A stretch of 64,000 bases of DNA, from positions 1 through 64,000 of the IMG/VR virus record IMGVR_UViG_3300030099_006908; one strand, given 5' to 3'. The position numbers and the translations under genes were made by a program. The stretch is from a virus. Below the pieces are notes generated by a model. That model did no database searches and had not been told where the DNA came from. It saw nothing but the letters and a program-made list of their open reading frames with translations. Every line of letters starts with the position of its first letter. Position 1 is the first letter of the stretch. Shown one piece after another: positions 1-64,000 of this stretch.

Positions 1-9
1 CTTCATGGG

Positions 10-43
10 AGGCGGGGATTTTCCCCGCTTCCCCCCTTTTTTA
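10..43 (+). terminator. Rho-independent terminator of an upstream gene
   Basis: A GCGGGGA / TCCCCGC stem with a TTT loop (12-28) is followed by a C-run and TTTTTT. It closes the transcript entering from the left, and a new promoter begins 7 bases later. Confidence 0.8.
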
Positions 44-49
44 TTAAAG

Positions 50-78
50 TTGACAGGGTTGGCTTGTCGATGTATAAT
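50..78 (+). promoter_or_regulatory. Consensus sigma-70 promoter
   Basis: TTGACA (50-55), a 17-base spacer and TATAAT (73-78) match the bacterial sigma-70 consensus exactly. It lies between a terminator and the short membrane-peptide gene at 100 and should be read by unmodified host polymerase. Confidence 0.9.
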
Positions 79-99
79 AGGGGATTGGAGGCTCTGCCT

Positions 100-186
100 A
101 TGAATGAAGGTTGGTTGTTGTTAATTGGTTTACTTGGTGTTATAGCTGGTTGTCTTGAATCTATTAGGGGAGATATAGAAAGATGA
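100..186 (+). CDS. 28-residue membrane peptide
   Basis: A short open frame starts with ATG 13 bases after a GGATTGGAGG ribosome-binding stretch and encodes a peptide with one hydrophobic segment (about residues 5-19, LLLIGLLGVIAGC) and a charged tail. Its TGA overlaps the ATG of the next gene (ATGA at 183), which suggests translational coupling. It is the first gene behind the perfect promoter at 50-78. No function can be assigned; the Cys after the hydrophobic stretch could be a lipid site, but no basic n-region precedes it. Confidence 0.6.
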   Translation: MNEGWLLLIGLLGVIAGCLESIRGDIER

Positions 187-626
187 AAAAGGTTTTCGTA
201 TATTACAATTTGCACAAGCACAAATGGTCCGTGAAGGATGTAAAAACAGGTCGTGTAATTGGTCATTATTACGATATATCGCTTTATAACGCCAAGTTCA
301 AAGTAAGTGAGGCCGGAAGGGCTCGCGTATTAAAAGAGAAGCGTAAAAACGTGCATGCGGGCGTTGAGGGCTATCTGACTAAGCATACCCTACCTCGAAA
401 AATGGACGGCACGATTCTCTGGGCGTCTCAATCGGAGCGGCACAAGGTAACGTACGACCCCTATAAGTACGCTACCTTCGTTGCCGGTCCAGATAAAAAG
501 CCTATCCACGAAGCCTACTTTGTGAGAATGGTGGCCTACGGTACGAACTGGGGCGGTAAAGGGGAGTATCATGCCCCAGATGTTACAGCGACAGTGCCGG
601 TGGTGAAGGGCCTGATAACTGCTTGA
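183..626 (+). CDS. Conserved phage protein, 147 aa, function unknown
   Basis: This soluble basic protein has the KVFVYYNLHKHKWSV opening and the EAGRARVLKEKRKNVHAG segment that I recognise from unnamed proteins of many tailed phages. No catalytic motif is visible. It is translated from the ATGA overlap with the 28-residue peptide, so both depend on the promoter at 50-78. The gene is followed at once by a folded 3' end with a terminator. Homologues in phages are usually short early-region proteins of unknown role. Confidence 0.85.
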   Translation: MKKVFVYYNLHKHKWSVKDVKTGRVIGHYYDISLYNAKFKVSEAGRARVLKEKRKNVHAGVEGYLTKHTLPRKMDGTILWASQSERHKVTYDPYKYATFVAGPDKKPIHEAYFVRMVAYGTNWGGKGEYHAPDVTATVPVVKGLITA

Positions 627-633
627 AATAAAT

Positions 634-720
634 GAATTGGGGATAAGCAGCTATCCTCGAATGTTACGGGCTCAGAGATAGCCGCACACGCAGGCTCGTA
701 ACTTCCCCGATTCTTTTTTT
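634..720 (+). terminator. Terminator with long folded loop, possible RNA element
   Basis: A ten-pair stem (634-643 with 704-713, one G-U pair) is followed by TTTTTTT. The 60-base interior is itself folded: GGATA/TATCC (641-656), GTTACG/CGTAAC (663-702) and AGCC/GGCT. The GGATA hairpin shares bases 641-643 with the terminator stem, so the two cannot form together. That arrangement is compatible with attenuation, but it may simply be a branched 3' end of the 147-aa gene. Confidence 0.65.
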
Positions 721-803
721 CCTAAACCCTTATGGCGTAAGGACTTAGGGGGCGCCGGGCCGCCGCGCCAAACGTAAACTGTGTGATAACAACGACTTAC
801 GTT
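721..803 (+). other. Three consecutive hairpins, GC-rich, before tRNA-Arg
   Basis: This non-coding stretch holds CCTAA/TTAGG enclosing CTTA/TAAG (721-749), GGCGC/GCGCC (751-769, much richer in GC than its surroundings) and AACGTAA/TTACGTT (771-803). The last hairpin overlaps the -35 box of the tRNA-Arg promoter. It might be an independent small RNA or a processing signal; no open frame uses it. Confidence 0.5.
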
Positions 804-829
804 GACTAATTCTAAAGTTTTGGTACAAT
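802..829 (+). promoter_or_regulatory. Promoter for tRNA-Arg
   Basis: TTGACT (802-807), 16 bases, TACAAT (824-829), placed 20 bases before the tRNA acceptor stem. Confidence 0.7.
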
Positions 830-848
830 ATAACCGATAAAGATAAAT

Positions 849-921
849 GCACCTGTAGCTCAATGGATAGAGCATCTGACTTCTAATCAGAGGGTTGCAG
901 GTTCGAATCCTGCCAGGTGTA
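849..921 (+). tRNA. tRNA-Arg (anticodon TCT)
   Basis: A full cloverleaf is visible: acceptor GCACCTG/CAGGTGT with a terminal G-U, D stem GCTC/GAGC, anticodon stem TCTGA/TCAGA with loop CTTCTAA, and T arm GCAGG/CCTGC with TTCGAAT. It decodes AGA, a codon frequent in the genes of this window. No CCA is encoded. Confidence 0.95.
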
Positions 922-943
922 CTACCCGTACCACCCCCATGGT

Positions 944-971
944 GGTCATAGTGATAGTCAGCGAAATTTTA
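944..971 (+). repeat. AGTCAGCGAAATTTTA motif, copy 1
   Basis: GGTCATAGTGATAGTCAGCG followed by AAATTTTA. Related copies lie at 1065, 1243, 1867 and 22568. This copy lies between tRNA-Arg and tRNA-Val. See findings. Confidence 0.6.
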
Positions 972-1064
972 CATCATGTGTGAATAGTCTGGCATAATTT
1001 ATAGCAGAGGAAATGAATTAGGGAAATGTTTTTGTCTCGCCCAATCAATCATCATTGGCAATCG

Positions 1065-1084
1065 TTGGTAGTCAGCGAAAGTCT
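1065..1084 (+). repeat. AGTCAGCGAAA motif, copy 2
   Basis: TTGGTAGTCAGCGAAAGTCT, twelve bases before the tRNA-Val acceptor stem. It shares the AGTCAGCGAAA core with copy 1. Confidence 0.5.
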
Positions 1085-1095
1085 GGGGCATCTGA

Positions 1096-1169
1096 GGGCA
1101 TTTAGCTCAGTTGGTTAGAGCGTCTCGTTGACGTCGAGAAGGTCATTGGTTCGAATCCAGTAATGCCCA
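1096..1169 (+). tRNA. tRNA-Val (anticodon GAC)
   Basis: Cloverleaf: acceptor GGGCATT/AATGCCC, D stem GCTC/GAGC, anticodon stem TCTCG/CGAGA with loop TTGACGT, T arm ATTGG/CCAGT with TTCGAAT. The discriminator base is A and no CCA is encoded. It has no obvious promoter of its own and may be processed from the tRNA-Arg transcript. Confidence 0.93.
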
Positions 1170-1242
1170 TTTGAGAGAATAAGAATGATTGTGGCAAGGA
1201 AATGCGCATGAGTGTGTGTCTCACGCAACCTAACAACATTGC

Positions 1243-1270
1243 GGTCATGGCGATAGTTAGCGAAATTTTA
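1243..1270 (+). repeat. AGTTAGCGAAATTTTA motif, copy 3
   Basis: GGTCATGGCGATAGTTAGCG followed by AAATTTTA. It differs from copy 1 at only four positions over 28 bases and lies just upstream of the promoter at 1281. Confidence 0.6.
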
Positions 1271-1280
1271 GGGCCTGGGG

Positions 1281-1308
1281 TTGACAAAGCAGGAAGACGG
1301 GCTATAAT
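1281..1308 (+). promoter_or_regulatory. Consensus sigma-70 promoter
   Basis: TTGACA (1281-1286), 16 bases, TATAAT (1303-1308). It drives a folded leader (1315-1431) and the exported 65-aa protein. Confidence 0.88.
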
Positions 1309-1314
1309 ATTATT

Positions 1315-1431
1315 GGTGAGCCTCGCGGGCGCAGACTACATTGCCAAACGGTGAGTAGTCTGTCGCTCCATCGGACATAGGTACTTGCCGGTGACTGTTC
1401 AGGTCTAACGTGAGTACCGTGTCCATTTTTT
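1315..1431 (+). ncRNA. Folded leader or small RNA ending in a terminator-like hairpin
   Basis: Two strong hairpins follow the promoter: CAGACTAC/GTAGTCTG (1332-1362) and a long arm with GGAC/GTCC and GGTAC/GTACC (1373-1424). The second arm is followed directly by ATTTTTT (1425-1431) and then by the GAGGAG ribosome-binding site of the next gene. This is either a free small RNA of about 115 bases or an attenuator controlling the exported protein at 1445. I recognise no known RNA family. Confidence 0.6.
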
Positions 1432-1444
1432 GAGGAGATATAAA

Positions 1445-1642
1445 ATGAAGAAGTTGGTATTATTCCTGCTAATAAGTGTAGTCGCTGTCGAAAGCGGTTA
1501 CGCTTTTATTTTTGGTGGTGGGGCATGGAGGCGTCATTACAGGAGACATAGAAGGGGTGCATTGTATAGTGCAGAGAAGGTAGTCGGACCTCCATCTTTG
1601 CAGGCGGTTAGAGATGCCGTAGATGAGGAAATAAGGAGGTAA
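1445..1642 (+). CDS. Small exported basic protein, 65 aa
   Basis: The ATG at 1445 is preceded by GAGGAG at 1432-1437, so I prefer it to the in-frame TTG at 1430. The N-terminus MKKLVLFLLISVVAV with GYAF fits a Sec signal peptide. The mature part begins with a glycine patch (FGGGAW) and an Arg/His-rich run (RRHYRRHRR). No family is recognised. The stop codon overlaps the first bases of the tRNA-like gene at 1635, so the mRNA and the tRNA would compete if made from one transcript. Confidence 0.65.
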   Translation: MKKLVLFLLISVVAVESGYAFIFGGGAWRRHYRRHRRGALYSAEKVVGPPSLQAVRDAVDEEIRR

Positions 1643-1710
1643 AGGTAAGCTGGTTGCATCCGGCGCTCTTATAAGGCGCTATTAGTCTGGTTCGATTCCA
1701 GATACCTCTA
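1635..1710 (+). tRNA. Probable tRNA-Ile (anticodon TAT), weak D arm
   Basis: The acceptor stem GGAGGTA/TACCTCT (one G-U), the anticodon arm GCGCT-CTTATAA-GGCGC and the T arm TCTGG-TTCGATT-CCAGA are good. The D arm has the GG pair in the loop but only two or three sound stem pairs. TAT would decode AUA, common in this AT-leaning phage. It may be functional with a relaxed D arm, or decaying. It overlaps the end of the upstream CDS by 8 bases. Confidence 0.55.
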
Positions 1711-1782
1711 CTGGGTAATTTACTTCCTGATAGAAAGGAGGTGGGATTACGTCTAAGGATTGGTCATCCTGTCTAATAGACT

Positions 1783-1834
1783 GGCCCGCAGGGTTTTATT
1801 GTATCAAATAAGAACCTGTAGGGCCTCTTTTTTT
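1783..1834 (+). terminator. Long rho-independent terminator ending the tRNA region
   Basis: GGCCC/GGGCC, CAGG/CCTG and TTTTATTG/CAAATAAGA make a stem of about 20 pairs with a TAT loop, followed by TTTTTTT (1828-1834). It is the strongest terminator in the window. Confidence 0.88.
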
Positions 1835-1866
1835 GTCTCAGCTAAACGAACCAATTTGTCGTGATT

Positions 1867-1888
1867 GGTCATAGTCAGCGTAATTTTA
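1867..1888 (+). repeat. AGTCAGCGTAATTTTA motif, copy 4
   Basis: GGTCATAGTCAGCGTAATTT with TA. It is a shortened version of copy 1, located 33 bases after the terminator and overlapping the end of the leftward ORF at 1875. Confidence 0.5.
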
Positions 1889-1988
1889 GAGCAGGCAGAA
1901 TAAAACGTGGGGGCGTGGAAAGGTTAGTGGTAAGACTAGGACAAGCCCCCAAAGCCATCGCTATGATAACTCTCCACTTTCTTGTCAT
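1875..1988 (-). CDS. Putative 37-aa leftward lipoprotein-like peptide
   Basis: On the minus strand an ATG at 1988 lies about 20 bases behind a perfect promoter (2035-2008). The peptide starts MTRKWRVIIAMALGAC, a basic n-region, hydrophobic core and an LGAC lipobox, followed by a short Pro/Thr-rich tail (NLSTPPRF). No ribosome-binding site is evident. The promoter and lipobox favour a real gene; the small size and lack of a ribosome site argue against. Confidence 0.35.
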   Translation of the reverse strand: MTRKWRVIIAMALGACPSLTTNLSTPPRFILPALKLR

Positions 1989-2007
1989 AGAATGTGATTC
2001 TAAATAT

Positions 2008-2035
2008 ATTATAAACCAAAACACAAAATTGTCAA
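2008..2035 (-). promoter_or_regulatory. Leftward consensus promoter
   Basis: Read on the minus strand: TTGACA (2035-2030), 16 bases, TATAAT (2013-2008). It directs transcription leftward towards the 37-aa ORF and into the long terminator at 1834-1783. Confidence 0.75.
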
Positions 2036-2144
2036 CTAAAAAACTGGCTGGTAAAAAAGTGTGTACCTTGCCATTGGCTTAATAGAGAGAATACAGAACT
2101 GCAATAGCAGGTAGAATATGAGTGGAGGCATAAACCACATAGTA

Positions 2145-2216
2145 ATAATCTATACCCCTCTGCTATCGGCGGCAGCGTGTATATGATAATCTATACCTGA
2201 ATAGTAAATCTATATT
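2145..2216. repeat. Three operator-like repeats ATAATCTATACC
   Basis: ATAATCTATACC occurs at 2145-2156 and 2186-2197, and a looser AAATCTATATT copy at 2206-2216. They lie in an otherwise empty stretch (2083-2330) between the two leftward genes. A short leftward frame (2140-2036, 34 hydrophobic residues) also crosses here but has no ribosome site. The rest of this gap shows nothing else except a CCTAGAG/CTCTAGG inverted repeat at 2292-2323. Confidence 0.4.
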
Positions 2217-2475
2217 CCCCCCCTGGCAATTTTGCTGCAAAAAAAGAGAACAAAACCGACTTCCCATATCTGATAAAAGACAGTATATGAGCCTAGAGCC
2301 AGGGTTTCTCCACACTCTCTAGGATTACAATGATATGAAATGTCAAGCTATCCACAAGTCCACTCATATCAGAGCGTATATGCCCCAACGAATTAACGGC
2401 GGGCGAGGTATACCAATTTTCAGCACTCAGGTCTGTTGTAGGTTTGGCACTTATAACCTGTGGGCAAATGAGGCC

Positions 2476-2655
2476 CTATTTTCTTCTTCTTCTTTTTCTT
2501 TTCATCCGACTAGATGGAGGCGACCATCCATACAATTTCTTCCACTCTTGTTTCTCTTTATTAGAAACACCATACTGAGCGTTCTGTGCCTTCTCCCTAC
2601 GGGGATTGGTTATCCCGTTCATGGAAGTGCCGGTTTTTTTGTTTTTTCTTGGCAT
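2476..2655 (-). CDS. Leftward basic 59-aa protein, leaderless
   Basis: This minus-strand gene starts at the ATG (2655) right behind its -10 box (2668-2663), so the message would begin at or next to the start codon. The protein is strongly basic and polar (MPRKNKKTGTSMNG start) and ends in KRKRRRRK, suggesting nucleic-acid binding. I prefer it to an opposite-strand frame that is Phe/Ser-rich and looks like a shadow. It is the best of the leftward genes; no family is recognised. Longer in-frame starts lie upstream of the promoter and are unlikely. Confidence 0.6.
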   Translation of the reverse strand: MPRKNKKTGTSMNGITNPRREKAQNAQYGVSNKEKQEWKKLYGWSPPSSRMKRKRRRRK

Positions 2656-2662
2656 ATAGAGT

Positions 2663-2690
2663 ATTATAGTCCACTTTTCTTTTCTGTCAA
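2663..2690 (-). promoter_or_regulatory. Leftward consensus promoter of the 59-aa gene
   Basis: Minus strand: TTGACA (2690-2685), 16 bases, TATAAT (2668-2663). It sits back to back with the rightward promoter at 2704, giving a divergent control region of about 70 bases. Confidence 0.85.
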
Positions 2691-2703
2691 GGCAAAAAAT
2701 AGC

Positions 2704-2731
2704 TTGACACATACATTCTTCCTGCTATAAT
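2704..2731 (+). promoter_or_regulatory. Rightward consensus promoter
   Basis: TTGACA (2704-2709), 16 bases, TATAAT (2726-2731). The first coding frame on this transcript is at 3003, so the leader would be about 265 bases, unless the hairpin stretch at 2745-2830 is the product. Confidence 0.85.
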
Positions 2732-2744
2732 TACATAGAAACAC

Positions 2745-2830
2745 GCCCTTTTACGGGTTTACGAAACAAAATTGTGGGTTTTGAACCCCATTTGCACGTT
2801 TAAGCGGCAACTTTGCGGGTTTTTGGCCCA
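2745..2830 (+). other. Three short G-run/C-run hairpins in a long leader
   Basis: GCCC/GGG (2745-2757), GTGGG/CCCCA (2774-2790) and GCGGG/CCCA (2815-2830) repeat at about 35-base intervals; the last two share the pattern GGGTTTT..CCCATTTG. No reading frame of useful length uses this part. It could be a small RNA or a structured leader. From 2835 to 3000 I see only AT-rich sequence and the inverted repeat at 2916. Confidence 0.4.
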
Positions 2831-2915
2831 TTTGTATGCTCGTTGTGTAGTGCCGAGGTTGAAGCATTTATTCTGTTAATTCATACCTAATCTTCTTCCT
2901 CGCCTACACTTCTAT

Positions 2916-2931
2916 TATAGTGTATACTATA
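2916..2931. promoter_or_regulatory. Inverted repeat TATAGT-GTAT-ACTATA
   Basis: Two perfect six-base arms around a GTAT centre, about 70 bases upstream of the 56-aa gene. It is a plausible operator, or chance in AT-rich sequence. Confidence 0.3.
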
Positions 2932-3002
2932 CTACCTATTCATTGTATGTCTATTATGGGTAATATAGAAAGCCATAGAAAAATAAAGAAAGGGTAAGAA
3001 AA

Positions 3003-3173
3003 ATGGAGAAAAATATACAAATAACTCTTTGCCGTGGACAAGGATGTTGTCCTGTCGTAACTATTTCTGAAAAAGGTGCGAAAATTACTGATGATAATGG
3101 TGGTGAAGTGACGATAACTAATGTAGAGTTAAGTATTCTAAAAGAAAAGCTAAATGAGCTTGACAACGTATAA
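3003..3173 (+). CDS. Small protein, 56 aa
   Basis: ATG with an AAAGGG ribosome site at 2990-2995. The product begins MEKNIQITLCRGQGCCPVV, has a vicinal Cys pair and ends in an amphipathic helix (LSILKEKLNELDNV). The composition is clean and the stop is followed by a folded RNA with a terminator, which fits a real gene. No family is recognised. Confidence 0.65.
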   Translation: MEKNIQITLCRGQGCCPVVTISEKGAKITDDNGGEVTITNVELSILKEKLNELDNV

Positions 3174-3191
3174 TCATCTGTTACAATTAGG

Positions 3192-3308
3192 AGCATGAGG
3201 CTGAGTGGTGGCTTGCAATCAAGGGTCCAGTTGCGCCACACTGAACGGTATTATGTATAAGTTGTCCAAGACACTTGCTAGCAAACATAACGCCTGCCTC
3301 ATTTTTTT
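3192..3308 (+). ncRNA. Branched structured RNA with terminator
   Basis: Outer stem ATGAGGC/GCCTCAT (3195-3201 with 3296-3302) is followed by seven T. Inside are two arms. Arm 1 pairs AGTG, TGGC and GCAA (3204-3218) with TTGC, GCCA and CACT (3231-3242). Arm 2 pairs TTATGT with ACATAA (3251-3290) and encloses AAGTTGTC-CAA-GACACTT (3259-3276). All bases of the two arms are explained by nested pairing, which is much more than a simple terminator. It is not a tRNA. It may be a free small RNA or a 3' end element. Confidence 0.65.
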
Positions 3309-3323
3309 ACTAAAGGTTATTTT

Positions 3324-3431
3324 ATGAAGGAAAAGCTAAAAGAAATTTTTGTTCTTGCTACGGTTATATTTGCAGCCGTAGGAATAGGTGCAGTGGTTTA
3401 TGCGATTGTTGAGCTAATTGCACTTCGATGA
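3324..3431 (+). CDS. 35-aa single-pass membrane peptide
   Basis: MKEKLKEIFVLATV start, one hydrophobic helix of about 22 residues, short tail. It starts behind a weak AAAGG site at 3312-3316 and overlaps the next gene by ATGA at 3428. It is the first of a chain of very small overlapping membrane genes. Confidence 0.6.
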   Translation: MKEKLKEIFVLATVIFAAVGIGAVVYAIVELIALR

Positions 3432-3532
3432 TAGACGACCTTCCTATATGGCTGATTACAGTCAGACTTTTACCGTTTATAATATATGGCATTTACTTGG
3501 GAGTGATATATGCGAAACCATCCAGACAATAA
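3428..3532 (+). CDS. 34-aa membrane peptide
   Basis: Begins at the ATGA overlap. The product (MIDDLPIWLITVRLLPF start) is nearly all hydrophobic with a short basic C-terminus. It overlaps the next gene by 23 bases. Function unknown. Confidence 0.55.
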   Translation: MIDDLPIWLITVRLLPFIIYGIYLGVIYAKPSRQ

Positions 3533-3824
3533 GTATATCTGGGGAGCAGAGGAAATCCTTATTCTAGGTGATGAACGTCTTGACTATATTCACCAGTTTA
3601 AGGGATACGAGACCGATAAGGGGTGGAACATAACCGTACAGGCTCTTATTCGTACAAAATTCCAGGCATATAAATGGGGGACGACTCGTAGGTACTTCAA
3701 GAAAGACAGATTCCCTCACGCTAATACTGTCAAACAAGTAATTCAGGAAGTCGTAAATCTTCCCTATATGATTGACCCTCTCACTAGAGAATATGAAGGA
3801 TATAAAGATGCAATTAAATCTTGA
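3510..3824 (+). CDS. Hypothetical protein, 104 aa
   Basis: ATG at 3510 with GGGAG 5 bases before. This soluble, aromatic- and basic-rich protein contains WGAEEILILGDERLDYIHQF near its start and no metal or nucleotide motif. It overlaps small membrane genes on both sides. Confidence 0.75.
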   Translation: MRNHPDNKYIWGAEEILILGDERLDYIHQFKGYETDKGWNITVQALIRTKFQAYKWGTTRRYFKKDRFPHANTVKQVIQEVVNLPYMIDPLTREYEGYKDAIKS

Positions 3825-3978
3825 TATAAGCACCATAATCATGGTGTTCTGTCTGTACGGTGTATGGACTTTCAGTAAAGATATTGGTCACTTAATTTGT
3901 GACGTTATATTAAAAGTCTGGAAGGCCAACAATGAGCAAGAGAAATCTGAACCTGAGCAATCTGTTCCTAGCATTTAG
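3808..3978 (+). CDS. 56-aa membrane protein
   Basis: The ATG at 3808 is chosen because GAAGGA lies just upstream; a longer in-frame start lacks a ribosome site. There is one hydrophobic segment (STIIMVFCLYGVWTF) and an acidic C-terminal tail (EQEKSEPEQ). It overlaps both neighbours in other frames. Confidence 0.55.
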   Translation: MQLNLDISTIIMVFCLYGVWTFSKDIGHLICDVILKVWKANNEQEKSEPEQSVPSI

Positions 3979-4036
3979 TACTATTACATTATACATACTT
4001 TTCGTTGGGGGAATAATATACTTCAAATGTTTTTAG
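3932..4036 (+). CDS. 34-aa membrane peptide nested with its neighbour
   Basis: ATG after GGAAGG, reading frame +2 relative to the preceding gene with a 47-base overlap. It is a single hydrophobic helix (ITLYILFVGGIIYF). Its weight rests on the ribosome site and the clear transmembrane pattern. Confidence 0.45.
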   Translation: MSKRNLNLSNLFLAFSTITLYILFVGGIIYFKCF

Positions 4037-4057
4037 GATTCTTTTGGGAGAGAGGAT

Positions 4058-4711
4058 ATGGAATTGGATTTTGGAAATGTCGAGCAGAAGATAAACTCTG
4101 TTAGACAGTCTACGGTTGACCGTTACTGTGACTATTGGTACGGTATCGAGCCGCGAAGCACAGAGGATAAGTGGCGACGATGGTTGTTTGCCTTTGTATC
4201 TATTCGCGCCCAATGGAAGGCGAATAAAGAGTCCTACCGCATGTTAGCCGGTGAAAATTGGCAGACTAAAGATGAACTGTCTAAGATACTCCACGACTCT
4301 CGAATTGGATTGGTTCCGATGCGTGAGCGAGCTATCTGGGAGTTTACGCAGGAAGTAAAAAAGGATAAGTCTATCATCGAACCAGAACTGGACGATACAT
4401 GGCAAACATGGAGAAATAGGTTAGTCGATAAATTCTTTGGGATTGGATTAGCCAAAGTATCTTTTGCGATGGAAATGTGCTACCCGTTGTATTGTGGAGT
4501 TGTTTGTCTGGATACGCATATTCTACGAATGTATGGCGTTGACCCTCGCAAGGGTTGCGGCAAGGCTTTATATGAGGAAATGGAGGCACATTGGTTAAAA
4601 ATTTGTCTTGACAAGGGGTATCCATCTGCTATAACTAGACATATCCTATGGGATAAGATTCAGAACAAGCGGAATACAAGATACTGGTCGCATGTATTGG
4701 AGGCAGCATAA
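4058..4711 (+). CDS. HhH-GPD-type DNA glycosylase
   Basis: The C-terminal half carries the helix-hairpin-helix (FFGIGLAKVSFAMEM, about residues 126-140) followed by CLDTHILRMYG, which matches the conserved (V/L)DTHxxR motif with its catalytic Asp in endonuclease III/MutY-type enzymes. The catalytic Lys of bifunctional members would lie in GIGLAK, shifted by one position, so monofunctional or lyase activity cannot be decided. No Fe-S cysteine cluster is seen at the C-terminus. The expected role is base excision in phage or host DNA. RBS GAGAGGAT at 4050. Confidence 0.75.
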   Translation: MELDFGNVEQKINSVRQSTVDRYCDYWYGIEPRSTEDKWRRWLFAFVSIRAQWKANKESYRMLAGENWQTKDELSKILHDSRIGLVPMRERAIWEFTQEVKKDKSIIEPELDDTWQTWRNRLVDKFFGIGLAKVSFAMEMCYPLYCGVVCLDTHILRMYGVDPRKGCGKALYEEMEAHWLKICLDKGYPSAITRHILWDKIQNKRNTRYWSHVLEAA

Positions 4712-4888
4712 ATGGCTCACGAGAAAAACTACACATTTAAGATTACTATTTTCGGCCAAGACTTTAAAGCCAAGGAAACATTCTTAATTGAGGATGTAAC
4801 AGAGCGAGAGGCGAATAAGATTGCTAAAGCTGACCCTCGCGTTATCGAAGCTGGCGATAAATTCTGGTCTATGAACCAAGAGAGGTAG
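4712..4888 (+). CDS. Hypothetical protein, 58 aa
   Basis: Directly follows the glycosylase gene (TAA then ATG). A short soluble charged protein with a beta-rich start (NYTFKITIFGQDFKAKE) and a helical middle (VTEREANKIAKADP). No function assigned. Confidence 0.65.
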   Translation: MAHEKNYTFKITIFGQDFKAKETFLIEDVTEREANKIAKADPRVIEAGDKFWSMNQER

Positions 4889-4890
4889 TG

Positions 4891-5076
4891 ATGAATTACA
4901 GGAAATATACTCACGGTTTTGTGACACAGGTATTTGAGAATGGTAAATGTGTCGAGCAGCACTTCACCGCTGGCGACCAAGTTGAACATGAGGATTATGA
5001 GACAGGTGAACCTATTGAGCCTGTTGGCGACGAGACTTATTACCCCTTTTTAATGGAGCAACCAAAGGATGAGTAG
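4891..5076 (+). CDS. Hypothetical acidic protein, 61 aa
   Basis: ATG at 4891 behind AGAGAGG; a GTG one codon earlier is also possible. Acidic, with HEDYETGEPIEPVGDE in the middle and no recognised domain. It overlaps the next gene by 8 bases. Confidence 0.65.
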   Translation: MNYRKYTHGFVTQVFENGKCVEQHFTAGDQVEHEDYETGEPIEPVGDETYYPFLMEQPKDE

Positions 5077-5251
5077 TAGATTTTCAGTGTCATTTTATGA
5101 TGGGCAAAAACTACTTGGTAGATTTGACCTACCGGATTGTTTTGAGCAGGAAGATGCTCACGATGCCGCACAAGATATGGCAAAGAAATACGGAAACAAT
5201 ACAGACGTTATCATATCTGAGGAAACAAATGCTGCCGGAGACTATGTATGA
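5069..5251 (+). CDS. Hypothetical protein, 60 aa
   Basis: Small soluble protein, beta-strand start (RFSVSFYDGQKLLGRF) and an acidic helix. It overlaps upstream and downstream genes by a few bases; AAAGGATG gives the ribosome site. Not recognised. Confidence 0.6.
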   Translation: MSSRFSVSFYDGQKLLGRFDLPDCFEQEDAHDAAQDMAKKYGNNTDVIISEETNAAGDYV

Positions 5252-5397
5252 GAGATTATGTTTTCTGGCTATTGGCAGCGACGATGTTAATTATGATGGG
5301 TGGATGTAAAACAACCGTAGTCTTATCGGCTAACAGGTATTTTGAACAAGAACAAACTCATACGAGTGCAGAAATAAGAATGGAAAAAGAATGGTAA
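5248..5397 (+). CDS. 49-aa lipoprotein
   Basis: The product starts MRDYVFWLLAATMLIMMGGC: short n-region, hydrophobic core and an MGGC lipobox, so Cys20 should be lipid-modified. The remaining 29 residues are polar. It is followed, with overlap, by a membrane-anchored protein with a helical tail. Such pairs recall outer/inner spanins, but there is no endolysin or holin here, so that reading is weak. Confidence 0.6.
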   Translation: MRDYVFWLLAATMLIMMGGCKTTVVLSANRYFEQEQTHTSAEIRMEKEW

Positions 5398-5642
5398 ACA
5401 ATGAAGATGGTGGCATCCCAATAGTATGCATTTTGGGTTGTGTAACAATTATGGTAATTATGTCATGCATAACATTTGTAGCACAAAAACAAGATATTAT
5501 AAATCGAGAGGCCAATGAATTTTACTCTAAATCAATAACACAAGAAGAAATAAATGAAGCGTGGCAAAAATATCAGCAGAGACAGTTAGAGCCTATTCCT
5601 CTGACAAAAGAAAAACAAATTAAAGATTCTATTGACAAGTGA
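5391..5642 (+). CDS. Single-pass membrane protein, 83 aa
   Basis: One transmembrane segment (about residues 9-30) is followed by a long charged helix rich in Gln, Glu and Lys, the layout of an inner-membrane protein with a periplasmic coiled coil. It overlaps the lipoprotein gene upstream by 7 bases. A promoter for the next gene lies across its 3' end. Confidence 0.6.
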   Translation: MVNNEDGGIPIVCILGCVTIMVIMSCITFVAQKQDIINREANEFYSKSITQEEINEAWQKYQQRQLEPIPLTKEKQIKDSIDK

Positions 5643-5659
5643 CGATAATGATTTATAAT
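5632..5659 (+). promoter_or_regulatory. Consensus promoter with conserved spacer
   Basis: TTGACA (5632-5637), 16 bases, TATAAT (5654-5659). The spacer AGTGACGATAATGATT is nearly the same as that of the rIIA promoter (8105), and resembles that of the tRNA-Met promoter (29715). Confidence 0.85.
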
Positions 5660-5704
5660 TGGTTCAAACAGTTTGTTAGTTTAGTTATTAAGAAAGAGGA
5701 CACT

Positions 5705-6361
5705 ATGAGTTTGACAAATGGAAGCGTTCGTATGAGTAAACTTACTGATGCGAAGGAAGGTAATGTTATTAGTTTTGTGTATTATGGTCATGGACAGAAT
5801 CATGGTCAGTTGCGATACGCAAAGGTTCTTGAGGTTTTGGCTGATGGCATATTGGCTCAAGAGGTCAATACCAATCATCCCAAGCATTTCAAAAATGGTG
5901 AAGCAGAGGATGTAAAGGTGGAAGAAAAGCTGCAACAGCTTGTCTCTGGAGAAACAAAGGGTGTTACATTTCTTGATGCCAAAGATATGCTTCTCGAAGC
6001 TGGTTGGTCAAACGAGATTGTCCTTGATATTCTCACAGGCGAACAGTTGACGGTTTTGTTTGGTAGTTTTCATACTGCCAGGGAAAATGCTGATGCTGGC
6101 GACTTTGAATATCAATGGGATTCTGAGAACGGAAATGTTCTGGTTATTGACAATCGTAATGCGTCAAACGTCAGCGTTGAGCCTGTAGCCCATGACCATA
6201 CACTTCGATACGTTACGTTTCGAGTAACCCTTCAAGATGGTGGATTTAGCGACTTTCGAGTTACTGTAGACCCATTGGGCAAGATTACGTTTCAGCAGAA
6301 TGAGAATGTTGTGAGCGTAGATGACTTCGCCAAGGCACTTAACAGTCTGATTGAGGGCTGA
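5705..6361 (+). CDS. Hypothetical protein, 218 aa
   Basis: The start is set at ATG 5705, after AAAGAGGA, because earlier in-frame starts overlap the promoter at 5632-5659. The N-terminal part (residues 15-55) looks like a small beta-barrel (EGNVISFVYYGHG, RYAKVLEVLADGILAQEV) of the sort seen in phage SH3-like or WYL-like proteins. The rest has no recognised motif. Followed at 3 bases by the next gene. Confidence 0.7.
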   Translation: MSLTNGSVRMSKLTDAKEGNVISFVYYGHGQNHGQLRYAKVLEVLADGILAQEVNTNHPKHFKNGEAEDVKVEEKLQQLVSGETKGVTFLDAKDMLLEAGWSNEIVLDILTGEQLTVLFGSFHTARENADAGDFEYQWDSENGNVLVIDNRNASNVSVEPVAHDHTLRYVTFRVTLQDGGFSDFRVTVDPLGKITFQQNENVVSVDDFAKALNSLIEG

Positions 6362-6363
6362 AG

Positions 6364-6804
6364 ATGCTTGTTGACATAGCCAAATACAAAATGCAGAATT
6401 GCGATTTGAATGAGGCTAAGAAGGGCCAAACTGCTCATTATGTGGAATTAAATCCCATGTGGGCAGTAAAGTTCTTCGAGCATAAAGAGGACAGGGACCA
6501 CACATATCGCCTACAGAAGTATGCAAGTGAATCATTCGCGGCACCTCCTGTGGGCGAGGTTCTTGTTGTCACTAGACAGAATAAGATAGGTCTAAGCACT
6601 ACATTTTGGGGATACATAACTGGTGTAGCAAAGGTTGACAAAGACATTTCTTCTGATAAAATGAAAGAGTTGTCCGACAAGCTACTCAGCATCGGAATCA
6701 AGTGGAACGATAAGCGCAGAGCAAACTGCGGTTACTACAACGGTAAATTAGTTTGCATAGACTTTGACTGTGAGGTTATAGAACATGAACATATTTTACC
6801 TTGA
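6364..6804 (+). CDS. Hypothetical protein, possibly kinase-fold
   Basis: 146 aa. The segment WAVKFFEHKEDRDHTYRL and the C-terminal GYYNGKLVCIDFDCE recall, respectively, the beta-3 Lys region and the metal-binding DFx strand of aminoglycoside-kinase/HipA-like folds, as in small phage proteins with a degenerate kinase core. The usual nucleotide loop is not visible, so activity is doubtful. It overlaps the next gene by 20 bases. Confidence 0.6.
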   Translation: MLVDIAKYKMQNCDLNEAKKGQTAHYVELNPMWAVKFFEHKEDRDHTYRLQKYASESFAAPPVGEVLVVTRQNKIGLSTTFWGYITGVAKVDKDISSDKMKELSDKLLSIGIKWNDKRRANCGYYNGKLVCIDFDCEVIEHEHILP

Positions 6805-7273
6805 CCATGACCAGACTACTTGTGCAAAGTATCACAATGACAAGCATTGTGTCAAAATGATATTAGAGTACGCACAGTTGCTATGTACGGCACACAGAGA
6901 ACTAGACGGTGACGATTGTATGCACCCTGATGTACTCTACAAAGCAACGCACAAGAATCATCCATCAGCAGTGTGGGCAAGAGCATCAAGCAGAAATTAT
7001 CTTTGGCTATACTACCTATGGAGAGAGTTGTGCAAAGAATACACATATAGATATGGCAGGGAACACGCATCATGGACTAAGCTAGGCTACCTTATGGCTC
7101 GTGTTCCAGAGAACATTGATGTAATGCCAGAGTTTACGCCTCCTACACCAGCGATGCCAGATGAGTGCAAGATTGGCCCAACATCGCTAGAGAGTTATAG
7201 GCACTACTATAATACAGAAAAAAGACATTTAGCAACATGGAAAAAACGTCCAGTTCCGGTATGGTATGACTAA
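6785..7273 (+). CDS. Conserved phage protein with MNIFYLDHD start
   Basis: I recognise this 162-aa family from many large phages by its opening NIFYLD, the CAKYHNDKHCVKMILEYAQL block, HPSAVWARASSRNY and YRHYYNTEKRHLATW. Conserved His, Asp and Tyr residues suggest an enzyme, but the activity is not known to me. Length is typical. It overlaps neighbours at both ends. Confidence 0.85.
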   Translation: MNIFYLDHDQTTCAKYHNDKHCVKMILEYAQLLCTAHRELDGDDCMHPDVLYKATHKNHPSAVWARASSRNYLWLYYLWRELCKEYTYRYGREHASWTKLGYLMARVPENIDVMPEFTPPTPAMPDECKIGPTSLESYRHYYNTEKRHLATWKKRPVPVWYD

Positions 7274-7718
7274 AATATGGGGAATCGGTCTACCAAGGAC
7301 CGGAACAACGTCACTGGCAGAGGCACTAAATCTGCTAGGTTTTAAGACAACGCACTACTGTAAGCTACAGAGTGGAGACTCGTATCTTTCAGACATATTA
7401 GAGCAGTCCATTGAAAACGATGCGGTTGTAAACAATCACTTATGCGATTTTTATAAAAGAATATACGCATTAGAGCAGATGGATGAACAAATTGGTTTAT
7501 ATGTAGTAACATATCGTTTAGATAAGTATGTATTAGACAATTTGAATTATTTGGCAGAAACCTATTCTTTCTTTGAGGAAAGAGGTATGATTGACCACTT
7601 ATTATTATTAGACTCAAATTCTCAAGAAAAAGAAAAATGGAGTAAACTGTCTCATTTCTTAGGAAAAGACACGCCATCATACCCATTCCCCCACCTTAAT
7701 AAAGGATGCGGAATTTGA
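7266..7718 (+). CDS. Sulfotransferase-family protein
   Basis: The N-terminal GIGLPRTGTTSLAEAL (residues 6-21) is the 5'-phosphosulfate-binding loop of PAPS-dependent sulfotransferases. The rest (150 aa) is shorter than standard enzymes (about 250 aa) and I see no clear 3'-phosphate motif, so it is a minimal or partial member. A second, different sulfotransferase lies at 16842. The substrate is unknown. Confidence 0.7.
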   Translation: MTKIWGIGLPRTGTTSLAEALNLLGFKTTHYCKLQSGDSYLSDILEQSIENDAVVNNHLCDFYKRIYALEQMDEQIGLYVVTYRLDKYVLDNLNYLAETYSFFEERGMIDHLLLLDSNSQEKEKWSKLSHFLGKDTPSYPFPHLNKGCGI

Positions 7719-7897
7719 ATCATAGTATGTCTACTTTAAAATACGTGCAATTTCTAATTAAAGAAGGAAAGCTACAGGAGGCAGCGGAAGCAGCAGAGGA
7801 TTCTGGAAAATACAGTGAGGACGAGGCCAAATCGTTTATACTCCAGAATGAAAGCGAATTGCGAAATGACAGAGAAACACAAAGGTCCGATAATTGA
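7706..7897 (+). CDS. Hypothetical helical protein, 63 aa
   Basis: Short charged alpha-helical protein (YVQFLIKEGKLQEAAEAAED). The start may be ATG 7706 or ATG 7727; neither has an ideal ribosome site. Overlaps both neighbours. Confidence 0.5.
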   Translation: MRNLNHSMSTLKYVQFLIKEGKLQEAAEAAEDSGKYSEDEAKSFILQNESELRNDRETQRSDN

Positions 7898-8057
7898 CCC
7901 AAAATCTTTTTATGACCCATATAAAGAAAACGACCCTAGACCAAGGATTATCGTGGAAAAGAAAAGGACACAATCAGAAGTTATGATAAACTACTTGACA
8001 ATTATTACCTCACTAATTACAATAGCGGCAGCTATCAAATATCTGTTGTTTAGCTGA
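7848..8057 (+). CDS. Small C-terminally anchored membrane protein
   Basis: About 69 aa, with a polar N-terminus containing IIDPKSFYDPYKENDP and a C-terminal hydrophobic helix (YLTIITSLITIAAAIKYLLF). Start uncertain: 7848 or 7866. It overlaps the preceding gene in another frame. Confidence 0.5.
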   Translation: MKANCEMTEKHKGPIIDPKSFYDPYKENDPRPRIIVEKKRTQSEVMINYLTIITSLITIAAAIKYLLFS

Positions 8058-8104
8058 ATAAAAAAAGAATTTGAAAAGAAATTTGATATTTGATAAAGAA
8101 ACAT

Positions 8105-8132
8105 TTGACAAGTGCCGATAATCATTTATAAT
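8105..8132 (+). promoter_or_regulatory. Promoter of rIIA
   Basis: TTGACA (8105-8110), 16 bases, TATAAT (8127-8132). The spacer AGTGCCGATAATCATT differs from that at 5632 at only two positions. Confidence 0.9.
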
Positions 8133-8181
8133 GGTGGCATGACATTTAGTTTTTAGGATTGGTTTTCAAAAGGGAGAGAAT

Positions 8182-10431
8182 ATGAAAATCGCACAGGATT
8201 ACGGTAAGACTAGGACAAACGGGGCAGTGGTAAAAGGTTCGTTCACTATGGACGAATCACCAGAGGCGTTCGAGATTCTTTCGGACGGTCTTTATCCAAA
8301 CAAAATCAAAGCGGTTGTGCGTGAGCTATCCACAAACGCTGTAGAGTCTCATATCACCAGACATAAACAACTTACTGGTGAAGAAATTACGCAAGAGGTC
8401 ATTGACTCTCTGCCACAGTTTGAGATTCATCTTCCGACGACTATGGAACCTCATTTCTCTATACGAGATTTTGGTACGGGTCTCAGCCACGACGACATTA
8501 TGAATATGTACACAACGTATTTTCGTTCTACCAAGCGAGATACGAATGATGTTGGAGGATGTTTGGGCCTTGGCTCCAAGTCTCCCTTTGCATACTCTGA
8601 TAACTTCAGCGTAGTTAGCGTTTACAAAGGACGCAAGACCTGTTACAATCTGACGATTGACAATGGGTATCCTACTCCATCATTTTTCGCCAATGAAGAT
8701 GGTAGTCCGGTATCTGAGGAAACAAGCGAACCGGATGGTCTGCTCATTACCATACCATGCAAGTCCTCTGACGAGTATGAATGGGAGAATGAGGCACAGA
8801 TAGTCTACAAATACTTCCGCATCAAGCCGAAGTTTATCGGCAAGCAAGTACATATTCATTCTCCAGAATATCTGGTAGAGGGTAATGGTTGGGGTATTCG
8901 AGAACGTGACCACAAAGGTCCGCGAGCTATCATGGGTAGCATCGCATACCCCATCAGTCGCAGTTCGATTAAATGTTGGGATGATACCGACAAAAAAGAT
9001 TCTAGTCTTGAGTCTATACTGCGAGCAGACATTGACTTGTACTTTCCACTTGGAGTATTAAAGATTACTCCTAGTCGTGAGGCACTTGGCTACAAACCGT
9101 CTACCCAGAAGAACATCAAGGCTAAGTTGACCTCTGTGTATGACGAATTAAAGCAGCAGGTCAGTACGTCTTTCGATGAGTGCAAGAGTCTATGGGAGAC
9201 TCGATGCCTCGCCAATGAGTTATTCTACATGGGTAATGCCGCGCTACGTTCTGTAGACAACGTATTCGATGTTGCTGCTGTTAAATGGAATGACAAAGAG
9301 ATTGGTGGGCGTGACGTTAATCTGAGAGATTTCCGTGGCGAGGTACACAGATTTTATCTTAAATCCTACTATAGTCAGGAGGATAAGTGTTTCCATCAGA
9401 GGGACTTCACATATCTCACCGCAAATCCAGAGATTGCGTTTATCGAGGCAGATTTGAGTGTGGGTAACTTTGCCAGGGCGAAACATGCCGTAAAGTCTGG
9501 AAAATATACAGAGGTAGTTGTTCTGGAGTGTAATGCTGGAAAAGGCAGACGAAAGGCTTTATTAGACAAGATAGGGATTCTAGAGTCTGATATTGTGAAG
9601 GCCTCTGACCTTGAGCGTCCACCGAAACGTCCGAAGAACAGCGGTGGGGGATTTAGTTCTGGTAAGACTGGTCAACTGTTTGAGATGATTACCAGGACAA
9701 GTAGTGGTTACAATAAGAATGACTACTGGAAAGAACAAACCGTAGACCTAAGTAAAGGCGGCATATATGTTGAAATGACAAGATGGGATGCCAAGGACGA
9801 TACTGGCGAGCTTCTTGCACCAGAAGAAGTAGCAATAGGTGTTAAGAAACTCGAAAAGTGTACCGGCAAAAAAGTCACTGTCTATGGTTGTCGTAGTCAA
9901 ATGGCAAAAGATTTTATCGAGGCAGATAATTGGGAGGACTGGTGGACATACTCTCAGCGTGAAGGCGAGAAGGTCTTTAAGACTAAAAACGCCAAACATG
10001 CTCAGATTGCATCGGTAATCCACAATCTTGGTCAAGAACACCTGATAAGAGACTTAATTGACAGTGTAAATCTCAACAGAGGGGTTCCTAGCCCGATGGT
10101 TGATTTGCTCAAGGACTTCAAGAAGATGGATGAGTCAATCAAGATTCTTGAAAAGCAGGGAGTGTTTTGGAGTGAGATTGTTGCTCTGTCCGAGATTCTG
10201 AACATCAAGATGCCGTCCTTGCCTGAGAGAATGAATCTCAAGTCTAGGTGCGAGTCTATCTTGAAAGAATATCCAACGGTGGTAGCGGTGCATGAGGCAA
10301 GCGGTCGATACTACTACGGTAAAAGCTGGCAGGGTGAGATGCTCAGAAGCGAAAACTGCAAGAAGATGATGGGTGACTACGTTAAGCTGGTTGACGACAA
10401 TCGAGAATGTCAGAAGGGCTTGACAAAGTAG
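8182..10431 (+). CDS. rIIA: rIIA-like protein
   Basis: 749 aa, close to the usual rIIA size. The N-terminal 200 residues are a GHKL-type ATP-binding fold: VVRELSTNAVESH (N-box with the Glu/Asn pair), IRDFGTGLSHDDI (DxGxG, G1) and GGCLGLGSKSPF (G2). In T4, rIIA and rIIB act at the membrane and exclude or counter superinfecting or resident phages. Adjacent rIIB and separate promoters for each support the assignment. RBS AAAGGGAGAG at 8169. Confidence 0.93.
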   Translation: MKIAQDYGKTRTNGAVVKGSFTMDESPEAFEILSDGLYPNKIKAVVRELSTNAVESHITRHKQLTGEEITQEVIDSLPQFEIHLPTTMEPHFSIRDFGTGLSHDDIMNMYTTYFRSTKRDTNDVGGCLGLGSKSPFAYSDNFSVVSVYKGRKTCYNLTIDNGYPTPSFFANEDGSPVSEETSEPDGLLITIPCKSSDEYEWENEAQIVYKYFRIKPKFIGKQVHIHSPEYLVEGNGWGIRERDHKGPRAIMGSIAYPISRSSIKCWDDTDKKDSSLESILRADIDLYFPLGVLKITPSREALGYKPSTQKNIKAKLTSVYDELKQQVSTSFDECKSLWETRCLANELFYMGNAALRSVDNVFDVAAVKWNDKEIGGRDVNLRDFRGEVHRFYLKSYYSQEDKCFHQRDFTYLTANPEIAFIEADLSVGNFARAKHAVKSGKYTEVVVLECNAGKGRRKALLDKIGILESDIVKASDLERPPKRPKNSGGGFSSGKTGQLFEMITRTSSGYNKNDYWKEQTVDLSKGGIYVEMTRWDAKDDTGELLAPEEVAIGVKKLEKCTGKKVTVYGCRSQMAKDFIEADNWEDWWTYSQREGEKVFKTKNAKHAQIASVIHNLGQEHLIRDLIDSVNLNRGVPSPMVDLLKDFKKMDESIKILEKQGVFWSEIVALSEILNIKMPSLPERMNLKSRCESILKEYPTVVAVHEASGRYYYGKSWQGEMLRSENCKKMMGDYVKLVDDNRECQKGLTK

Positions 10432-10447
10432 AATAGTCTAATATAAT
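10420..10447 (+). promoter_or_regulatory. Promoter of rIIB
   Basis: TTGACA (10420-10425), 16 bases, TATAAT (10442-10447). It overlaps the rIIA stop codon. The AATAGTCT part of the spacer recurs at the promoter at 12831. An AGTTAGCGTAAAGT sequence follows the -10 box. Confidence 0.88.
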
Positions 10448-10496
10448 ATAGAGTTAGCGTAAAGTATTAACATTTTTTATGAGGGAGATTTAGGAT

Positions 10497-11348
10497 ATGT
10501 TGAATTACATTTGTTCAGCGAACGGAAACATCACCATCTCGTTTGATGGTCAAGTCAAGTGTGTAGCGAATGACCATGCGAATTATCGCAAGGTGGTCGA
10601 GGCACTAAAGAAGAATGACAAGGAGGCTCTCGGTGAGGCTCTGAACATTCAGAAGGCAGTCACACGGTACATCGGGTCTAGCGATGTAGAGGTCAAAGAT
10701 GGGTGCGTCTTTTATCGAGGCGAGCAAGTCAGAGGCTATGTTGTAGACCGGATTCTCGCCCAGATGCGAGCAGGGTTCGGATACGAGCCAATGTGTGCGT
10801 TTCTTGAGAATATGCACGACAATCCTTCACCAGCATCGGTGGAGCAGTTATTCAAGTTTCTTGAGGACAATGGTCTTGTTCTCACAGATGATGGATGTTT
10901 CCTCGCCTACAAATATGTAGATAAGGGCGAAGATGGAAAGTTCTATGCTAATTGGGCAAACAAGGATGGTACTCACAACGAGTCCGGTCCTGGCTCAGTA
11001 GTTCGTATGCCACGGTCTGAGGTCGAGCATAACCCTGCAAAGAGTTGCGCTCCTGGACTTCACGTTGGCAGCATGGAATATGTCCAAAACAGACAGTGGG
11101 TGATGACCTGCAAGGTCAATCCCAAGCATGTGGTCAGCGTTCCCGACCATGAGTCTGGCAAGATGCGTACTTGTCAGTATGAAGTAATCGAGGTCAATGA
11201 GAATAAAGAGGCCAAACAAGGTCTTATCTACTCAAATGACCTTGGACGTAGCGAACACGCTCCCGATGTTGATTACGAAACTAATGACCATTGGGATTAT
11301 GATGGTGACGACTACGATGATTACTGGGACGACGACTTAGACTACTAA
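10497..11348 (+). CDS. rIIB: rIIB-like protein
   Basis: 283 aa. The family core is clear: FLENMHDNPSPASVEQLFKF, DDGCFLAYKYV, MPRSEVEHNPAKSCAPGLHV and VNPKHVVSVPDHESGKMRTC. The C-terminus is an acidic Asp/Tyr tail of about 20 residues. It is the partner of rIIA immediately upstream and has its own promoter, so the pair can be expressed at different levels. A terminator follows. Confidence 0.93.
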   Translation: MLNYICSANGNITISFDGQVKCVANDHANYRKVVEALKKNDKEALGEALNIQKAVTRYIGSSDVEVKDGCVFYRGEQVRGYVVDRILAQMRAGFGYEPMCAFLENMHDNPSPASVEQLFKFLEDNGLVLTDDGCFLAYKYVDKGEDGKFYANWANKDGTHNESGPGSVVRMPRSEVEHNPAKSCAPGLHVGSMEYVQNRQWVMTCKVNPKHVVSVPDHESGKMRTCQYEVIEVNENKEAKQGLIYSNDLGRSEHAPDVDYETNDHWDYDGDDYDDYWDDDLDY

Positions 11349-11369
11349 ACGAATCTCTCCCTCTGGGTT

Positions 11370-11409
11370 GGGGGAAGTCTTACGGGACTTACCCCTTCCC
11401 TATTTTTTT
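11370..11409 (+). terminator. Terminator after rIIB
   Basis: GGGGAAGTC paired with GACTTACCCC (one bulge) followed by TTTTTTT at 11403-11409. Confidence 0.85.
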
Positions 11410-11424
11410 ATTAAGGAAACAACC

Positions 11425-11793
11425 ATGCCAAGACCAATGAAAAAACATAAATACTATGTCAAGTGCGGTCAGCTAGAGAAGTGGGTGATTGCATACGACG
11501 AAGTAAACGCAGCGGTAGTCACGCTGATGAACGCGCCTGGGGAAACTATGCTTGACCCCTACTATTTCTTTGTCAGCAAAGACTACCACGCAGACATTGA
11601 GGACAGATACTTTCAAGACAATCCGATGAAGAAAGAGGATTTGAAGGATGTACACATTATTCAGACAGATGATGTTCTTGAAATGTGTAACATGATTACT
11701 GAGGAATCTGCTGACGAGTTCTATCTTAAAGATATGAACAACGAGGACGATGATAGTGGTTGGCCTGACGATAGGTCAAATGAAGAATTTTAA
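11425..11793 (+). CDS. Hypothetical acidic protein, 122 aa
   Basis: ATG 11425 behind AAGGAAAC; an upstream in-frame ATG lies in the terminator. The start MPRPMKKHKYYVKCGQLEKW resembles short phage proteins of unknown role; the C-terminal third is very acidic (NNEDDDSGWPDD). Confidence 0.7.
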   Translation: MPRPMKKHKYYVKCGQLEKWVIAYDEVNAAVVTLMNAPGETMLDPYYFFVSKDYHADIEDRYFQDNPMKKEDLKDVHIIQTDDVLEMCNMITEESADEFYLKDMNNEDDDSGWPDDRSNEEF

Positions 11794-11809
11794 CCAAGGA
11801 AGGATGAAT

Positions 11810-12148
11810 ATGAAACGTATTCTACTTATTATGTCTTTGGCGATTGCAGGTCTGTCATTTAGTCAGACCGCACAAGCGTTCGGAGACAGAGAAGTGGAGG
11901 TTACTAAGGAATACATCGTAGACGAATGTGGATGCGTTGTAGGTCGTAGGGTAACGAGAGTTGTGACAGTCGCAAGGCCGCGACCGCTACGCTCCCTATG
12001 TGAGTGTGTCGAGGGTACAGTTGAATGTATCTGTCGGCCGCTTCGACGTTGCTGCTGCGAAAGGACGAGAACAGTCGTAGTCAAAAAGAGTTGTTGTCGG
12101 CCCCCTAGACGACAAGTCTGGCGAGCCTGCGATTGTGGTTGCAAGTAA
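11810..12148 (+). CDS. Exported Cys- and Arg-rich protein
   Basis: 112 aa with a clear Sec signal peptide (MKRILLIMSLAIAGLSFSQT, cleavage probably after AQA). The mature part has about 15 cysteines in pairs and triplets (CGCVVG, CECVEGTVECIC, RRCCCER, CDCGC) between many arginines. This suggests disulfide bonding or metal binding outside the cytoplasm. I recognise no family. RBS AAGGAAGG at 11796. Terminator directly downstream, so it can end an operon. Confidence 0.75.
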   Translation: MKRILLIMSLAIAGLSFSQTAQAFGDREVEVTKEYIVDECGCVVGRRVTRVVTVARPRPLRSLCECVEGTVECICRPLRRCCCERTRTVVVKKSCCRPPRRQVWRACDCGCK

Positions 12149-12161
12149 TCTTTGCTTATTT

Positions 12162-12196
12162 GGGAGAGTAAGCCATTGTGCTTCTCTCCCTTTTTT
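12162..12196 (+). terminator. Terminator after the Cys-rich protein
   Basis: GGGAGAG/CTCTCCC stem with inner AAGC/GCTT, then TTTTTT. Confidence 0.9.
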
Positions 12197-12211
12197 AATT
12201 AAGGAAACAAA

Positions 12212-12310
12212 ATGACTACACTCTTTCTATCGCTTACAACAGTTGTAATAATGTGTTTTATATTTGCCATTTATAGCTTGGCTGATACCAACAATCGTAC
12301 TAAAGATTGA
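12212..12310 (+). CDS. 32-aa membrane peptide
   Basis: ATG after AAGGAAAC. One hydrophobic helix (LFLSLTTVVIMCFIFAIYSL) and a short polar tail. It lies between a terminator and the CAP-domain gene. Confidence 0.5.
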   Translation: MTTLFLSLTTVVIMCFIFAIYSLADTNNRTKD

Positions 12311-12325
12311 TAAGAAAGGAGTCTT

Positions 12326-12847
12326 ATGAATAGTTTTGTCGTAGCTAATATAGCTGCGTTAGTAGTCTGGGTGATGACGGGAACTGGTCAAATTGAACCG
12401 ATAAGAGTTAAATATCCTTTAGGGATAAATAAAGTCTTTCTGCTAAAGAATCACATAACAATTAAAAAGATGCGTAGGCAGAGCAATATCATACGTCAGG
12501 ATGCGGGAAAACCAGCACAGCAGTTAGACGAATCGCTGTGCAAGGCCGCACAAGGACACGCAGAGTATATGGCAGAACATGGAAATATGTCTCACTATAT
12601 CAACGGCACTCCTACTAGTCGAGCGAAAGACGCTGGCTGGAAGGGCGGGTTTGTCACAGAGAATATAGCTTGCGGTCAAAGAAGTATCAAAAGCGTGTTT
12701 AGTGTATGGAGAAATTCTGGAGGTCATTACGCCAACATGACTGGAAGATATGACAGGTGTGGTTTTGGAATGTCAAGACAAGGCAACATGATTTACTGGT
12801 GTGCCGTATATGCTAGGTCAATACCTTCACTTGACAAAAAGAAATAG
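12326..12847 (+). CDS. CAP-domain (SCP/PR-1-like) exported protein
   Basis: 173 aa, AAGGAG ribosome site. A hydrophobic N-terminus (about residues 3-18) may be a signal peptide or anchor. Residues 65-165 carry the CAP pattern: QGHAEYMAEHGNMSH, ENIACG, VFSVWRNSGGHYANM and a final YWCAVYA strand, including the two His and the Glu of the conserved cavity. Bacterial CAP proteins are secreted; in phage the role is unknown, possibly wall or envelope related. Confidence 0.85.
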   Translation: MNSFVVANIAALVVWVMTGTGQIEPIRVKYPLGINKVFLLKNHITIKKMRRQSNIIRQDAGKPAQQLDESLCKAAQGHAEYMAEHGNMSHYINGTPTSRAKDAGWKGGFVTENIACGQRSIKSVFSVWRNSGGHYANMTGRYDRCGFGMSRQGNMIYWCAVYARSIPSLDKKK

Positions 12848-12858
12848 TCTGGTATAAT
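12831..12858 (+). promoter_or_regulatory. Consensus promoter
   Basis: TTGACA (12831-12836), 16 bases, TATAAT (12853-12858). It lies across the end of the CAP gene and 5 bases before the next open frame. Confidence 0.85.
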
Positions 12859-12862
12859 AGGC

Positions 12863-13090
12863 TTGGTAGAAAATTTGGAATCAGAATTAGTCAACTCGAT
12901 AAGACTCACCAGAGAATCAACAGATTCTTGGATGACTGTAATATCCCCTGTTGGACTGTCTCAAGACTTTTGGGACGAGTGGGTTGCTGAGAAGTTGCCT
13001 GGATGGGAAGTGGTTGGATGGGGCGACGATTTTGATGGCGAACACCGAAGGCTTGGCTATCCAGAAGGAATCGGGCCTGATGAAAATTGA
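12863..13090 (+). CDS. Hypothetical acidic protein, up to 75 aa, start uncertain
   Basis: The frame opens immediately behind the -10 box at 12853, with no ATG until codon 24 (12932) and no ribosome site. It may start at TTG 12863 or 12875 as a leaderless message, or at 12932. The C-terminal part is Trp- and Gly-rich (FWDEWVAEKLPGWEVVGWG). Unrecognised. Confidence 0.5.
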   Translation: MVENLESELVNSIRLTRESTDSWMTVISPVGLSQDFWDEWVAEKLPGWEVVGWGDDFDGEHRRLGYPEGIGPDEN

Positions 13091-13102
13091 GGGAGTAAAA
13101 AC

Positions 13103-13498
13103 ATGAAGGGACAAAAAACCTGCGCAAAGTGTCAGACAAAGGCTGGGCCACGCACAAAGATTTGCAAGAAGTGCGGAGAGCATTTCGTATTCAAATTCAG
13201 GGGCCGCAAAGTCAAGACTAACGAGTTGAAAGACTGGAAGTCTCTTAAAAGAGGCGATGTAGTCAAATCAATCCAGGGGTATGGACCGTACTGGATTAAC
13301 GAGGACGGAGAAAGAGAGTCTCTTGGCTATTATGGTCTGTTCAAAGTTAGATATGTGGAGAAGGATGGAATAGGTGCGTATCCATACGGAGCCAAGCAGA
13401 GGCATGGAGGATTTCACTTTCTGTACATGGGCAAAGAGAAAGAGTCCATAACAGGAGGAATAAGTCGCTCACATAAACTGGAGTTAGTTAAACAATGA
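13103..13498 (+). CDS. Zinc-ribbon protein, 131 aa
   Basis: N-terminal CAKCQTK..CKKCGEHF gives two CxxC knuckles (residues 7-24), followed by a basic segment and a beta-rich domain from DWKSLKRGDVVKSIQG with repeated YG motifs, probably an SH3-like barrel. Ribosome site GAGGGAG at 13089-13095. A DNA or RNA role is likely by composition only. Confidence 0.7.
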   Translation: MKGQKTCAKCQTKAGPRTKICKKCGEHFVFKFRGRKVKTNELKDWKSLKRGDVVKSIQGYGPYWINEDGERESLGYYGLFKVRYVEKDGIGAYPYGAKQRHGGFHFLYMGKEKESITGGISRSHKLELVKQ

Positions 13499-13929
13499 TT
13501 AAGCCTAAATCAGTTGAAATATACCCTGTTTACATTTGCAGTGAGTGCGGTTGTAGGCATTGTGAAACCATAGATTATGTAAAAAAGATTGGGAAAATAC
13601 TATGCGCCTGTGGTCAAGTTATGGAGTTGGCACCATTAGAGACTTTTAATGTCACGCCTGTATTCAAATCGAATAAAAGAAATATAGCGACTACAAAAAA
13701 GACGGTCGATACAAACTCTAAAAATCAAGAAAATAATGTTTATAAGATAATAGAGAAAAATATTTACGACGAGGCTGTTGAATTGTTAGTTTCCCTTGGC
13801 TGCAAAAAGAAAGAAGCTAAAACTAGAGTTGACAATTCACTTAACGAGTGGATAAAATCAAATTACGGGGTTTCGATACAACGTGAAAACTTTGATGAAT
13901 TTGCAAACACTTTAATCTTTAATTTTTAA
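13495..13929 (+). CDS. Zinc-ribbon protein with RuvA-C-like helical domain
   Basis: 144 aa. CSECGCRHC and CACG (residues 15-40) form a ribbon. The C-terminal 55 residues (YDEAVELLVSLGCKKKEAKT) resemble the small three-helix RuvA C-terminal/UBA-type domain found in phage recombination-related proteins. The combination suggests a DNA-linked accessory protein, without an assigned activity. It overlaps the previous gene by ATGA. Confidence 0.65.
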   Translation: MIKPKSVEIYPVYICSECGCRHCETIDYVKKIGKILCACGQVMELAPLETFNVTPVFKSNKRNIATTKKTVDTNSKNQENNVYKIIEKNIYDEAVELLVSLGCKKKEAKTRVDNSLNEWIKSNYGVSIQRENFDEFANTLIFNF

Positions 13930-13938
13930 AGCATAAAC

Positions 13939-14079
13939 ATGACAAGCATGAAACTGTGGATAATTTTTTGTGGGGTTTCTGGACTGTTGACGGGTCTATG
14001 GCAAATTCGTGAAGCCAAGAAAAACCCAACTATGATTGAGGAAGAAGAAAGGGTCAAATCTTTCTTTGATGTAATATGA
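13939..14079 (+). CDS. 46-aa membrane peptide
   Basis: One hydrophobic helix (LWIIFCGVSGLLTGLW) then a charged tail (MIEEEERVKSFF). Ends in an ATGA overlap with the GMP reductase gene. Confidence 0.5.
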   Translation: MTSMKLWIIFCGVSGLLTGLWQIREAKKNPTMIEEEERVKSFFDVI

Positions 14080-15209
14080 ACATATCACAAGATACAAAAC
14101 TAGACTTCTCAGACGTTCTATTAACTCCCGCATGGTCTATCAATGCGTCTAGGTCTGATGTAAACATGAGGCGTGAGTTTGATGGGTTCTATCATTCCAA
14201 CAGAAATTGGAGTGGTTTACCCGTTATGATTGCGAACATGGATACGACTGGAACACTTGCAATGTGGGAGCATGTAGCGGGCTGGGATTCTATAGTTTGT
14301 TTTGACAAACGAAAAAGTCTGGACTACTGGAAGGAACTGCTTACAGACAGGTATGTAAGCGAGGCCCCAGCTTTTCAAAAAGAGCTTATGAATACAGCGT
14401 GGGTAAGTACAGGTATAACTGAAGCAGATATGCTTAATCTAAAAAGCATAAAGGAACTATGCGAGTACAAGGGGGATTTTGACCCACAAAGCAGAAGGAT
14501 TCCCCCTGTACAACCAAGCATCTGCATAGACGTTGCCAACGGATACTCTCAATACTTTGTCGAGAAGGTCGAGTGCATTCGTAAGCTGTTCCCAGAATCA
14601 ATAATTATGGCTGGAAACGTAGTCACACCAGAGATGGTATTAAAACTAATTCATGCTGGTGCAGATATAGTCAAGATAGGTATAGGCCCAGGAAGTGTTT
14701 GTACCACCAGATTAAAGACTGGCGTTGGCTATCCTCAATTCTCTGCCATTGTCGAGTGCGCCAATGCTGCACATGGAATTAAGAATCCAGAAAACGGTAG
14801 GGTTGGGAGAATATGCGCTGATGGAGGATGCACCTCAACAGGAGATATATGCAAGGCTCTTGGGGCTGGAGCAGACTTTGTAATGATTGGAGGGATGGTT
14901 GCTGGAACCGACCAGTGCAACGGAAAATGGAGTACAGACGTAGCTGTAGGCAAAAAAGTATTTCAGTTTTATGGAATGTCGTCTTATGAGGCCCAAGACA
15001 AATATGACAGCAGAAAGAAACAGAGGACAAGTGAGGGAAAGCTGGTGGAGATTCCGGCGAAGGGGTGCGTAGAAAATGTCATGCAAGATATAGTTGGTGG
15101 AATAAGAAGTTGTTGTGCGTACATCGGAGCTACGAGTATAAAAGATATTCACCGATGCGCAAATTTTGTTCGAGTTAATAATACACATAATAAAATTTTT
15201 GGAGGTTGA
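14076..15209 (+). CDS. guaC: GMP reductase / IMP dehydrogenase-family enzyme
   Basis: 377 aa TIM barrel. Visible are LDFSDVLLTP at the start, PVMIANMDTTGT, the catalytic-Cys loop KIGIGPGSVCTTR (Cys near residue 208), ICADGGCTSTGD, FVMIGGMVAGTD and FYGMSSYEAQ. The absence of CBS domains, the length and FYGMSS favour GMP reductase over IMP dehydrogenase. It would convert GMP to IMP, feeding adenine nucleotide supply from host guanine nucleotides. The MazG gene follows directly. Confidence 0.88.
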   Translation: MNISQDTKLDFSDVLLTPAWSINASRSDVNMRREFDGFYHSNRNWSGLPVMIANMDTTGTLAMWEHVAGWDSIVCFDKRKSLDYWKELLTDRYVSEAPAFQKELMNTAWVSTGITEADMLNLKSIKELCEYKGDFDPQSRRIPPVQPSICIDVANGYSQYFVEKVECIRKLFPESIIMAGNVVTPEMVLKLIHAGADIVKIGIGPGSVCTTRLKTGVGYPQFSAIVECANAAHGIKNPENGRVGRICADGGCTSTGDICKALGAGADFVMIGGMVAGTDQCNGKWSTDVAVGKKVFQFYGMSSYEAQDKYDSRKKQRTSEGKLVEIPAKGCVENVMQDIVGGIRSCCAYIGATSIKDIHRCANFVRVNNTHNKIFGG

Positions 15210-15210
15210 T

Positions 15211-15570
15211 ATGGGATGTTGTGGAGGTGGAGCAGAAACGGCCACTCTACAGGCTTATCAGGAGATTTCTGAGCAGACCGCTATTTACCCAAACAAGGGA
15301 AACAATATGTCTTATCCCACACTTGGATTGTGTGGTGAAGCCGGAGAGATTGCAAACAAGGTAAAGAAGATTTATCGTGACCATGACGGGGTTCTTACTG
15401 ATGAGTACAGGGAGATTCTCTCCGCTGAACTCGGTGATGTTCTGTGGTATGTCGCAGCCATTGCGTCCGAGTTGGGTGTTAGCCTTGGTGAAGTAGCTTT
15501 GAGTAATGTAGATAAGCTGAGTGACCGTAAGATGCGAAATAAGTTGAGCGGCGACGGCGACAAAAGGTAG
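15211..15570 (+). CDS. mazG: MazG-like nucleotide pyrophosphohydrolase
   Basis: 119 aa starting at ATG 15211 with a strong GGAGGT site. The metal-binding motif is LCGEAGEIANKVKKIYRD followed by EILSAELGDVLWYVAAIASE, the ExxE..ExxD pattern of single-domain MazG. It begins with an odd MGCCGGG stretch. Phage MazG proteins hydrolyse (d)NTPs to monophosphates and may affect alarmone levels; the neighbour GuaC would use the GMP produced. Confidence 0.9.
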   Translation: MGCCGGGAETATLQAYQEISEQTAIYPNKGNNMSYPTLGLCGEAGEIANKVKKIYRDHDGVLTDEYREILSAELGDVLWYVAAIASELGVSLGEVALSNVDKLSDRKMRNKLSGDGDKR

Positions 15571-15578
15571 TTTTTGAC

Positions 15579-16178
15579 ATGCGATATGATTTTATAGAAA
15601 TTGGAACGTCAAATTTTGAAACAATAGCTAGTGAGGGCCATGAAGGTCTGGCGGGAATATGCGTGGAGCCAGTCAAACACTACCTAAATCAAATACCAGA
15701 AAGAACCAACATAAAAAAGCTAAACGCAGCAATAGTTGAGAATTTTTCTGAAAAAAAAACTTTCATTCACTACATACCAGAAGAAGTTATAGATGAAAGA
15801 AAAATGCCTGAATGGATGAAGGGGTGCAATTCTATCCAAGCACCTCATCCACATCACGAAAGATACCTTGACTTAGTAGAGAAAGACGAAGTTGATGTCT
15901 ATAGCTTTTCACAGCTAGTCGATATGTTTAATATCGAAAATGCAGAATTCATAAAAGTGGACACCGAGGGGTGCGACATAGGAATAGCCATATCAATACT
16001 AAAAGAAGTAAAAAAGACAAACAAGAAATTTTTTCCTAAAACTATTCGCTTTGAGGCGAGTCCGTTTGATTTCTCTCCGTATAATTACACATACGAAATA
16101 GTTGGATTAGCGAAAGAGATTGGTTATAATTTATCATTTCACGACAGGGACGGAATACTGAGGGCTATTCTTGACTGA
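15579..16178 (+). CDS. FkbM-family methyltransferase
   Basis: 199 aa. YDFIEIGTSNFETI is the SAM-binding first strand and loop, EPVKHYL the acidic second strand, and FIKVDTEGCDIGI the typical FkbM post-motif with Asp-Thr-Glu-Gly. FkbM enzymes O-methylate sugars or small molecules. It sits in a run with a glycosyltransferase and a sulfotransferase, so a glycan is the likely target. Confidence 0.82.
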   Translation: MRYDFIEIGTSNFETIASEGHEGLAGICVEPVKHYLNQIPERTNIKKLNAAIVENFSEKKTFIHYIPEEVIDERKMPEWMKGCNSIQAPHPHHERYLDLVEKDEVDVYSFSQLVDMFNIENAEFIKVDTEGCDIGIAISILKEVKKTNKKFFPKTIRFEASPFDFSPYNYTYEIVGLAKEIGYNLSFHDRDGILRAILD

Positions 16179-16803
16179 TAACCGCATATATTGTTTTTGG
16201 TTTGGTTCAGAAATGAACGAGCTAAGAAAAGAATCTATCAAATCTATTCAGAAAAATTCTGAGGCTGAACTTATAATTATAACAAAAGATAATCTGTATG
16301 AGCATTTGAGTGAACCTCTACATGAATCATTTCAGTTTCTAAGCTATCACCACAAATCAGACTATTTAAGATGTTATTTTATGAATTTTTACGGAGGAGG
16401 ATATTCAGATGTAAAGCCCTGTGTAGGGAGTTGGTCTGAATCTTTCAACCTGTTAAAACAAAATCATGACAAGTGGATTTGCGGATTCCAAGAATACTTC
16501 CTACACAGTTTATTTCATGGTAGAACTGACATTATTGAAAAGCATTATCCACAACAGGCACATCAAATGGGAACTCAGGCAATGATATGCAGACCGCAAA
16601 CTGATTTCACCAAAGAGTGGTACAAACTAATGCTATGCAAGCTAGACTCAAAAAAAGAACAATTCAAAAATTCCACATACCCAATCAAGTGGAATGAAAT
16701 ATTGCTAGACATATTTGAGCCTTTATGTAAAAAATACTATGACAAGATAATAAAATCGCTTCCGGCCCCAGATTGTTCGTTTCAGACTCTTCTTAACAGT
16801 TGA
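16171..16803 (+). CDS. Capsule-type (GT32-like) glycosyltransferase
   Basis: 210 aa, starting from TTG 16171 with GAGGG 6 bases upstream and overlapping the methyltransferase stop. HHKSDYLRCYFMNFYGGGYS followed by DVKP matches the DxD-containing donor site of the GT32 and capsular polysaccharide glycosyltransferase group, with Ser-Asp-Val in the DxD place. Probably transfers a sugar to a phage or host surface glycan. Confidence 0.78.
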   Translation: MTDNRIYCFWFGSEMNELRKESIKSIQKNSEAELIIITKDNLYEHLSEPLHESFQFLSYHHKSDYLRCYFMNFYGGGYSDVKPCVGSWSESFNLLKQNHDKWICGFQEYFLHSLFHGRTDIIEKHYPQQAHQMGTQAMICRPQTDFTKEWYKLMLCKLDSKKEQFKNSTYPIKWNEILLDIFEPLCKKYYDKIIKSLPAPDCSFQTLLNS

Positions 16804-16808
16804 AACGG

Positions 16809-16849
16809 TTGACAAAATAACGCATCATGCCATCATAATATATGAATAG
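16809..16849 (+). promoter_or_regulatory. Promoter within a 41-bp repeat, copy 1
   Basis: TTGACA (16809-16814) and an AT-rich ATCATAATATATGAATAG end that already includes the start codon of the next gene. The same 41 bases recur at 17498 with two mismatches. The -10 box is atypical: CATAAT at a 19-base spacing, or ATCATA at 17. Confidence 0.65.
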
Positions 16850-17501
16850 CCCTATTGATAAAAAAATCATAAGATTCATACATATCCCAAAGACTGCGGG
16901 AGTAAGTATATTGAACGCTACTAAGAAGTCAATAGACTCCTTGGGTAAAAATGCAGGTAAATGGAATTTAAGAGGCGGCGCAAACTCATACCACAGCAGA
17001 GCATCCGAAAGGTCTGCGAACCGCGGAGAGGGTCCAACCCTTGCATACCTACAAATGCTAGAGTCGAAAGGATGTAAAGTCTCATACAAGACAGAGCAGG
17101 TGAAGGAATTTAAATTCTCTTTTGTCAGAAATCCCTGGGATAGATTCGTTAGCGCTTACGTTTACTTGTCCGAAAAACAAAACGATGAGTATCAAGAATA
17201 CATAAAACCATTCAAGTCATTTAAAGAATTTGTTATAAATGGTTCAATCGAGGGTCTGCATTTCAAAACACAAAGCTACTGGTTAGACACAGATTTGGAT
17301 TTTATAGGTAGATTTGAAAATTTACAGCTAGACTTTAATAATCTGCTTGACCGCCTGTTATTGCCAAGTCAGTTATTAGACCACAAAAATAGAACTGAAC
17401 ACAAACCATATCACGAATACTACGAACAACAAACAATCGACTGTGTAGGGCAAAAATACAAAGAAGACATAAAGAGGTTTGGCTATAAATTTAAGCATTG
17501 A
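16842..17501 (+). CDS. Sulfotransferase (Sulfotransfer_2 type)
   Basis: 219 aa. RFIHIPKTAGVSILNA is the 5'-phosphosulfate-binding loop, KFSFVRNPWDRFVSAYVYL the 3'-phosphate-binding segment with Arg and Ser, and DFIGRFENLQLDF a common third motif of carbohydrate sulfotransferases. The ATG lies inside the promoter repeat and no ribosome site precedes it, so the message is probably leaderless. Likely sulfates a glycan; the sulfate donor PAPS must come from the host. Confidence 0.85.
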   Translation: MNSPIDKKIIRFIHIPKTAGVSILNATKKSIDSLGKNAGKWNLRGGANSYHSRASERSANRGEGPTLAYLQMLESKGCKVSYKTEQVKEFKFSFVRNPWDRFVSAYVYLSEKQNDEYQEYIKPFKSFKEFVINGSIEGLHFKTQSYWLDTDLDFIGRFENLQLDFNNLLDRLLLPSQLLDHKNRTEHKPYHEYYEQQTIDCVGQKYKEDIKRFGYKFKH

Positions 17502-17538
17502 CAAAATAACGCATGATGCTATCATAATATATGAATAG
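17498..17538 (+). promoter_or_regulatory. Promoter within a 41-bp repeat, copy 2
   Basis: Near-identical to 16809-16849 (two mismatches), again running into ATGAATAG at a gene start. It separates the sulfotransferase from the deoxyribosyltransferase-like gene. Confidence 0.65.
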
Positions 17539-18115
17539 ACTTTTTGGAATGAGAACCTACCTCGTTGGGGCAATGGATAGGGTTGAAGATGGTGGTGTTG
17601 AATGGAGGGAGCAACTAGAGCCTGAGTTGAATAAACTGGGTGTGGTTGTTTTTAATCCATGTAATAAAGCTATACCCATAGCTGACGAGAGCGAAGATTC
17701 AAGAAGAAGAAGGCAAAAGTATAAAAATGCAGGAGCCTATAATTCTGCCGTAGAAGAAATGAAAGAGATTAGAAATGTTGACCTTAGAATGGTTGACATA
17801 TCTGACTTTATCATAGCGAACATAGACCTAGACGTTCACGCTTGCGGAACTTACGAAGAAATAGTTACCGCAAACAGACAAAAGAAGCCCATAATAGTCA
17901 GGATGAAGCAGGGTAAATCCCATGCTCCAGACTGGCTATTGGGCATGCTAGGTTCATCGCACAACATGATTTTTGAAACGTGGGAGCAGATTATAGACTA
18001 TCTGAATGATGTAAACGAATGCTCAGAACGCAGCATCAAAACTCTAAATCATCACGACAGATGGGTATTCTTTGACCTTCATTCTTTATATAGCAAAATA
18101 CTTAATGGTGTATAA
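17531..18115 (+). CDS. Nucleoside 2-deoxyribosyltransferase-like protein
   Basis: 194 aa (188 if ATG 17549 is used). YLVGAMDRVEDGG at the start, a WREQLEPEL helix, and VDISDFIIANIDLDVHACGTYEEI with the Glu of the active site followed by KKPIIV. This is the arrangement of the deoxyribosyltransferase fold. In phages such proteins are believed to act in nucleotide salvage or base modification; the exact reaction is open. Confidence 0.75.
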   Translation: MNRLFGMRTYLVGAMDRVEDGGVEWREQLEPELNKLGVVVFNPCNKAIPIADESEDSRRRRQKYKNAGAYNSAVEEMKEIRNVDLRMVDISDFIIANIDLDVHACGTYEEIVTANRQKKPIIVRMKQGKSHAPDWLLGMLGSSHNMIFETWEQIIDYLNDVNECSERSIKTLNHHDRWVFFDLHSLYSKILNGV

Positions 18116-18116
18116 T
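18107..18116 (+). promoter_or_regulatory. Late-type -10 element GGTGTATAAT
   Basis: AATGGTGTATAATA without a -35 box, 14 bases before the ATG at 18130. One of six similar elements (see findings). Confidence 0.6.
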
Positions 18117-18129
18117 ACGGAGAAGGGGA

Positions 18130-18306
18130 ATGCCCATAAATAGACATGAAGAAAGAAACCTGTTTTCTTTTTCAACAATTAAAAATGTCAGAGAACTGAT
18201 TAAAAAAATAAATCGTCTTGTCGACAAGGTTGACGCAAACGGTTTTAGATTTAAGTTAGTCAAACTCTGGCCCTTAACATTTGACATTAGGATAAAAGAA
18301 AAATGA
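18130..18306 (+). CDS. Hypothetical basic protein, 58 aa
   Basis: ATG with GGAG 7 bases before. A basic helical protein (NVRELIKKINRLVDKVDANG) resembling a short coiled-coil; overlaps the next gene by ATGA at 18303. First gene behind the GGTGTATAAT element. Confidence 0.6.
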   Translation: MPINRHEERNLFSFSTIKNVRELIKKINRLVDKVDANGFRFKLVKLWPLTFDIRIKEK

Positions 18307-18653
18307 TTGATTTTATTACAGAAAATAAAGGCTGGGTTATTGTTGCCGTTGTTCTTCTTTTGCTGTTTAACAACAGAGAAAAACTTTCGTTTCTGTACAC
18401 ATGGCCCGCAAAGATTTTAGGTTTGCTTAAATTTCCATCAAGAAGTAGAAGCGCAAGTCCAGATGACAGAAAGGCATTGTACGACTGCTTAATTCAGCTT
18501 CAAGACTATCTGGCTATTTGTGGAGTTGAAAGAGAAAAGATGGATAGTCTAACACTTGCGGAGGTTGGCGAACTTACTGTTAGTGCCACTACACCTCTCA
18601 AGCAATCTTTAAGAGGCGTACATCCAGACGTTAATTTATTGGATGGGGTGTAA
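18303..18653 (+). CDS. Membrane-anchored protein, 116 aa
   Basis: One transmembrane helix near the N-terminus (GWVIVAVVLLLLF), then a basic linker and a soluble domain with a helical core (ALYDCLIQLQDYLAICG). Unrecognised. It opens the protease cassette region. Confidence 0.65.
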   Translation: MIDFITENKGWVIVAVVLLLLFNNREKLSFLYTWPAKILGLLKFPSRSRSASPDDRKALYDCLIQLQDYLAICGVEREKMDSLTLAEVGELTVSATTPLKQSLRGVHPDVNLLDGV

Positions 18654-18656
18654 GCC

Positions 18657-19028
18657 ATGAAAAGCACAATAAACACAGTATGTATAGTTCTTCTAGCCAT
18701 ACTGCTTCTGGATGCTGACTGGAACTTCAAGCTGCCAACTATCAGCACACCTGATACGGTTGCAGTGATTTATGAATCTTCTGACACAATACCTCCACCA
18801 TACGTTACGGGGGCTTTGGGTAGTTTACAAGCAGATGGTTTACAAACCAGAATTTTTGATAAAGACGTAGTTACCGGAACAGGTCAGGTTCCAGAGTATT
18901 TGAAAAACGCTATTAACGAAGCTACAAAGAACGGACTTCCCGCTTTGGTTGTTCTGTCTAAAGGAAATGTAATTAAGGTTCAGGATTTACCCAAAACCGA
19001 ATCAGAGATTATAGAGGCAGTAAAATGA
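18657..19028 (+). CDS. Exported thioredoxin-like protein, partner of protease 1
   Basis: 123 aa. MKSTINTVCIVLLAILLL is a signal peptide or anchor. The rest has the beta-alpha-beta order of a thioredoxin fold (TVAVIYESSDTIPPP, LQTRIFDKDVV, GLPALVVLSKGNVIKVQDLP) with the Pro in LPAL at the usual cis-Pro place, but no CxxC, so no redox activity is expected. It overlaps the protease start by ATGA. A diverged copy of the same pair follows at 19839-21010. Confidence 0.55.
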   Translation: MKSTINTVCIVLLAILLLDADWNFKLPTISTPDTVAVIYESSDTIPPPYVTGALGSLQADGLQTRIFDKDVVTGTGQVPEYLKNAINEATKNGLPALVVLSKGNVIKVQDLPKTESEIIEAVK

Positions 19029-19837
19029 TAGACCCTAAATTAGTTGACGTTGAATTTGAATTTGATGGCTTATCATCTGATATAAAAGAGGAAGACTTGG
19101 TATATGCTGGTGCAAAAAGACTGCCCAGCGAATTTTATATAGACAGGTCAGAGTGGGATGACCGTATTCGTGAACATGAGAAACATAAGAGCAGCGCGGA
19201 TTTCTTTAGCGGTCGCTTCACAAACCAAGCAAACAGCCATGAGTGCGTCTGCCACGCTGCACAACAAGCGTTTATGACAGCATACAACAGACAGTTGGGT
19301 GGACTAGAATATGACGTATGGTTTAGCCCTCTTGCTTTGTATACTAGAATAACAGGCGGTCGAAGATGGGGTGGTTCTGTGGTTATTGATTCTATGTATG
19401 AGATGATAGAGAACGGAATGATTCCTGACCATGACGGACCAGCAGGAAATAATAGCCAGAAAGACAAGTTCAAGCACACGCTCCATCAAACCTCTGGAAG
19501 AACAGAGGACTGGTGGCCTACAAGCGGTTGGGTTCGACCTTCTGAACTGCCTAGCGGATGGAAAGAAACCGCAAAACATTTTCGCGCTTTGGAAGTTTAT
19601 ACTGTACCAAACGAAGAGGCACACGCCAGTTGTTTATTACATGGTTTATGCGTTGTAAATGGTCGTAACGGTCATTCAATTCCGCATATGAATTTGGTGA
19701 AAGATGATGGTCGTTATTACTCCAGATATAAGGACAGCTATAACGTATTTAGGTATGATAGCCAAAGACTGTGGGGAGGCGGCTATGTAATTAGAAGCAC
19801 CACCATGCCGAATGACCCATCAAAACCAGCGAGTTAA
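19025..19837 (+). CDS. Papain-like (C1) cysteine protease 1
   Basis: 270 aa, no signal peptide. RSEWDDRIREHEKHKS is shared with protease 2. FTNQANSHECVCHAAQQAF gives the oxyanion Gln and catalytic Cys region, with CVC in place of the usual CW; a later HSIPHMNLV supplies the His. The Asn of the triad is not obvious (no NSWG), so it is more diverged than protease 2 and may be inactive. It follows its exported partner with an ATGA overlap. Confidence 0.7.
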   Translation: MIDPKLVDVEFEFDGLSSDIKEEDLVYAGAKRLPSEFYIDRSEWDDRIREHEKHKSSADFFSGRFTNQANSHECVCHAAQQAFMTAYNRQLGGLEYDVWFSPLALYTRITGGRRWGGSVVIDSMYEMIENGMIPDHDGPAGNNSQKDKFKHTLHQTSGRTEDWWPTSGWVRPSELPSGWKETAKHFRALEVYTVPNEEAHASCLLHGLCVVNGRNGHSIPHMNLVKDDGRYYSRYKDSYNVFRYDSQRLWGGGYVIRSTTMPNDPSKPAS

Positions 19838-19838
19838 A

Positions 19839-20213
19839 ATGAAAAGCGCTATAAACGCCACATCTATTTTTGTAGCAGCCATTGCTTTTTCAAGCATGCT
19901 GGGCAGCGAAACCAATGTAGACAAACTTAGTGTGTTGATAATAGAAGAAACAGAAAACAGAAGCTCCATTCCTCCTGTACAACTTAACGCAATATTTTCA
20001 AACTCTTGGAAAGAGTACGTTGATGAGCAGCAAGGCCAATGGCGAGTTCTAGACCAACACTCGGACATACAAAAAGAACAGGCATGGGTAGTAAATTTAT
20101 TTGATTTAAAAAGAGACTCTCTCCCTTGGCTTATCGTTGCTAATAAAGATTACTTAAAATCATGCCCACTTCCAGACGACATAAACGGTATTATGAAAGA
20201 GATTAAAAGATGA
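19839..20213 (+). CDS. Exported thioredoxin-like protein, partner of protease 2
   Basis: 124 aa. MKSAINATSIFVAAIAF matches the MKSTIN signal region of the 18657 gene. The body (LSVLIIEETENRSSIPPVQL, WRVLDQH, LPWLIVANKDYL) follows the same strand order, with LPW in the place of LPAL. It ends in an ATGA overlap with protease 2. Clearly a second copy of the same unit. Confidence 0.55.
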   Translation: MKSAINATSIFVAAIAFSSMLGSETNVDKLSVLIIEETENRSSIPPVQLNAIFSNSWKEYVDEQQGQWRVLDQHSDIQKEQAWVVNLFDLKRDSLPWLIVANKDYLKSCPLPDDINGIMKEIKR

Positions 20214-21010
20214 GCTACGTTTCAATTCTTTACGATGGAGAGCCTATCATAAAGAGCGCAGACGAGGTTAATGTTCAAGTTCCAGAAAATTTATCGACCG
20301 GACTAAAAAAGAGAGACACCTCTAAATTTCCACTGTATGGATTTGCCAAGCCTGTGGACATGCCGATAATACCAAGGTCAGAGTGGACTGAAAGAATAAA
20401 AGAAATAGAACAAAGCAAGAGCAGGCTATCAGACCTTTCTTACTCTAAAGGAATTTTATGTAAGAGTCAGGAAAAAACAAATTATTGTTGGGCAAATTCT
20501 ATAGTGTATTGTGTTGAGCTAGTCAGGATGTCAATGGGTCTTGGCGTGAAATATCTTTCTCCGGCTAGCGTAGCGGCTCCTATAAAAAACTATAAAAATC
20601 ATGCTGGATTTGCCTCAGAAGCCTTAAAATACATAATAGATAACGGAGTATTTACAGAGGATGCTTGGCCTGCAAATGCCATAGACCAAAAATACTTTGA
20701 CAAAGAAAAAAACAGAGAGCTGGCAAGAGAATACGCTGTTACTGAATGGTATGATATTGCACCTAAAAATTTTGAACAAGTAATGACCTGCCTTCTTTTA
20801 AGGATTCCTGTTGCGGTGGGTTATTACTGGTGGATGCATCAGGTTTGCGCTGTTGACCCAATATCTTTAGGGGCAAATGTATACGGAATACGCATACGAA
20901 ATTCTTGGGGTATGGATTACGGTAAAGATGGGTACGCAATAATAAGAGAAAATCTTGCTGCCCCAGACGATGCCGTTGCCCCAAGAGTAACAAAATCATA
21001 TATGGAATAA
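20210..21010 (+). CDS. Papain-like (C1) cysteine protease 2
   Basis: 266 aa. IPRSEWTERIKEIEQSKSRL is shared with protease 1. CKSQEKTNYCWANSI holds the Gln and the catalytic Cys-Trp, WMHQVCAVDP the His, and IRIRNSWGMDYGKDGYAIIR the Asn with the family's NSWG signature, so the full C1 active site is present. No propeptide is evident. In phages such enzymes may be virion or lysis proteins; the target is unknown. Confidence 0.85.
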   Translation: MSYVSILYDGEPIIKSADEVNVQVPENLSTGLKKRDTSKFPLYGFAKPVDMPIIPRSEWTERIKEIEQSKSRLSDLSYSKGILCKSQEKTNYCWANSIVYCVELVRMSMGLGVKYLSPASVAAPIKNYKNHAGFASEALKYIIDNGVFTEDAWPANAIDQKYFDKEKNRELAREYAVTEWYDIAPKNFEQVMTCLLLRIPVAVGYYWWMHQVCAVDPISLGANVYGIRIRNSWGMDYGKDGYAIIRENLAAPDDAVAPRVTKSYME

Positions 21011-21019
21011 TTTAAAATT

Positions 21020-21029
21020 GGTGTATAAT
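21020..21029 (+). promoter_or_regulatory. Late-type -10 element GGTGTATAAT
   Basis: ATTGGTGTATAATTA, no -35 box, 34 bases before the ATG at 21063. It drives the lysis-type membrane cassette. Confidence 0.6.
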
Positions 21030-21062
21030 TAAATGGCAACATAATTTATTTGGTGATTTAAG

Positions 21063-21275
21063 ATGAAGACCATTAACGTAGCTGGAATTATAATACTTGG
21101 CCTTACTGTTTTCTCAACAGATGAAAAGACTGATATTCCTCAAGTATGCATTCCAGTTGTTGAGCCAGGAGTAGAAATTGAAAAGGAGGCCGTAGTTGTG
21201 CAAAGCAAGCCAGCTACGGACAACTTTTCCAGACCAAGAAAACCCTGTCCCCCAAGTGGGCCAGGAAGACAATGA
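21063..21275 (+). CDS. Exported Pro-rich protein, 70 aa
   Basis: MKTINVAGIIILGLTVF is a signal peptide similar to those of the 18657 and 19839 genes (MK-TIN). The mature part is short and Pro/Val-rich and ends in RPRKPCPPSGPGRQ. It may be a third, shortened relative of the exported partners, without a protease after it. Confidence 0.6.
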   Translation: MKTINVAGIIILGLTVFSTDEKTDIPQVCIPVVEPGVEIEKEAVVVQSKPATDNFSRPRKPCPPSGPGRQ

Positions 21276-21345
21276 CCATAAAACCAACACAACGAGGCGG
21301 TCGCCTCCAAGAAGAAGGTTGTTTAGAATATGGCAAAGACGATAG
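21196..21345 (+). CDS. Possible nested gene, 49 aa, basic C-terminus
   Basis: TTG 21196 lies 6 bases after GGAGG, inside the preceding gene in the +1 frame. The product ends TTRRSPPRRRLFRIWQRR and overlaps the next gene by 16 bases. The good ribosome site and plausible basic tail are the only support; it fills the 54-base gap between two otherwise adjacent genes. Confidence 0.35.
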   Translation: MCKASQLRTTFPDQENPVPQVGQEDNDHKTNTTRRSPPRRRLFRIWQRR

Positions 21346-21638
21346 CCGGTCTACAACTCGAAGCATCTACGAAAGGCCCCTGGTTAGCCAGGAGGTTTCC
21401 CACCATAACCAACGCAGTTGTCTATCAATGCGTTACTCACTGGTACAGCCTGAGCGCATCTGTTGGAGAAAGAATGTGGGCAGAAAGAATTATAAAGCAA
21501 AGAGTACAGAAAGCATTTCCAGTTATATATGCTATCGTAATAAAAATAATTGTTTCCTTGATTATATCTTGGATGCTAAAGAAAAGGAATTATAGATTTA
21601 ACAAGGATGTGGAAAACATTTACAAGTATTTACAGTAA
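21330..21638 (+). CDS. Membrane protein, 102 aa
   Basis: ATG with AGAAGAAGG upstream. An amphipathic N-terminal half (WLARRFPTITNAVVYQ) and one transmembrane helix (VIYAIVIKIIVSLIISW) followed by a basic tail. A frame on the same strand at 21272-21595 has shadow-like composition and is rejected. Next to holin-like genes, so a lysis accessory role is possible. Confidence 0.6.
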   Translation: MAKTIAGLQLEASTKGPWLARRFPTITNAVVYQCVTHWYSLSASVGERMWAERIIKQRVQKAFPVIYAIVIKIIVSLIISWMLKKRNYRFNKDVENIYKYLQ

Positions 21639-21654
21639 AGTAAAGGAGTTTAAT

Positions 21655-21822
21655 ATGAAAAGTAATTGGCGAACTACTGTTGCAGGTCTTTGTACAGCAG
21701 CAATCGCTTGCCTCGCAGCAGGTAGAGCAATCGTTGATGGCGAATCACCTGATTGGCCGACTACTATTGCAGCAATTACGGCAGCTTGGGGACTGTTGTT
21801 TGCAAAAGACGCAAAGAATTAA
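21655..21822 (+). CDS. Holin-like protein
   Basis: 55 aa, AAAGGAG ribosome site. NWRTTVAGLCTAAIACLAAG then DWPTTIAAITAAWGLLFAKD: two short hydrophobic helices around a polar turn, as in small phage proteins annotated as holins. It would form membrane lesions at lysis. Neighbouring proteases and membrane proteins support a lysis cassette, but no canonical endolysin is visible in the window. Confidence 0.7.
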   Translation: MKSNWRTTVAGLCTAAIACLAAGRAIVDGESPDWPTTIAAITAAWGLLFAKDAKN

Positions 21823-21851
21823 TTTTTCTTTTCACAAGAGGGAGAAAAATC

Positions 21852-22241
21852 ATGTGGAACGAATGCAAGGGATTCATAGCAGTGATGGTTATATTTGCAC
21901 TCGCTGCTTGCTTGATTATAATTGGCATGCTCATAGAGAGAGAAGCCAGCAACAAAGAGCTTCCAAGGCTAAGCTCAAGAGAGATTTCTATGAACTTTGG
22001 TGTTGCGACTAAGGCACAAAAATTTCAAAAACAAAATTATGCACATGCAAACATGGCTAAGGTTAAAAATACAACAAATATAGGTTTAGCAAATTTAGCT
22101 CCAGCTTCATATTCGTATTCTGTTGCCCCTTACGCAAAAATAAAACCGCCAACAAACTTAGGGGTTGCACCCCATGCGAGCGTCATAGTATATCCTAATA
22201 ATATTTTTTTAAGTAAAAAATTTAGGGAGAAAAATCAATGA
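21852..22241 (+). CDS. Membrane-anchored protein, 129 aa
   Basis: ATG 21852 after GAGGGAG. The N-terminal transmembrane helix (IAVMVIFALAACLIIIGML) is followed by a periplasmic-side linker rich in Ala, Asn and Lys with repeated motifs (NLAPASYS, NLGVAPHA). Possibly a spacer-type protein of the lysis cassette; not recognised. Confidence 0.6.
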   Translation: MWNECKGFIAVMVIFALAACLIIIGMLIEREASNKELPRLSSREISMNFGVATKAQKFQKQNYAHANMAKVKNTTNIGLANLAPASYSYSVAPYAKIKPPTNLGVAPHASVIVYPNNIFLSKKFREKNQ

Positions 22242-22462
22242 AAATACTAAAAGAGCTTTCAGCAGAGGCCGTTGGAGTTATTTTGTCTATCATTGTTATG
22301 ATTGCCAGCGTTGGAGCCACTTTTGGAATTACTCAGCACCAGATAAGTAAACACGAACAGAGGCTGCAGGACATGGATAAAGAATACCAAAGAGACCATG
22401 ACCTACTCCTTCAAATCAAAAGAGACGTACACTGGATTAGAGGTTCACTAGAGTCAAAGTGA
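22238..22462 (+). CDS. XhlA-like membrane protein, 74 aa
   Basis: N-terminal hydrophobic helix (VGVILSIIVMIASVGATF) followed by a charged coiled coil (HEQRLQDMDKEYQRDHDLLL, then IKRDVHWIRGSL). The HExRL..IKxDVxWI pattern resembles XhlA, the holin partner of PBSX-type lysis cassettes, although the membrane segment is at the opposite end from classical XhlA; an inner-membrane spanin is an alternative. A terminator follows. Confidence 0.6.
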   Translation: MKILKELSAEAVGVILSIIVMIASVGATFGITQHQISKHEQRLQDMDKEYQRDHDLLLQIKRDVHWIRGSLESK

Positions 22463-22485
22463 CCTTTACAAAACAAATACTTATG

Positions 22486-22515
22486 GGCCAGTTAATTTTA
22501 ATTGGCCTCTTTTTT
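22486..22515 (+). terminator. Terminator of the lysis-type cassette
   Basis: GGCCAGTTAATTTTAATTGG and CC form a near-perfect stem, followed by TCTTTTTT. Confidence 0.88.
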
Positions 22516-22516
22516 A

Positions 22517-22545
22517 TTGACAAATTCTGCTTTTTTGTGTATATA
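22517..22545 (+). promoter_or_regulatory. Promoter of the 22585 gene
   Basis: TTGACA (22517-22522), 17 bases, TATATA (22540-22545); TATAAT at 22544 with a longer spacing is an alternative. Confidence 0.65.
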
Positions 22546-22567
22546 TAATAGTCTAATCATATGCGCA

Positions 22568-22582
22568 GTTAGCGGAATTTTC
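22568..22582 (+). repeat. AGTTAGCGGAATTTT motif, copy 5
   Basis: AGTTAGCGGAATTTT, matching the first-kilobase motif. Here it also provides the GCGGA that may act as ribosome site for the ATG at 22585. Confidence 0.45.
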
Positions 22583-22584
22583 TT

Positions 22585-22887
22585 ATGATAAATAAATGCA
22601 AGTATTGTGAAGATGGCTATGTTAAAAAGAACGGTGTTTATACTCCATGCAAACATTGTATAACTCCAGATAGATTTCAAGCCACTCTTGAAAAGGCAAT
22701 ATCTAACTGTGTTGATAGTTTTAAAAGAAAAACTCTGATTAGGATGAAACAAAATTTACCAGACTATCCTGTTATGGCATTGATGGAGGCAGAGCATTAC
22801 GGAAAGTTCTCAAAAGAATTTATTTCCACACTCAAGGAAGCCTACGACATAAAGCCTTTTATGGATGTCATTTATAAACCAATATGA
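22585..22887 (+). CDS. Zinc-finger protein, 100 aa
   Basis: CKYCEDGYV..CKHC (residues 5-25) is a DnaJ-type or treble-clef CxxC pair; the remainder is helical (FKRKTLIRMKQNLPDYPVMA). No enzymatic motif. It has its own promoter directly after a terminator. Confidence 0.65.
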   Translation: MINKCKYCEDGYVKKNGVYTPCKHCITPDRFQATLEKAISNCVDSFKRKTLIRMKQNLPDYPVMALMEAEHYGKFSKEFISTLKEAYDIKPFMDVIYKPI

Positions 22888-22902
22888 CATTAGGAGAAAA
22901 AA

Positions 22903-23190
22903 TTGCGAGCGCTATGGCTTTTATATGCCATAGTCAGCCTAGCGGATTTGATATTAACATGCTTGTATCTGAGCCCACAGCTAGAGGCTAACCCAATAGC
23001 ATCATGGATATGGTCTAAGTTTGGCTATTTAGGTATAATATCTTTCAAGTTTTTAATCATACTATGCTTAGTGTATCCAATATGTAGCATGATAGAAAAT
23101 AGAAGTCCCATTGCCGCTAGAATAGTTTTATCTCTAGGAATATTTTTTACTTGTGTTGCGTTAATACTGTTTGGAGTTTTTTATATATGA
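22903..23190 (+). CDS. Four-helix membrane protein, 95 aa
   Basis: Starts at TTG 22903 with TAGGAG 6 bases before. Four hydrophobic helices; SLADLILTCLYL and QLEANPIASWIW resemble the DUF5658-like small membrane family (Asp in helix 1, ENP motif). Function unknown. Confidence 0.6.
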   Translation: MRALWLLYAIVSLADLILTCLYLSPQLEANPIASWIWSKFGYLGIISFKFLIILCLVYPICSMIENRSPIAARIVLSLGIFFTCVALILFGVFYI

Positions 23191-23318
23191 GCAATGGAAA
23201 AGGAAGTAAGCGAAGGTCTATGAAAATTTCACAGGAAAAATATTACGAAAACTGGAACAAAATTTTCAACAAGAAAAATCAAAATAATAAAACAAAAAAG
23301 AAAAAAAGGGAGGACTAG
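23187..23318 (+). CDS. 43-aa basic peptide
   Basis: Starts at an overlap with the previous stop. MSNGKGSKRRSMKISQEKYY and a Lys-rich end, with YYENWNKIF in the middle: I recognise this shape (MSxGxGxRR...W..IF.KK) from short phage proteins of unknown role. GGGAGG at its end is the ribosome site of the protease gene. Confidence 0.6.
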   Translation: MSNGKGSKRRSMKISQEKYYENWNKIFNKKNQNNKTKKKKRED

Positions 23319-23320
23319 TC

Positions 23321-24424
23321 ATGAAAAAGGCAGTCGCATTCAAAAATTATACAATCGGCCGAAACTGCGGGGAGCGTGGTTGGCTCACCCTCTCCGTCAG
23401 TAATTTTAAAGTTATGCTTATTGCGTTGATGTTGTTTTCCGGTCTACACCTTACTGCTTCAGCAGAAGAGATTCAAGGGCCGCTTGCCCCATATCTTCAA
23501 AGCATTTCCGTAACAATTCGCGCCGACAGAGGACAGGGCTCTGGAGTTCTCGTTACCAGAGAGATGATTGGGCTCGATGGTAAGCCTGTGAAAGTAAATT
23601 TTGTTTGGACAGCAGCTCATGTTTTAAGCCGACTCAGAAAAACCAGAACTATAATTGACACTAAAACAGGTCAATCAAAAACATTAGTAGAGTTTAGGGA
23701 TGCGGAGATTGTTCAAGAGATAGTCGAGAATGGTCGTAGGGTTGGCGAAAAGAAAATGCTAGCTAGTGTTATTAAATATAGTGATGCGGATGAGGGTCAA
23801 GACCTCGCCCTGCTAATGGTGAGAAAAATTGGAATGACAGAACAAAGCGCGGTTTTTTACGACACGGAAAACGATATACTTCCCATTGGGACCAAAGTAT
23901 TTCACGTTGGCTCTTTGCATGGTCAGTTTGGCGCTAACAGTATGACTGACGGAATTATGTCTCAGATTGGCAGAGTCTTAAACATTGGCAGCGCTGGTGG
24001 TGGCGTTGTGTTTGACCAAACAACTGTCAACGCTTTTCCTGGCAGCAGTGGGGGTGGTGTTTATGTGGCTGGCGACACAGAAGAAACAAAGAAATACCGA
24101 GGACAATACTGCGGTATGATTGTTCGTGGCGCTGGAGAAACTTTTAACCTGATTGTTCCTATTAGACGCATGCGAGCGTGGGCTAAGGCCGCTGGTTGTG
24201 AATGGGCTATTAAGAATGACCCAAAAATCACCCCTCCCCTCTCCGAAATCTACAGCCCCAAGTGGGTAATAGAAGACACTGGAGGGATTTGGAACACCAA
24301 AGCTAGCCAGGTCAAAGAAACGGCGTTCTTCTTCTGGCTTAGAGATAGAACTAAGGTTGTTGCAACCATATTAAAACCAGAAGCAACTAAATCTGAAACT
24401 TATATAGAGTTAATGCCTAAATGA
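23321..24424 (+). CDS. Exported trypsin-like serine protease
   Basis: 367 aa. The N-terminus has a long n-region, hydrophobic core (KVMLIALMLFSGLHL) and TASAEE, a probable cleavage site near residue 49. The triad is visible: His in VWTAAHVLSRL, Asp in EGQDLALLMV, Ser in FPGSSGGGVYV. The fold is chymotrypsin/DegP-like without a PDZ domain. An exported protease in a phage is unusual and may act on the host envelope or in lysis. Overlaps the next gene by ATGA. Confidence 0.87.
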   Translation: MKKAVAFKNYTIGRNCGERGWLTLSVSNFKVMLIALMLFSGLHLTASAEEIQGPLAPYLQSISVTIRADRGQGSGVLVTREMIGLDGKPVKVNFVWTAAHVLSRLRKTRTIIDTKTGQSKTLVEFRDAEIVQEIVENGRRVGEKKMLASVIKYSDADEGQDLALLMVRKIGMTEQSAVFYDTENDILPIGTKVFHVGSLHGQFGANSMTDGIMSQIGRVLNIGSAGGGVVFDQTTVNAFPGSSGGGVYVAGDTEETKKYRGQYCGMIVRGAGETFNLIVPIRRMRAWAKAAGCEWAIKNDPKITPPLSEIYSPKWVIEDTGGIWNTKASQVKETAFFFWLRDRTKVVATILKPEATKSETYIELMPK

Positions 24425-24813
24425 TAAGGCCAAAACCAGAAGACAGGGAAACTGAGTGGTCAAAATGGATTGCTCATCAAATGCATGGCGAAGCAGAGGC
24501 AAGAACCTTCTGCGGTGCTAGGTGTGATGTTCTAACCGAAACTCACGCCTGGGAAGTGGAGTGGATGAATAAGTACAATCAAGCCCCTGGGCAAGCCCTG
24601 CTTTATGCCTCTCTGTTTAATAAAAAGCCTGGAATAATTCTTCTCTCTAAAGCTGATGATAGAGACAGTATCTATTATTTACGATGCGCTGTGATATGTG
24701 AAAAAGCCGGTATAGACCTGCAAGTTGTAGAGACGTATGACGAGCATCAGGATAAGATTGGTTTAGCAGATGTAATAAAACATGGATGGGATAAATTAAG
24801 GGGGAAAAATTGA
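24421..24813 (+). CDS. PD-(D/E)xK-like nuclease fold, 130 aa
   Basis: RCDVLTETHAWEVEWMNKYN places Asp36 and Glu45-x-Glu47 as in restriction-enzyme-like cores, followed by APGQALLYASLF and PGIILLS, the helix and strand of that fold. The Lys of ExK is replaced by Glu, with Lys51 nearby, so catalysis is uncertain. Such short proteins are common in phages and mobile elements. Confidence 0.65.
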   Translation: MIRPKPEDRETEWSKWIAHQMHGEAEARTFCGARCDVLTETHAWEVEWMNKYNQAPGQALLYASLFNKKPGIILLSKADDRDSIYYLRCAVICEKAGIDLQVVETYDEHQDKIGLADVIKHGWDKLRGKN

Positions 24814-25289
24814 AAGAACAAATTCCACAAAGCGGAAGCAGGGATGGCTTTTCTAACATAGTTGTTGTCGTCCCAGTCGACCCCCCCGACGTCCCAGTCG
24901 ACCCCCCCGACCGCCCGAAACCCACCAAAGTTATCTCGACTACTAAGCCTGATATAGAGGATTTGTGCTACCAATGGGAGACGCACCCTGATGACAAACC
25001 AGCCCGTGGTGTACGCTTTGGCGAGGGTCCACTAGAGTTAGGCGTAGAGCCGAAGGGCACGTGCGAATACATAGGAGCCGATGACCGAGATGAGCCGGTC
25101 CTAATTGCCCACCCAACGATTGATGATGCGCTTTCAGGCAGTTCCGACGATACTGGAGACCAATGTTGTTGCCATTGCCCGTGCTATACATTTGACTCTG
25201 ATTTAAGACCAGACCTTGGGCCTCCAGAGCTAGCATTAGTACATGCTCTACCGTATGAAATGGACGATTATCCAGGCAGAATTTTGTAA
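24810..25289 (+). CDS. Probable virion protein, Pro/Asp-rich, 159 aa
   Basis: TTG start behind AAGGGGG. Near the N-terminus a perfect 21-base tandem repeat codes VPVDPPD twice, a flexible linker. The middle is acidic and contains CCCHCPC (about residue 120). Position between the exported protease and a larger Gly-rich protein suggests a structural or fibre-associated protein, not a recognised family. Confidence 0.55.
   Translation: MKEQIPQSGSRDGFSNIVVVVPVDPPDVPVDPPDRPKPTKVISTTKPDIEDLCYQWETHPDDKPARGVRFGEGPLELGVEPKGTCEYIGADDRDEPVLIAHPTIDDALSGSSDDTGDQCCCHCPCYTFDSDLRPDLGPPELALVHALPYEMDDYPGRIL
24869..24910 (+). repeat. Tandem 21-bp coding repeat
   Basis: Two perfect head-to-tail copies of a 21-base unit starting CGTCCCAGTCGACCCCCCC. 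The C-runs are unusual here and could allow slippage. Confidence 0.85.
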
Positions 25290-25326
25290 GCGTCTCAGAT
25301 AGACTAAAAAAAACGAAAGGGTGAAT

Positions 25327-26412
25327 ATGGAATTTGATTTTGTCGGAGGAAAAATGGGGGGTTGTCTAAAATTTATGGGCACAGAACATGTAAGGTGCCC
25401 AGATAATTGTTCTCACACAGGAGAGGGACATCACATTTGTTTCGATAGGGATTGTGGCCTTAAATTATGGTTTTGGTACAAAATGAATTGGGACCAGCCA
25501 CTGGCGCAAGAAGGGCGCGGATATGCAACTGTTCATCCAGAAGTAGGAAGGTCGGGGGCTGAGGGCTTAGTAACAAAGGGGATGGTAATCCTTGGTGCAC
25601 CAACTGACACGAATGGTATAGTGCGTCCCGGTGACATGTTTAAAGGTCAGTATGGCTGGTTTTATTATAACTTTATACAAGCGTTGCCGCCGCGACCGGA
25701 GGACGCCCTGGAGACAGACGGTGATTACGGCTATGGCTTTGGGGCATCTTTTGGTGGTCCGCCTGGAGGAGTTTATGGAGTTCACGGAGGCGGAAGCGGG
25801 GCGCAAATTACACAAGCTCCTGGCCCTGACGAAGTGGATTATGACCCAGATGACCCAGACAGTGGATGGGTTTTTGTACACAGTACGATGTGCCCTGGAG
25901 TGGAAGAAGTCAATATTAATGGCGACACTGAGTTTGAACCAGGGATGATTACTGATTTCTATGGATACAAATCTGGTGGAGAAGTCAAAACAAAAACAAT
26001 ACGTCTTTTAAAGATTACCGGTCAAGACTTGGACTCTCCTAAATATTCTGATGTTCCTTTAAGGGTTGGCAGAAATGCTGTAGATTATGGCGCGGGACAG
26101 GTAGGAGGTTGCTCAGATTATATGAAACAAATAGGAACTTTGGGTTTTGGAGGCTCTCGATACGCAGGGGAGGAATTTCGTAGCGCTGTAACCAACCAAG
26201 TATGCCCGATTCAATCGGTGTATCTTCCGAGCAGAGCTCAACGAGGAATGCAGATGTATGGAAAACAATTTCTTCCCGTCGAGTTAGGTTACCCGTCATT
26301 CAAGGGGTGGTTAATAGACAATCTTGGTTTTAGCAAAGACCTAAATGACGAAAGCACAAGCGCAGAAGTTTTATTTGCTGACTATGCTGGCAAACCATGC
26401 GTAGGAGATTGA
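25327..26412 (+). CDS. Probable structural protein, 361 aa
   Basis: ATG 25327 after GAAAGGGTG. Gly- and Tyr-rich, with Cys/His clusters near the start (HVRCPDNCSHTGEGHH) that may bind metal and a Gly-rich loop (YGYGFGASFGGPPGGVYG). All-beta composition and neighbours suggest a tail or baseplate protein; no family recognised. Confidence 0.6.
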   Translation: MEFDFVGGKMGGCLKFMGTEHVRCPDNCSHTGEGHHICFDRDCGLKLWFWYKMNWDQPLAQEGRGYATVHPEVGRSGAEGLVTKGMVILGAPTDTNGIVRPGDMFKGQYGWFYYNFIQALPPRPEDALETDGDYGYGFGASFGGPPGGVYGVHGGGSGAQITQAPGPDEVDYDPDDPDSGWVFVHSTMCPGVEEVNINGDTEFEPGMITDFYGYKSGGEVKTKTIRLLKITGQDLDSPKYSDVPLRVGRNAVDYGAGQVGGCSDYMKQIGTLGFGGSRYAGEEFRSAVTNQVCPIQSVYLPSRAQRGMQMYGKQFLPVELGYPSFKGWLIDNLGFSKDLNDESTSAEVLFADYAGKPCVGD

Positions 26413-26436
26413 CAAAAAACTCTTATTGGATATAAC
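26409..26436 (+). promoter_or_regulatory. Promoter of ssb
   Basis: TTGACA (26409-26414), 16 bases, TATAAC (26431-26436), overlapping the previous stop codon. Confidence 0.75.
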
Positions 26437-26477
26437 AATATGTACATTTTACACTTTTTAATTTGGAGATTTTAATT

Positions 26478-26891
26478 ATGGCTGTTAGTTTTAATAGAGT
26501 TATTTTGGCTGGAAATCTTACGCGAGACATTGAGCTGCGTGAGACTCCCGGCGGAGCATCAGTTGCTGATGCTGGTCTTGCCGTAAACGATAGGCGTAAG
26601 CAGGGGGATGACTGGGTTGACGAAACCTCGTTCATTGACCTCACCATTTGGGGTCGAACAGCAGAAAACGCTGCCGAATATTTGTCGAAAGGCTCTCCGA
26701 TTCTTATCGAGGGACGCCTAAAGCAGGATAGTTGGCAAAATGAGCAGGGTGAAAAGCGCACTAAGCTCAAGGTTGTTGTAGACCGCCTTCAGTTCCTTTC
26801 AAACGGAAACGGAGAAAAGACATCTCAGAAGAAGGAGCCTGTTGCGGCAGGTGTGTCTGAAGGAAAGGGCGATAGCGATATCCCATTTTAG
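26478..26891 (+). CDS. ssb: Single-stranded DNA-binding protein
   Basis: 137 aa from ATG 26478 (GGAG about 10 bases before; an in-frame TTG at 26463 overlaps that site). The OB fold is typical of bacterial [50 protein letters not shown] and [12 protein letters not shown]. The acidic tip ends DSDIPF, the SSB tail that recruits replication partners. It has its own promoter and lies 19 kb from the replication operon. Confidence 0.95.
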
Positions 26892-26898
26892 GTTTTGA

Positions 26899-27972
26899 AT
26901 GGAAATAAATCTAACCGCACCAATAAATGACTTAGGTTATGGTGTTGCTGGCCTAAATGTATTAAAGGGTCTGGTAAGGAACGGATGCAAAGTTTCTTAC
27001 TGGCCCATAGGTCAGGCTACCCCACGAACACAAGAAGATGCTGACATAGTAAGTCATTGCATGTCTAACGCACAATTTTTTGATAGACAAGCTCCTAGTC
27101 TGAGATTATGGCACCAACACGATATGTCTCATCATGTCGGCCATGGAATCAAGGTTGGCTTTCCGGTCTTTGAATTAGATAAATTTTCGGAGCTTGAAAA
27201 GCATCACCTTCAATCACTAGACAAAATAATTGTTTGTAGCGAATGGGCTAAAGGAATTGTAGAAAAAGAAGTTCCAGGCTCTTGCGTAGATGTCGCGCCT
27301 TTAGGTGTAGACCCCTCTATATTTAACGCACAAGAAACATTGCCTAGAAGCACAACCGTAATACTGAATATAGGAAAATGGGAAATACGAAAAGGCCACG
27401 ATATACTGTGGCAGGCTTTTAACGAGGCGTTTGATGAAAATGACGACGTTGAGCTTTGGATGATGAACCACAATCCCTTCCTTGATGAATCGCAAGAGTC
27501 AGAGTGGCACAACCTGTATCTGCAATCTAAGCTAGGCTCTAAAATAAAAATAATTCCCAGAGTAGAAACACATCTTGAGGTTGCCCAAATAATGCGTCAG
27601 GCTGATGTTGGCGTTTTCCCATCTAGAGCAGAGGGGTGGAATCTTGAGGCCTTAGAAATGATGGCTATGGGCAAGTATGTAATACTTACAGACTACTCTG
27701 CGCATACCGAGTTTGCAAGTCAAATCAATTCCAAACTAATTAAAATTGATGAAACTGAAGAGGCTTATGACGGCATATGGTTTCATGGACAGGGAGAATG
27801 GGCTTGCTTTGGCGATAGCCAAATGCAACAATTAATATCACACATGAAAACCCTTTATGAACTAAATCAAACAGATAACGGCAAAAATAAAAACGAAAGA
27901 GGGATTATCACAGGCAAAAAATTTAGCTGGGATAATTGCGCACAAAAAATAATGGAGTCTCTGTCTTGCTAG
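26899..27972 (+). CDS. GT4-family glycosyltransferase
   Basis: 357 aa GT-B enzyme. Start LTAPINDLGYGVAGLNVL is the Gly-rich acceptor loop, VCSEWAKGIVE and VAPLGVDPSIFN are typical linker signatures, ILNIGKWEIRKGHDIL begins the second Rossmann domain, and EGWNLEALEMMAMGKYVI contains the E-x7-E nucleotide-sugar motif. Overlaps the next glycosyltransferase. Confidence 0.88.
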   Translation: MEINLTAPINDLGYGVAGLNVLKGLVRNGCKVSYWPIGQATPRTQEDADIVSHCMSNAQFFDRQAPSLRLWHQHDMSHHVGHGIKVGFPVFELDKFSELEKHHLQSLDKIIVCSEWAKGIVEKEVPGSCVDVAPLGVDPSIFNAQETLPRSTTVILNIGKWEIRKGHDILWQAFNEAFDENDDVELWMMNHNPFLDESQESEWHNLYLQSKLGSKIKIIPRVETHLEVAQIMRQADVGVFPSRAEGWNLEALEMMAMGKYVILTDYSAHTEFASQINSKLIKIDETEEAYDGIWFHGQGEWACFGDSQMQQLISHMKTLYELNQTDNGKNKNERGIITGKKFSWDNCAQKIMESLSC

Positions 27973-28964
27973 ATGTATCTGACATAATAACGTGCAAGTC
28001 ATATCAGCCTTTGTGTGATTATCTGTATGACTATCCAAACCTAGACGACATACCCCCCACAGGGCTTGTTCACGTTCCTCTCGACCACATAGAACAATTC
28101 TTTAAAAGAATAGACAGCAACGGACACAGGTATGTTGTTGTTAGCTCATGCTCAGATTATGGCTTAGCAATCCAGAATGAACACGCTCCATGGAAGGATA
28201 TGGTCAAGTGGATTAATATGCAAGTTGGTCCATCCATGGGGTATCAAGGCATAAGGATACCAGCAAGACTAGACCAGCAAAAGTGCAATATAAACGACAC
28301 ATACTCTGTTAAGATGCACTCCTGGACAAATGCAACATTCCCTAAAATACCAGACAATGTTCATCATTGGTTTCTTTCTAATCTAATGTTTGTTCCCGAT
28401 GCCGAACAATATAATTTTCTTTACGAATCAAATACACATGAAAAAATTACCGCCATTCCTTTCGGTATAGCAGAGGGAAAAGCATCGGAATTGCACGAAG
28501 CAATCAAATCAAAGCGACCCGCAAGCGAAAGAGAAAACAAGATATACATTAGCTGGAATGACACAACCTTAGAGAGATATCAAATCAGGAGAGAGCTTAT
28601 GGAATGGCAGGCATACTCAGGGGAAAAGTGCCTGACAGTCAATCTACCCGAGAATCAAGACAGCTACCAAGAATACCTAAAAAATCTTGCAAGACATAAG
28701 TATGTTCTTTCTCCCCCTGGAAACGGAGCAGATTGCTACAGAACTCTTGAATCAGTATATATGGGATGCATAGCCTGTGTTGAAGATACCCCAACTAATT
28801 ACCTGACAAAACTTCCCGTATTTAGATATACAAGCATTGAAGATATAATCTCCATGTATAATCATAATAAGATGGATGCACCTGAGCAATTCGACAACAA
28901 ACCAGAAATAAAACTTTCCTACTGGAAAGAACTCATTCATTCCAAAAGAAACGAGATGTTCTAG
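27966..28964 (+). CDS. Exostosin-like (GT47) glycosyltransferase
   Basis: 333 aa from TTG 27966 with GGAG 8 bases upstream, overlapping the previous stop. KYVLSPPGNGADCYRTLESV with GCIACVED is the exostosin-type donor-binding segment. Together with the GT4 gene it forms a two-enzyme glycan unit between ssb and phoH. Confidence 0.75.
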   Translation: MLDVSDIITCKSYQPLCDYLYDYPNLDDIPPTGLVHVPLDHIEQFFKRIDSNGHRYVVVSSCSDYGLAIQNEHAPWKDMVKWINMQVGPSMGYQGIRIPARLDQQKCNINDTYSVKMHSWTNATFPKIPDNVHHWFLSNLMFVPDAEQYNFLYESNTHEKITAIPFGIAEGKASELHEAIKSKRPASERENKIYISWNDTTLERYQIRRELMEWQAYSGEKCLTVNLPENQDSYQEYLKNLARHKYVLSPPGNGADCYRTLESVYMGCIACVEDTPTNYLTKLPVFRYTSIEDIISMYNHNKMDAPEQFDNKPEIKLSYWKELIHSKRNEMF

Positions 28965-28974
28965 AGTATTCTTT

Positions 28975-28984
28975 GGTGTATATA
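28975..28984 (+). promoter_or_regulatory. Late-type -10 element GGTGTATATA
   Basis: TTTGGTGTATATATAG, no -35 box, about 42 bases before the GTG start of phoH. Confidence 0.55.
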
Positions 28985-29025
28985 TAGTAGTATATCATCA
29001 ACCCTCTTTTCTGAGGAGAATTTAA

Positions 29026-29718
29026 GTGTCTAAGAAAAAGAACACTAATGCTAACAATGGCACTCATCTCAAACAAAATCATCTATCAGCTAAAACACCA
29101 AATCAAAAAGACTACATTAAATCAGTAAAAGATAACCAAGTCGTAATCTGCTCTGGTCCAGCGGGTACGGGAAAAACCCACATAGCAACGTCTATGGCAA
29201 TCATGGGTTTAGTCAGAGAGGAGTATGAAAAGGTTATAATCACGAGACCAATGGTTCAGGCTGGAGAAGATACTGGGTATTTACCTGGAAACATAAGAGA
29301 AAAAACCGCACCCTACCTTAGACCTATATTTGATGAGCTTCTATGCTATATAAGCAACTCTGACATAATAACAATGATGAACTCGGGAGCAATAGAAATA
29401 TGCCCCCTAGCATATATGCGAGGCAGAAACTTCCACCACTGCTTTATAGTGGCCGATGAGTGTCAAAACGCATCAGAAAAACAGCTAATGATGCTATTGA
29501 CAAGGATAGGAAAAGGAAGTAAAATAGTTATGACTGGAGACGCTAGTCAGTCTGACTTGAATTATAGAAATCAAGGAGGTCTGAATGCCTGCATAAATGG
29601 GCTTCAAGCAGTTGAGGGGGTAGGGATTGTAAGCCTTAATACAGAAGATATAGTTAGAGAGCCAATCGTTGAAAGAATTGTCACGGCCATGGAAAAATAT
29701 AATTCAAGTTCCGATTGA
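29026..29718 (+). CDS. phoH: PhoH-like ATPase
   Basis: 230 aa, GTG start behind GAGGAGA. Walker A CSGPAGTGKTHIATSMA, ITRPMVQAGEDTGYLPG, Walker B CFIVADECQNAS and MTGDASQSDL are the family's signatures. PhoH is widespread in phages of many hosts; it is an RNA/DNA-linked ATPase with unsettled function. The GGTGTATATA element upstream and a consensus promoter overlapping its end delimit the transcript. Confidence 0.93.
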   Translation: MSKKKNTNANNGTHLKQNHLSAKTPNQKDYIKSVKDNQVVICSGPAGTGKTHIATSMAIMGLVREEYEKVIITRPMVQAGEDTGYLPGNIREKTAPYLRPIFDELLCYISNSDIITMMNSGAIEICPLAYMRGRNFHHCFIVADECQNASEKQLMMLLTRIGKGSKIVMTGDASQSDLNYRNQGGLNACINGLQAVEGVGIVSLNTEDIVREPIVERIVTAMEKYNSSSD

Positions 29719-29743
29719 CAAATGACGATAACTCTGATATAAT
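29715..29743 (+). promoter_or_regulatory. Promoter of tRNA-Met
   Basis: TTGACA (29715-29720), 17 bases, TATAAT (29738-29743); the tRNA begins 6 bases later, i.e. at about the start of the transcript. The spacer shares TGACGATAA with 5632. Confidence 0.9.
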
Positions 29744-29748
29744 AAATC

Positions 29749-29819
29749 GCGGGTTGTGGTGTTGGTTCCACCACTGGTCTCATAAATCAGTCTACGCAGG
29801 TTCAATTCCTGTACCCGCA
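29749..29819 (+). tRNA. tRNA-Met (anticodon CAT)
   Basis: Acceptor GCGGGT/ACCCGC with a seventh T-T mismatch, D stem GGTG/CACC with loop TTGGTTC, anticodon arm CTGGT-CTCATAA-ATCAG, T arm GCAGG/CCTGT with TTCAATT. Could be elongator Met or, with C34 modified, an AUA-reading tRNA-Ile. The initiator's C-A mismatch at 1-72 is absent. No CCA encoded. Confidence 0.9.
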
Positions 29820-29854
29820 ACTTTTATTCTTAATTTACTGAAGGAGCATTTATC

Positions 29855-30481
29855 GTGAGTATTGTTTTAAAAGACATTGATTTTAATAAGAGAAAGTCCA
29901 ACAATTATTCTGAAAACAAAACTAATATGTATAATCTTGACGAGTATAGGGATATAGCAAAAAAATGCATATCTATGTTTGCCGACAAAAACAGCGCATA
30001 CGGAATGATAAGAAATGAGGACGCAATATCGCATGTTGCAGAACACGTAATGTGGGGTCATATCAGATGGAAAGAAGATGGAGGAAGAACACTAAAGAGC
30101 TACCTGAATCAGTGCGCTATTTGGGCTATTCAATCTTGGAAAACCAAGCTTTATCAAAAAAGTAAAACAAACAATACCGTGTCTTTAAACAGCTCTGCAA
30201 CAAAAGATGAGTCCAAAGAGCTTCAAGTTCAAAATTTAATTTCTGACAAAAAAGCAAAAGAGCCATTTGAAATACTTTTCAATGACAAAGCGTTTGAAGC
30301 TAGAAGTATAATTAAAAGCAAATGCTTGACTTCGCTTCAACAAAAATGCCTTTACGGAAGATACATAGAGGGCAAAAAACTTAGAGAAATAGCGAAGGAG
30401 CTTAACGTCAGTAAACAAGCTATAAACCAAAACATAAAGAAGGCAATTAAAAAATTAAAGGAAAAAAATGAGCTTTGTTAA
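29855..30481 (+). CDS. Sigma-70-like transcription factor 1
   Basis: 208 aa, GTG start after AAGGAGC. The region-2-like part is HVMWGHIRWKEDGGRTLKSY with LNQCAIWAIQSWK; the C-terminal region-4 helix-turn-helix is LTSLQQKCLYGRYIEGKKLR then EIAKELNVSKQAINQNIKKA. It is smaller than house-keeping sigma factors, like phage or ECF types. A good candidate to direct polymerase to the GGTGTATAAT elements; gene order phoH, tRNA-Met, sigma. Confidence 0.8.
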   Translation: MSIVLKDIDFNKRKSNNYSENKTNMYNLDEYRDIAKKCISMFADKNSAYGMIRNEDAISHVAEHVMWGHIRWKEDGGRTLKSYLNQCAIWAIQSWKTKLYQKSKTNNTVSLNSSATKDESKELQVQNLISDKKAKEPFEILFNDKAFEARSIIKSKCLTSLQQKCLYGRYIEGKKLREIAKELNVSKQAINQNIKKAIKKLKEKNELC

Positions 30482-30965
30482 GGATAAGATAAAAGGCGAA
30501 AACGCAGAGGATGCAGTTGTAAAGATTCTTTCGTGCCTTTGGGATGTACACAAAGCGTCAGACCTAAAGAGAGGAGCCTTTTCTGATTGGGATTTATCTG
30601 TCTCGAAGGAAGATACAGGACATGAAATTTGCACCATTGAGGTAAAATACGACGAGATGCAGTCTAAGACTGGAAATGTAGCGATAGAAATATATAATCC
30701 AAGGTCTGCAAAGCCAAGCGGTTTAAGTGCAACGAAGGCGAATCTTTGGTGCCATGTATTACAAGATTCCGTATGGATTACTAGCGTCGATAAATTGAAG
30801 AAGTTCTGCGAGGAAACGGTTCCCTTTAAATCATTTAATTCTGCTGGCGACGGAAACGCTTCCATACTTCTTTACAAAACAGATGATATACTAAAAATAT
30901 TCGAGAGGATTGACGAATGTCAACAGAAACAGTTGCACAACAAGATACATACGCTACTGACATAG
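30468..30965 (+). CDS. PD-(D/E)xK nuclease
   Basis: 165 aa. KGENAEDAVVKIL (Glu11), FSDWDLSV (Asp42) and TIEVKYDEM (Glu58-x-Lys60) form the full restriction-enzyme-like active site, followed by the SGLSATKANLWCHVL helix seen in phage Holliday-junction or structure-specific nucleases. Overlaps the sigma gene by 14 bases, so co-translated. Probably cuts DNA during recombination or packaging. Confidence 0.78.
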   Translation: MSFVKDKIKGENAEDAVVKILSCLWDVHKASDLKRGAFSDWDLSVSKEDTGHEICTIEVKYDEMQSKTGNVAIEIYNPRSAKPSGLSATKANLWCHVLQDSVWITSVDKLKKFCEETVPFKSFNSAGDGNASILLYKTDDILKIFERIDECQQKQLHNKIHTLLT

Positions 30966-31372
30966 TTGTTGTATTTTTATACTTTGATGAAGATAGCGAC
31001 ATGGAGATTGGCCTACTAACAGACGCATATTCAAATTATTCGCTTCCAGAACATAGATTAAAACACGGAGAAAATTCTTACGAGATTGTCAACAAGATAA
31101 TAGACCAACATCTACAACTCGACAGAGCTGGCAACAACATAAAGTCAAATTTTTCAATTACTACAGAGGCTGTTGTTGACGGATTGAATAGATATGCAGG
31201 AAATTACCCTCCCAGCATATCCTTAGTTTTTGTAGTAAAAAGCAATCATGGAAAGCAAAAAGCGGGGGAATTAAATTGGGTCGGAGCTGAAAAGCTACAC
31301 GATATAGTGCAATCAAGCAGTCTAATAAAAGACCACCAAGAGGTATTGAGTTTAATATTTCACGATGACTGA
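30917..31372 (+). CDS. Hypothetical protein with Nudix-like layout
   Basis: 151 aa. The sequence VVVFLYFDEDSDMEIGLLTD, then LPEHRLKHGENSYEIVNKII, follows the order of a Nudix fold (strand, LPGG-like loop, helix), but the catalytic REUxEE residues are missing. It may be a non-catalytic Nudix relative; confidence in the fold is low. Overlaps both neighbours. Confidence 0.6.
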   Translation: MSTETVAQQDTYATDIVVVFLYFDEDSDMEIGLLTDAYSNYSLPEHRLKHGENSYEIVNKIIDQHLQLDRAGNNIKSNFSITTEAVVDGLNRYAGNYPPSISLVFVVKSNHGKQKAGELNWVGAEKLHDIVQSSSLIKDHQEVLSLIFHDD

Positions 31373-31766
31373 CGAAGAAAGAGAAAAAACCGAGATACAG
31401 AGAAATGCAGAAGCTATAAAAGAATACATGCAGCTTTTGGGATTTGATGAACGAGGCGAAACTAACTCTCGTCCAAAATTTACGCTTTCATTTTCTGTAG
31501 ACGAGCTAGGAACTGTTGATGTAGAAGTTATCTGGCCAGACGAAAAGAACGAAAAACATCTGGAGCTAATAAAAACTAGCGCTAACCTTTTGTATTCTAT
31601 AAACTCAGGTTCGTTAAAATCTTTAGTAGTGGAGGCCATACAAAACACAAAAAACCTGGACCCAGAATTGTTACAAGATGCGCAAAAACTTATAAAATAC
31701 TGGTCGATTGTTGAAAAGAAATACTCCTCAGAACCATGCGTAAAGCCTAGAGATACACTAACATAA
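31365..31766 (+). CDS. Hypothetical protein, 133 aa
   Basis: Soluble, acidic, helical at both ends with a beta hairpin between (FTLSFSVDELGTVDVEVIWP). Begins in an overlap with the previous gene. No known motif. A GGTGTAATAAT sequence follows at 31790. Confidence 0.65.
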   Translation: MTDEEREKTEIQRNAEAIKEYMQLLGFDERGETNSRPKFTLSFSVDELGTVDVEVIWPDEKNEKHLELIKTSANLLYSINSGSLKSLVVEAIQNTKNLDPELLQDAQKLIKYWSIVEKKYSSEPCVKPRDTLT

Positions 31767-31866
31767 TCTTAGAAATCTTTAATGCTTGTGGTGTAATAAT
31801 ATTAGAGCTATCCGCTTTTGTCTCATCCAATACAAGCGTATACAAAAAACTCTAGAAAGAGCTAAA

Positions 31867-32421
31867 ATGGTAAGAAAAAAAATAGTTTGGGAGAAATGGA
31901 TTGACCCTCTAAATTCTAACATAGATGAGGTTGAATATCCTGGGCATAACGCGCCATCATACGAACAAGACAGTCCAATTGAATTTTTATCTACCGACCC
32001 AAACTTTGACGATAAATATGAAGAAAATTTGGAGTACGCAGAAGAACAGGAGCCTGGAAATCAAAAAAATATTACCTACAATCCAATAAGATTAGTCTCT
32101 ACGCCTCACGGATTTGTTAGCTTAACAGAACACTCTTTCGCCTCAAAGCATTTTGATTTTTGGACCATGCACTATAACAGAGACATAACACCTCAAATTG
32201 TATCTGCTATAGAGAAATGCGAAGGAGTTGAGACATTAAACACACTAACAAGATATAGAGTTAGGATTGGATTTAACAGGCCCCTGATACAGTCTGGGGC
32301 TTTTAAACTTAACACGATAAGAAAAAAAATTGAGGGGGCGGTATTCAAAATTTCTGAAAAGTCAATAAGGGAAAGCCCGCAAAGCATATTTAATAAACAA
32401 CAGAAAAATGACAGCGCCTAA
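31867..32421 (+). CDS. Hypothetical protein, 184 aa
   Basis: ATG 31867 with AAAGAG upstream; an earlier in-frame ATG has no site. The N-terminal part is acidic and disordered; the C-terminal part (PIRLVSTPHGFVSLTEHSFA, TRYRVRIGFNRPLI) is beta-rich. It overlaps the ClpP-like gene, so it may be its substrate or partner, by position only. Confidence 0.6.
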   Translation: MVRKKIVWEKWIDPLNSNIDEVEYPGHNAPSYEQDSPIEFLSTDPNFDDKYEENLEYAEEQEPGNQKNITYNPIRLVSTPHGFVSLTEHSFASKHFDFWTMHYNRDITPQIVSAIEKCEGVETLNTLTRYRVRIGFNRPLIQSGAFKLNTIRKKIEGAVFKISEKSIRESPQSIFNKQQKNDSA

Positions 32422-33091
32422 AAAAACAACAAGTGAACTGATACACGATGTTCACAATTTTAGCTTAAATATAGAAACAAGAGAAGTTTTTCTAAATAGT
32501 CATATTGCAGACTGTGAGGAAGAGGCTGGTGTAGATTGGCGTATGGCTACAAAGTTTAACAAAAACATTAGACTTTTAACATCTGGCTCACAAGCTACCC
32601 AACCAATACTCATCCATATGCATACAGTGGGAGGAAACTGGGAAGACGGACTTGCTATATATGACATAATTAATTCTTGCACTGATACACATATAACTAT
32701 AATTGCATACGCTCATGCTAGGTCGATGAGCAGCATTATCTTTCAGGCTGCTGATACTAGAATATTCATGCCAAACTCTATATGGCTAATGCACATGGGC
32801 GACATGGGGTTTGATGGTCAGGCTCAGTCATTTGAGGCAGAAGCAGAGTGGGCTAAAAAAGACCACGATAGAATGCTTGACATATACACTGAATCAGCGT
32901 ATGGTAGTGTAGCCTACAAAGGGAAAAGCAGAAAGCAAATTAAAAACTTTATAGATAGGGGGCTACGACTAAAGCAAGAGTGGTACATGTCTGCTAGGGA
33001 TGCAATAGAACATGGCTATGCAGACGCTATTTTTGGAGACCCTGGATATGAAAGTATGGACGCCATCAAAAAAATAGGAAAAGAAAGTTGA
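32408..33091 (+). CDS. ClpP-like serine protease
   Basis: 227 aa. ILIHMHTVGGNWEDGLAIYD is the ClpP oligomer and oxyanion region, AYAHARSMSSIIFQAAD carries the nucleophile Ser (about residue 109), IWLMHMGD the His, and a later Asp completes the triad. No ClpX or ClpA in the window. In phages ClpP-like proteins often act as prohead protease, but this one lies next to a sigma factor, so degrading host or regulatory protein is also possible. Confidence 0.85.
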   Translation: MTAPKKTTSELIHDVHNFSLNIETREVFLNSHIADCEEEAGVDWRMATKFNKNIRLLTSGSQATQPILIHMHTVGGNWEDGLAIYDIINSCTDTHITIIAYAHARSMSSIIFQAADTRIFMPNSIWLMHMGDMGFDGQAQSFEAEAEWAKKDHDRMLDIYTESAYGSVAYKGKSRKQIKNFIDRGLRLKQEWYMSARDAIEHGYADAIFGDPGYESMDAIKKIGKES

Positions 33092-33585
33092 AGCACGTAA
33101 CAGACGAAGAGTTTGAAAAGGCTTACAAAAATCCAGATAATAAAAACATAATTAGAACAGTAACTAAAAAGTATTCTAATAAACTTTCCGAGGATTGCCA
33201 AAAATCTTGTGGAATGCATGGTCTCTGGAGATGCATACAAAAGCACGATGATAAATATGGAAGAAAATTCACCACTAGTCTTTTTCTTCACGTTGACTGG
33301 GAGTGTAAAAGAGAGCTAGGAATATTAAATAGAAAATCCTTTTCTTCTTTCTTAGGCGAAAAAGATAATGAGGTGGCATCTCCCTCAGTAAGCGGTGACG
33401 CCATGGACATACTTGACACATTAACGGAAAATCAAAAAGAAATAATGTATCAAAGATTTTACGAGAACAGAACTTTGCAGGAAATAGGAGAAAAACAGGG
33501 CTATAGCAAGGAGGCCGCTAGACAAAATATCAACAAGATTATATCTAGGTTAAGAGAAAATATCTCTAAAGATTTTGGTGTATAG
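33088..33585 (+). CDS. Sigma-70-like transcription factor 2
   Basis: 165 aa, TTG start overlapping the ClpP stop. A region-2-like segment (GMHGLWRCIQKHDDKYGRKF then TTSLFLHVDWECKREL) precedes region 4 (LTENQKEIMYQRFYENRTLQ, EIGEKQGYSKEAARQNINKI). It is a second, shorter relative of the 29855 protein. A GGTGTATAGT element lies across its last codons, just before the fibre gene. Confidence 0.78.
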   Translation: MKHVTDEEFEKAYKNPDNKNIIRTVTKKYSNKLSEDCQKSCGMHGLWRCIQKHDDKYGRKFTTSLFLHVDWECKRELGILNRKSFSSFLGEKDNEVASPSVSGDAMDILDTLTENQKEIMYQRFYENRTLQEIGEKQGYSKEAARQNINKIISRLRENISKDFGV

Positions 33586-33586
33586 T
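33577..33586 (+). promoter_or_regulatory. Late-type -10 element GGTGTATAGT
   Basis: TTTGGTGTATAGTAG, no -35 box, about 47 bases before the ATG of the FG-GAP protein. Confidence 0.55.
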
Positions 33587-33632
33587 AGTCTGTAGCTGCA
33601 GTCATACGCTAAAATTAACAGGAGCCTTCAAA

Positions 33633-36461
33633 ATGCCCAGAGAATCATTCATAGTCGCAGTAAGTGGACAACCCACTAAAAATCTAGGTGCAACAGTAAT
33701 AAACGCCGGAAATACGCCTATTTTTGGCGATTCTACAAATAATAACGCTGGCTTTGGCGTTCTGACAGGCTCCAACACCGGAAAAAGTTCCGGTTCAAAA
33801 GTGGTCGAAAGGGAAGCTATCCCGAACACAAGTGGGAATATTCAGTCCACTCCTGGCGTTCAGTCAGCCGTATTTACAGACCCGTTTGCTGGTTCTCCTC
33901 TTGGGCAAGTTATTGGAAAATCATTTTCTTGGAGAGACCAGTATACCGGAAGACTTCCTGTTCGATTTAACCACATATACTCAAGATACCCAGAGATAGG
34001 AAGAGAGTCTAATAGGTCAAATGGCTGCGTTAAAAATGCGAGGTCCAAACAGGGCGGAAAAGTCTGTAGAGATAATGATTCTCTATTTGGAACAAATGTC
34101 TCCTTGACTATGGGTTCGCAAGGTATGGCGATTGCGGTTGGCGCGCCCAGTGGACACAATGGCCTGAAGGGGCGCTTCGCAGGCGAAGCTGGGACTCATA
34201 ACAGAAGAGAAGGCGATGTAACCGTAGACGAGTTTGGTTTGCATGGAATTATGAGCAAGCCTGGAGCGCCAAGCGTTGGGCATTTAGGCGAAGACGGCTT
34301 TGCTATCAGAGGAGAAGAAAAAGACTGGTACAGTTGTGGTAAAAGACAAAACGCTCTGTGCGCTGAAGTAAGTCCTGGCTTTGATGACAAAGGACAAAAA
34401 GTAAGATACAGCGATTTAGGCTCTGACAGACTATCGGCCTATCCAAAACATGGAATTACAGCTTCTGGAACAGCTTTCGGTCACGCTGTAACATTTAACG
34501 CTGGCGGCACAAGAATGGCTGTTGGCGCTCCTTATGCAGATGGCGAAAGAGGAGAGGTTACAGTTTATGAATTTACAAGCGGCTCAGGCACAAAAGGCGA
34601 ATGGATTAGAGTCGGCGCTCCAATCACAGGCAATGGTCTACCAAACGATAGATTTGGTTGGGACGTTGCGCTTGATGGCCCTGGCGATATTGTATTTTGT
34701 GGCGCTCCTCGTCCCGGTGGAACTGGTTATGTTGCAATGTTTGAATTACAAGGAACGTACCCTGGAGGCGCGACTTGGAAAAGAGATAATCATGGCGGCT
34801 CTGTTTCAGGCGTTGGACCGAGAGACAAATTTGGATATTCCATAAGCACTAACAAAGAAGCAACAATCCTGGCGGTTGGTGCGCCTAACGCATCTGGTAC
34901 TCGCGGAACCGCAGAGTGTTTCATAAGAACAGGTGCTGGCGGAGTAATTAACTACCCATGGAAGGAATTGAAGAGAAAGATAGGCACTGGCTCGGAAAGG
35001 TCACACCAACGTGTTGTAGGAACCGCGTCTGGAGAAATGCTTGGCTGGTCAGTTTCATTGATGTATAACAGTGTTGCCTCACTTACCGCGGGCAGATTTA
35101 ATCCTATGCTTGCAGTTGGTTCTCCGTTCTATAGCAAGAGTGTTGCTGAGTATGACTTTAGCAAGAGAACATTTGCGGAGAGAGCCGCTGGAGTACCCAT
35201 CTTTGATGGCGACGCCCCAGCAGGTCCTCCCGACTCTGCCGGTTTATACAGTGAATGGAGCATACGGAATGGTCTTACTTACAATTATGCAGGCCTAACC
35301 TGCGAAGGCCGAGTAACAATTTGGCAGTACAATATAGTTCCTGTTGGCAGAAAACACTATTACACTACTCTTGAGTGGTTACCCAAGGGTAAATATAGCG
35401 CAAGAAAAATGATGGTGGGACAGTATCCTCAAAGTGAAATGGGATACTCAGTTGCACTTAGCAAGACTGGCGACTACCTTGCTGTAGGTTGTCCTGGCAC
35501 AGATGGAAGATTTGATGTTTCTGACTGTGAACAGTTGACGGCCATGACTAAGGCTGAATTTGAAGGGACCGATTTCGGCGTATTCTTGGGAGAAGAAGTG
35601 CCAGAAGAACAATTTTACAAGTACAACTACATCTACAAGCCAGACTCTCGCTCAGAAGATTGTTACACTAAAGATGGATTTTACCTTTCAAGTATTGGCC
35701 AAGGTGGTGGAGGTGGAGGCGAAGTCGCACCAGGATTATTCAAGACCGCAAGCAAGCGAAGCAAATACGGTATCGGCTCTGTAAAAACTTTCCGATATGT
35801 GTGGGAAGGCAAAGATGGAGATGCGGCAAGAAGAGAGCATTACTTAGGCTCAGACAGACAGGATGTTTGGATTAAATATGGGCCAACAATTCCTGGTAAG
35901 GAAAGTCCCGTATACCCTTTAGATATGGACGGAAATGATTTTTTTGATGTATATGGAAGATTAAGATACGCTCGACCAAACTTCCAAGACCTTCAAGGCT
36001 TAGTGAAAATGCCCAAGCATTCTCATCACGAAAGATTTGGAACAGACGTTTCTATCATAGACGTTGTATCTCCAGTTATAGCTGTCGGCGCACCTTACGC
36101 GCAAGACACTAGATACAACGGTGCCCCTGCAACTGACGGTGAGGGAAACATTATAGTTGGAATATATGAGCCAACAGGCAGAGTAGACATCTATTCCGCA
36201 ACACCAACTAGATTTAGAGATAACGTAATGCCATTTGGAGGCGGAGCTTCAGCACCTGCTGGAGGCCCACTGTCAAGCAGAACGAAACCTAAACTTCAAT
36301 ATGACTCTGCTGGCTCGGTTGTAGCTTCTTCTGGAGGCGGTAGAGAAGCCTACTTCATAGCTCCTAAAGTTTCTGGCTCTGGACTGGCTGATGACAATGC
36401 TTTGAAGACAAACAGAAAGACATTTGGTACAGGTGGAATAAACTTCACATCGAGCGACTAA
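33633..36461 (+). CDS. FG-GAP beta-propeller protein, probable fibre or adhesin
   Basis: 942 aa; AGGAG ribosome site. An N-terminal module (ATVINAGNTPIFGDS, NAGFGVL, about residues 15-70) is shared with the 36546 protein. At least six blades follow the FG..V...G..LAVGAP pattern: FGHAVTFNAGGTRMAVGAPY, FGWDVALDGPGDIVFCGAP, FGYSISTN..LAVGAP, LGWSVSLMYN, MGYSVALSKTGDYLAVGCP, FGTDVSIIDVVSPVIAVGAP. Such propellers bind ligands or cell surfaces, so receptor binding is likely. Confidence 0.82.
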   Translation: MPRESFIVAVSGQPTKNLGATVINAGNTPIFGDSTNNNAGFGVLTGSNTGKSSGSKVVEREAIPNTSGNIQSTPGVQSAVFTDPFAGSPLGQVIGKSFSWRDQYTGRLPVRFNHIYSRYPEIGRESNRSNGCVKNARSKQGGKVCRDNDSLFGTNVSLTMGSQGMAIAVGAPSGHNGLKGRFAGEAGTHNRREGDVTVDEFGLHGIMSKPGAPSVGHLGEDGFAIRGEEKDWYSCGKRQNALCAEVSPGFDDKGQKVRYSDLGSDRLSAYPKHGITASGTAFGHAVTFNAGGTRMAVGAPYADGERGEVTVYEFTSGSGTKGEWIRVGAPITGNGLPNDRFGWDVALDGPGDIVFCGAPRPGGTGYVAMFELQGTYPGGATWKRDNHGGSVSGVGPRDKFGYSISTNKEATILAVGAPNASGTRGTAECFIRTGAGGVINYPWKELKRKIGTGSERSHQRVVGTASGEMLGWSVSLMYNSVASLTAGRFNPMLAVGSPFYSKSVAEYDFSKRTFAERAAGVPIFDGDAPAGPPDSAGLYSEWSIRNGLTYNYAGLTCEGRVTIWQYNIVPVGRKHYYTTLEWLPKGKYSARKMMVGQYPQSEMGYSVALSKTGDYLAVGCPGTDGRFDVSDCEQLTAMTKAEFEGTDFGVFLGEEVPEEQFYKYNYIYKPDSRSEDCYTKDGFYLSSIGQGGGGGGEVAPGLFKTASKRSKYGIGSVKTFRYVWEGKDGDAARREHYLGSDRQDVWIKYGPTIPGKESPVYPLDMDGNDFFDVYGRLRYARPNFQDLQGLVKMPKHSHHERFGTDVSIIDVVSPVIAVGAPYAQDTRYNGAPATDGEGNIIVGIYEPTGRVDIYSATPTRFRDNVMPFGGGASAPAGGPLSSRTKPKLQYDSAGSVVASSGGGREAYFIAPKVSGSGLADDNALKTNRKTFGTGGINFTSSD

Positions 36462-36545
36462 GTTCGGTGTACACAATACTTAGGAACGGGATTTAAGATT
36501 TTAGGACTACAGGAAATTTTATCCATTTATATGGAGAAATAAATT

Positions 36546-37166
36546 ATGGCATCACAAGCTGTAACAAGCGGAGCCGCTAAAAATAATGGTTCCACGATTG
36601 TAAATGCTGGCAACGTGCCGGTAACCACAAAAACCATTAACGACGCTGGATTTGGGCAAGTTATTGGTGACGGAGAAGGTCGTTTTAAAGGAACGCCCGG
36701 AAACCGAAAACAGAGAACACCCTCTGCTGGAAACTTTAGCTCACCTAGCAATGGTGGCGTAATCACAGCCAAGGGTAGCGGAACGTTTGCTTATGAAGGC
36801 AAGGCTGGCAAATACATTGGCATTAGACTTACCGATGCAATTAACAATGTTGATAATACCACGCTTTTGTCTGGCGGTCAAGGAAAAGGTCGTTTCACAG
36901 GCTCCATTCACGGCCTGGAAACTTACTTTACCCTTCCGAAATACACAACAAACGCAGATGGTTCGCACGCATCTACCAGCTCTGCTGGAGGAACTGCAAC
37001 CAACTACATTGATTCTGCTGGAAACGGCTCAACCGCATCTAATGATTCGGCTGCTAATCCAACTAGAGCGATTCCTGGCGAATTGGTCTACACCGGCACA
37101 TCTAAGGCTAGAACTGGCTCGTTAGCTGTCCCGACACAGGACGACTACAAACCTAAAACTGGCTAA
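36546..37166 (+). CDS. Virion protein sharing the fibre N-terminal module
   Basis: 206 aa. Residues 12-60 (NNGSTIVNAGNVPVTTKT, NDAGFGQVIGDGEG) match the start of the 33633 fibre. The C-terminal part is Ser/Thr/Gly-rich, low complexity. Probably a virion surface protein that uses the same docking module. ATGGAGAAATAAATT precedes the start. A terminator follows at 37190. Confidence 0.7.
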   Translation: MASQAVTSGAAKNNGSTIVNAGNVPVTTKTINDAGFGQVIGDGEGRFKGTPGNRKQRTPSAGNFSSPSNGGVITAKGSGTFAYEGKAGKYIGIRLTDAINNVDNTTLLSGGQGKGRFTGSIHGLETYFTLPKYTTNADGSHASTSSAGGTATNYIDSAGNGSTASNDSAANPTRAIPGELVYTGTSKARTGSLAVPTQDDYKPKTG

Positions 37167-37189
37167 TAAAAGTAGTTAAAGTGAATAGG

Positions 37190-37219
37190 GGCGGCAGGCA
37201 AAAGCTTGCCGCCTTTTTT
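37190..37219 (+). terminator. Terminator after the fibre-region gene
   Basis: GGCGGCA/TGCCGCC stem with a ten-base loop, then TTTTTT. Confidence 0.9.
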
Positions 37220-37221
37220 AG

Positions 37222-37249
37222 TTGACAATACTCACTTTAGGTGTATAAT
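37222..37249 (+). promoter_or_regulatory. Hybrid promoter: TTGACA plus GGTGTATAAT
   Basis: TTGACA (37222-37227), 16 bases, TATAAT (37244-37249), with the last spacer bases TTAGGTG matching the -10-only elements. This one promoter could be read by both forms of polymerase. Confidence 0.8.
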
Positions 37250-37255
37250 ATATAC

Positions 37256-37415
37256 GTGTAAGGTATTTAAAATCGGCTTCATTTTAAAGGAACCGAAGAT
37301 ATGTTTAACAATCACGGTCAGGCGGCGGCGAAGCCTAAACAACGTTGTTACCTAAAGCGATAAGTTGAGATAATCAGCAAAACTTCGCAACACACCAAAC
37401 TGCTGCCGCCTTTTT
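37256..37415 (+). ncRNA. Self-contained leader transcript with terminator
   Basis: A promoter at 37222-37249 and a terminator (GGCGGCGGC/GCTGCCGCC, 37321-37329 with 37402-37410, then TTTTT) bound a 160-base RNA. Further pairing is visible: CGGCTTC against GAACCG around the ribosome site (37274-37296), GCGAAG/CTTCGC (37328-37388), and the palindrome AACAACGTTGTT (37338). It contains only the 20-codon frame at 37301. Either an attenuator for the 37440 gene or a small RNA. Confidence 0.6.
37301..37363 (+). CDS. 20-aa leader peptide
   Basis: ATG 8 bases after AAAGGAA; MFNNHGQAAAKPKQRCYLKR. The frame lies within the stem and loop of the terminator, so ribosome movement could decide whether the stem forms. 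No run of a single amino acid that would make it a classic amino-acid attenuator. Confidence 0.45.
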   Translation: MFNNHGQAAAKPKQRCYLKR

Positions 37416-37439
37416 ATTTATTAAAATTGGTTTATTGTC

Positions 37440-37778
37440 ATGAAGGTTCATGTAAAAAACACAATAAAAAATGTTAAAAGGATTGACGTTAGGGGTTCGT
37501 CCGTAGATGAATCAGAAATTGATTTGAATTCAGGTCAGACTTTAAGCGTTCTTTACATTAGCGACCTTGGAGAAGGGCTTGTAAATATACACGTTAATGA
37601 AGAAACCACACTCTCAGGTGTAAGCGACAAAAATCTTGATTATAATAAAGATAAAAATCTTGAATCCATGAAATACTGGACAGAGCAACCAGAGCCAGAC
37701 ACTACCGTAAACGGAGTTAGAAAAATAAATAGTAGGGCGAATCAGTCTAGACGAAGCTGTTGCGGAAGAAGGAGATAA
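37440..37778 (+). CDS. Hypothetical protein, 112 aa
   Basis: Starts 25 bases after the leader's terminator without a clear ribosome site (TTGGTTTATTGTC). Beta-rich start (VKRIDVRGSSVDESEIDL), acidic linker and a basic Cys end (SRRSCCGRRR). Unrecognised; possibly virion associated. Confidence 0.6.
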   Translation: MKVHVKNTIKNVKRIDVRGSSVDESEIDLNSGQTLSVLYISDLGEGLVNIHVNEETTLSGVSDKNLDYNKDKNLESMKYWTEQPEPDTTVNGVRKINSRANQSRRSCCGRRR

Positions 37779-37780
37779 TT

Positions 37781-38047
37781 ATGAGCAAATCATTAAAATG
37801 TAAAGGTCAAATATATGTAGAGGTTGGTGGAGACTTTACATTTCTTGACAACTCTGGAGGAACTTATGGGGAAAAATGGCAGGGCGGAAGATATATTCCA
37901 ATACATAAAGTCATAAACTACAAAGATGGATATTCAGACATAGTTTTAGGAAACGGCCATGTAATGCCGCAAGTTCTGCTTGGTGAAATAGGGTATGTTA
38001 TAGGAAAGCCCGAGATAGAAACAGTAGACTCGATAAAAGAAATGTAA
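37781..38047 (+). CDS. Hypothetical protein, 88 aa
   Basis: AAGGAGA site before ATG 37781. Small beta-rich protein (GQIYVEVGGDFTFLDNSGG). No recognised domain. Confidence 0.6.
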   Translation: MSKSLKCKGQIYVEVGGDFTFLDNSGGTYGEKWQGGRYIPIHKVINYKDGYSDIVLGNGHVMPQVLLGEIGYVIGKPEIETVDSIKEM

Positions 38048-38066
38048 AAACTGCAAGAGTCTAACA

Positions 38067-38558
38067 ATGAATCAAGAGGACGAAAAACATCTTAGGTCTT
38101 TGCTAAGACATGTAGATAATGTGCGGCAATCTTCACTTCTTCTTGGTGAAAGAATTATAGAATCAGGAAATGAAAAGCTAGGTATTGACCTAATATCAAA
38201 TGGCCAAATACATGACTACTCAAAGTTTAGAGGGTGTGAGTGGCTCTATCTTAGGCCAGAATTTATTGACTCCACGAAAAAAGAGCTTTTTGATTCTGCT
38301 AAAAAACAGCATGTAAACAGCAACCCACATCACCCAGAATACTGGGGCTCAATACACCAAATGCCCAAAGTATATATAGCTGAAATGGTGTGTGACTGGT
38401 CTGCACGCTCACATGAACAAGGCAACGACTTGAGAGAGTGGATAAGGGAAAAAGGCACAAAGATTTTTGACATGACAACTCAATCAAAGGTATACAGGGA
38501 AATAAAGTTTTTTGTAGACTTACTACTAGAGCCTTCGTTTAAAAACAATGCAAAATAA
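38067..38558 (+). CDS. DUF5662-like protein
   Basis: 163 aa. HDYSKFRGCEW, KKQHVNSNPHHPEYW and CDWSARSHEQG reproduce the histidine pattern of the phage DUF5662 group, a probable metal-binding helical protein distantly like HD hydrolases. Activity unknown. Overlaps the next gene by 11 bases. Confidence 0.7.
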   Translation: MNQEDEKHLRSLLRHVDNVRQSSLLLGERIIESGNEKLGIDLISNGQIHDYSKFRGCEWLYLRPEFIDSTKKELFDSAKKQHVNSNPHHPEYWGSIHQMPKVYIAEMVCDWSARSHEQGNDLREWIREKGTKIFDMTTQSKVYREIKFFVDLLLEPSFKNNAK

Positions 38559-38751
38559 TAAAAATAGCCTTCAGTCAGTGATGAAAGCCGTAATGCAAGA
38601 TGAAAATCTAATAAAGGGCTACGCTTCTAAAAAGTGCAAGCAATGCTTAGGAAGAGGGTATTTAGAAATAAAATTTGCAGAAGAACTCCATGCACAGAAT
38701 TATCTATGTGACTGCGTTCAAAAAAACGTAAAGAAAGAATTTGAAAAATAA
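38548..38751 (+). CDS. Small zinc-binding protein, 67 aa
   Basis: CKQCLGRGYLE and YLCDC give a split DnaJ-type zinc site (CxxC..CxC). Short helical flanks. Often found as an adaptor-like protein in phages; no role assigned. Confidence 0.6.
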   Translation: MQNNKNSLQSVMKAVMQDENLIKGYASKKCKQCLGRGYLEIKFAEELHAQNYLCDCVQKNVKKEFEK

Positions 38752-38756
38752 GAGCT

Positions 38757-39296
38757 ATGTCTTTTTCTGAAAAATCTTTAGAATATTTAAAAAATGTAAA
38801 AAATAAAATAGAGCCCATTGACAAACCATCTTGGACTGAGTATTTTATTACAATGGCAAAGCTAGCTAGCACAAGGAGCGCTGACGCAGAAACAAAACAC
38901 GGATGCGTTATAGCCGATAAAAAAAACAGAGTTATAGGAGTGGGTTATAATAGCTTTCCTGCTAATATGCCAGATAATATTCTTCCAAATAAGAGACCAG
39001 AAAAATATAAATGGATGGTCCACGCAGAAAGAAATGCACTGGCAAATTGTGTAGTTAGGCCAGAGGGATGTACGGCTTATATAACAGGTCGCCCATGCCT
39101 TGATTGCGCAAAATCTTTGTACCAAGAGGGTATAGAGCATTTTGTGTGCTTTGATGGGCACGGAACATATCGAGAAGAAGCAGAAGACAAAAGTATATTT
39201 GAAATTTTAGTAAAAAGTGGTGATATAAAAATAGAGTGGGTAAAGCCAGATTTTGACAAAATAATAAATTATTTGGCCTCAACAATTTCTCAGTAA
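38757..39296 (+). CDS. Deoxycytidylate deaminase
   Basis: 179 aa. WTEYFITMAKLASTRSADAE and CVIADKKNRVIGVGYN at the start, the zinc site VHAERNAL and GRPCLDCAKSL with the catalytic Glu, typical of dCMP deaminases. It would make dUMP for thymidylate synthesis; no thymidylate synthase or dUTPase is seen in this window. Lies amid virion genes. Confidence 0.9.
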   Translation: MSFSEKSLEYLKNVKNKIEPIDKPSWTEYFITMAKLASTRSADAETKHGCVIADKKNRVIGVGYNSFPANMPDNILPNKRPEKYKWMVHAERNALANCVVRPEGCTAYITGRPCLDCAKSLYQEGIEHFVCFDGHGTYREEAEDKSIFEILVKSGDIKIEWVKPDFDKIINYLASTISQ

Positions 39297-39299
39297 TTA

Positions 39300-39309
39300 G
39301 GTGTATATT
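39300..39309 (+). promoter_or_regulatory. Late-type -10 element GGTGTATATT
   Basis: TTAGGTGTATATTTATT, no -35 box; the next ATG follows 6 bases after the element, so the message would be leaderless. Confidence 0.5.
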
Positions 39310-39315
39310 TATTAC

Positions 39316-39525
39316 ATGACAAAAATTAATCTTAATAAAAAAAGTGAAGAGCAGTTTTTTGAAATAACCATACAGGTAAGAGATAAAAACGGCAACCCCA
39401 CGGGCAAAACAAAAACTTTTGGCAGCGATAGCGCGACCAGTTTTTCTGGATGGTACAATAAAAATAACGCGCCTAAGTCCAAAAAAAACAAAAAGAATAG
39501 AAAAAAGAATAACCGGAATAGCTAA
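39316..39525 (+). CDS. Small basic protein, 69 aa
   Basis: ATG right behind the GGTGTATATT element. N-terminal half beta-like (EQFFEITIQVRDKNGNPTG), C-terminal half Lys/Asn-rich (NKKNRKKNNRNS). Directly precedes the tail-tube-like gene; may be a chaperone or minor virion protein. Confidence 0.55.
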   Translation: MTKINLNKKSEEQFFEITIQVRDKNGNPTGKTKTFGSDSATSFSGWYNKNNAPKSKKNKKNRKKNNRNS

Positions 39526-40656
39526 ATGCCAGTTACCCATAGAGTATTTTACGCAGCAAAACGTGCAGGAATTGGTCCCGAGGGAGCAAAGGGCACAGCA
39601 AATTATACTCAAATGCATGGTCTTCAGTCCGTGGGTATGAGAACTACTTTTAATCTATCTCAAACCTTTGAGCTTGGACAGTTATCTGTTTACGAATATA
39701 TCGAGGGTCTTCCAGAGGTTTCTATAGATGTAGAAAAAGTTTTAGACGGATATTGCCCAGTATATGTACTCGCAACAGGACAAGGCACTCAGGCTACAGA
39801 CAGCACTCTCATTGGCAGGGCAGACGCCAAATGCGATTTTTTAATTTCTGTTTTTACAGACAGCCAAACTGTTGCAGGCGGTGTTAGTGATGCCGAAGGT
39901 ACGGGAGGCGCACTACAGCACGTTCTATGCTCAGGAGTTATGGTTGACTCTGTTTCGTATAGCATTGGAATAGATGGATATGCCACAGAAAATGTTACGT
40001 TAGTAGGACAACACAAAACATGGCACTCTGCAGGAAATGCAGGTTTTTCTGGAACAGGATTCAAGGCTGGCTTTATATCTTCTGCCGGTAACGATGCCCC
40101 TAAGTCTTTAAGCACTAATCTTAATATGGCTGGCGAAGACTACCAGAATGATGGCGGCGTACAGACAAGAGAGGATGTTTTGCTTGGACCCAACGGAACT
40201 ACGCTACCATCAGACATAGTTGGCGTAAACAATGAAGGTAAAGTAGTTATGAATCCAGATGGAAACTTTCACGTTCACCTGCAAAGCCTTTCCTTCTCAG
40301 TAGATATGGGCAGAGAGCAGATTTTTGAATTGGGTAGAAGAGGTCTATATCACAGGTATGTTCCATTTCCAGTTCAGGTTAATGCTGAAATAGGAGTTCT
40401 CTCACAATCTGGAGACTTAATAGAGGCCCACTCAGACAGGGGAATTGATAGAAGCGCATACCCAATACAGTTAATAATGAGAGAGGGCCTTGTAGTTGAT
40501 TTAGGCAGTCAAAATAGGCTCTCTTCCGTTAATGTAACGGGAGGAGATGTAGGGGGCGGAAACGAACAAATAACATACAGTTATCAAAATTTTAATGACT
40601 TTACTGTATATCATCCAGAAGACCCAAGGTCATTCTCTAGGCCCTCAGTGCCTTAG
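39526..40656 (+). CDS. Probable tail tube or tail sheath-associated protein
   Basis: 376 aa. GLQSVGMRTTFNLSQTFELG followed by QLSVYEYIEGLPEVSIDVEK and VLDGY is a pattern I associate with tail-tube proteins of large phages. Further strands (CDFLISVFTD, VDSVSYSIGIDGYATENVTL) fit a beta-barrel tube subunit. It is the clearest virion gene of the window with 33633. Start directly after the previous stop. Confidence 0.65.
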   Translation: MPVTHRVFYAAKRAGIGPEGAKGTANYTQMHGLQSVGMRTTFNLSQTFELGQLSVYEYIEGLPEVSIDVEKVLDGYCPVYVLATGQGTQATDSTLIGRADAKCDFLISVFTDSQTVAGGVSDAEGTGGALQHVLCSGVMVDSVSYSIGIDGYATENVTLVGQHKTWHSAGNAGFSGTGFKAGFISSAGNDAPKSLSTNLNMAGEDYQNDGGVQTREDVLLGPNGTTLPSDIVGVNNEGKVVMNPDGNFHVHLQSLSFSVDMGREQIFELGRRGLYHRYVPFPVQVNAEIGVLSQSGDLIEAHSDRGIDRSAYPIQLIMREGLVVDLGSQNRLSSVNVTGGDVGGGNEQITYSYQNFNDFTVYHPEDPRSFSRPSVP

Positions 40657-40693
40657 TGCTATTATAAATTAAGGAAATAAAATAGGACAGAAT

Positions 40694-43174
40694 ATGTACT
40701 CTTACGAAGATGCTTTAAGTAGCTCCACAGAATATTTTAAAGGAGACGAACTTGCCGCGAAAGTTTTTGTTGACAAGTATGCTCTTAGAGATAATAATAA
40801 AAATCTTTTAGAAAAAACGCCTGACGATATGCATCTTCGAATTGCGTCTGAGATAGCCAGAGTAGAGAAATCAAAATATAAAGAAACAAAAATAAAACCT
40901 CTATCTAAACAACTGGTCTATGAATATCTAAAAGGGTTTGAAAAAATTGTGCCTCAAGGAAGCCCCATGTACGGCATAGGAAATACAAACCAGTGCGTTA
41001 CTTTATCTAACTGCTATGTGCTTGATTCTCCAGAAGATAGCTATGGAGGCATTCACTGGACGGATGAGCAGATTACTCAAATTTCTAAAAGAAGAGGCGG
41101 TGTAGGAATAGATATTTCTAAACTTCGCCCATCCGGAGAGTCCACTAAGAACTCTTCCCGAACTACCAGCGGCATTGCGAGCTGGATGGAAAGGTTTTCA
41201 AATAGCACAAGAGAAGTAGGTCAAGATGGTCGTCGTGGTGCACAGATGCAATCTATTAGCGTTCATCATCCAGAAGTCCTTACTTTTGCCAACATTAAAA
41301 AAGACAGAACAAAGGTTACGGGCGCAAACATATCAATAAGACTTACGGACGAATTTTTAAAAGCTGTGTATAGCGATAGCAAATACGAACAAAGATGGCC
41401 CGTTGATTCTAAAGAACCAAAGATAAAGAATAAGGTTTCAGCCAGAGAAGTATGGAGACAAATAATTGAAAACGCACATGACAATGCAGAGCCAGGGCTT
41501 TTGTTTTGGGACAACGTAATTGAGAATAGCCCAGCCGACTGCTATCCAGAGGAAGGGTTTGAGACTATCTCTACCAACCCCTGTTCAGAACTTCCTCTCT
41601 CTGCCCTAGACTCATGCAGGCTTCTTCTACTGAACTTATTTGGCTATGTAAAAGAGCCGTTCACAAGCAAGGCTTATTTTGACTATCAAGAATTCTTTGA
41701 GGACGCTAAGATTGCGCAAAGAATGATGGATGATATCATAGACCTCGAAATGGAGGCCATAGAGCGAATTATTAAAAAGATTGAGTCTGACCCAGAATCA
41801 AAAGATATTAAAGCCAGAGAGCTTGATATGTGGCATAGAATCTATGATAATTGCAAAAACGGCAGGAGAACGGGTTTAGGGATTACGGCTCTTGGCGACA
41901 CAATCGCCGCGCTTGGATTTAAGTATGCTAGCGAGCGTAGCATTCAAGAGACAGACCAAATTTTTAAAACTCTGAAATTTGCATCCTACATCTCGTCGGC
42001 AGAAATGGCAGAAGACCTTGGCCCATTTCCGGTATGGAACTACGAGAAAGAATCCGGAAACAAATTCCTAAAAAGAATGTACAGCGAGAAGCTGGATTTT
42101 GGCGGGTTAGATATCAAGGGTAAAGATGTTCTTGAGAAGGTGAAACAAGTGGGTCGTAGAAACATATCTAATCTAACATGCGCTCCTGCGGGAAGCGTTA
42201 GCATTGAATGTCAAACAACCAGTGGTATTGAGCCCATGTTCATGCCCTCTTATACAAGAAAGAAAAAGGGCTATCCCTCTGATTCTGACTTCCGAACAGA
42301 CGAAGTTGACCAGAACGGAGACCACTGGATGTACTTCAAGGTGTATCACCCAAAGCTGCAAGACTGGATGAACGTCAATCCAGATAAAAAATTTGAAGAT
42401 TCTCCTTGGTTTGGAGCGTGTGCAGAAGACTTAAACTGGAAGCAGCGAGTTAAACTTCAAGCTGCGGCACAACAGCACATCGACCACGCTATTAGTTCTA
42501 CTTTAAATCTACCAGAAGATGTTTCAGTAGAACAAGTGGAAGAGATTTATGAAGAAGCCTGGGAAAGAGGCTGTAAGGGAATCACTGTATACAGAAAGAA
42601 TTGCAGGACAGGAGTTCTGGTAGAAGAGGCCAAGCAAAAGCAAGAAGAAGCTGCCGAGCAAACTGTAGAAGACGAGAAAAGGCCTAAAGAGCTACCCTGT
42701 GATGTGTACCACATTAGTGTACAGTCAAATAAGTATTTTGTTTTAGTTGGACTAAAAGATGGAAAACCATATGAAGTTTTCGCTGGCAAGAACGGGTTTC
42801 TCAACAAGGGTATCAAGAGCGGAAAAATAATCAGAAAAAGAAGAAAGGTATACAGAGCAGAGTTTGACGACGACCACCAAACTGAACTTTCACCAATTAC
42901 CGCAGCCTGTACAGACCACGAAGAAACAATTACCAGGCTCATATCTGGCTATTTAAGACTTGGCGTTGATATGCATTTTATAGTGCAACAGCTAGAAAAA
43001 GTAGACGGAGAGATGCATTGTTTTGCTAGAAGCGTGTCAAGAGCGCTAAAGAAGTATATTCCTGATGGAACAGAGGAGAAGGGCGAGTCTTGCCCTGAAT
43101 GTGGATATTCGTCTTTAGTTAGACAGGAGGGTTGCGTGACTTGTTTATCTTGTGGATGGAGTAAGTGCCTGTAA
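40694..43174 (+). CDS. nrdJ: Class II (B12-dependent) ribonucleotide reductase
   Basis: 826 aa. QCVTLSNCYVLDSPEDSYGG holds the first active-site Cys, TNPCSELPLS the NPCSE loop with the radical Cys, CAPAGSVSIECQTTSGIEP the second nucleotide-binding part, and the end SCPECGYSSLVRQEGC, CLSCGW the NrdJ-type zinc-ribbon with the reducing cysteines. It reduces ribonucleotides using adenosylcobalamin and needs no oxygen or small subunit. It lies between virion genes rather than in the replication operon. Confidence 0.93.
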   Translation: MYSYEDALSSSTEYFKGDELAAKVFVDKYALRDNNKNLLEKTPDDMHLRIASEIARVEKSKYKETKIKPLSKQLVYEYLKGFEKIVPQGSPMYGIGNTNQCVTLSNCYVLDSPEDSYGGIHWTDEQITQISKRRGGVGIDISKLRPSGESTKNSSRTTSGIASWMERFSNSTREVGQDGRRGAQMQSISVHHPEVLTFANIKKDRTKVTGANISIRLTDEFLKAVYSDSKYEQRWPVDSKEPKIKNKVSAREVWRQIIENAHDNAEPGLLFWDNVIENSPADCYPEEGFETISTNPCSELPLSALDSCRLLLLNLFGYVKEPFTSKAYFDYQEFFEDAKIAQRMMDDIIDLEMEAIERIIKKIESDPESKDIKARELDMWHRIYDNCKNGRRTGLGITALGDTIAALGFKYASERSIQETDQIFKTLKFASYISSAEMAEDLGPFPVWNYEKESGNKFLKRMYSEKLDFGGLDIKGKDVLEKVKQVGRRNISNLTCAPAGSVSIECQTTSGIEPMFMPSYTRKKKGYPSDSDFRTDEVDQNGDHWMYFKVYHPKLQDWMNVNPDKKFEDSPWFGACAEDLNWKQRVKLQAAAQQHIDHAISSTLNLPEDVSVEQVEEIYEEAWERGCKGITVYRKNCRTGVLVEEAKQKQEEAAEQTVEDEKRPKELPCDVYHISVQSNKYFVLVGLKDGKPYEVFAGKNGFLNKGIKSGKIIRKRRKVYRAEFDDDHQTELSPITAACTDHEETITRLISGYLRLGVDMHFIVQQLEKVDGEMHCFARSVSRALKKYIPDGTEEKGESCPECGYSSLVRQEGCVTCLSCGWSKCL

Positions 43175-43545
43175 TGCCTACATATGTATTTAAATGCGAA
43201 GAATGCGACTATGAACTTGAAGTTGAGCAAAGTATAAAGAAGCCCACACCAAATAGAAAAAAGTGTCCAGAATGCGGAAAAAATAAATTAGAGAGACTTT
43301 TATTTGCCCCGCACGTTTACAATAAGCCTGGAGACGATAAAATATCTATAGGTCTTCTCTCAGACAGAAATGCCGAGAGATTTTCACAAGACCAAAAAGA
43401 GGCTATAGATAAGAAAAATGGCGTTAAGAGAAAAAAGAAATCCTCAAAAAACAACTTCTGGGAAACCTCTAAGGAAAATATGAAAAAAATATCAGTAATG
43501 ACGCCCGCGCAAAAAAAGAAGTATATAGAGACTGGTGAAAAATGA
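43174..43545 (+). CDS. FmdB-type zinc-ribbon protein
   Basis: 123 aa, ATG overlapping the nrdJ stop. MPTYVFKCEECDYELEVEQS, CPECGKNKLERLLFAP is the FmdB/CxxC_CxxC_SSSS pattern. The rest is Lys-rich and disordered. Possibly a DNA- or nucleotide-linked regulator. Confidence 0.75.
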   Translation: MPTYVFKCEECDYELEVEQSIKKPTPNRKKCPECGKNKLERLLFAPHVYNKPGDDKISIGLLSDRNAERFSQDQKEAIDKKNGVKRKKKSSKNNFWETSKENMKKISVMTPAQKKKYIETGEK

Positions 43546-43895
43546 AATCGGAAAAAACAGAAGACGATAAAAAGAAAGAGATGTTGTCCAGGAAAAGAGA
43601 ATATATTCCCGGCTCCACCGTTTCTGAAGTAGTGGTTGACGTTATAACCTACAGAGCATACATAGACAAACAAACAAAGCAGAAAATATTTGAGACAGTA
43701 GATGTATCCTCAAAACAATTCTCAGCAAAAATTCCTTCTGACGACGCTCTTGAAGCCGCTGAAATAGTGTCTGGTAATCTTGAAAAAAATCAGTCAGTCT
43801 GGGATGTCTTTGATAGTATAGAGTCCGAGAATGAAATGCTAAGACAGATTTCAGAAGAACAACACAAACAGAAAAATATTAGCGATGACGAATAA
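43542..43895 (+). CDS. Hypothetical protein, 117 aa
   Basis: Charged, with a central beta part (STVSEVVVDVITYRAYIDKQ) and acidic helical end. Overlaps neighbours by a few bases. Not recognised. Confidence 0.65.
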   Translation: MKSEKTEDDKKKEMLSRKREYIPGSTVSEVVVDVITYRAYIDKQTKQKIFETVDVSSKQFSAKIPSDDALEAAEIVSGNLEKNQSVWDVFDSIESENEMLRQISEEQHKQKNISDDE

Positions 43896-44181
43896 TCATA
43901 ATGAAAACGGCGGAGTCATTGAATGCTCAAACTGTTCAGTCCCTTTAGTTGAGGTGTGGATTACCGAAGAAAATTCATCTCAAGAAACAAAAATAATTGC
44001 TGTTTGCGACCATTGCGACGACCAATCTTTTGAAAAAAAAATAATTGGGAAATTTTACTTAGGAGGAACAGATTACAGCTCGATAGATTCGATAGATACA
44101 GACAATGTAAAAGAAGAGGAATCAGTCATTACATATCAAGAAATAACTGTTAAAACTAGAAAGACAGAAGAATATGGATAG
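43885..44181 (+). CDS. Zinc-knuckle protein, 98 aa
   Basis: IECSNCSVPLVEVW and AVCDHCDDQS form two CxxC pairs 26 residues apart; a small acidic C-terminus follows. Another of the many zinc-ribbon proteins in this phage. Confidence 0.65.
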   Translation: MTNNHNENGGVIECSNCSVPLVEVWITEENSSQETKIIAVCDHCDDQSFEKKIIGKFYLGGTDYSSIDSIDTDNVKEEESVITYQEITVKTRKTEEYG

Positions 44182-44605
44182 AGATACGAGAACAAAAGAA
44201 ATGGAAGATTTCAAACTTGGCGAAGATTCCGCAGGCTCAATGCAAAGCACTGTGGGTTATACGGCTAACGAATCTCCAGATAAAGACTCGAGTGGTCATT
44301 ATGTGTTTTCTGAGCCTAAGCAAATAGAGCCGGAAAATGAGTATTGCTACGCTAAAAAAATTACAATTAAAAATAATAACGGCTCCATAAGGTACAAGTA
44401 CTTTGTTAAGGTGGGGCCGGATGGAAGGATTTTTAATCCATGGGGCATGTTTTCAGAAGGAACTCAGGGTAAATATTCTAGAGGTAGAGGCAAGCTTGAG
44501 TGGAAATTCACAGACGTAAAGGAAAAGTGTTTTGATTATTATTCAAAATTTTTACAATCAAGAAATGCAGGTTGGTTAAACAACGCTGAAAGGGAACTAA
44601 GATAA
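44174..44605 (+). CDS. Hypothetical protein, 143 aa
   Basis: Disordered acidic N-terminus and a globular C-terminus (NEYCYAKKITIKNNNGSIRY, KVGPDGRIFNPWGMFSEG). Overlaps the zinc-knuckle gene by 8 bases and the next gene by 1. Confidence 0.65.
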   Translation: MDRDTRTKEMEDFKLGEDSAGSMQSTVGYTANESPDKDSSGHYVFSEPKQIEPENEYCYAKKITIKNNNGSIRYKYFVKVGPDGRIFNPWGMFSEGTQGKYSRGRGKLEWKFTDVKEKCFDYYSKFLQSRNAGWLNNAERELR

Positions 44606-44994
44606 TGCCTAAACCAAGAGAACTCACAGATATAGAAAAATTTTATATACAAAATAACTTGCAAAAGAATGACTCCGAGCTTGCTTCTGGAATGTCTGGC
44701 GTAGGGCCAAAAACAGTCGCAAAATACAGACAAGAAGTAAATGAAAGCGCTGTCAACGATGCGTCTGAGAAGAGCAAAAGAGAGTCTGTTGAAGAGAGCC
44801 GAGAGGAAAGGATAGATAGACTGTCTAGGGCTCCCGATGCTGGAGAGCTTATGTCAAGAAGGGATGGCGTTTCTATAATGACACAGCAGGCGTCAGAGGT
44901 AACGGACGCAAGAAAAATAGTAAAAGGAAATAGCATCCCGGCTGAAGAATTTGAAGCAAAAAATAGAGACAAAATTCACAGACCAAAGAGTTGA
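44605..44994 (+). CDS. Helix-turn-helix protein, 129 aa
   Basis: Residues 6-45 (LTDIEKFYIQNNLQKNDSEL, ASGMSGVGPKTVAKYRQEV) form a helix-turn-helix like those of small terminase subunits or recombinases. The C-terminal two thirds are charged and probably disordered. A terminase role would need a large subunit, which is not in the window. Confidence 0.6.
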   Translation: MPKPRELTDIEKFYIQNNLQKNDSELASGMSGVGPKTVAKYRQEVNESAVNDASEKSKRESVEESREERIDRLSRAPDAGELMSRRDGVSIMTQQASEVTDARKIVKGNSIPAEEFEAKNRDKIHRPKS

Positions 44995-44997
44995 ATT

Positions 44998-45486
44998 ATG
45001 AGCGTAGAAAAGGTTGCCGTAGAAAAATACGGTCTATGTATAGAAGATTGCAATTTCTTAGAAGATAAAACTATATGGGTTGCATCTCTCTCAAATGGGC
45101 TAGTTGTTAGACAAGACGACGACAGAGCAGGTAAAGAGCCTGTTGCTTGGAAAAGGCTGGCAAAATATTGCAGCTACGAGTCTATAGACATAGACAGTCT
45201 TTACTTAAAGTTTCGCTCCCATCAAGTCCACATGCAAGAAGGGCCAGATGTACAAGGATATTATTTTTGTTACGGGGCGCATAAGGAGTTTGACGAAAAC
45301 ATAACGAGGCAGCATTATGTGTGCGGCGTTTTGGTCAACGGCTTTTTGGAATACGAATGGTACGAAACACCTGCTTTGGTATCGACGAAAACAAATAACA
45401 GAAAAGCAAATTCAGAAGATGTTCAATCTAGTAAATTAATATTGAAAAAAGCTGTTTCCATTGAGTCGCCATGCTTTCTTCGTTAA
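44998..45486 (+). CDS. Hypothetical protein, 162 aa
   Basis: Mixed alpha/beta protein with several Cys and aromatic residues (GYYFCYGAHKEF, HYVCGVLVNGFLEYEWY). Unrecognised. Last gene before the promoter of the replication operon. Confidence 0.65.
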   Translation: MSVEKVAVEKYGLCIEDCNFLEDKTIWVASLSNGLVVRQDDDRAGKEPVAWKRLAKYCSYESIDIDSLYLKFRSHQVHMQEGPDVQGYYFCYGAHKEFDENITRQHYVCGVLVNGFLEYEWYETPALVSTKTNNRKANSEDVQSSKLILKKAVSIESPCFLR

Positions 45487-45491
45487 TTTGA

Positions 45492-45519
45492 TTTACAACA
45501 TGCTTTTTTATGCTATAAT
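45492..45519 (+). promoter_or_regulatory. Promoter of the replication operon
   Basis: TTTACA (45492-45497), 16 bases, TATAAT (45514-45519). The first ATG is only 10 bases after the -10 box and has no ribosome site. Confidence 0.7.
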
Positions 45520-45528
45520 AATATTATT

Positions 45529-45993
45529 ATGGCAAAAGAAAAATCACAGAAAAACCCTTATCTATCATCTTACGGTGGAGGATATATTAGGGCTGACCAA
45601 TGGGTTACAGAAAAACTGTGCGCTCTTATAGCAAAAAAACAAGGCTCTGAGCTTCCAGATAAGTTTTGGAATTTACCAAACTGGAAGTCTATATTCAGAA
45701 GACAAGTACAGATGGCATCTTCTCTTCTAATAATTTATGATGCTGACGCTATTTCGTCCGCACTTAGAGATAAGCGACTTTATAATGTAAGGTCTTTTGG
45801 CGCATTTTCATACTCAGGATTTTCTAAAATTTTAGACGAACACCAGCAAAGAATAGACTCAAATGCAAAAGAAGCAGAGTTTGAATTACAAAGTAGAGAT
45901 ACTAAACAAATTCCAAAATTACATAAACGAGATAACAAGTTGTCGAGGTTAAAAAATATAGATGGCGAAACAAGACCCATTCAAAGTGGCTAA
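45529..45993 (+). CDS. Hypothetical protein, 154 aa, first of the replication operon
   Basis: Leaderless or nearly so. Tyr/Gly-rich start (NPYLSSYGGGYIRADQWV), then a helical domain (FWNLPNWKSIFRRQVQMASS). It overlaps recA by 32 bases, so translation is coupled and a recombination accessory role is plausible, but no motif confirms it. Confidence 0.65.
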   Translation: MAKEKSQKNPYLSSYGGGYIRADQWVTEKLCALIAKKQGSELPDKFWNLPNWKSIFRRQVQMASSLLIIYDADAISSALRDKRLYNVRSFGAFSYSGFSKILDEHQQRIDSNAKEAEFELQSRDTKQIPKLHKRDNKLSRLKNIDGETRPIQSG

Positions 45994-47083
45994 AGATTTA
46001 TTAGCCAAACATGGAGACAATATAGTAAGAAGTGGAGACGCAATGGTTTCCGATAAGCAGGAAATCGTTTCTGTGTCACCTCTAATTGATGTAAATATAG
46101 GAGGAGGAATACCGGAAGGCTCAGTCGTGCTTCTTGCTGGCGATGAAAAGTGCGGTAAGACTGTCACAGCATTGCAAATTTGTAAAAACGCACAAGACAT
46201 GGGCAAAAATATATACTATCTAAACATCGAGGCTAGGCTAAAATCCAGAGACTTAGAAGGAATAGATGGTCTAGACCTAGAAAAAATAAACGTAGTTAGT
46301 TCATACAGAGAGGATGACAGTGAAGGAAACCTTGTTCAGAGCAAAATTCTTAGCGGAGAAGAGTGGCTCAGTTTTGCTGAGAATTTTATACATAATGACC
46401 CTGGATGTGTTGTGGTTCTTGATTCTATTTCTCAGCTTGTAACTGAACGTCAGCTACAGGCAGACATTGGGGATGTCACTGGAGACGGTGGCTTCAGACT
46501 ACTTTCTCAGTTTATTGGCAGAATAGCTCCAGTAGTGGTTGTTAATAAATGCATTGTGATAGGCATACAACACTTAATTGCAAACACCAGAGCAAGGCCA
46601 GGACAAAAGACAAAGAGCAGAAGTGGTGGTCGTAAGATTAGATATGCGGTTGACGTAGACCTTGAATGCACATACATACAGCCCTGGAAAGCTTCTTCGG
46701 CAGAGGACGCAGAGCAGATAGGGCAAAGAGTTAATTGGATTACTCGCTCTACTGCTAGACCCATACCACCAGGAAGAAAGATTGAGTCTCTACTCAGGTA
46801 TGGAGTCGGGCTTGACAAGATTGCAGAACTAATTAGTCTAGGTAAAAGCCTTGGTTTTATTAAGGTTTCCGGTTCTTGGTATGTCCTAGAGTACATGCAA
46901 AATCATTTGGATGTTCTGGGTGTGGATGAATGGTCAGTAGATAAGAAAGGCAAATTAACGCCAGAGATGTCAAAGCTAGTACAAGCTCAGGGTGAACATA
47001 AAGCTCATGACCTACTCAAAGCTAATCCACTTTATCTTGATTGCTTACAAAAAGACATATATGAAATGCTTGGGATGACTTAA
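45962..47083 (+). CDS. recA: RecA-family recombinase
   Basis: 373 aa. Walker A LAGDEKCGKTVTALQI, the catalytic-Glu strand YYLNIEARL, Walker B CVVVLDSISQLVT, and a mobile L2-like stretch with IGIQHLIAN and SRSGGRKIRYAVDVDLECT. The Walker A loop has GDEKCGKT instead of the RecA GPESSGKT, nearer to phage UvsX-type proteins. It should form filaments on single-stranded DNA for recombination-dependent replication. Confidence 0.88.
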   Translation: MAKQDPFKVAKDLLAKHGDNIVRSGDAMVSDKQEIVSVSPLIDVNIGGGIPEGSVVLLAGDEKCGKTVTALQICKNAQDMGKNIYYLNIEARLKSRDLEGIDGLDLEKINVVSSYREDDSEGNLVQSKILSGEEWLSFAENFIHNDPGCVVVLDSISQLVTERQLQADIGDVTGDGGFRLLSQFIGRIAPVVVVNKCIVIGIQHLIANTRARPGQKTKSRSGGRKIRYAVDVDLECTYIQPWKASSAEDAEQIGQRVNWITRSTARPIPPGRKIESLLRYGVGLDKIAELISLGKSLGFIKVSGSWYVLEYMQNHLDVLGVDEWSVDKKGKLTPEMSKLVQAQGEHKAHDLLKANPLYLDCLQKDIYEMLGMT

Positions 47084-47481
47084 TGAAGGTAATAGATTTT
47101 AACGGAAAAGAACACAACTTCCCACCAACGGGTCATCAGCCTGATTTGGATGATGGCCGAAAAAGAAGTGAAATACACCTACACGCCAGAAGATTGCTCA
47201 GAGAGCTTTATCCAACACAAAGAATACTAGAAGAAGTGCCTCTGCCTGGAACTAAACAATACGCAGACTTTTACCTCCCTCACAGAAAAGCGGTTATTGA
47301 AGTTCACGGCAGACAGCACTATGAGTTTGTTGCGCACTTTCATGAAGATAGATGGGGTTTTGCAAAGTCAAAGCAAAATGACTCCAAAAAAGAAAGCTGG
47401 TGTGATATGAATAATATTAAGTATATAGTTTTACCATACAATAAGGTTAATGATTGGGATGACATCATATCAGAGTCTTGA
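47083..47481 (+). CDS. VSR/DUF559-like nuclease
   Basis: 132 aa. ADFYLPHRKAVIEVHGRQHY has the Asp62 and Glu73-x-His75-type core of the short PD-(D/E)xK family that includes very-short-patch repair enzymes; WCDMNNIKYIVLPYN is the last strand. Starts at the recA stop (TAATG). Probably repair or recombination endonuclease. Confidence 0.75.
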   Translation: MKVIDFNGKEHNFPPTGHQPDLDDGRKRSEIHLHARRLLRELYPTQRILEEVPLPGTKQYADFYLPHRKAVIEVHGRQHYEFVAHFHEDRWGFAKSKQNDSKKESWCDMNNIKYIVLPYNKVNDWDDIISES

Positions 47482-47947
47482 TGAGAGGTGGGAACAAGTA
47501 GAGAAAGCCCTAAAGCAGTTTGAGGTTGCTGTAGGGCTTGGTTCTTTAGGCCCAACCGAAGTTAATAGATGGATAAATATAAAACCTCAACTACTGAACA
47601 AACTTTCGGAACAGGAGTGCGCAGAAGGCGCTTACCTGCTTGTGCAGGAGGCTACTTTCGTTCAATCTCAAATTAATGTTTTGCAATCAAAGATAGATTG
47701 GTGCAACAGAAAAATCAACTCAATCATAGCTCCAATAATAAAAAATCAAATCACACGATATATGGAAAACGAATTAAAAAGAGCTTACGCAATAAAGCAG
47801 GACGATGTTGCTGAGAGGCTGCAACAAATAGCCGATGAGGCGTCTAGCTATCACTCACGACTAATTTACCTACCCAACTCTTTGAGAGCGCAGGCTGATA
47901 AGCTAACCAAATACCAAGAAATAAAGAGAGGTCAAAACTATGCCTGA
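47450..47947 (+). CDS. Helical protein, 165 aa
   Basis: Nearly all alpha-helical with coiled-coil segments (LLVQEATFVQSQINVLQSKI). Located between recombination nuclease and zinc-ribbon protein in front of dnaB; a recombination mediator or helicase loader is possible by position only. Confidence 0.6.
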   Translation: MIGMTSYQSLDERWEQVEKALKQFEVAVGLGSLGPTEVNRWINIKPQLLNKLSEQECAEGAYLLVQEATFVQSQINVLQSKIDWCNRKINSIIAPIIKNQITRYMENELKRAYAIKQDDVAERLQQIADEASSYHSRLIYLPNSLRAQADKLTKYQEIKRGQNYA

Positions 47948-48593
47948 TTTTTCAGAGATATTGAAAATAGCTGTAGAACAACAAGATTGGCAGTTAATAT
48001 GCGGTCTTTACACAAACATAACAGGAGAGCCCCTGTCAGTTCCGACTGCCGAAGAGATAAAAAAAGAAGAGGAAGACATTCTTGCAAAAGAATATTCTGT
48101 AGAAGAGCTTAAATATCAGAATCAGCTTCCTCCGGAAGAGCAAGACCTGAAATTAGTTGATAAAAACATTGACAATATGATAAGTACCAGATATAATGAC
48201 TTTACTGCTCCACCAAGAAATACCGAAAATACAGACACCTCTGGAAGAAGAATGCGGTCAGAGTCGGTTGGTAAAGCCCCGCTTAAAAATGTTATTGGAG
48301 TTAGCGAACAGGGCTTTGTTGATGACATGACCGAATCTCTTGTTGACCCAGAAACAGGAGAGCGTTTGGTTGGAAACAATAAAGATGTCAAAATAACACC
48401 GAGAAATAAAAGGGCAAGTTTAGGGATGAACGACACATCTCTCATAGATGTAAAATGCTCCGTTTGCAAAGAAATATCTAAGGCTTCACCCTCGATAATT
48501 TTTGGTTATTCAGAAAACGAATCTGAGAATACATGGAAATGTAATGACTGCAGCACAAGAAGGGGTCGTCGTGAGCGAAGCAGAGGGGTGTAA
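47940..48593 (+). CDS. Zinc-ribbon protein, 217 aa
   Basis: Helical N-terminus (FSEILKIAVEQQDWQLICG), disordered middle, and a C-terminal ribbon VKCSVCKEISKAS..WKCNDCSTRRG. Its position before dnaB and the DNA-binding-type end suggest a replication accessory factor. It overlaps dnaB by 23 bases. Confidence 0.62.
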   Translation: MPDFSEILKIAVEQQDWQLICGLYTNITGEPLSVPTAEEIKKEEEDILAKEYSVEELKYQNQLPPEEQDLKLVDKNIDNMISTRYNDFTAPPRNTENTDTSGRRMRSESVGKAPLKNVIGVSEQGFVDDMTESLVDPETGERLVGNNKDVKITPRNKRASLGMNDTSLIDVKCSVCKEISKASPSIIFGYSENESENTWKCNDCSTRRGRRERSRGV

Positions 48594-50064
48594 TAAAAAT
48601 GTTGCGGCAGAAAGGGCGGTGCTAGCTGGCCTATACCTATATGGCATTGATGCATATCTTGACATCGCTCCAATGCTATCCCCAATGTCTTTCACGGACA
48701 GGTCTAATCAAGCGATATATAAATGTTTCTCTTATCTTTTTGAAGAGAAGGAGCTAAAAAAGCTTGATGAGTCTTCTGTTTTTTCCGCCGCAAAAGATAT
48801 TGGATATTCTTGGCTGGTAGAAAAGAAAGACGAGATAAATCACTTAAACAGTATTTTTAATACTCACATACTTCTTGAAAATGTGAGGTCTTTTAGCGCA
48901 AAAATTAGCAGATTAGAAGTAGCCAGAATGCTTCGCCAACAAATGAGAGAGGCAGACGCGTCACTCAATGATATTGGCGGAGACGAGCCTATAGAACATA
49001 TACTGGGCGTTGCTGAAAAATGTATATTTGACTTTACAAGCAAATTAACAAATGCTAGCGGCACTGACCCTCAAAGACTCAGCAGTGGTATGAGAGAGCA
49101 TATCATGGACAGGCTAGACAATCCAACCGAAGTAATTGGACTGCCAACGCCTTGGCCAAACTATAATGCTGCAATAGGCGGCGGTTGCAGGAGAAAGGCT
49201 GTAAGCATGATAGGCGCTAGAAGCGGCGTTGGTAAAAGCATGCTGTCTGATAACCTTGCGAAGCACCTAGCAGAGCTTGATGTTCCCGTTCTATATCTTG
49301 ACACGGAAATGTCAGATGAAGACCACTGGTATCGACTTGGAGCTAATTATGCAGATGTAACAATAAATGACTTAGAAAGCGGTAAGTGCGGAGAAAACTT
49401 TTCTGAGAGAAAAAGAGTAGAAGAGGCGCTTGATAAAATTGAGAACCTGCCGATTGACTATATTAATATTTCTGGCATACCGTTTGAAGAGAGCTTGGCG
49501 ATTATAAGAAGATGGATTCACAAAAACGTTGGCTTTGAGGATGACGGTCGAACTAAAGACTGCATGATTATATATGACTATGTTAAGTTGATGAATGGAG
49601 AGGACTTAAAAATTGGAGTGCAAGAATATCAAGTTCTTGGATTCATGATGACCTCGCTGCACAATTTAGCGGTAAGAAATGATGTTCCTATATTCACAAT
49701 GATTCAACTTAATCGTGACGGTATTGACAAAGAGACTGCGGATGTGGTTGCTGGGTCGGATAGAGTCATGTGGCTAACTACAAACTTTTCCATATTCAAG
49801 CCCAAAAGCGATGAAGAGCTACAAGCTTCTGACCCCGACGAAGGCACACATAAACTAGTAATAATTAAACACCGACATGGGCCAGGGATGTCAAGGGGAG
49901 ATTATATAAATATGAAAATGGAAGGAGCTAAAGCTAGAATATTAGAAGGTAAAACAAAACTAAAAATAAAGAGGGAGCGAGAGCAAGGAATTAATCCTCA
50001 GCCAGAAAACGTTGCAGATGAAGTAGAAGATATACCTTTTGGTGAAAATTATGAGACAAGCTAA
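48571..50064 (+). CDS. dnaB: Replicative DNA helicase DnaB
   Basis: 497 aa from GTG 48571, preferred because AAGGGG lies 6 bases upstream; ATG 48544 is an alternative. N-terminal domain AAERAVLAGLYLYGIDAYLD; RecA-like motor with Walker A SMIGARSGVGKSMLSDNLA, YLDTEMSDEDHWYR (H1a), Walker B KDCMIIYDYVKLM, H3 TMIQLNRDG and a final IIKHRHGPG. The ring helicase that unwinds ahead of the phage polymerase. Confidence 0.93.
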   Translation: MSEAEGCNKNVAAERAVLAGLYLYGIDAYLDIAPMLSPMSFTDRSNQAIYKCFSYLFEEKELKKLDESSVFSAAKDIGYSWLVEKKDEINHLNSIFNTHILLENVRSFSAKISRLEVARMLRQQMREADASLNDIGGDEPIEHILGVAEKCIFDFTSKLTNASGTDPQRLSSGMREHIMDRLDNPTEVIGLPTPWPNYNAAIGGGCRRKAVSMIGARSGVGKSMLSDNLAKHLAELDVPVLYLDTEMSDEDHWYRLGANYADVTINDLESGKCGENFSERKRVEEALDKIENLPIDYINISGIPFEESLAIIRRWIHKNVGFEDDGRTKDCMIIYDYVKLMNGEDLKIGVQEYQVLGFMMTSLHNLAVRNDVPIFTMIQLNRDGIDKETADVVAGSDRVMWLTTNFSIFKPKSDEELQASDPDEGTHKLVIIKHRHGPGMSRGDYINMKMEGAKARILEGKTKLKIKREREQGINPQPENVADEVEDIPFGENYETS

Positions 50065-51193
50065 AAATCACTATTTTGATTATGACCTTATAGAAGAAAT
50101 CAAAGATATGTGCTGCGCAAATATAGAAGAGCTTCTTTCAGAACTAGGGGTAGACTTTAGGTGTAATGGAAAAATGATGGTGGGTTCGTGCCCTGTTCAC
50201 GGAGGAGACAACCCCACTGCATGGAATCTTTATCCAGAGGGTGAAGAGGTAAGGGGTTACTGGGTATGCAGAACGCATCACTGCGAAAAACAAAAAGGTA
50301 AAAACGACCGACTGCTTTACGGCTCAACAATAATAGGTTTTGTTAGAGGGGTGCTATCTAGGCAAAGGTCAAAGCATGTTAGGTACGATGAAACCATTAA
50401 TTTTTTAGTAAAATTTTTGGGCTATAATCATATAAATGAAATAAATAAGCCTGATGCAGAGACCCTAGAAAGACGTAAGTATATTTCGTCCATGCGAAGA
50501 CTTAGCGTTCGACCAAAACAAGAAGAAAGCGGATGGACAAGAGAGAAGCTAAGGTCATCCATCGAAATTCCATCAAAGTATTATATTGACAGGGGTTACT
50601 CTAGTCAGGTGCTTGACAAGTACGATGTTGGATTGTATAATAAACGTAATAGGGTTGTAGTGCCCGTATATGATGATAGTTATAAGTATGTGGCTGGATT
50701 CCTTGGAAGGTCTATATGGCCCCAGTGTGATAAATGTAAAAAATGGCATGAGCCAGAGAAGTCTTGTCCGTCTTCAATTTACGAAATTAAAGACTGTGAA
50801 AAATGGCTAAACGGAAAATTTAAATCTACAAACTATCTGTATAACTATTGGTTTGCATCTGAACACATAAGAAAAACAGGCGTTGCAATTTTAGTTGAAG
50901 GGGCTGGAGACGTTTGGAGATTAGAGGAAAACGGAATACACATAAGCCTTGGTTTATTTGGCACAGACCTGACTGACTCTCAAAGAGTATTACTTGACAG
51001 GTCAGGCGCTCTGTCAATAATTGTCATGCTGGACTCAGACCAAGCTGGCAGAGAGGGCGTTAAAAAATTAAAGGAGCAGCTTGGAAGACAATACAGAATG
51101 TATTTTCCAAAAATAAGAGAAGATGCTGGAGAATTAAATCAAGACGAAATAACGTCAGATATAAAACCCATAATAGATAAGGCGATTATATGA
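50051..51193 (+). CDS. dnaG: DnaG-type primase
   Basis: 380 aa from ATG 50051. N-terminal zinc-binding domain (SCPVHGGDNPTAWNLYPEG, YWVCRTHHCE), central RNA-polymerase part, and TOPRIM motifs VAILVEGAGDVWRLEENGI with catalytic Glu and IIVMLDSDQAGREG with the DxD metal site. Overlaps dnaB by 14 bases. An extra CDKCKKWHEPEKSC finger sits inside the TOPRIM-proximal region. Confidence 0.9.
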   Translation: MRQAKNHYFDYDLIEEIKDMCCANIEELLSELGVDFRCNGKMMVGSCPVHGGDNPTAWNLYPEGEEVRGYWVCRTHHCEKQKGKNDRLLYGSTIIGFVRGVLSRQRSKHVRYDETINFLVKFLGYNHINEINKPDAETLERRKYISSMRRLSVRPKQEESGWTREKLRSSIEIPSKYYIDRGYSSQVLDKYDVGLYNKRNRVVVPVYDDSYKYVAGFLGRSIWPQCDKCKKWHEPEKSCPSSIYEIKDCEKWLNGKFKSTNYLYNYWFASEHIRKTGVAILVEGAGDVWRLEENGIHISLGLFGTDLTDSQRVLLDRSGALSIIVMLDSDQAGREGVKKLKEQLGRQYRMYFPKIREDAGELNQDEITSDIKPIIDKAII

Positions 51194-51963
51194 CTAAAAT
51201 AGTTGGAATTTCAGGTAAAAAGCAATCTGGAAAAACAACGGCGGGCAATTTTCTTTTTGGCTGCGCGATGTTATCTCTAGACTTAGTGGAATACGCATAT
51301 ATAGATGACTACGGAAGGCTTATTGTTCCTTACGAAGATTCAGACGGACAAAATAAACCATGCGTATTTCCCGTAGACAGCCTGCACCCAAATATGATTA
51401 GCTACATGAGTTCAAATATATGGCATAAAATTAAAATATATAACTTTGCTGACAACTTAAAGCATATGTGCATAAATATATTAGGCCTAAAAGAAGAGCA
51501 ATGCTATGGAACAGAAGACGATAAAAACTCTCTCACTAATATAAAGTGGTCCGATTGCTACACACAAAAAGACAAGACTGGGTTCATGACCGCTAGGGAG
51601 GCGATGCAATATGTAGGAACAGACGTTTTCAGAAAAATGTACCCAAATGTTTGGGTAGACTCAACGATTAAGAGGATAAAAAAAGACAGTCCTGAATTAG
51701 CCGTTGTCGTTGATTGCAGGTTTCCAAATGAGGTTAGCGGCATAAAGGGGGCTGGAGGATGTGTAATTAGACTTAACAGAAACATATTCGGAGGAAAAGA
51801 CCAACACGCAAGCGAAACGGCGCTAGATAATTTTAAGGGCTTTGATGCGTATATAGATAACACAGACATGTCTGTGTCTCAGCAGAGCGAGGAATTATAC
51901 AACGTCTTGTCTGAATGGCAGATGATAAACTATAGCGCGGTAGCAAAATTTGGAAATCCATGA
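51190..51963 (+). CDS. Deoxynucleoside monophosphate kinase
   Basis: 257 aa. P-loop VGISGKKQSGKTTAGNFL, NFADNLKHMCINILGL, MTAREAMQYVGTDVFRKMYP (substrate-binding), VVVDCRFPNEV (Walker B-like) and SETALDNF follow the T4 gp1-type kinase order. Makes dNDPs from dNMPs, supporting NrdJ and the dCMP deaminase. ATGA overlaps on both sides. Confidence 0.85.
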   Translation: MTKIVGISGKKQSGKTTAGNFLFGCAMLSLDLVEYAYIDDYGRLIVPYEDSDGQNKPCVFPVDSLHPNMISYMSSNIWHKIKIYNFADNLKHMCINILGLKEEQCYGTEDDKNSLTNIKWSDCYTQKDKTGFMTAREAMQYVGTDVFRKMYPNVWVDSTIKRIKKDSPELAVVVDCRFPNEVSGIKGAGGCVIRLNRNIFGGKDQHASETALDNFKGFDAYIDNTDMSVSQQSEELYNVLSEWQMINYSAVAKFGNP

Positions 51964-52988
51964 TAATTACATACTTCAGAAGCAGCTCATTCAATGCTTA
52001 TGGAATGTGCCCGCAGCAATATTTTTTGTCTTATGTTTTGGGCATACCATCTCCTGGAGGCAAAAAAGCAGAGAAGGGCACTGTTGTCCACAAGGTTCTT
52101 GAGTGCTTGGCCCATGGAAAGAAAGCGGAGCAGGACGGTTCTTCTACGTTTAACGATGATGCCCTGGGGGAACAGCCGACAAACAGAATCTATGAGGATG
52201 ATTTTGTAAATGAACTCAGCAGGCTTTCTTTTGATTATTACACACAGAAATCTATACATGACTTTAGCGCAAGAGATTACAAAGATTGTGAGAAGTGGGC
52301 ATGGAAAGCTATTGAATATTCTGATGGGGCGTATGACCCTAGAAAGAGAAGGATTATTGATGCTGAACCACACTTCGATATAACAATTGATGAGCCTTGG
52401 GCTGAATACGATTACATCATGCCAGACGGCTCAAGGCTTCATGGCAATCTTTCTATAAAGGGGACTGTAGACCTTATTACTGATTCTGGCAATGGTGTGT
52501 ATGAGGCGACCGACTGGAAAACAGGAATGAGGAAGGATTGGGCGACAGGAGAAATCAAAGACTTCTGGAAGCTATGCGGCGACCCACAACTAAGAATATA
52601 TCACTACGCCCTTACACACCTATATCCAGAAGCAAAACAAATAGTTCCTAGTATATACTTCATCAATGATGGGGGTCCGTTCACAATGGCCTATGATGAT
52701 TCAGACATAGAGGCCACAAAGAAGATGCTAAAGCAAAGGTTTGCAAAAATCAAGGAGGTGGTAAGACCTCAACTTCTAACAGGATACGACAGATGGAAGT
52801 GCAACTCATTCTGCCACTACGGGAAAACACAGCATTCTTCTGGAAAGATTAATCCCAGGACAGGCGAGCCCTATACTATCTGCCAGTATATGGCGGACAA
52901 AACAAAGAAGTGTGGAATAGATGCCGTGATTGCGGAAGACACGCGCAAGGGACATACGATAGATTATTATCAAGACCCAGGAGCATAA
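51960..52988 (+). CDS. Cas4/RecB-type exonuclease
   Basis: 342 aa. SSFNAYGMCPQQYFLSYVLG gives the first Fe-S Cys (Cys17), KGTVVHKVLE the His, YEATDWKTG the catalytic DxK part, and WKCNSFCHYGKT with later Cys (ICQYM, KKCG) the remaining cluster ligands. It is related to Cas4 and AddB nuclease domains and probably resects DNA ends for RecA. No CRISPR genes are nearby. Confidence 0.82.
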   Translation: MIITYFRSSSFNAYGMCPQQYFLSYVLGIPSPGGKKAEKGTVVHKVLECLAHGKKAEQDGSSTFNDDALGEQPTNRIYEDDFVNELSRLSFDYYTQKSIHDFSARDYKDCEKWAWKAIEYSDGAYDPRKRRIIDAEPHFDITIDEPWAEYDYIMPDGSRLHGNLSIKGTVDLITDSGNGVYEATDWKTGMRKDWATGEIKDFWKLCGDPQLRIYHYALTHLYPEAKQIVPSIYFINDGGPFTMAYDDSDIEATKKMLKQRFAKIKEVVRPQLLTGYDRWKCNSFCHYGKTQHSSGKINPRTGEPYTICQYMADKTKKCGIDAVIAEDTRKGHTIDYYQDPGA

Positions 52989-52989
52989 A

Positions 52990-53097
52990 ATGAAAAATAG
53001 AATACTTGACAACTATCAAAACTCTGATATATTTTATATACAAATTACATTTTACGCTAATTACACCGAAGAGGATGTTTGGACTTATTATGCCTAA
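52990..53097 (+). CDS. 35-aa protein
   Basis: ATG 6 bases after AGGAG. MKNRILDNYQNSDIFYIQIT and a Tyr-rich acidic end (ANYTEEDVWTYYA). It fills the gap between the nuclease and dehydrogenase genes and overlaps the latter by 8 bases. The promoter-like sequence at 53006 lies inside it. Confidence 0.6.
   Translation: MKNRILDNYQNSDIFYIQITFYANYTEEDVWTYYA
53006..53033 (+). promoter_or_regulatory. Possible internal promoter
   Basis: TTGACA (53006-53011), 16 bases, TATATT (53028-53033), within the 35-aa gene. It could raise expression of the dehydrogenase and polymerase genes. Confidence 0.5.
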
Positions 53098-54226
53098 TAT
53101 ACTAATACTTGGAGCGGGAGGCATCGGCCTCCCAATCGCATCAGCGTTAAAGCACGAAGAATATAATCTTGTTCTGTCTGATTATTCTGAGGATGCCATT
53201 GGTAAAGCTAAGGACTATTTCGGTAGAACTAAGTTTGACAGTGAATGCTCCCTTGACTTTCATGTTGGCGATGCCAAGGATTATGTTCTAGAGAATAAGC
53301 ATGACTTTGACATAGTGGTATCAGCTTTGCCATACTACATGAACAAAGAAATAGCGTTCGCGTGTGTTTCCTCTTGTATAGCTTACGTTGACCTTGGCGG
53401 GCATGTAGACACAACCAATTATATTCGCAAGATTACTGAGGAAATTGGATGCGCTCCAGTGGCTAGTGACCAAGGACTAGCTCCAGGCTTAGTTAATATC
53501 TGTGCGGAAGAGGCTTTTGAAGCCGTTAAGGAAAACAAATACCGTAGTGCAAAAATAAAGATGGCCGTAGGCGGGCTTCCAGAAAAGGTGGGATTAAATC
53601 CTCTAGACTACATTGTTACTTGGTCTATTGATGGTTTGATTAACGAGTACAGGGGAGAGGCAGAGATTCTGTTGGGGGCAGAAAAGAAGAACGTACCCAC
53701 ACTCACTGGCCTAGAAACGATGACTGTTGACGGAGATGAGCTTGAGGCGTTTTACACAGCCGGTGGAAGCTCTCACACAATACAATCTATGCTTAACCAA
53801 ACCTCCCGTCCAATACCTGACGTTACATACAAGACGTTGCGATACCCAGGACACTTGGAGATGATAAAGTGGCTCATGGAAGAAATTGAGATGGACACAC
53901 AAGAGTTGGCACATCTATTTAAGTATGGTTGCGCGGCTTTGAATGAAAAGGATATTGTGAAGTTCTATGTCGAGGCTACTAATGGGAGCTTGTCTTACAA
54001 AAGAGAGCATACCTTCTATGCAAGCGAAGAGTTCTCTGCTATGCAGCGGTCTACCGCATACAGCGCAGCAGCGGCGATTCAGACAATGTATATAAATAGG
54101 CCGATACCAAACGACTCTTTTGCCCTCGATTATTCATACTTCTGTAGAGATTTGTTTCATGAGCGTTTTAGAGATGCTTTAAATAGAGACCGGCCAGAGA
54201 AAGAGAAAGAGTGGTTGGTCTCATGA
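53090..54226 (+). CDS. Saccharopine-dehydrogenase-like oxidoreductase
   Basis: 378 aa from ATG 53090. NILILGAGGIGLPIASAL is the NAD(P)-binding Rossmann loop, VVSALPYYMNKEIAFACVSS and YVDLGGHVDTT the family's central motifs, and SDQGLAPGLVNICAEEAFEA the substrate-domain entry. Closest in length to lysine 6-dehydrogenase or saccharopine reductase. An amino-acid dehydrogenase inside a replication operon is unexpected; the substrate cannot be told from sequence. Confidence 0.82.
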   Translation: MPNILILGAGGIGLPIASALKHEEYNLVLSDYSEDAIGKAKDYFGRTKFDSECSLDFHVGDAKDYVLENKHDFDIVVSALPYYMNKEIAFACVSSCIAYVDLGGHVDTTNYIRKITEEIGCAPVASDQGLAPGLVNICAEEAFEAVKENKYRSAKIKMAVGGLPEKVGLNPLDYIVTWSIDGLINEYRGEAEILLGAEKKNVPTLTGLETMTVDGDELEAFYTAGGSSHTIQSMLNQTSRPIPDVTYKTLRYPGHLEMIKWLMEEIEMDTQELAHLFKYGCAALNEKDIVKFYVEATNGSLSYKREHTFYASEEFSAMQRSTAYSAAAAIQTMYINRPIPNDSFALDYSYFCRDLFHERFRDALNRDRPEKEKEWLVS

Positions 54227-56184
54227 CATTTTTCCCACTTCATGTTCACAGTCACGACAGCCTTCTTGATGGTCTTAGTAAGCCTAAAGATATTGCTAAG
54301 AGATGTACAGAGCTTGGTCTAAAAGGATGCGCTTTAACAGACCACGGCGTTCTCTCTGGTGCAGTCAGCTTCGTAGAAGCCATGAAGTCTGCCGGACTAA
54401 AACCTATACTTGGATGCGAGTTCTATATTTGTGAGGGCGACCCTACTGACAAGGAGAATAGGACTCGCTCCAACACACACCTCGTCGTGCTTGCCAAGAA
54501 CAATCAAGGCTGGCAAGACCTAATCGCTGCAACATCCCAGTCCAATCACCCAGACTATTTCTACTATGCTCCAAGACTAGACTTGGCTACACTCAAGAAG
54601 TTTTGCACAGGAAACTGGATTGCGTTTAGTGGACACATGGGTTCGCATCTAGCTAACGATATGTTCATAGACCACAAAGAAGCCTACTCTGCCCAAAGCT
54701 ACGACGAAGCAACCAAGATGGTTGATAAAGATTGGGTAAATAAGGTTTCTGGTAAAGCTAAGGAACTTGAGGATGTCTTTGGCAAAGGAAACTTCTTCCT
54801 AGAAATACAGCTAATAGACGTAGACAATCTTCCTGCTTCTGGCGTAGTCGCAAAAGGGCTTAGATACCTAAGTAAGAAAATCGACATTCCATGTGTCGCA
54901 ACACCAGACGCTCACTATGCTTGTCCAGAGGATGCAGATGACCAGAGAGTTCTTCTGTCTAATCACCCAAGCATAGATACTCCTCTCAAGGACATCTACA
55001 AGAAGATGGTTTCAGGAGACGATATAAGCCTGGGAGCTTTCTTTAAGTCCAGAAATTATTACATTCCTGGACATGACGAAATGATGAAACTCCACACAGA
55101 GGAAGAGGTTGCAAATACAGAGAAGATTGCCGATATGTGCGAAGAATATACAATTACTGGAAAACCGATGCCGCCTAGATTTCCCCTGCCAGAAAAAGTA
55201 ACAGCAATTGACAGGCTCAGAGAAAGATGCCGTGAGGGTTGGCAAAAAAGATGGCCCGCAATTAAAAGCGTTATAGACAGCACTGAACACACGAAAGAAG
55301 AGTATGCCGAACGATTTGAGATGGAAATATCCATTCTTGAGAACGCAAATCTAGCGGACTACTTCTTAATTGTTGACGACATCATCAACTGGGCTAGAAA
55401 AGACGGTCAGCTTACAGGAGCCGGTAGAGGCTCTGCTGACGGCTCTCTAATTCTATATCTTTTAGAAGTAGGTCATATAGACCCAATCAAACACGATTTA
55501 ATGTTCGAGAGATTTTACAACGCCGGACGAAATACAGCAGACAGAGTGTCCCTTCCTGATGTGGATATGGACTTCGAGAAGCTTGGTCGTGAGCGTATAA
55601 TTGGCTATATAAACGACAGGTTTGGTGAAGATAGAGTTTCTCAAATGATTACGTTTAGCAAGATGCAAGGACGGGCTGTACTGCAAGATGTAATGAGAGC
55701 GCACAGCGCATGTAGTCCAGAAGAGAGAAACAGAATCACAAAGAACATACCCGATGAAGCAGACATTTCTGACCAGCTTGAAGATATGCGTCAAGCAGAC
55801 AAAGATTCTGGCGGCGACGGTAGCGCTAGCATAATTCAGTGGGCTTTGGAGAACAGAGAAGAGGACTTGAAACAGTGGTGCTACCTTGGCGAAAACGGAA
55901 ACCTTCAGGGTCCAATGTCAAAGATATTTGAACAAGCTATACGCATGGAGGGAACAAAGCGTTCTCGCAGTAAACACGCAGCGGGAATTGTGATTGCCAA
56001 CGAACCTCTTGCTAAGATTTGTCCCATGGTCTACGACAAAAGCTCTGGCGAAAGCATTGCTGGAATGGAAATGAATGACCTGGAGTCTATGGGACATATC
56101 AAGTTTGACATTCTTGGAATTGCAATTCTAGATAAGATTCACGGAGTTCAAGACCTATTGTCTACCGGAGAGTTTCGTGATTGA
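54223..56184 (+). CDS. dnaE: DNA polymerase III alpha, N-terminal part (PHP and palm)
   Basis: 653 aa. PHP domain at the start (FPLHVHSHDSLLDGLSKPKD, CALTDHGVLSG), palm with TGAGRGSADGSLILYLL and SLPDVDMDFE (two catalytic Asp near residue 446), SKHAAGIVIAN, and HIKFDILGIAILDKI with the third Asp (about residue 629). The protein stops 24 residues later, before the fingers. The rest is the separate gene at 57489. No intein sequence is present at the end. ATGA overlap upstream. Confidence 0.9.
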   Translation: MTFFPLHVHSHDSLLDGLSKPKDIAKRCTELGLKGCALTDHGVLSGAVSFVEAMKSAGLKPILGCEFYICEGDPTDKENRTRSNTHLVVLAKNNQGWQDLIAATSQSNHPDYFYYAPRLDLATLKKFCTGNWIAFSGHMGSHLANDMFIDHKEAYSAQSYDEATKMVDKDWVNKVSGKAKELEDVFGKGNFFLEIQLIDVDNLPASGVVAKGLRYLSKKIDIPCVATPDAHYACPEDADDQRVLLSNHPSIDTPLKDIYKKMVSGDDISLGAFFKSRNYYIPGHDEMMKLHTEEEVANTEKIADMCEEYTITGKPMPPRFPLPEKVTAIDRLRERCREGWQKRWPAIKSVIDSTEHTKEEYAERFEMEISILENANLADYFLIVDDIINWARKDGQLTGAGRGSADGSLILYLLEVGHIDPIKHDLMFERFYNAGRNTADRVSLPDVDMDFEKLGRERIIGYINDRFGEDRVSQMITFSKMQGRAVLQDVMRAHSACSPEERNRITKNIPDEADISDQLEDMRQADKDSGGDGSASIIQWALENREEDLKQWCYLGENGNLQGPMSKIFEQAIRMEGTKRSRSKHAAGIVIANEPLAKICPMVYDKSSGESIAGMEMNDLESMGHIKFDILGIAILDKIHGVQDLLSTGEFRD

Positions 56185-56767
56185 GTTAGAGAAACTAAAA
56201 ACTGAATACTCATCATGTGAAATATGCTCTCTGTGCCCTAAGAAGAGCGGCATAAATGGTGTGGTAAAGTCTAGCGGCCCCGTTTCTTCTTTAGCGATAA
56301 TTGGAGAAGCTCCGGGAGCAGACGAAGACTCTGCCGGAGAACCTTTTGTCGGAAGGGCGGGCAAGATGCTTGACAAGCTGCTTGAGGGAGCTAAAATAAA
56401 AAGGCATCAGGTTTTTATTACAAACGCTGTGAAGTGCAGGCCCACACAAAACAACGGAAAGAAAAATAGAACTCCCACTGCTGATGAATGCGAGTCTTGT
56501 AGCCCATGGCTATACAAAGAAATAGATTTAGTTAAACCAAAGGTTATTGTAACTCTTGGTAAAACATCGGCTGAAGCTGTTTTGCCTTTACCTAAAAATT
56601 TTACACTTGGTAATTATATAAATAAGTCTCATGAATCTAGCATTGGAAACGGTGCGTACACAGTTGTTCCGTGTTGGCACCCGTCTTACCTTATGCAGCA
56701 TGGCAGAAAGAAGTTTGATGAGGCTGTAGACTGTTTTAAGTTGGCAAAGAAATTGGTATTGAAATGA
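56177..56767 (+). CDS. Family-4-type uracil-DNA glycosylase
   Basis: 196 aa, GTG start after GGAGAG, overlapping the polymerase gene by 8 bases. SSCEICSLCPKK gives Fe-S cysteines, LAIIGEAPGADEDSAGEPF and VGRAGKMLDKLL the uracil pocket motif A, AVKCRPTQNN and DECESCSPWL further cluster cysteines, and VPCWHPSYLMQHG motif B. Removes uracil from DNA. Unusual place between two halves of a polymerase. Confidence 0.88.
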   Translation: MIELEKLKTEYSSCEICSLCPKKSGINGVVKSSGPVSSLAIIGEAPGADEDSAGEPFVGRAGKMLDKLLEGAKIKRHQVFITNAVKCRPTQNNGKKNRTPTADECESCSPWLYKEIDLVKPKVIVTLGKTSAEAVLPLPKNFTLGNYINKSHESSIGNGAYTVVPCWHPSYLMQHGRKKFDEAVDCFKLAKKLVLK

Positions 56768-57492
56768 ATTATAACTCTATATGCTGTTACGATTATGAGA
56801 CTGGTTCTCCCGACTCATCTACGTGTTCTATCATACAAATAGCCGCAGAGATGATACACGGAAGGAATTTAAATGTAGTTGACAAATTTTCTGCCTATGT
56901 CCGCCCGGACTTTGACGACAAAGAATCCACGACAGACGAAACAATAGATTGGCATTGCAGGAACAAAGGCATGTCAAAAAAGAAGTTTGTAGATATGCTA
57001 AACGAGTGCCCTCCAATAAATGTTGTATGGAAAAACTTTTCCTCTTGGATTGACAAATACAACTGGGGTAAGACTAATAAGAGTGGCTATCATGCTCCGG
57101 TGTCTGCTGGATACAATATACTTGGATTTGACAATCCTATTACTGATAGGCACTGCAAAATATTTGGACCGACTGAAAAAGACAGGCGCAGCGGCGAAGA
57201 GAGGCCAAGGATGTTTAATCAAATATACAGCTTTGATTTAATGCAGCATGTCTGGTATTGGTTTGAGAATAACAGCGAGCTTAAAAACCAAAAGCTAACA
57301 ACCGTCTTAGAGTACATGGGTGTGCCGGAGGAGGTGACTGCAAACGCTCATGACGCAGAGTTTGATGTTGAGTGGACATCTAAGGTCATCATAAAGCTGT
57401 TGAAAACATCTAGATGGATGACTGGATGGAATGAACAAAAGCAGAAAAGAAGACTTGAATTTGCTAACGCATTTGCACAGGAGTTTAAATGA
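56764..57492 (+). CDS. DEDDh 3'-5' exonuclease (epsilon-like)
   Basis: 242 aa. CCYDYETGSPD (Asp10, Glu12), YNILGFDNPI (Asp) and NAHDAEFDVEW (His and Asp) are the DEDDh residues. Probably the proofreading exonuclease of the split polymerase encoded on both sides. Translation is coupled by ATGA overlaps at both ends. Confidence 0.85.
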   Translation: MNYNSICCYDYETGSPDSSTCSIIQIAAEMIHGRNLNVVDKFSAYVRPDFDDKESTTDETIDWHCRNKGMSKKKFVDMLNECPPINVVWKNFSSWIDKYNWGKTNKSGYHAPVSAGYNILGFDNPITDRHCKIFGPTEKDRRSGEERPRMFNQIYSFDLMQHVWYWFENNSELKNQKLTTVLEYMGVPEEVTANAHDAEFDVEWTSKVIIKLLKTSRWMTGWNEQKQKRRLEFANAFAQEFK

Positions 57493-59189
57493 GTAAGGTT
57501 AGATGGCCGTGTGGATGTGAGCTTCCAGTAAAGAGTTGTTCTGACACACCAATGGTGATTAACGTAGAGTTCGGAGATACGCTTCCTAAAGGTATAGAGC
57601 TAGATGTCTACAGCATGAATCTTAATTGTGAAGCAACTTGGGACATGATATGCAGCGGCAGGACGAAAGGCGTTTTTCAGCTAGAGAGCGCACTTGGTCG
57701 TCAATGGGCCAAGAAACTAGAACCAAGAAGCATTGAAGAGCTTGGAGCGCTAGGCGCTTTACTTCGTCCAGGGTGCCTTAGAGCCATGTCTGGAAATCCA
57801 CCAAAGAGCATGACGCAAAGATATTGCGATAGAAAGCATGGTGTTGAACAAGTCGTTTATCCTCACGAATCATTGGAACCGATTCTTAAAAAGACGCAAG
57901 GCGTACTAACTTTTCAAGAGCAAGCCATGAAGATAGCTGTAGTTCTTGCTGGTTTCAATGAGCAGCAAGCGGACATCCTCCGCAAGGCTATCGGTAAAAA
58001 GAAAGCCGATGTTATGCATGAGGTTAAGAAGTCCTTTCTTGAGGGCGCTAAAAAAACAGGTATAGTATCAGAAGAACTGGCTGAGGAAATTTTTGGCTGG
58101 ATTCAGGAGTCCCAGAGATACTCTTTTAACAAAAGCCACGCAGACGCATATGCGCTCAATGGATATTGGAGCGCGTTTTGCAAAACACATATGCCGCTTG
58201 AGTTTTATTGCTCTTGGCTTAGGGGTGCAGCGTGGAAAGGCGCAAAGCAATACGAGGAAATTTACGACCTAGTAAATGACGCAAAGGTAAACAACATAGA
58301 CGTTCTTCCCCCAACGCTTGCAGACAAAAGAAACACTTTCTACATCAAAGACAAGAAGGTTTATTTCGGTCTTTCTAGCATCAGAGGCATAGGCTCTGCT
58401 GTAATCGAGAAGATAGTAGAAAAGCTAACTGATGTAGAAAAAAAGCTGGGCAGAGGTATTGGCGCATGGATGTGGCTTGAATATTTAAAGTATGGAACAG
58501 AATGTGTATCATCCAACGTAACCGAGGGGATGATAAAGGCTGGGGCTTTAGACTTCTTTGAGCGTTCAAGAAACGAGATGCTTTATGAGTATTCTATATG
58601 GTCGCAACTTAGCCCAACAGAAAAAAAGTGGATTGTAAATGAATACAGCGGATACAAACTGATTGAAGCATTAAAGCGGTGTCAGCCAAAAAGAGTGATG
58701 AAAAATAAAGTCCAGGTTGCTGGTGGAGGATGTGTAAATGATAAGCGCTCTAATTTTGTAGGAGATTTAATCACATCCTTAAAAAATCCACCTCACAAGT
58801 TGCAAGATAGCATGGATTGGATTGCTTGGAATGAACAAAAAACACTGGGCGCTCCAATAACCTGTAGCAGAGTGGATGCGCTGGAAAGGGGAATAGAGGC
58901 TAATTGTACCTGCAAGGAATTCATTACGACAAAAAGAAAAGACTATATGAAGTTTGCTGTAGAAGTCACCAAGGTGAAAGTAGTAAAAACAAAAAATGGA
59001 AAAAACCCTGGTAAAGAAATGGCTTTTCTTACCCTAGAAGATAACAGTTGCTCTTTAGATGACGTAGTTTGTTTTCCAGATATTTTTCAAGAGTGTCGAG
59101 ACGCCATATATGAAGGAAACACAATATTGGTTCAGGGAGATAGAGGACGAAATGACTCTCTTGTTGTCGGTCAAATATGGCAAATTTAA
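57489..59189 (+). CDS. dnaE: DNA polymerase III alpha, C-terminal part (fingers to OB)
   Basis: 566 aa. After a short zinc-like opening (RWPCGCELPVKSC), WDMICSGRTKGVFQLESALG begins the part of the palm-fingers junction missing from the 54223 protein, followed by LRPGCLRAMSG, LTFQEQAMKIAVVLAGFNEQ, ADILRKAIGKKK and YSFNKSHADAYALNGYW (fingers), a helix-hairpin-helix (LSSIRGIGSAVIEKI) and an OB-like end. Together the two proteins make about 1,220 residues, a full DnaE. Confidence 0.9.
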   Translation: MSKVRWPCGCELPVKSCSDTPMVINVEFGDTLPKGIELDVYSMNLNCEATWDMICSGRTKGVFQLESALGRQWAKKLEPRSIEELGALGALLRPGCLRAMSGNPPKSMTQRYCDRKHGVEQVVYPHESLEPILKKTQGVLTFQEQAMKIAVVLAGFNEQQADILRKAIGKKKADVMHEVKKSFLEGAKKTGIVSEELAEEIFGWIQESQRYSFNKSHADAYALNGYWSAFCKTHMPLEFYCSWLRGAAWKGAKQYEEIYDLVNDAKVNNIDVLPPTLADKRNTFYIKDKKVYFGLSSIRGIGSAVIEKIVEKLTDVEKKLGRGIGAWMWLEYLKYGTECVSSNVTEGMIKAGALDFFERSRNEMLYEYSIWSQLSPTEKKWIVNEYSGYKLIEALKRCQPKRVMKNKVQVAGGGCVNDKRSNFVGDLITSLKNPPHKLQDSMDWIAWNEQKTLGAPITCSRVDALERGIEANCTCKEFITTKRKDYMKFAVEVTKVKVVKTKNGKNPGKEMAFLTLEDNSCSLDDVVCFPDIFQECRDAIYEGNTILVQGDRGRNDSLVVGQIWQI

Positions 59190-59190
59190 C

Positions 59191-59223
59191 TTGACATTGC
59201 TTGTTTTGCGCTGTTATCATAAT
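59191..59223 (+). promoter_or_regulatory. Promoter of the glycosyltransferase group
   Basis: TTGACA (59191-59196) and TATCAT (59215-59220) or CATAAT (59218-59223). The ATCATAATATATAAG end matches the 41-bp promoter repeats at 16809 and 17498. Confidence 0.6.
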
Positions 59224-59258
59224 ATATAAGTCAAGTTATACAAATTGGGCATTTTTGA

Positions 59259-60995
59259 ATGAGTGAAAAGTTTAGAAAATTAAGGATTCTGTGGTGCGGA
59301 GAAGCTAGCTTCCTGCATACCGGCTATGCAGTTTACGCAAAAGAGGTTCTTACCAGACTGTATAATACAGGCAAATACAAGATAGCAGAGATGGCTTGCT
59401 ATGCTAGCCATGACAACCCCAATATTAATCAAGCCCCTTGGCGTGTATATCCTACAATGCCAACAAGCCAATCTGAAGCCGATGCTTATGCTTCAAATCA
59501 AACCTATCAATTTGGAGAGTGGAGGTTTGATGACATTTGCTTAGACTTTAGACCAGATGTTGTGATAGATATAAGAGACTGGTGGATGATTGAGTACCAG
59601 CAAAGAGCCGCGTTTAGAAAATTTTACAAGTGGGCAATAATGCCAACCGTAGACTCTCATCCACAGCAAGAACAATATCTAGCGACTTATATGGATGCAG
59701 ATGCCGTGTTTACATACTCTGAATATGGCAGAGACGTTCTAGAAAACGAAACGAACGGCCACATAAAAGTTGAGGGAGTTCCTTCTCCTGGAGCAAATTT
59801 TGATGCGCTGAAGCCACACCCAAATAAAAAACAACATAGAGAGCTTTTTGGGTTTGTCGATGATGTCAACATAATAGGAACGGTTATGAGAAATCAGCGT
59901 AGAAAACTTTATCCTAATTTAATAAGTTCCTTTAGGAATATGCTGGACAATAATCCAGACTTGCAATCAAACACATATTTATATCTTCATACTTCATATC
60001 CAGACCTGGGATGGGACCTGCCCTACTTTATAAAAAAGTACAACATGGGCAGTCATACGATATTGACCTACAAATGTTTAAGCTGTGGAAGTTTCTTCCC
60101 GTCGTTTTTTCAGGGCGCCAAGACTTCTTGTCAAAAATGCGGAAAGATAAACGCTGTTTTACCAAACACAAGTCAAGGCCTAACAACTGAAGAGCTTGGG
60201 GCCGTTATGAATTGGTTTGATATTTATGTGCAATACTCTGTTTGCGAAGGATTTGGCATGCCACAAGTCGAAGCCGCCGCATGTGGTGTTCCATTAATTA
60301 CAGTAAAATACTCTGCCATGGAAAGCGTTGGGGAAAAACTTAAAGCGGAATTCATAGAGCCAAAAAGCTTTTTCTGGGATTCTCCAACTCACTCAGAGAG
60401 AGCGATTCCTGATGATGAACAGCTATCAAAAAAAATCGCGGAGTTTGTTAGGTTGCCCAGAAGCATGAAAAGCAAGAAGGGCATGGATTGCTACATAGGA
60501 GCAAAAAGAAATTATACATGGGATAGGGCAGCAGCAATATGGGAAGACTATTTAGACAAAATTGAGCCAGAATCACACGAAGAAACATGGGAGTCTAAGC
60601 CAGAAATACACAGATATACAAATCAAATTCCAGATAACATACAAAACAATAATGACTTTATTTCATGGGCAATTCAAAACGTTTGGGGTCAATCGGACAA
60701 AACAAATAGCTATGTGGCAATGAGACTTCTTAGAGATTTAAACGACGGTAAGGCTCCTCAAGGCTTAGGAAGCATTCACTACGATGACAATAGCTTTGCA
60801 GACAATCAGATGTCGAGACAAGACTTTAGCGTAGAAGACGCTATGAACACTCTTGCTAATATGTGCGACTACAACAATTCTTGGGAAGAAAAAAGAGCGC
60901 AGTTATCTCAATCAAACGATTGGTCATCTATTCCCAGGCCATATTTTCTTTCTTTAGTAAAACCAGATATAAATACAACTAACCTAGCAGATTAA
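59259..60995 (+). CDS. GT-B glycosyltransferase with zinc-ribbon insertion
   Basis: 578 aa. ILWCGEASFLHTGYAVYAKE is the acceptor loop, IIGTVMRNQRRKLYPNLI opens the donor domain and VCEGFGMPQVEAAACGVPLI is the donor motif with E-x7-E. Between residues 272 and 293 two CxxC pairs (CLSCG..CQKCGK) form a zinc ribbon inserted in the donor domain, which I have not seen in GT4 enzymes. A C-terminal region of about 140 residues has no recognised motif. Confidence 0.82.
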   Translation: MSEKFRKLRILWCGEASFLHTGYAVYAKEVLTRLYNTGKYKIAEMACYASHDNPNINQAPWRVYPTMPTSQSEADAYASNQTYQFGEWRFDDICLDFRPDVVIDIRDWWMIEYQQRAAFRKFYKWAIMPTVDSHPQQEQYLATYMDADAVFTYSEYGRDVLENETNGHIKVEGVPSPGANFDALKPHPNKKQHRELFGFVDDVNIIGTVMRNQRRKLYPNLISSFRNMLDNNPDLQSNTYLYLHTSYPDLGWDLPYFIKKYNMGSHTILTYKCLSCGSFFPSFFQGAKTSCQKCGKINAVLPNTSQGLTTEELGAVMNWFDIYVQYSVCEGFGMPQVEAAACGVPLITVKYSAMESVGEKLKAEFIEPKSFFWDSPTHSERAIPDDEQLSKKIAEFVRLPRSMKSKKGMDCYIGAKRNYTWDRAAAIWEDYLDKIEPESHEETWESKPEIHRYTNQIPDNIQNNNDFISWAIQNVWGQSDKTNSYVAMRLLRDLNDGKAPQGLGSIHYDDNSFADNQMSRQDFSVEDAMNTLANMCDYNNSWEEKRAQLSQSNDWSSIPRPYFLSLVKPDINTTNLAD

Positions 60996-60999
60996 AAAA

Positions 61000-62184
61000 A
61001 TGAAAGTTCTTTACATAGGTTGCTACAGGGACGGAACTGGATGGGGTCACGCAGCCCAGGATTACATACTATCCCTGGACTCTGTTGGCGTAGACGTTGT
61101 TCCTAGATATATAAAGCTTAATAACAATGTTGTAGACATACCAGAAAAAATAAGTAAGCTTGAGCTAAAAAGCGACAAAGATTGCAATATTGTGATACAG
61201 CATGTTTTGCCACATATGATGGACTATAATGGAAATTTTGATAAAAATATAGCACTATATGTTACGGAAACAGACCACTGCAAAAATACAACGTGGCCAG
61301 AAAGAATAAGCTTAATGGATGAAGCTTGGGTTCCAAATAAATTTATGGCAGAAACCGCTTGTGTAAATAGTAAAATTTCTTGCCCGCATTATGTAATTCC
61401 ACACGCTGCAGACATGACAAAGTACCAAAAAGAGTATGAGCCATTAATTATACCGGAAATAGAGGGTAAATTTGTATTTTACTTTATAGGAGAAATTAAC
61501 AGAAGAAAAAATCTAGGCGCAATGCTAAAGGCTTTTCACTTAGAATTTAGACCCGAAGAGGACGTATCAATACTAATAAAAGCACATCTACCAGGACAAA
61601 CAGAAGAAGAGTCGCATAGCTCGCTGTCCTCTATGTGTTCAAAAGTAAAGGAAGGGCTCAAGCTTTATGAAAAAGATTTTTATCATAAAGAGATTTTACT
61701 TTGCCAGTATTTACGCGAAGAAGAGATAATGAGACTACACAAAACCTGCGATTGTTTTGTATCAACTGCATTTGGAGAGGCCTGGGGAATACCTATATTT
61801 GACGCAATGTCCATGGGGAAAACGCCTATATGCACAGAGACGGGCGGACCACAAGACTTTCTTGGAGACGGAGGCTATTTGGTGAAATCTAACAAAGAGT
61901 CTTGCTTTGGAGTTCTGGACTCTTTTTCTGAGCTTTATGTTGGAAATGAATCTTGGGACGCTCCAAATATAAGTGAAATTAGAAGATGTATGAGGTCAGC
62001 GTTTGAAAATAAAAAAGAAAGAGAAAATAAAGCTCGAGCGGGTATAGAGCAATCCTATAAATATTCGTACTCTAATATAGGGTTACTGATGAAAAGAACC
62101 ATTGAGGGAGAAAATAAAAACCTTGCCTTTAATGTAAACAACGAAATAATTAAGAAACACTGTATAGAAAATATCCTAAAATGA
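61000..62184 (+). CDS. GT4-family glycosyltransferase
   Basis: 394 aa. VLYIGCYRDGTGWGHAAQDY start, YVTETDHCKNTTWPERISLM, FYFIGEINRRKNLGAMLKAF and FGEAWGIPIFDAMSMGKTPI (E-x7-D variant of the donor motif). Close to mannosyl- or glucosyltransferases of the GT4 group. Follows the previous gene by 4 bases. Confidence 0.85.
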   Translation: MKVLYIGCYRDGTGWGHAAQDYILSLDSVGVDVVPRYIKLNNNVVDIPEKISKLELKSDKDCNIVIQHVLPHMMDYNGNFDKNIALYVTETDHCKNTTWPERISLMDEAWVPNKFMAETACVNSKISCPHYVIPHAADMTKYQKEYEPLIIPEIEGKFVFYFIGEINRRKNLGAMLKAFHLEFRPEEDVSILIKAHLPGQTEEESHSSLSSMCSKVKEGLKLYEKDFYHKEILLCQYLREEEIMRLHKTCDCFVSTAFGEAWGIPIFDAMSMGKTPICTETGGPQDFLGDGGYLVKSNKESCFGVLDSFSELYVGNESWDAPNISEIRRCMRSAFENKKERENKARAGIEQSYKYSYSNIGLLMKRTIEGENKNLAFNVNNEIIKKHCIENILK

Positions 62185-63191
62185 GCAGAAGCGTAGTACA
62201 AAGTATACTAAATAATTCTACGAGAAAAAATCGTCCGTTGAACATATTAAGTTTTCCGACACATGAAAGGTATCAAGAAAACCTTTCTAAGACCGGCCAC
62301 AATTTCTTCTTGTGGCAGGGCGAAGGAATAAAACCTTGGGTAGAAAATTACGCCGATGTTCCAAAGGGAACGGTTTTGCTAAACCCAGAAAAAGCCTCTG
62401 AACAGATACCGCTCAACATAGACATAGATTTAGTTTTGAGTCAAAATAAGTTTGGTCAATTTAATATCGCTAAACAGATATCAGAGCAATTGATGGTGCC
62501 TTTAATAAGCCTAGAACACACGCTTCCAATGGAGACTTGGGGAAATTATGAGATTCACCATCTTCGACAGATGCAAGGAGATGTGAATGTATTTATATCT
62601 GATTACAGCTTGAAAAAATGGGGTTGGTCAGAAGAGGATGCTCTTGTTATTCATCATGGGGTTGACACAGACTTGTTTTCTCCGCAAGATAAAATAAAAA
62701 GAGAACCAAAAGTTTTATCTGTTGTAAACGATTGGATTAATAGAGACTGGTGTTGTGGATTCAATTTATGGTGTGAAACCACAGGATACCCAAACAGCGA
62801 ATTACCCATTGATGTGGTAGGAGACACTCCTGGTTTATCTGAGGCGTCAAAATCAACACAAGACCTTATAAACAAATATAGCTCATCTAGAGTGTTTTTA
62901 AACACTTCTCTAATTTCTCCTGTACCGACATCTTTGTTAGAGGCGATGTCATGCGGATGCGCAGTAGTGAGCACGAATAATTGCATGATTCCAGAGATAA
63001 TAGAGAATGGTAAAAATGGATACATGTCAAATAATCCAAACGAGCTTAGAAGCTATGTGCAAAAACTTCTAGACAACGAAGAGCTTGCTGAACAAATTGG
63101 TAAAAATGCACGGGAAACTGTAATTTCAAATTTTGGATTAAAAAGTTTTGTATCAAGGTGGGAAAATTTATTTTTAGCCTGCACGGAGTAA
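62181..63191 (+). CDS. GT4-family glycosyltransferase
   Basis: 336 aa. VIHHGVDTDLFSP is the typical linker, and PVPTSLLEAMSCGCAVVSTN the donor motif. The first acceptor domain is shorter and diverged. ATGA overlap with the previous gene; the third GT-B enzyme in a row. Confidence 0.82.
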   Translation: MSRSVVQSILNNSTRKNRPLNILSFPTHERYQENLSKTGHNFFLWQGEGIKPWVENYADVPKGTVLLNPEKASEQIPLNIDIDLVLSQNKFGQFNIAKQISEQLMVPLISLEHTLPMETWGNYEIHHLRQMQGDVNVFISDYSLKKWGWSEEDALVIHHGVDTDLFSPQDKIKREPKVLSVVNDWINRDWCCGFNLWCETTGYPNSELPIDVVGDTPGLSEASKSTQDLINKYSSSRVFLNTSLISPVPTSLLEAMSCGCAVVSTNNCMIPEIIENGKNGYMSNNPNELRSYVQKLLDNEELAEQIGKNARETVISNFGLKSFVSRWENLFLACTE

Positions 63192-63195
63192 TTAT

Positions 63196-63681
63196 ATGAG
63201 TAAAGTAAATTTAATTTATGGGACAGGCGATGTGTTGCATACACACATAAACATAAACCCCTTTGCCGAAAATCCCGACAATAAAAAAATAATAAGAGAT
63301 GATATAATAAATATAGATAAGCATGTTGACGATGCAGAGCTTTCTGAGTTGGTTGCATATGATGTTTTAGATTATATTCCTCTGACTAAAGCCGAAGACG
63401 CGATTCATAATTGGGTTAAGAAAATTAGAATGGGAGGAAAGATTGTTCTTGGTGGAACAGACCTTATTGAGGTGTGTAAATCTCTTGCGGACTATAGGAT
63501 AGACCTTGGAGAGGCAAACGTGTTAATACATGGGGAACAATCTAAACCATATTTAATAAAAAGAGTGGGTTTTACATGCTTAGGATTATGTGATTACCTT
63601 CAGAATAAATATGCTTTTAAGATAATAAAAAAGAGGGTAAACAATTATAAAATGGTTGTGGAGGCAGAGAGATGTCAGTAA
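63196..63681 (+). CDS. Methyltransferase-like protein, 161 aa
   Basis: The part AYDVLDYIPLTKAEDAIHNW with KIRMGGKIVLGGTDL corresponds to the middle of class I SAM methyltransferases (the post-motif II helix and strand), while the SAM-binding Gly loop is reduced to NLIYGTGD. It may be a degenerate or minimal methyltransferase acting with the neighbouring glycosyltransferases. Confidence 0.6.
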   Translation: MSKVNLIYGTGDVLHTHININPFAENPDNKKIIRDDIINIDKHVDDAELSELVAYDVLDYIPLTKAEDAIHNWVKKIRMGGKIVLGGTDLIEVCKSLADYRIDLGEANVLIHGEQSKPYLIKRVGFTCLGLCDYLQNKYAFKIIKKRVNNYKMVVEAERCQ

Positions 63682-64000
63682 AGAAAATATACAGTAAAGA
63701 AGAAGTAATGCGTGCTGTTGAGGACAACAAGGCGTTAGTAACTAGTTGTGACGGGTGCGTTTTTGCTTCAGAGAATGATATTACGAATGAAAATTTAGAT
63801 GATTATTGCTCCGCTGGAAGGTTGTCTAAATTCAACGAAGTCGGGGCGGAAATAATTAGCATTGAGAGTAGGCAAAAAAATAAAAACTTTAAGCTTATAA
63901 AAGATAATATATGCAATATGCTTAGGGGAAAACCATGGGACGATATAAAATTACAAAAAGGATATACACAGGAGGAGCTTGTAGGTGTCGCTAGAAAAGA
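63672..64000 (+). CDS. Hypothetical protein, truncated by the window end
   Basis: Starts at ATG 63672, overlapping the previous stop, and stays open to the window end (at least 109 codons). CDGCVFASEN and DYCSAGRLSKF supply three Cys spaced as in a metal site. Function not recognisable from this part. Confidence 0.65.
   Translation, partial: MSVKKIYSKEEVMRAVEDNKALVTSCDGCVFASENDITNENLDDYCSAGRLSKFNEVGAEIISIESRQKNKNFKLIKDNICNMLRGKPWDDIKLQKGYTQEELVGVARK

Follow-up and report, generated by a model that had tools for sequence, protein, structure and literature searches.

A phage lineage whose DNA polymerase III alpha gene is broken between palm and fingers around a presumed proofreading exonuclease gene

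What kind of replicase could be made from a DNA polymerase III alpha gene (dnaE) that is broken in two, with other genes lying in the break? This question is raised by a viral locus in a window of 64,000 nucleotides (the whole stretch of DNA analysed here, namely positions 1-64000 of a virus record that is 94,845 bases long). The locus contains four genes in series on the + strand: dnaE-N (54223..56184), a gene for a family-4 uracil-DNA glycosylase (UDG; 56177..56767), a gene for a DEDDh 3'-5' exonuclease (56764..57492) and dnaE-C (57489..59189). A first reading made from the sequence only had described dnaE as broken between palm and fingers, the gap as holding these two genes, and all genes as joined by ATGA or short overlaps. 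Its two dnaE ORFs lie where it placed them, the identity of the gap genes is borne out by Pfam, PHROG 192, fold and motif matches, and the overlaps measure 8, 4 and 4 nt. The UDG start overlaps the end of dnaE-N by 8 nt, while the exonuclease and dnaE-C starts are ATGA junctions. Upstream, a saccharopine-dehydrogenase-like gene (53084..54226, + strand; Pfam PF16653, 4.4e-21, and PF03435, 1.8e-08), given here as context only, is joined to dnaE-N by an ATGA overlap at 54223; by sequence inspection, a homolog of this gene sits within the dnaE gap of a relative, L034.

The 653-aa product of dnaE-N comprises a PHP domain, the palm with its catalytic aspartates (PDVDMD and KFD) and the thumb, and matches DNA_pol3_alpha (PF07733, 1.9e-68) and PHP (PF02811, 3.1e-35). 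All 66/66 split representatives (see below) retain the catalytic aspartates and the GRGS motif unchanged. As first noted, 24 residues separate the third catalytic aspartate from the end of the protein. All nine PHP active-site positions (HHDHEHHDH) are canonical in the window, and each has the window's residue in 39-45 of the 66 representatives across the clade. This site (dnaE-N residues 6-230) is canonical in about 40 of the 66 and degenerate or truncated in the rest, the separate exonuclease being kept in all. We also observed further breaks in dnaE-N of L048, L076, L081 and L090, as well as in L011 (4326-7177), where a second break falls at the catalytic PDxD motif and a LAGLIDADG ORF lies in that gap.

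The 566-aa product of dnaE-C carries the fingers, helix-hairpin-helix and OB fold (Pfam DNA_pol3_finger, 6.3e-45; HHH_6, 9e-11), preceded by a short Cys-Gly-Cys extension. Its AlphaFold2 model (pLDDT 90.8) matched 7pu7_A in Foldseek at 1.5e-22 over 545 columns, along with the Pol III alpha chains 3e0d and 5fku, and a profile match placed it across E. coli alpha residues 584-900 and 932-1055. Fingers residues such as RPG, LRKAIGKK and FNxSH are invariant among 45 sequences. The domain set of a C-family DnaE (PHP, palm with three aspartates, fingers, HhH and OB) is found in the two chains jointly and in neither alone. KGVFQLES, initially taken as the first conserved block of dnaE-C, is not where the homology starts, as similarity to cellular DnaE begins about 20 residues earlier, at ELDVYSMNLNCEATWDMI... 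Nevertheless, the view that no part of DnaE is lost at the break holds, and dnaE-C moreover gains about 36 extra N-terminal residues; therefore, something was added and nothing was lost. In intact homologs, about 16-37 residues separate the conserved palm and fingers blocks. Among 73 representatives of the split clade, dnaE-N terminates soon after LDKIMxI, and dnaE-C either has a short extension ahead of the fingers or begins with them directly.

In the window, this extension forms part of a three-cysteine element (57510..57629, + strand) at the new N terminus of dnaE-C, recognised from the co-occurrence of its cysteines. C8 and C10 (Cys-Gly-Cys) are found in 27/73 representatives, including the window, and C47 accompanies them in 27/27 cases as opposed to 3/46 of the other representatives, 43 of which have another residue, mostly Asp. 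The element is missing from the linker of intact homologs. Judging from the conservation pattern, it is probably a metal site that caps the new N terminus, although a search for a fourth metal ligand found none. An interchain zinc site was considered and rejected, as cysteine co-occurrence in dnaE-N and the exonuclease is weaker than within dnaE-C and is confounded by ancestry. In three relatives, an insertion near the beginning of the fingers lengthens the dnaE-C ORF (L223, 8827-11220, and L227, 8621-11011, about 250 aa; L036, 7497-9383), possibly an intein or an extra domain.

The 242-aa exonuclease gave only sub-threshold Pfam matches. However, it matched PHROG 192, 'DNA polymerase exonuclease subunit', at 1.5e-20, and the DEDDh residues D10, E12, D123, H196 and D201 are invariant in 52 sequences. 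The ExoI DxE, ExoII D and ExoIII HxxxxD motifs and an RNase H-like fold are all present. Foldseek searches with its AlphaFold2 model (pLDDT 93.9) recovered the DEDDh fold in S. aureus DinG, the T. maritima PolC exonuclease 2p1j, RNase T and oligoribonucleases. No tblastn match at 1e-5 was obtained among 50,697 phage records. In the loci examined, the exonuclease is always a separate ORF and is never fused to dnaE-N or dnaE-C. Gene order and co-occurrence suggest that it is the proofreading subunit of the polymerase. The PolC exonuclease is only one of the folds closest to it, others being those of RNase T, DinG and oligoribonucleases, so it could also have another role, such as recombination or scavenging.

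Viral contigs were searched with dnaE-C, the exonuclease and dnaE-N as queries. The first four scans, together with phage records, yielded 167 loci (which can share a contig) with both halves as separate ORFs. In 166 of them the gap contains the exonuclease, the exception being the cultured phage phiT1. Clustering of the 155 complete loci at 90% dnaE-C identity gave 73 clusters, in all of which the genes run N - exo - C and dnaE is broken at the same point. Furthermore, among 16 loci fetched via dnaE-N, the exonuclease comes next in 14, and all 10 loci that reach dnaE-C keep the order; of the other two, one is cut inside dnaE-N and one has no exonuclease in its 0.7 kb. As loci fetched via dnaE-C and via dnaE-N both show N - exo - C, selection based on the exonuclease cannot explain the order. 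Five further loci, from MAGs assigned to various bacterial groups, keep it as well. The 66 split representatives form a single clade in a first tree (SH-aLRT 100), as do 22 of them in a more careful tree (bootstrap/SH-aLRT 100/100). An uninterrupted dnaE in close relatives, which would have pointed to an assembly error, was sought and not found: in every clade member, DnaE is encoded by two genes rather than as a single polypeptide. Assembly error was rejected because the same break recurs in 73 clusters of independently assembled contigs. One record of 206,326 bases (G004) carries two dnaE-N/exonuclease/dnaE-C modules, at 53291 and 199351, that are about 88-90% identical; it probably represents two related genomes joined in assembly.

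We favor, with a probability of roughly 0.8, the reading that this locus specifies a C-family replicase in which two chains are obligatory, plus a separate, co-translated proofreader. Chain N would supply the PHP domain, palm, thumb and three catalytic aspartates, and chain C would contribute fingers, HhH and OB fold; neither half could polymerise alone. The two chains would dock, with no covalent link, in the way palm and fingers normally meet in Pol III alpha, and act as the phage replicative polymerase, while the exonuclease would be an epsilon-like proofreading subunit made in step through the overlapping start and stop codons. The linker was probably broken once, in the ancestor of the lineage, and genes such as those for UDG, nucleases, ThyX and glycosyltransferases later came to lie at the boundary as cargo. 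Formation of the heterodimer, its activity, contact between exonuclease and polymerase, and translational coupling are all predictions drawn from the gene sequences. Non-covalent assembly is the natural reading because DnaE is complete, no intein is present and the halves are separately conserved genes. The cultured phages P1201 and phiT1 (see below), with a dnaE broken at this linker, provide precedents.

A small, conserved ORF of 71-83 aa lies ahead of the exonuclease in 41/73 clusters (e.g. L039, 7089-7325) and is missing from the window; this family had no Pfam match when tested on L029 and no PHROG match when tested on L039. An unrelated family of 60-63 aa fills the same slot in most of 8 other representatives. 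The 71-83 aa protein is a candidate small replicase subunit. A more elaborate alternative would place the lineage's enzyme in a distinct class of multi-subunit phage Pol III. Its alpha would always consist of two subunits, the proofreader would dock at or near the palm-fingers junction, matching the position of its gene, and the 71-83 aa protein would be a core subunit; in the window's branch, the three-Cys element would bind metal and cap the free end of chain C. We consider this elaboration rather doubtful.

Whether the UDG belongs with the polymerase is a separate matter. This 196-aa protein, translated from a GTG start, matches the UDG family of Pfam at 1.6e-37, and its assignment to family 4 is based on a phmmer match to 4zbx (7.5e-32), four Fe-S cysteines and aligned GEAPGxxED and HPS motifs. 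That polymerase, proofreader and UDG form one dedicated replication-repair unit is suggested by the ATGA junction and by purifying selection on the UDG (dN/dS 0.054, relative at 84% identity). Furthermore, the same slot holds a UDG on separate tree branches (L028; L033/L035/L037/L038), and other phage polymerases also carry family-4 UDG domains (matches to a PDB polymerase chain of 1142 aa, 2.7e-12, and to PHROG 17 DNA polymerase, 3.2e-05). In addition, dUTPase was found in 0/2 UDG-bearing records checked compared to 6/11 others. Nevertheless, such a unit is unlikely. Apart from the window and its near-copies, a UDG between dnaE-N and the exonuclease was seen in five loci. Four of these are cluster representatives, and just 5/73 representatives have the gene. 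The gaps of L005 and L006 lack it although their dnaE-N, exonuclease and dnaE-C are 91-96% identical to those of the window, and the L005 record has no UDG anywhere; UDG is missing in 13/15 long records. We therefore rejected UDG as a fixed partner. As to the four-gene order that the sequence-only reading proposed to look for in other phages, N - exo - C recurs in 73/73 clusters and the UDG does not. Likewise, from its unit of polymerase, proofreader and uracil removal, the proofreader stays because the exonuclease occupies the gap of all 73 clusters, whereas uracil removal drops out.

The same place is used by many other genes, including those for Endonuclease VII, GIY-YIG-type proteins, ThyX, glycosyltransferases and DUF1559, and the gap ranges from about 0.6 to 6.8 kb across clusters. 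The 6.8 kb gap, in L034 (1225-7983), holds eight genes between dnaE-N and dnaE-C, including those for an aldehyde dehydrogenase and an aminotransferase-like protein. Between dnaE-N and the exonuclease, 33% of representatives carry an insertion of 300 bp or more, and between the exonuclease and dnaE-C 18% do. At neighbouring boundaries, the corresponding figures are 49% (PDD-N), 31% (dNMK-PDD) and 0-2% (DnaB-Prim and Prim-dNMK). Because some neighbouring boundaries show equally high rates, we found no support for the gap as a special cargo hotspot; the break behaves as an ordinary gene boundary. The DUF1559 gene (PF07596, type-IV-pilin-like; Pfam run on L054) in the dnaE gap of L049/L054 gave a weak hint of the host, such genes being typical of Planctomycetes. 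PF07596 nevertheless went unmatched in 15 other records (where the control was also unmatched), and the MAG bins disagree, so Planctomycetes are no more than a candidate host group.

Alternatively, the halves could be rejoined by a group I/II intron or a split intein, with the exonuclease and UDG as passengers in the intervening element. Phage PolB offers known cases of split inteins accompanied by free-standing endonucleases (PMC6892783), and the family itself shows comparable elements at other sites, namely the intron-like break with a LAGLIDADG gene in L011 and a true split intein in dnaE-C of L195 (11162-14157; G004:C1:190000-206326). The latter interrupts dnaE-C at RYSFNK|SHSSAY, with IntN starting at CLSPDS, IntC ending at GIAVSN and a free 309-aa endonuclease-like ORF between them. 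In cyanobacterial DnaE, the split intein sits only a few residues away from this site. At the palm-fingers break, the original claim that no intein is present was confirmed, as no intein sequence was found at either end of the junctions in 73 representatives. Rfam gave no match in the window even at E<=1 and none at the gathering threshold in six relatives, leaving neither a fractured gene with a split intein nor a recognisable group I/II intron at the break. Group I introns diverged beyond Rfam are conceivable there. Furthermore, the stop of dnaE-N and the separate start of dnaE-C occupy constant positions across all clusters while the length of the gap varies, and the exonuclease is present in every cluster, unlike a mobile passenger. 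A split intein at the break would have been recognised, since the one in L195 was. We therefore consider rejoining very improbable; with no intein or intron found at the break and a recognisable intein elsewhere, non-covalent assembly is the best reading.

Compared to relatives about 92-96% identical, dN/dS was 0.031-0.045 for dnaE-N, 0.015-0.054 for the exonuclease and 0.026-0.053 for dnaE-C; with the UDG included, the values span 0.015-0.054, which indicates strong purifying selection on each of the four genes. A decaying, non-functional dnaE, the phage using the host replicase and the halves being remnants or having other roles, is hardly credible, for despite the extra breaks in dnaE-N or dnaE-C of L011, L048, L076, L081, L090 and L195, selection is strong, the catalytic residues are invariant and both halves are deeply conserved. 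No PolA or PolB family match was found in 15 records of 95-206 kb, all of which contain the alpha palm; as these records are unclosed or fragmentary, a second, divergent polymerase is still thinkable. The sliding clamp (PF00712) was not found in 13 records. The lack of a recognisable PolA or PolB, together with the invariant catalytic residues, makes an obligate two-chain replicase most likely.

If the two-chain replicase is real, this family would provide a family-wide natural two-chain replicative C-family polymerase, the palm-fingers linker would be dispensable, and palm and fingers could be assayed separately in a ready-made way. The proofreader gene lies physically within its presumed polymerase gene in a widespread uncultivated phage lineage, and annotation pipelines or phylogenies that assume a single dnaE will miss or truncate such replicases.

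Several known systems resemble the arrangement in part. In Corynebacterium phage P1201 (gp59/gp58, NC_009816), alpha is split at the same palm-fingers linker into overlapping genes, N ending after LKLDCLGLKTMTIISD... and C starting at the fingers. Unlike the window family, P1201 has no gap gene and no exonuclease there. Its alpha lies on an unrelated branch, where its sister is the uninterrupted gene of Mycobacterium phage SirHarley; a common origin with the family was rejected (AU p 6.6e-66). Rossellomorea phage phiT1 (gp20/gp19/gp18, PV767480), with a complete genome and a named host, has its sole annotated DNA polymerase split at the same linker, with a 49-aa ORF in the gap instead of the exonuclease; it was placed outside the family, although a common origin was not rejected (AU p 0.20). 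In group 2.2 jumbo phages, the Pol III alpha catalytic module occurs as two proteins that are believed to come together as a single enzyme (Iyer et al. 2021, PMC7824862). That split alpha is minimal, without other Pol III domains, and is encoded by distant genes beside a family B polymerase, whereas the window family has a complete PHP-to-OB alpha encoded by adjacent genes and no PF00136 match in 15 records. Elsewhere, dnaE is broken after PHP (phages Rope, Suzy, Hiddenleaf and Peregrin), inside the palm (Jayan) or inside the fingers (MMB025), and is in three pieces in phage G. MEP401-type marine OM43 phages have a DNA polymerase gene split in two by a small inserted ORF (PMC10580990). This insert has no known function, whereas the gap in the window's family holds an exonuclease gene. 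The MEP401-type polymerase presumably belongs to a different polymerase family.

Cyanobacterial DnaE is split by an intein (PMC3919608), and fractured genes with split inteins and free-standing endonucleases have been described (Dassa et al. 2009, as cited in PMC6892783). There, too, a replication gene is encoded in separate halves, and nuclease genes sometimes occupy the gap in relatives, but the intein parts are missing at the break in the window. Bacterial alpha-epsilon likewise combines a C-family polymerase with a DEDDh exonuclease, whereas in PolC the exonuclease is a domain inside the polymerase chain rather than a separate ORF. In Pbunavirus, the exonuclease gene precedes an intact dnaE, whose start it overlaps in Pseudomonas phage LS1, while that of the window lies inside the broken gene. 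The N - exo - C arrangement was not described in the openly accessible literature searched, the nearest report being that on jumbo phages. Split dnaE itself was already known from a few phages. Therefore, because P1201, phiT1, jumbo and other phages also split dnaE, what is new here is confined to the lineage-wide fixation of the break and the embedded proofreader.
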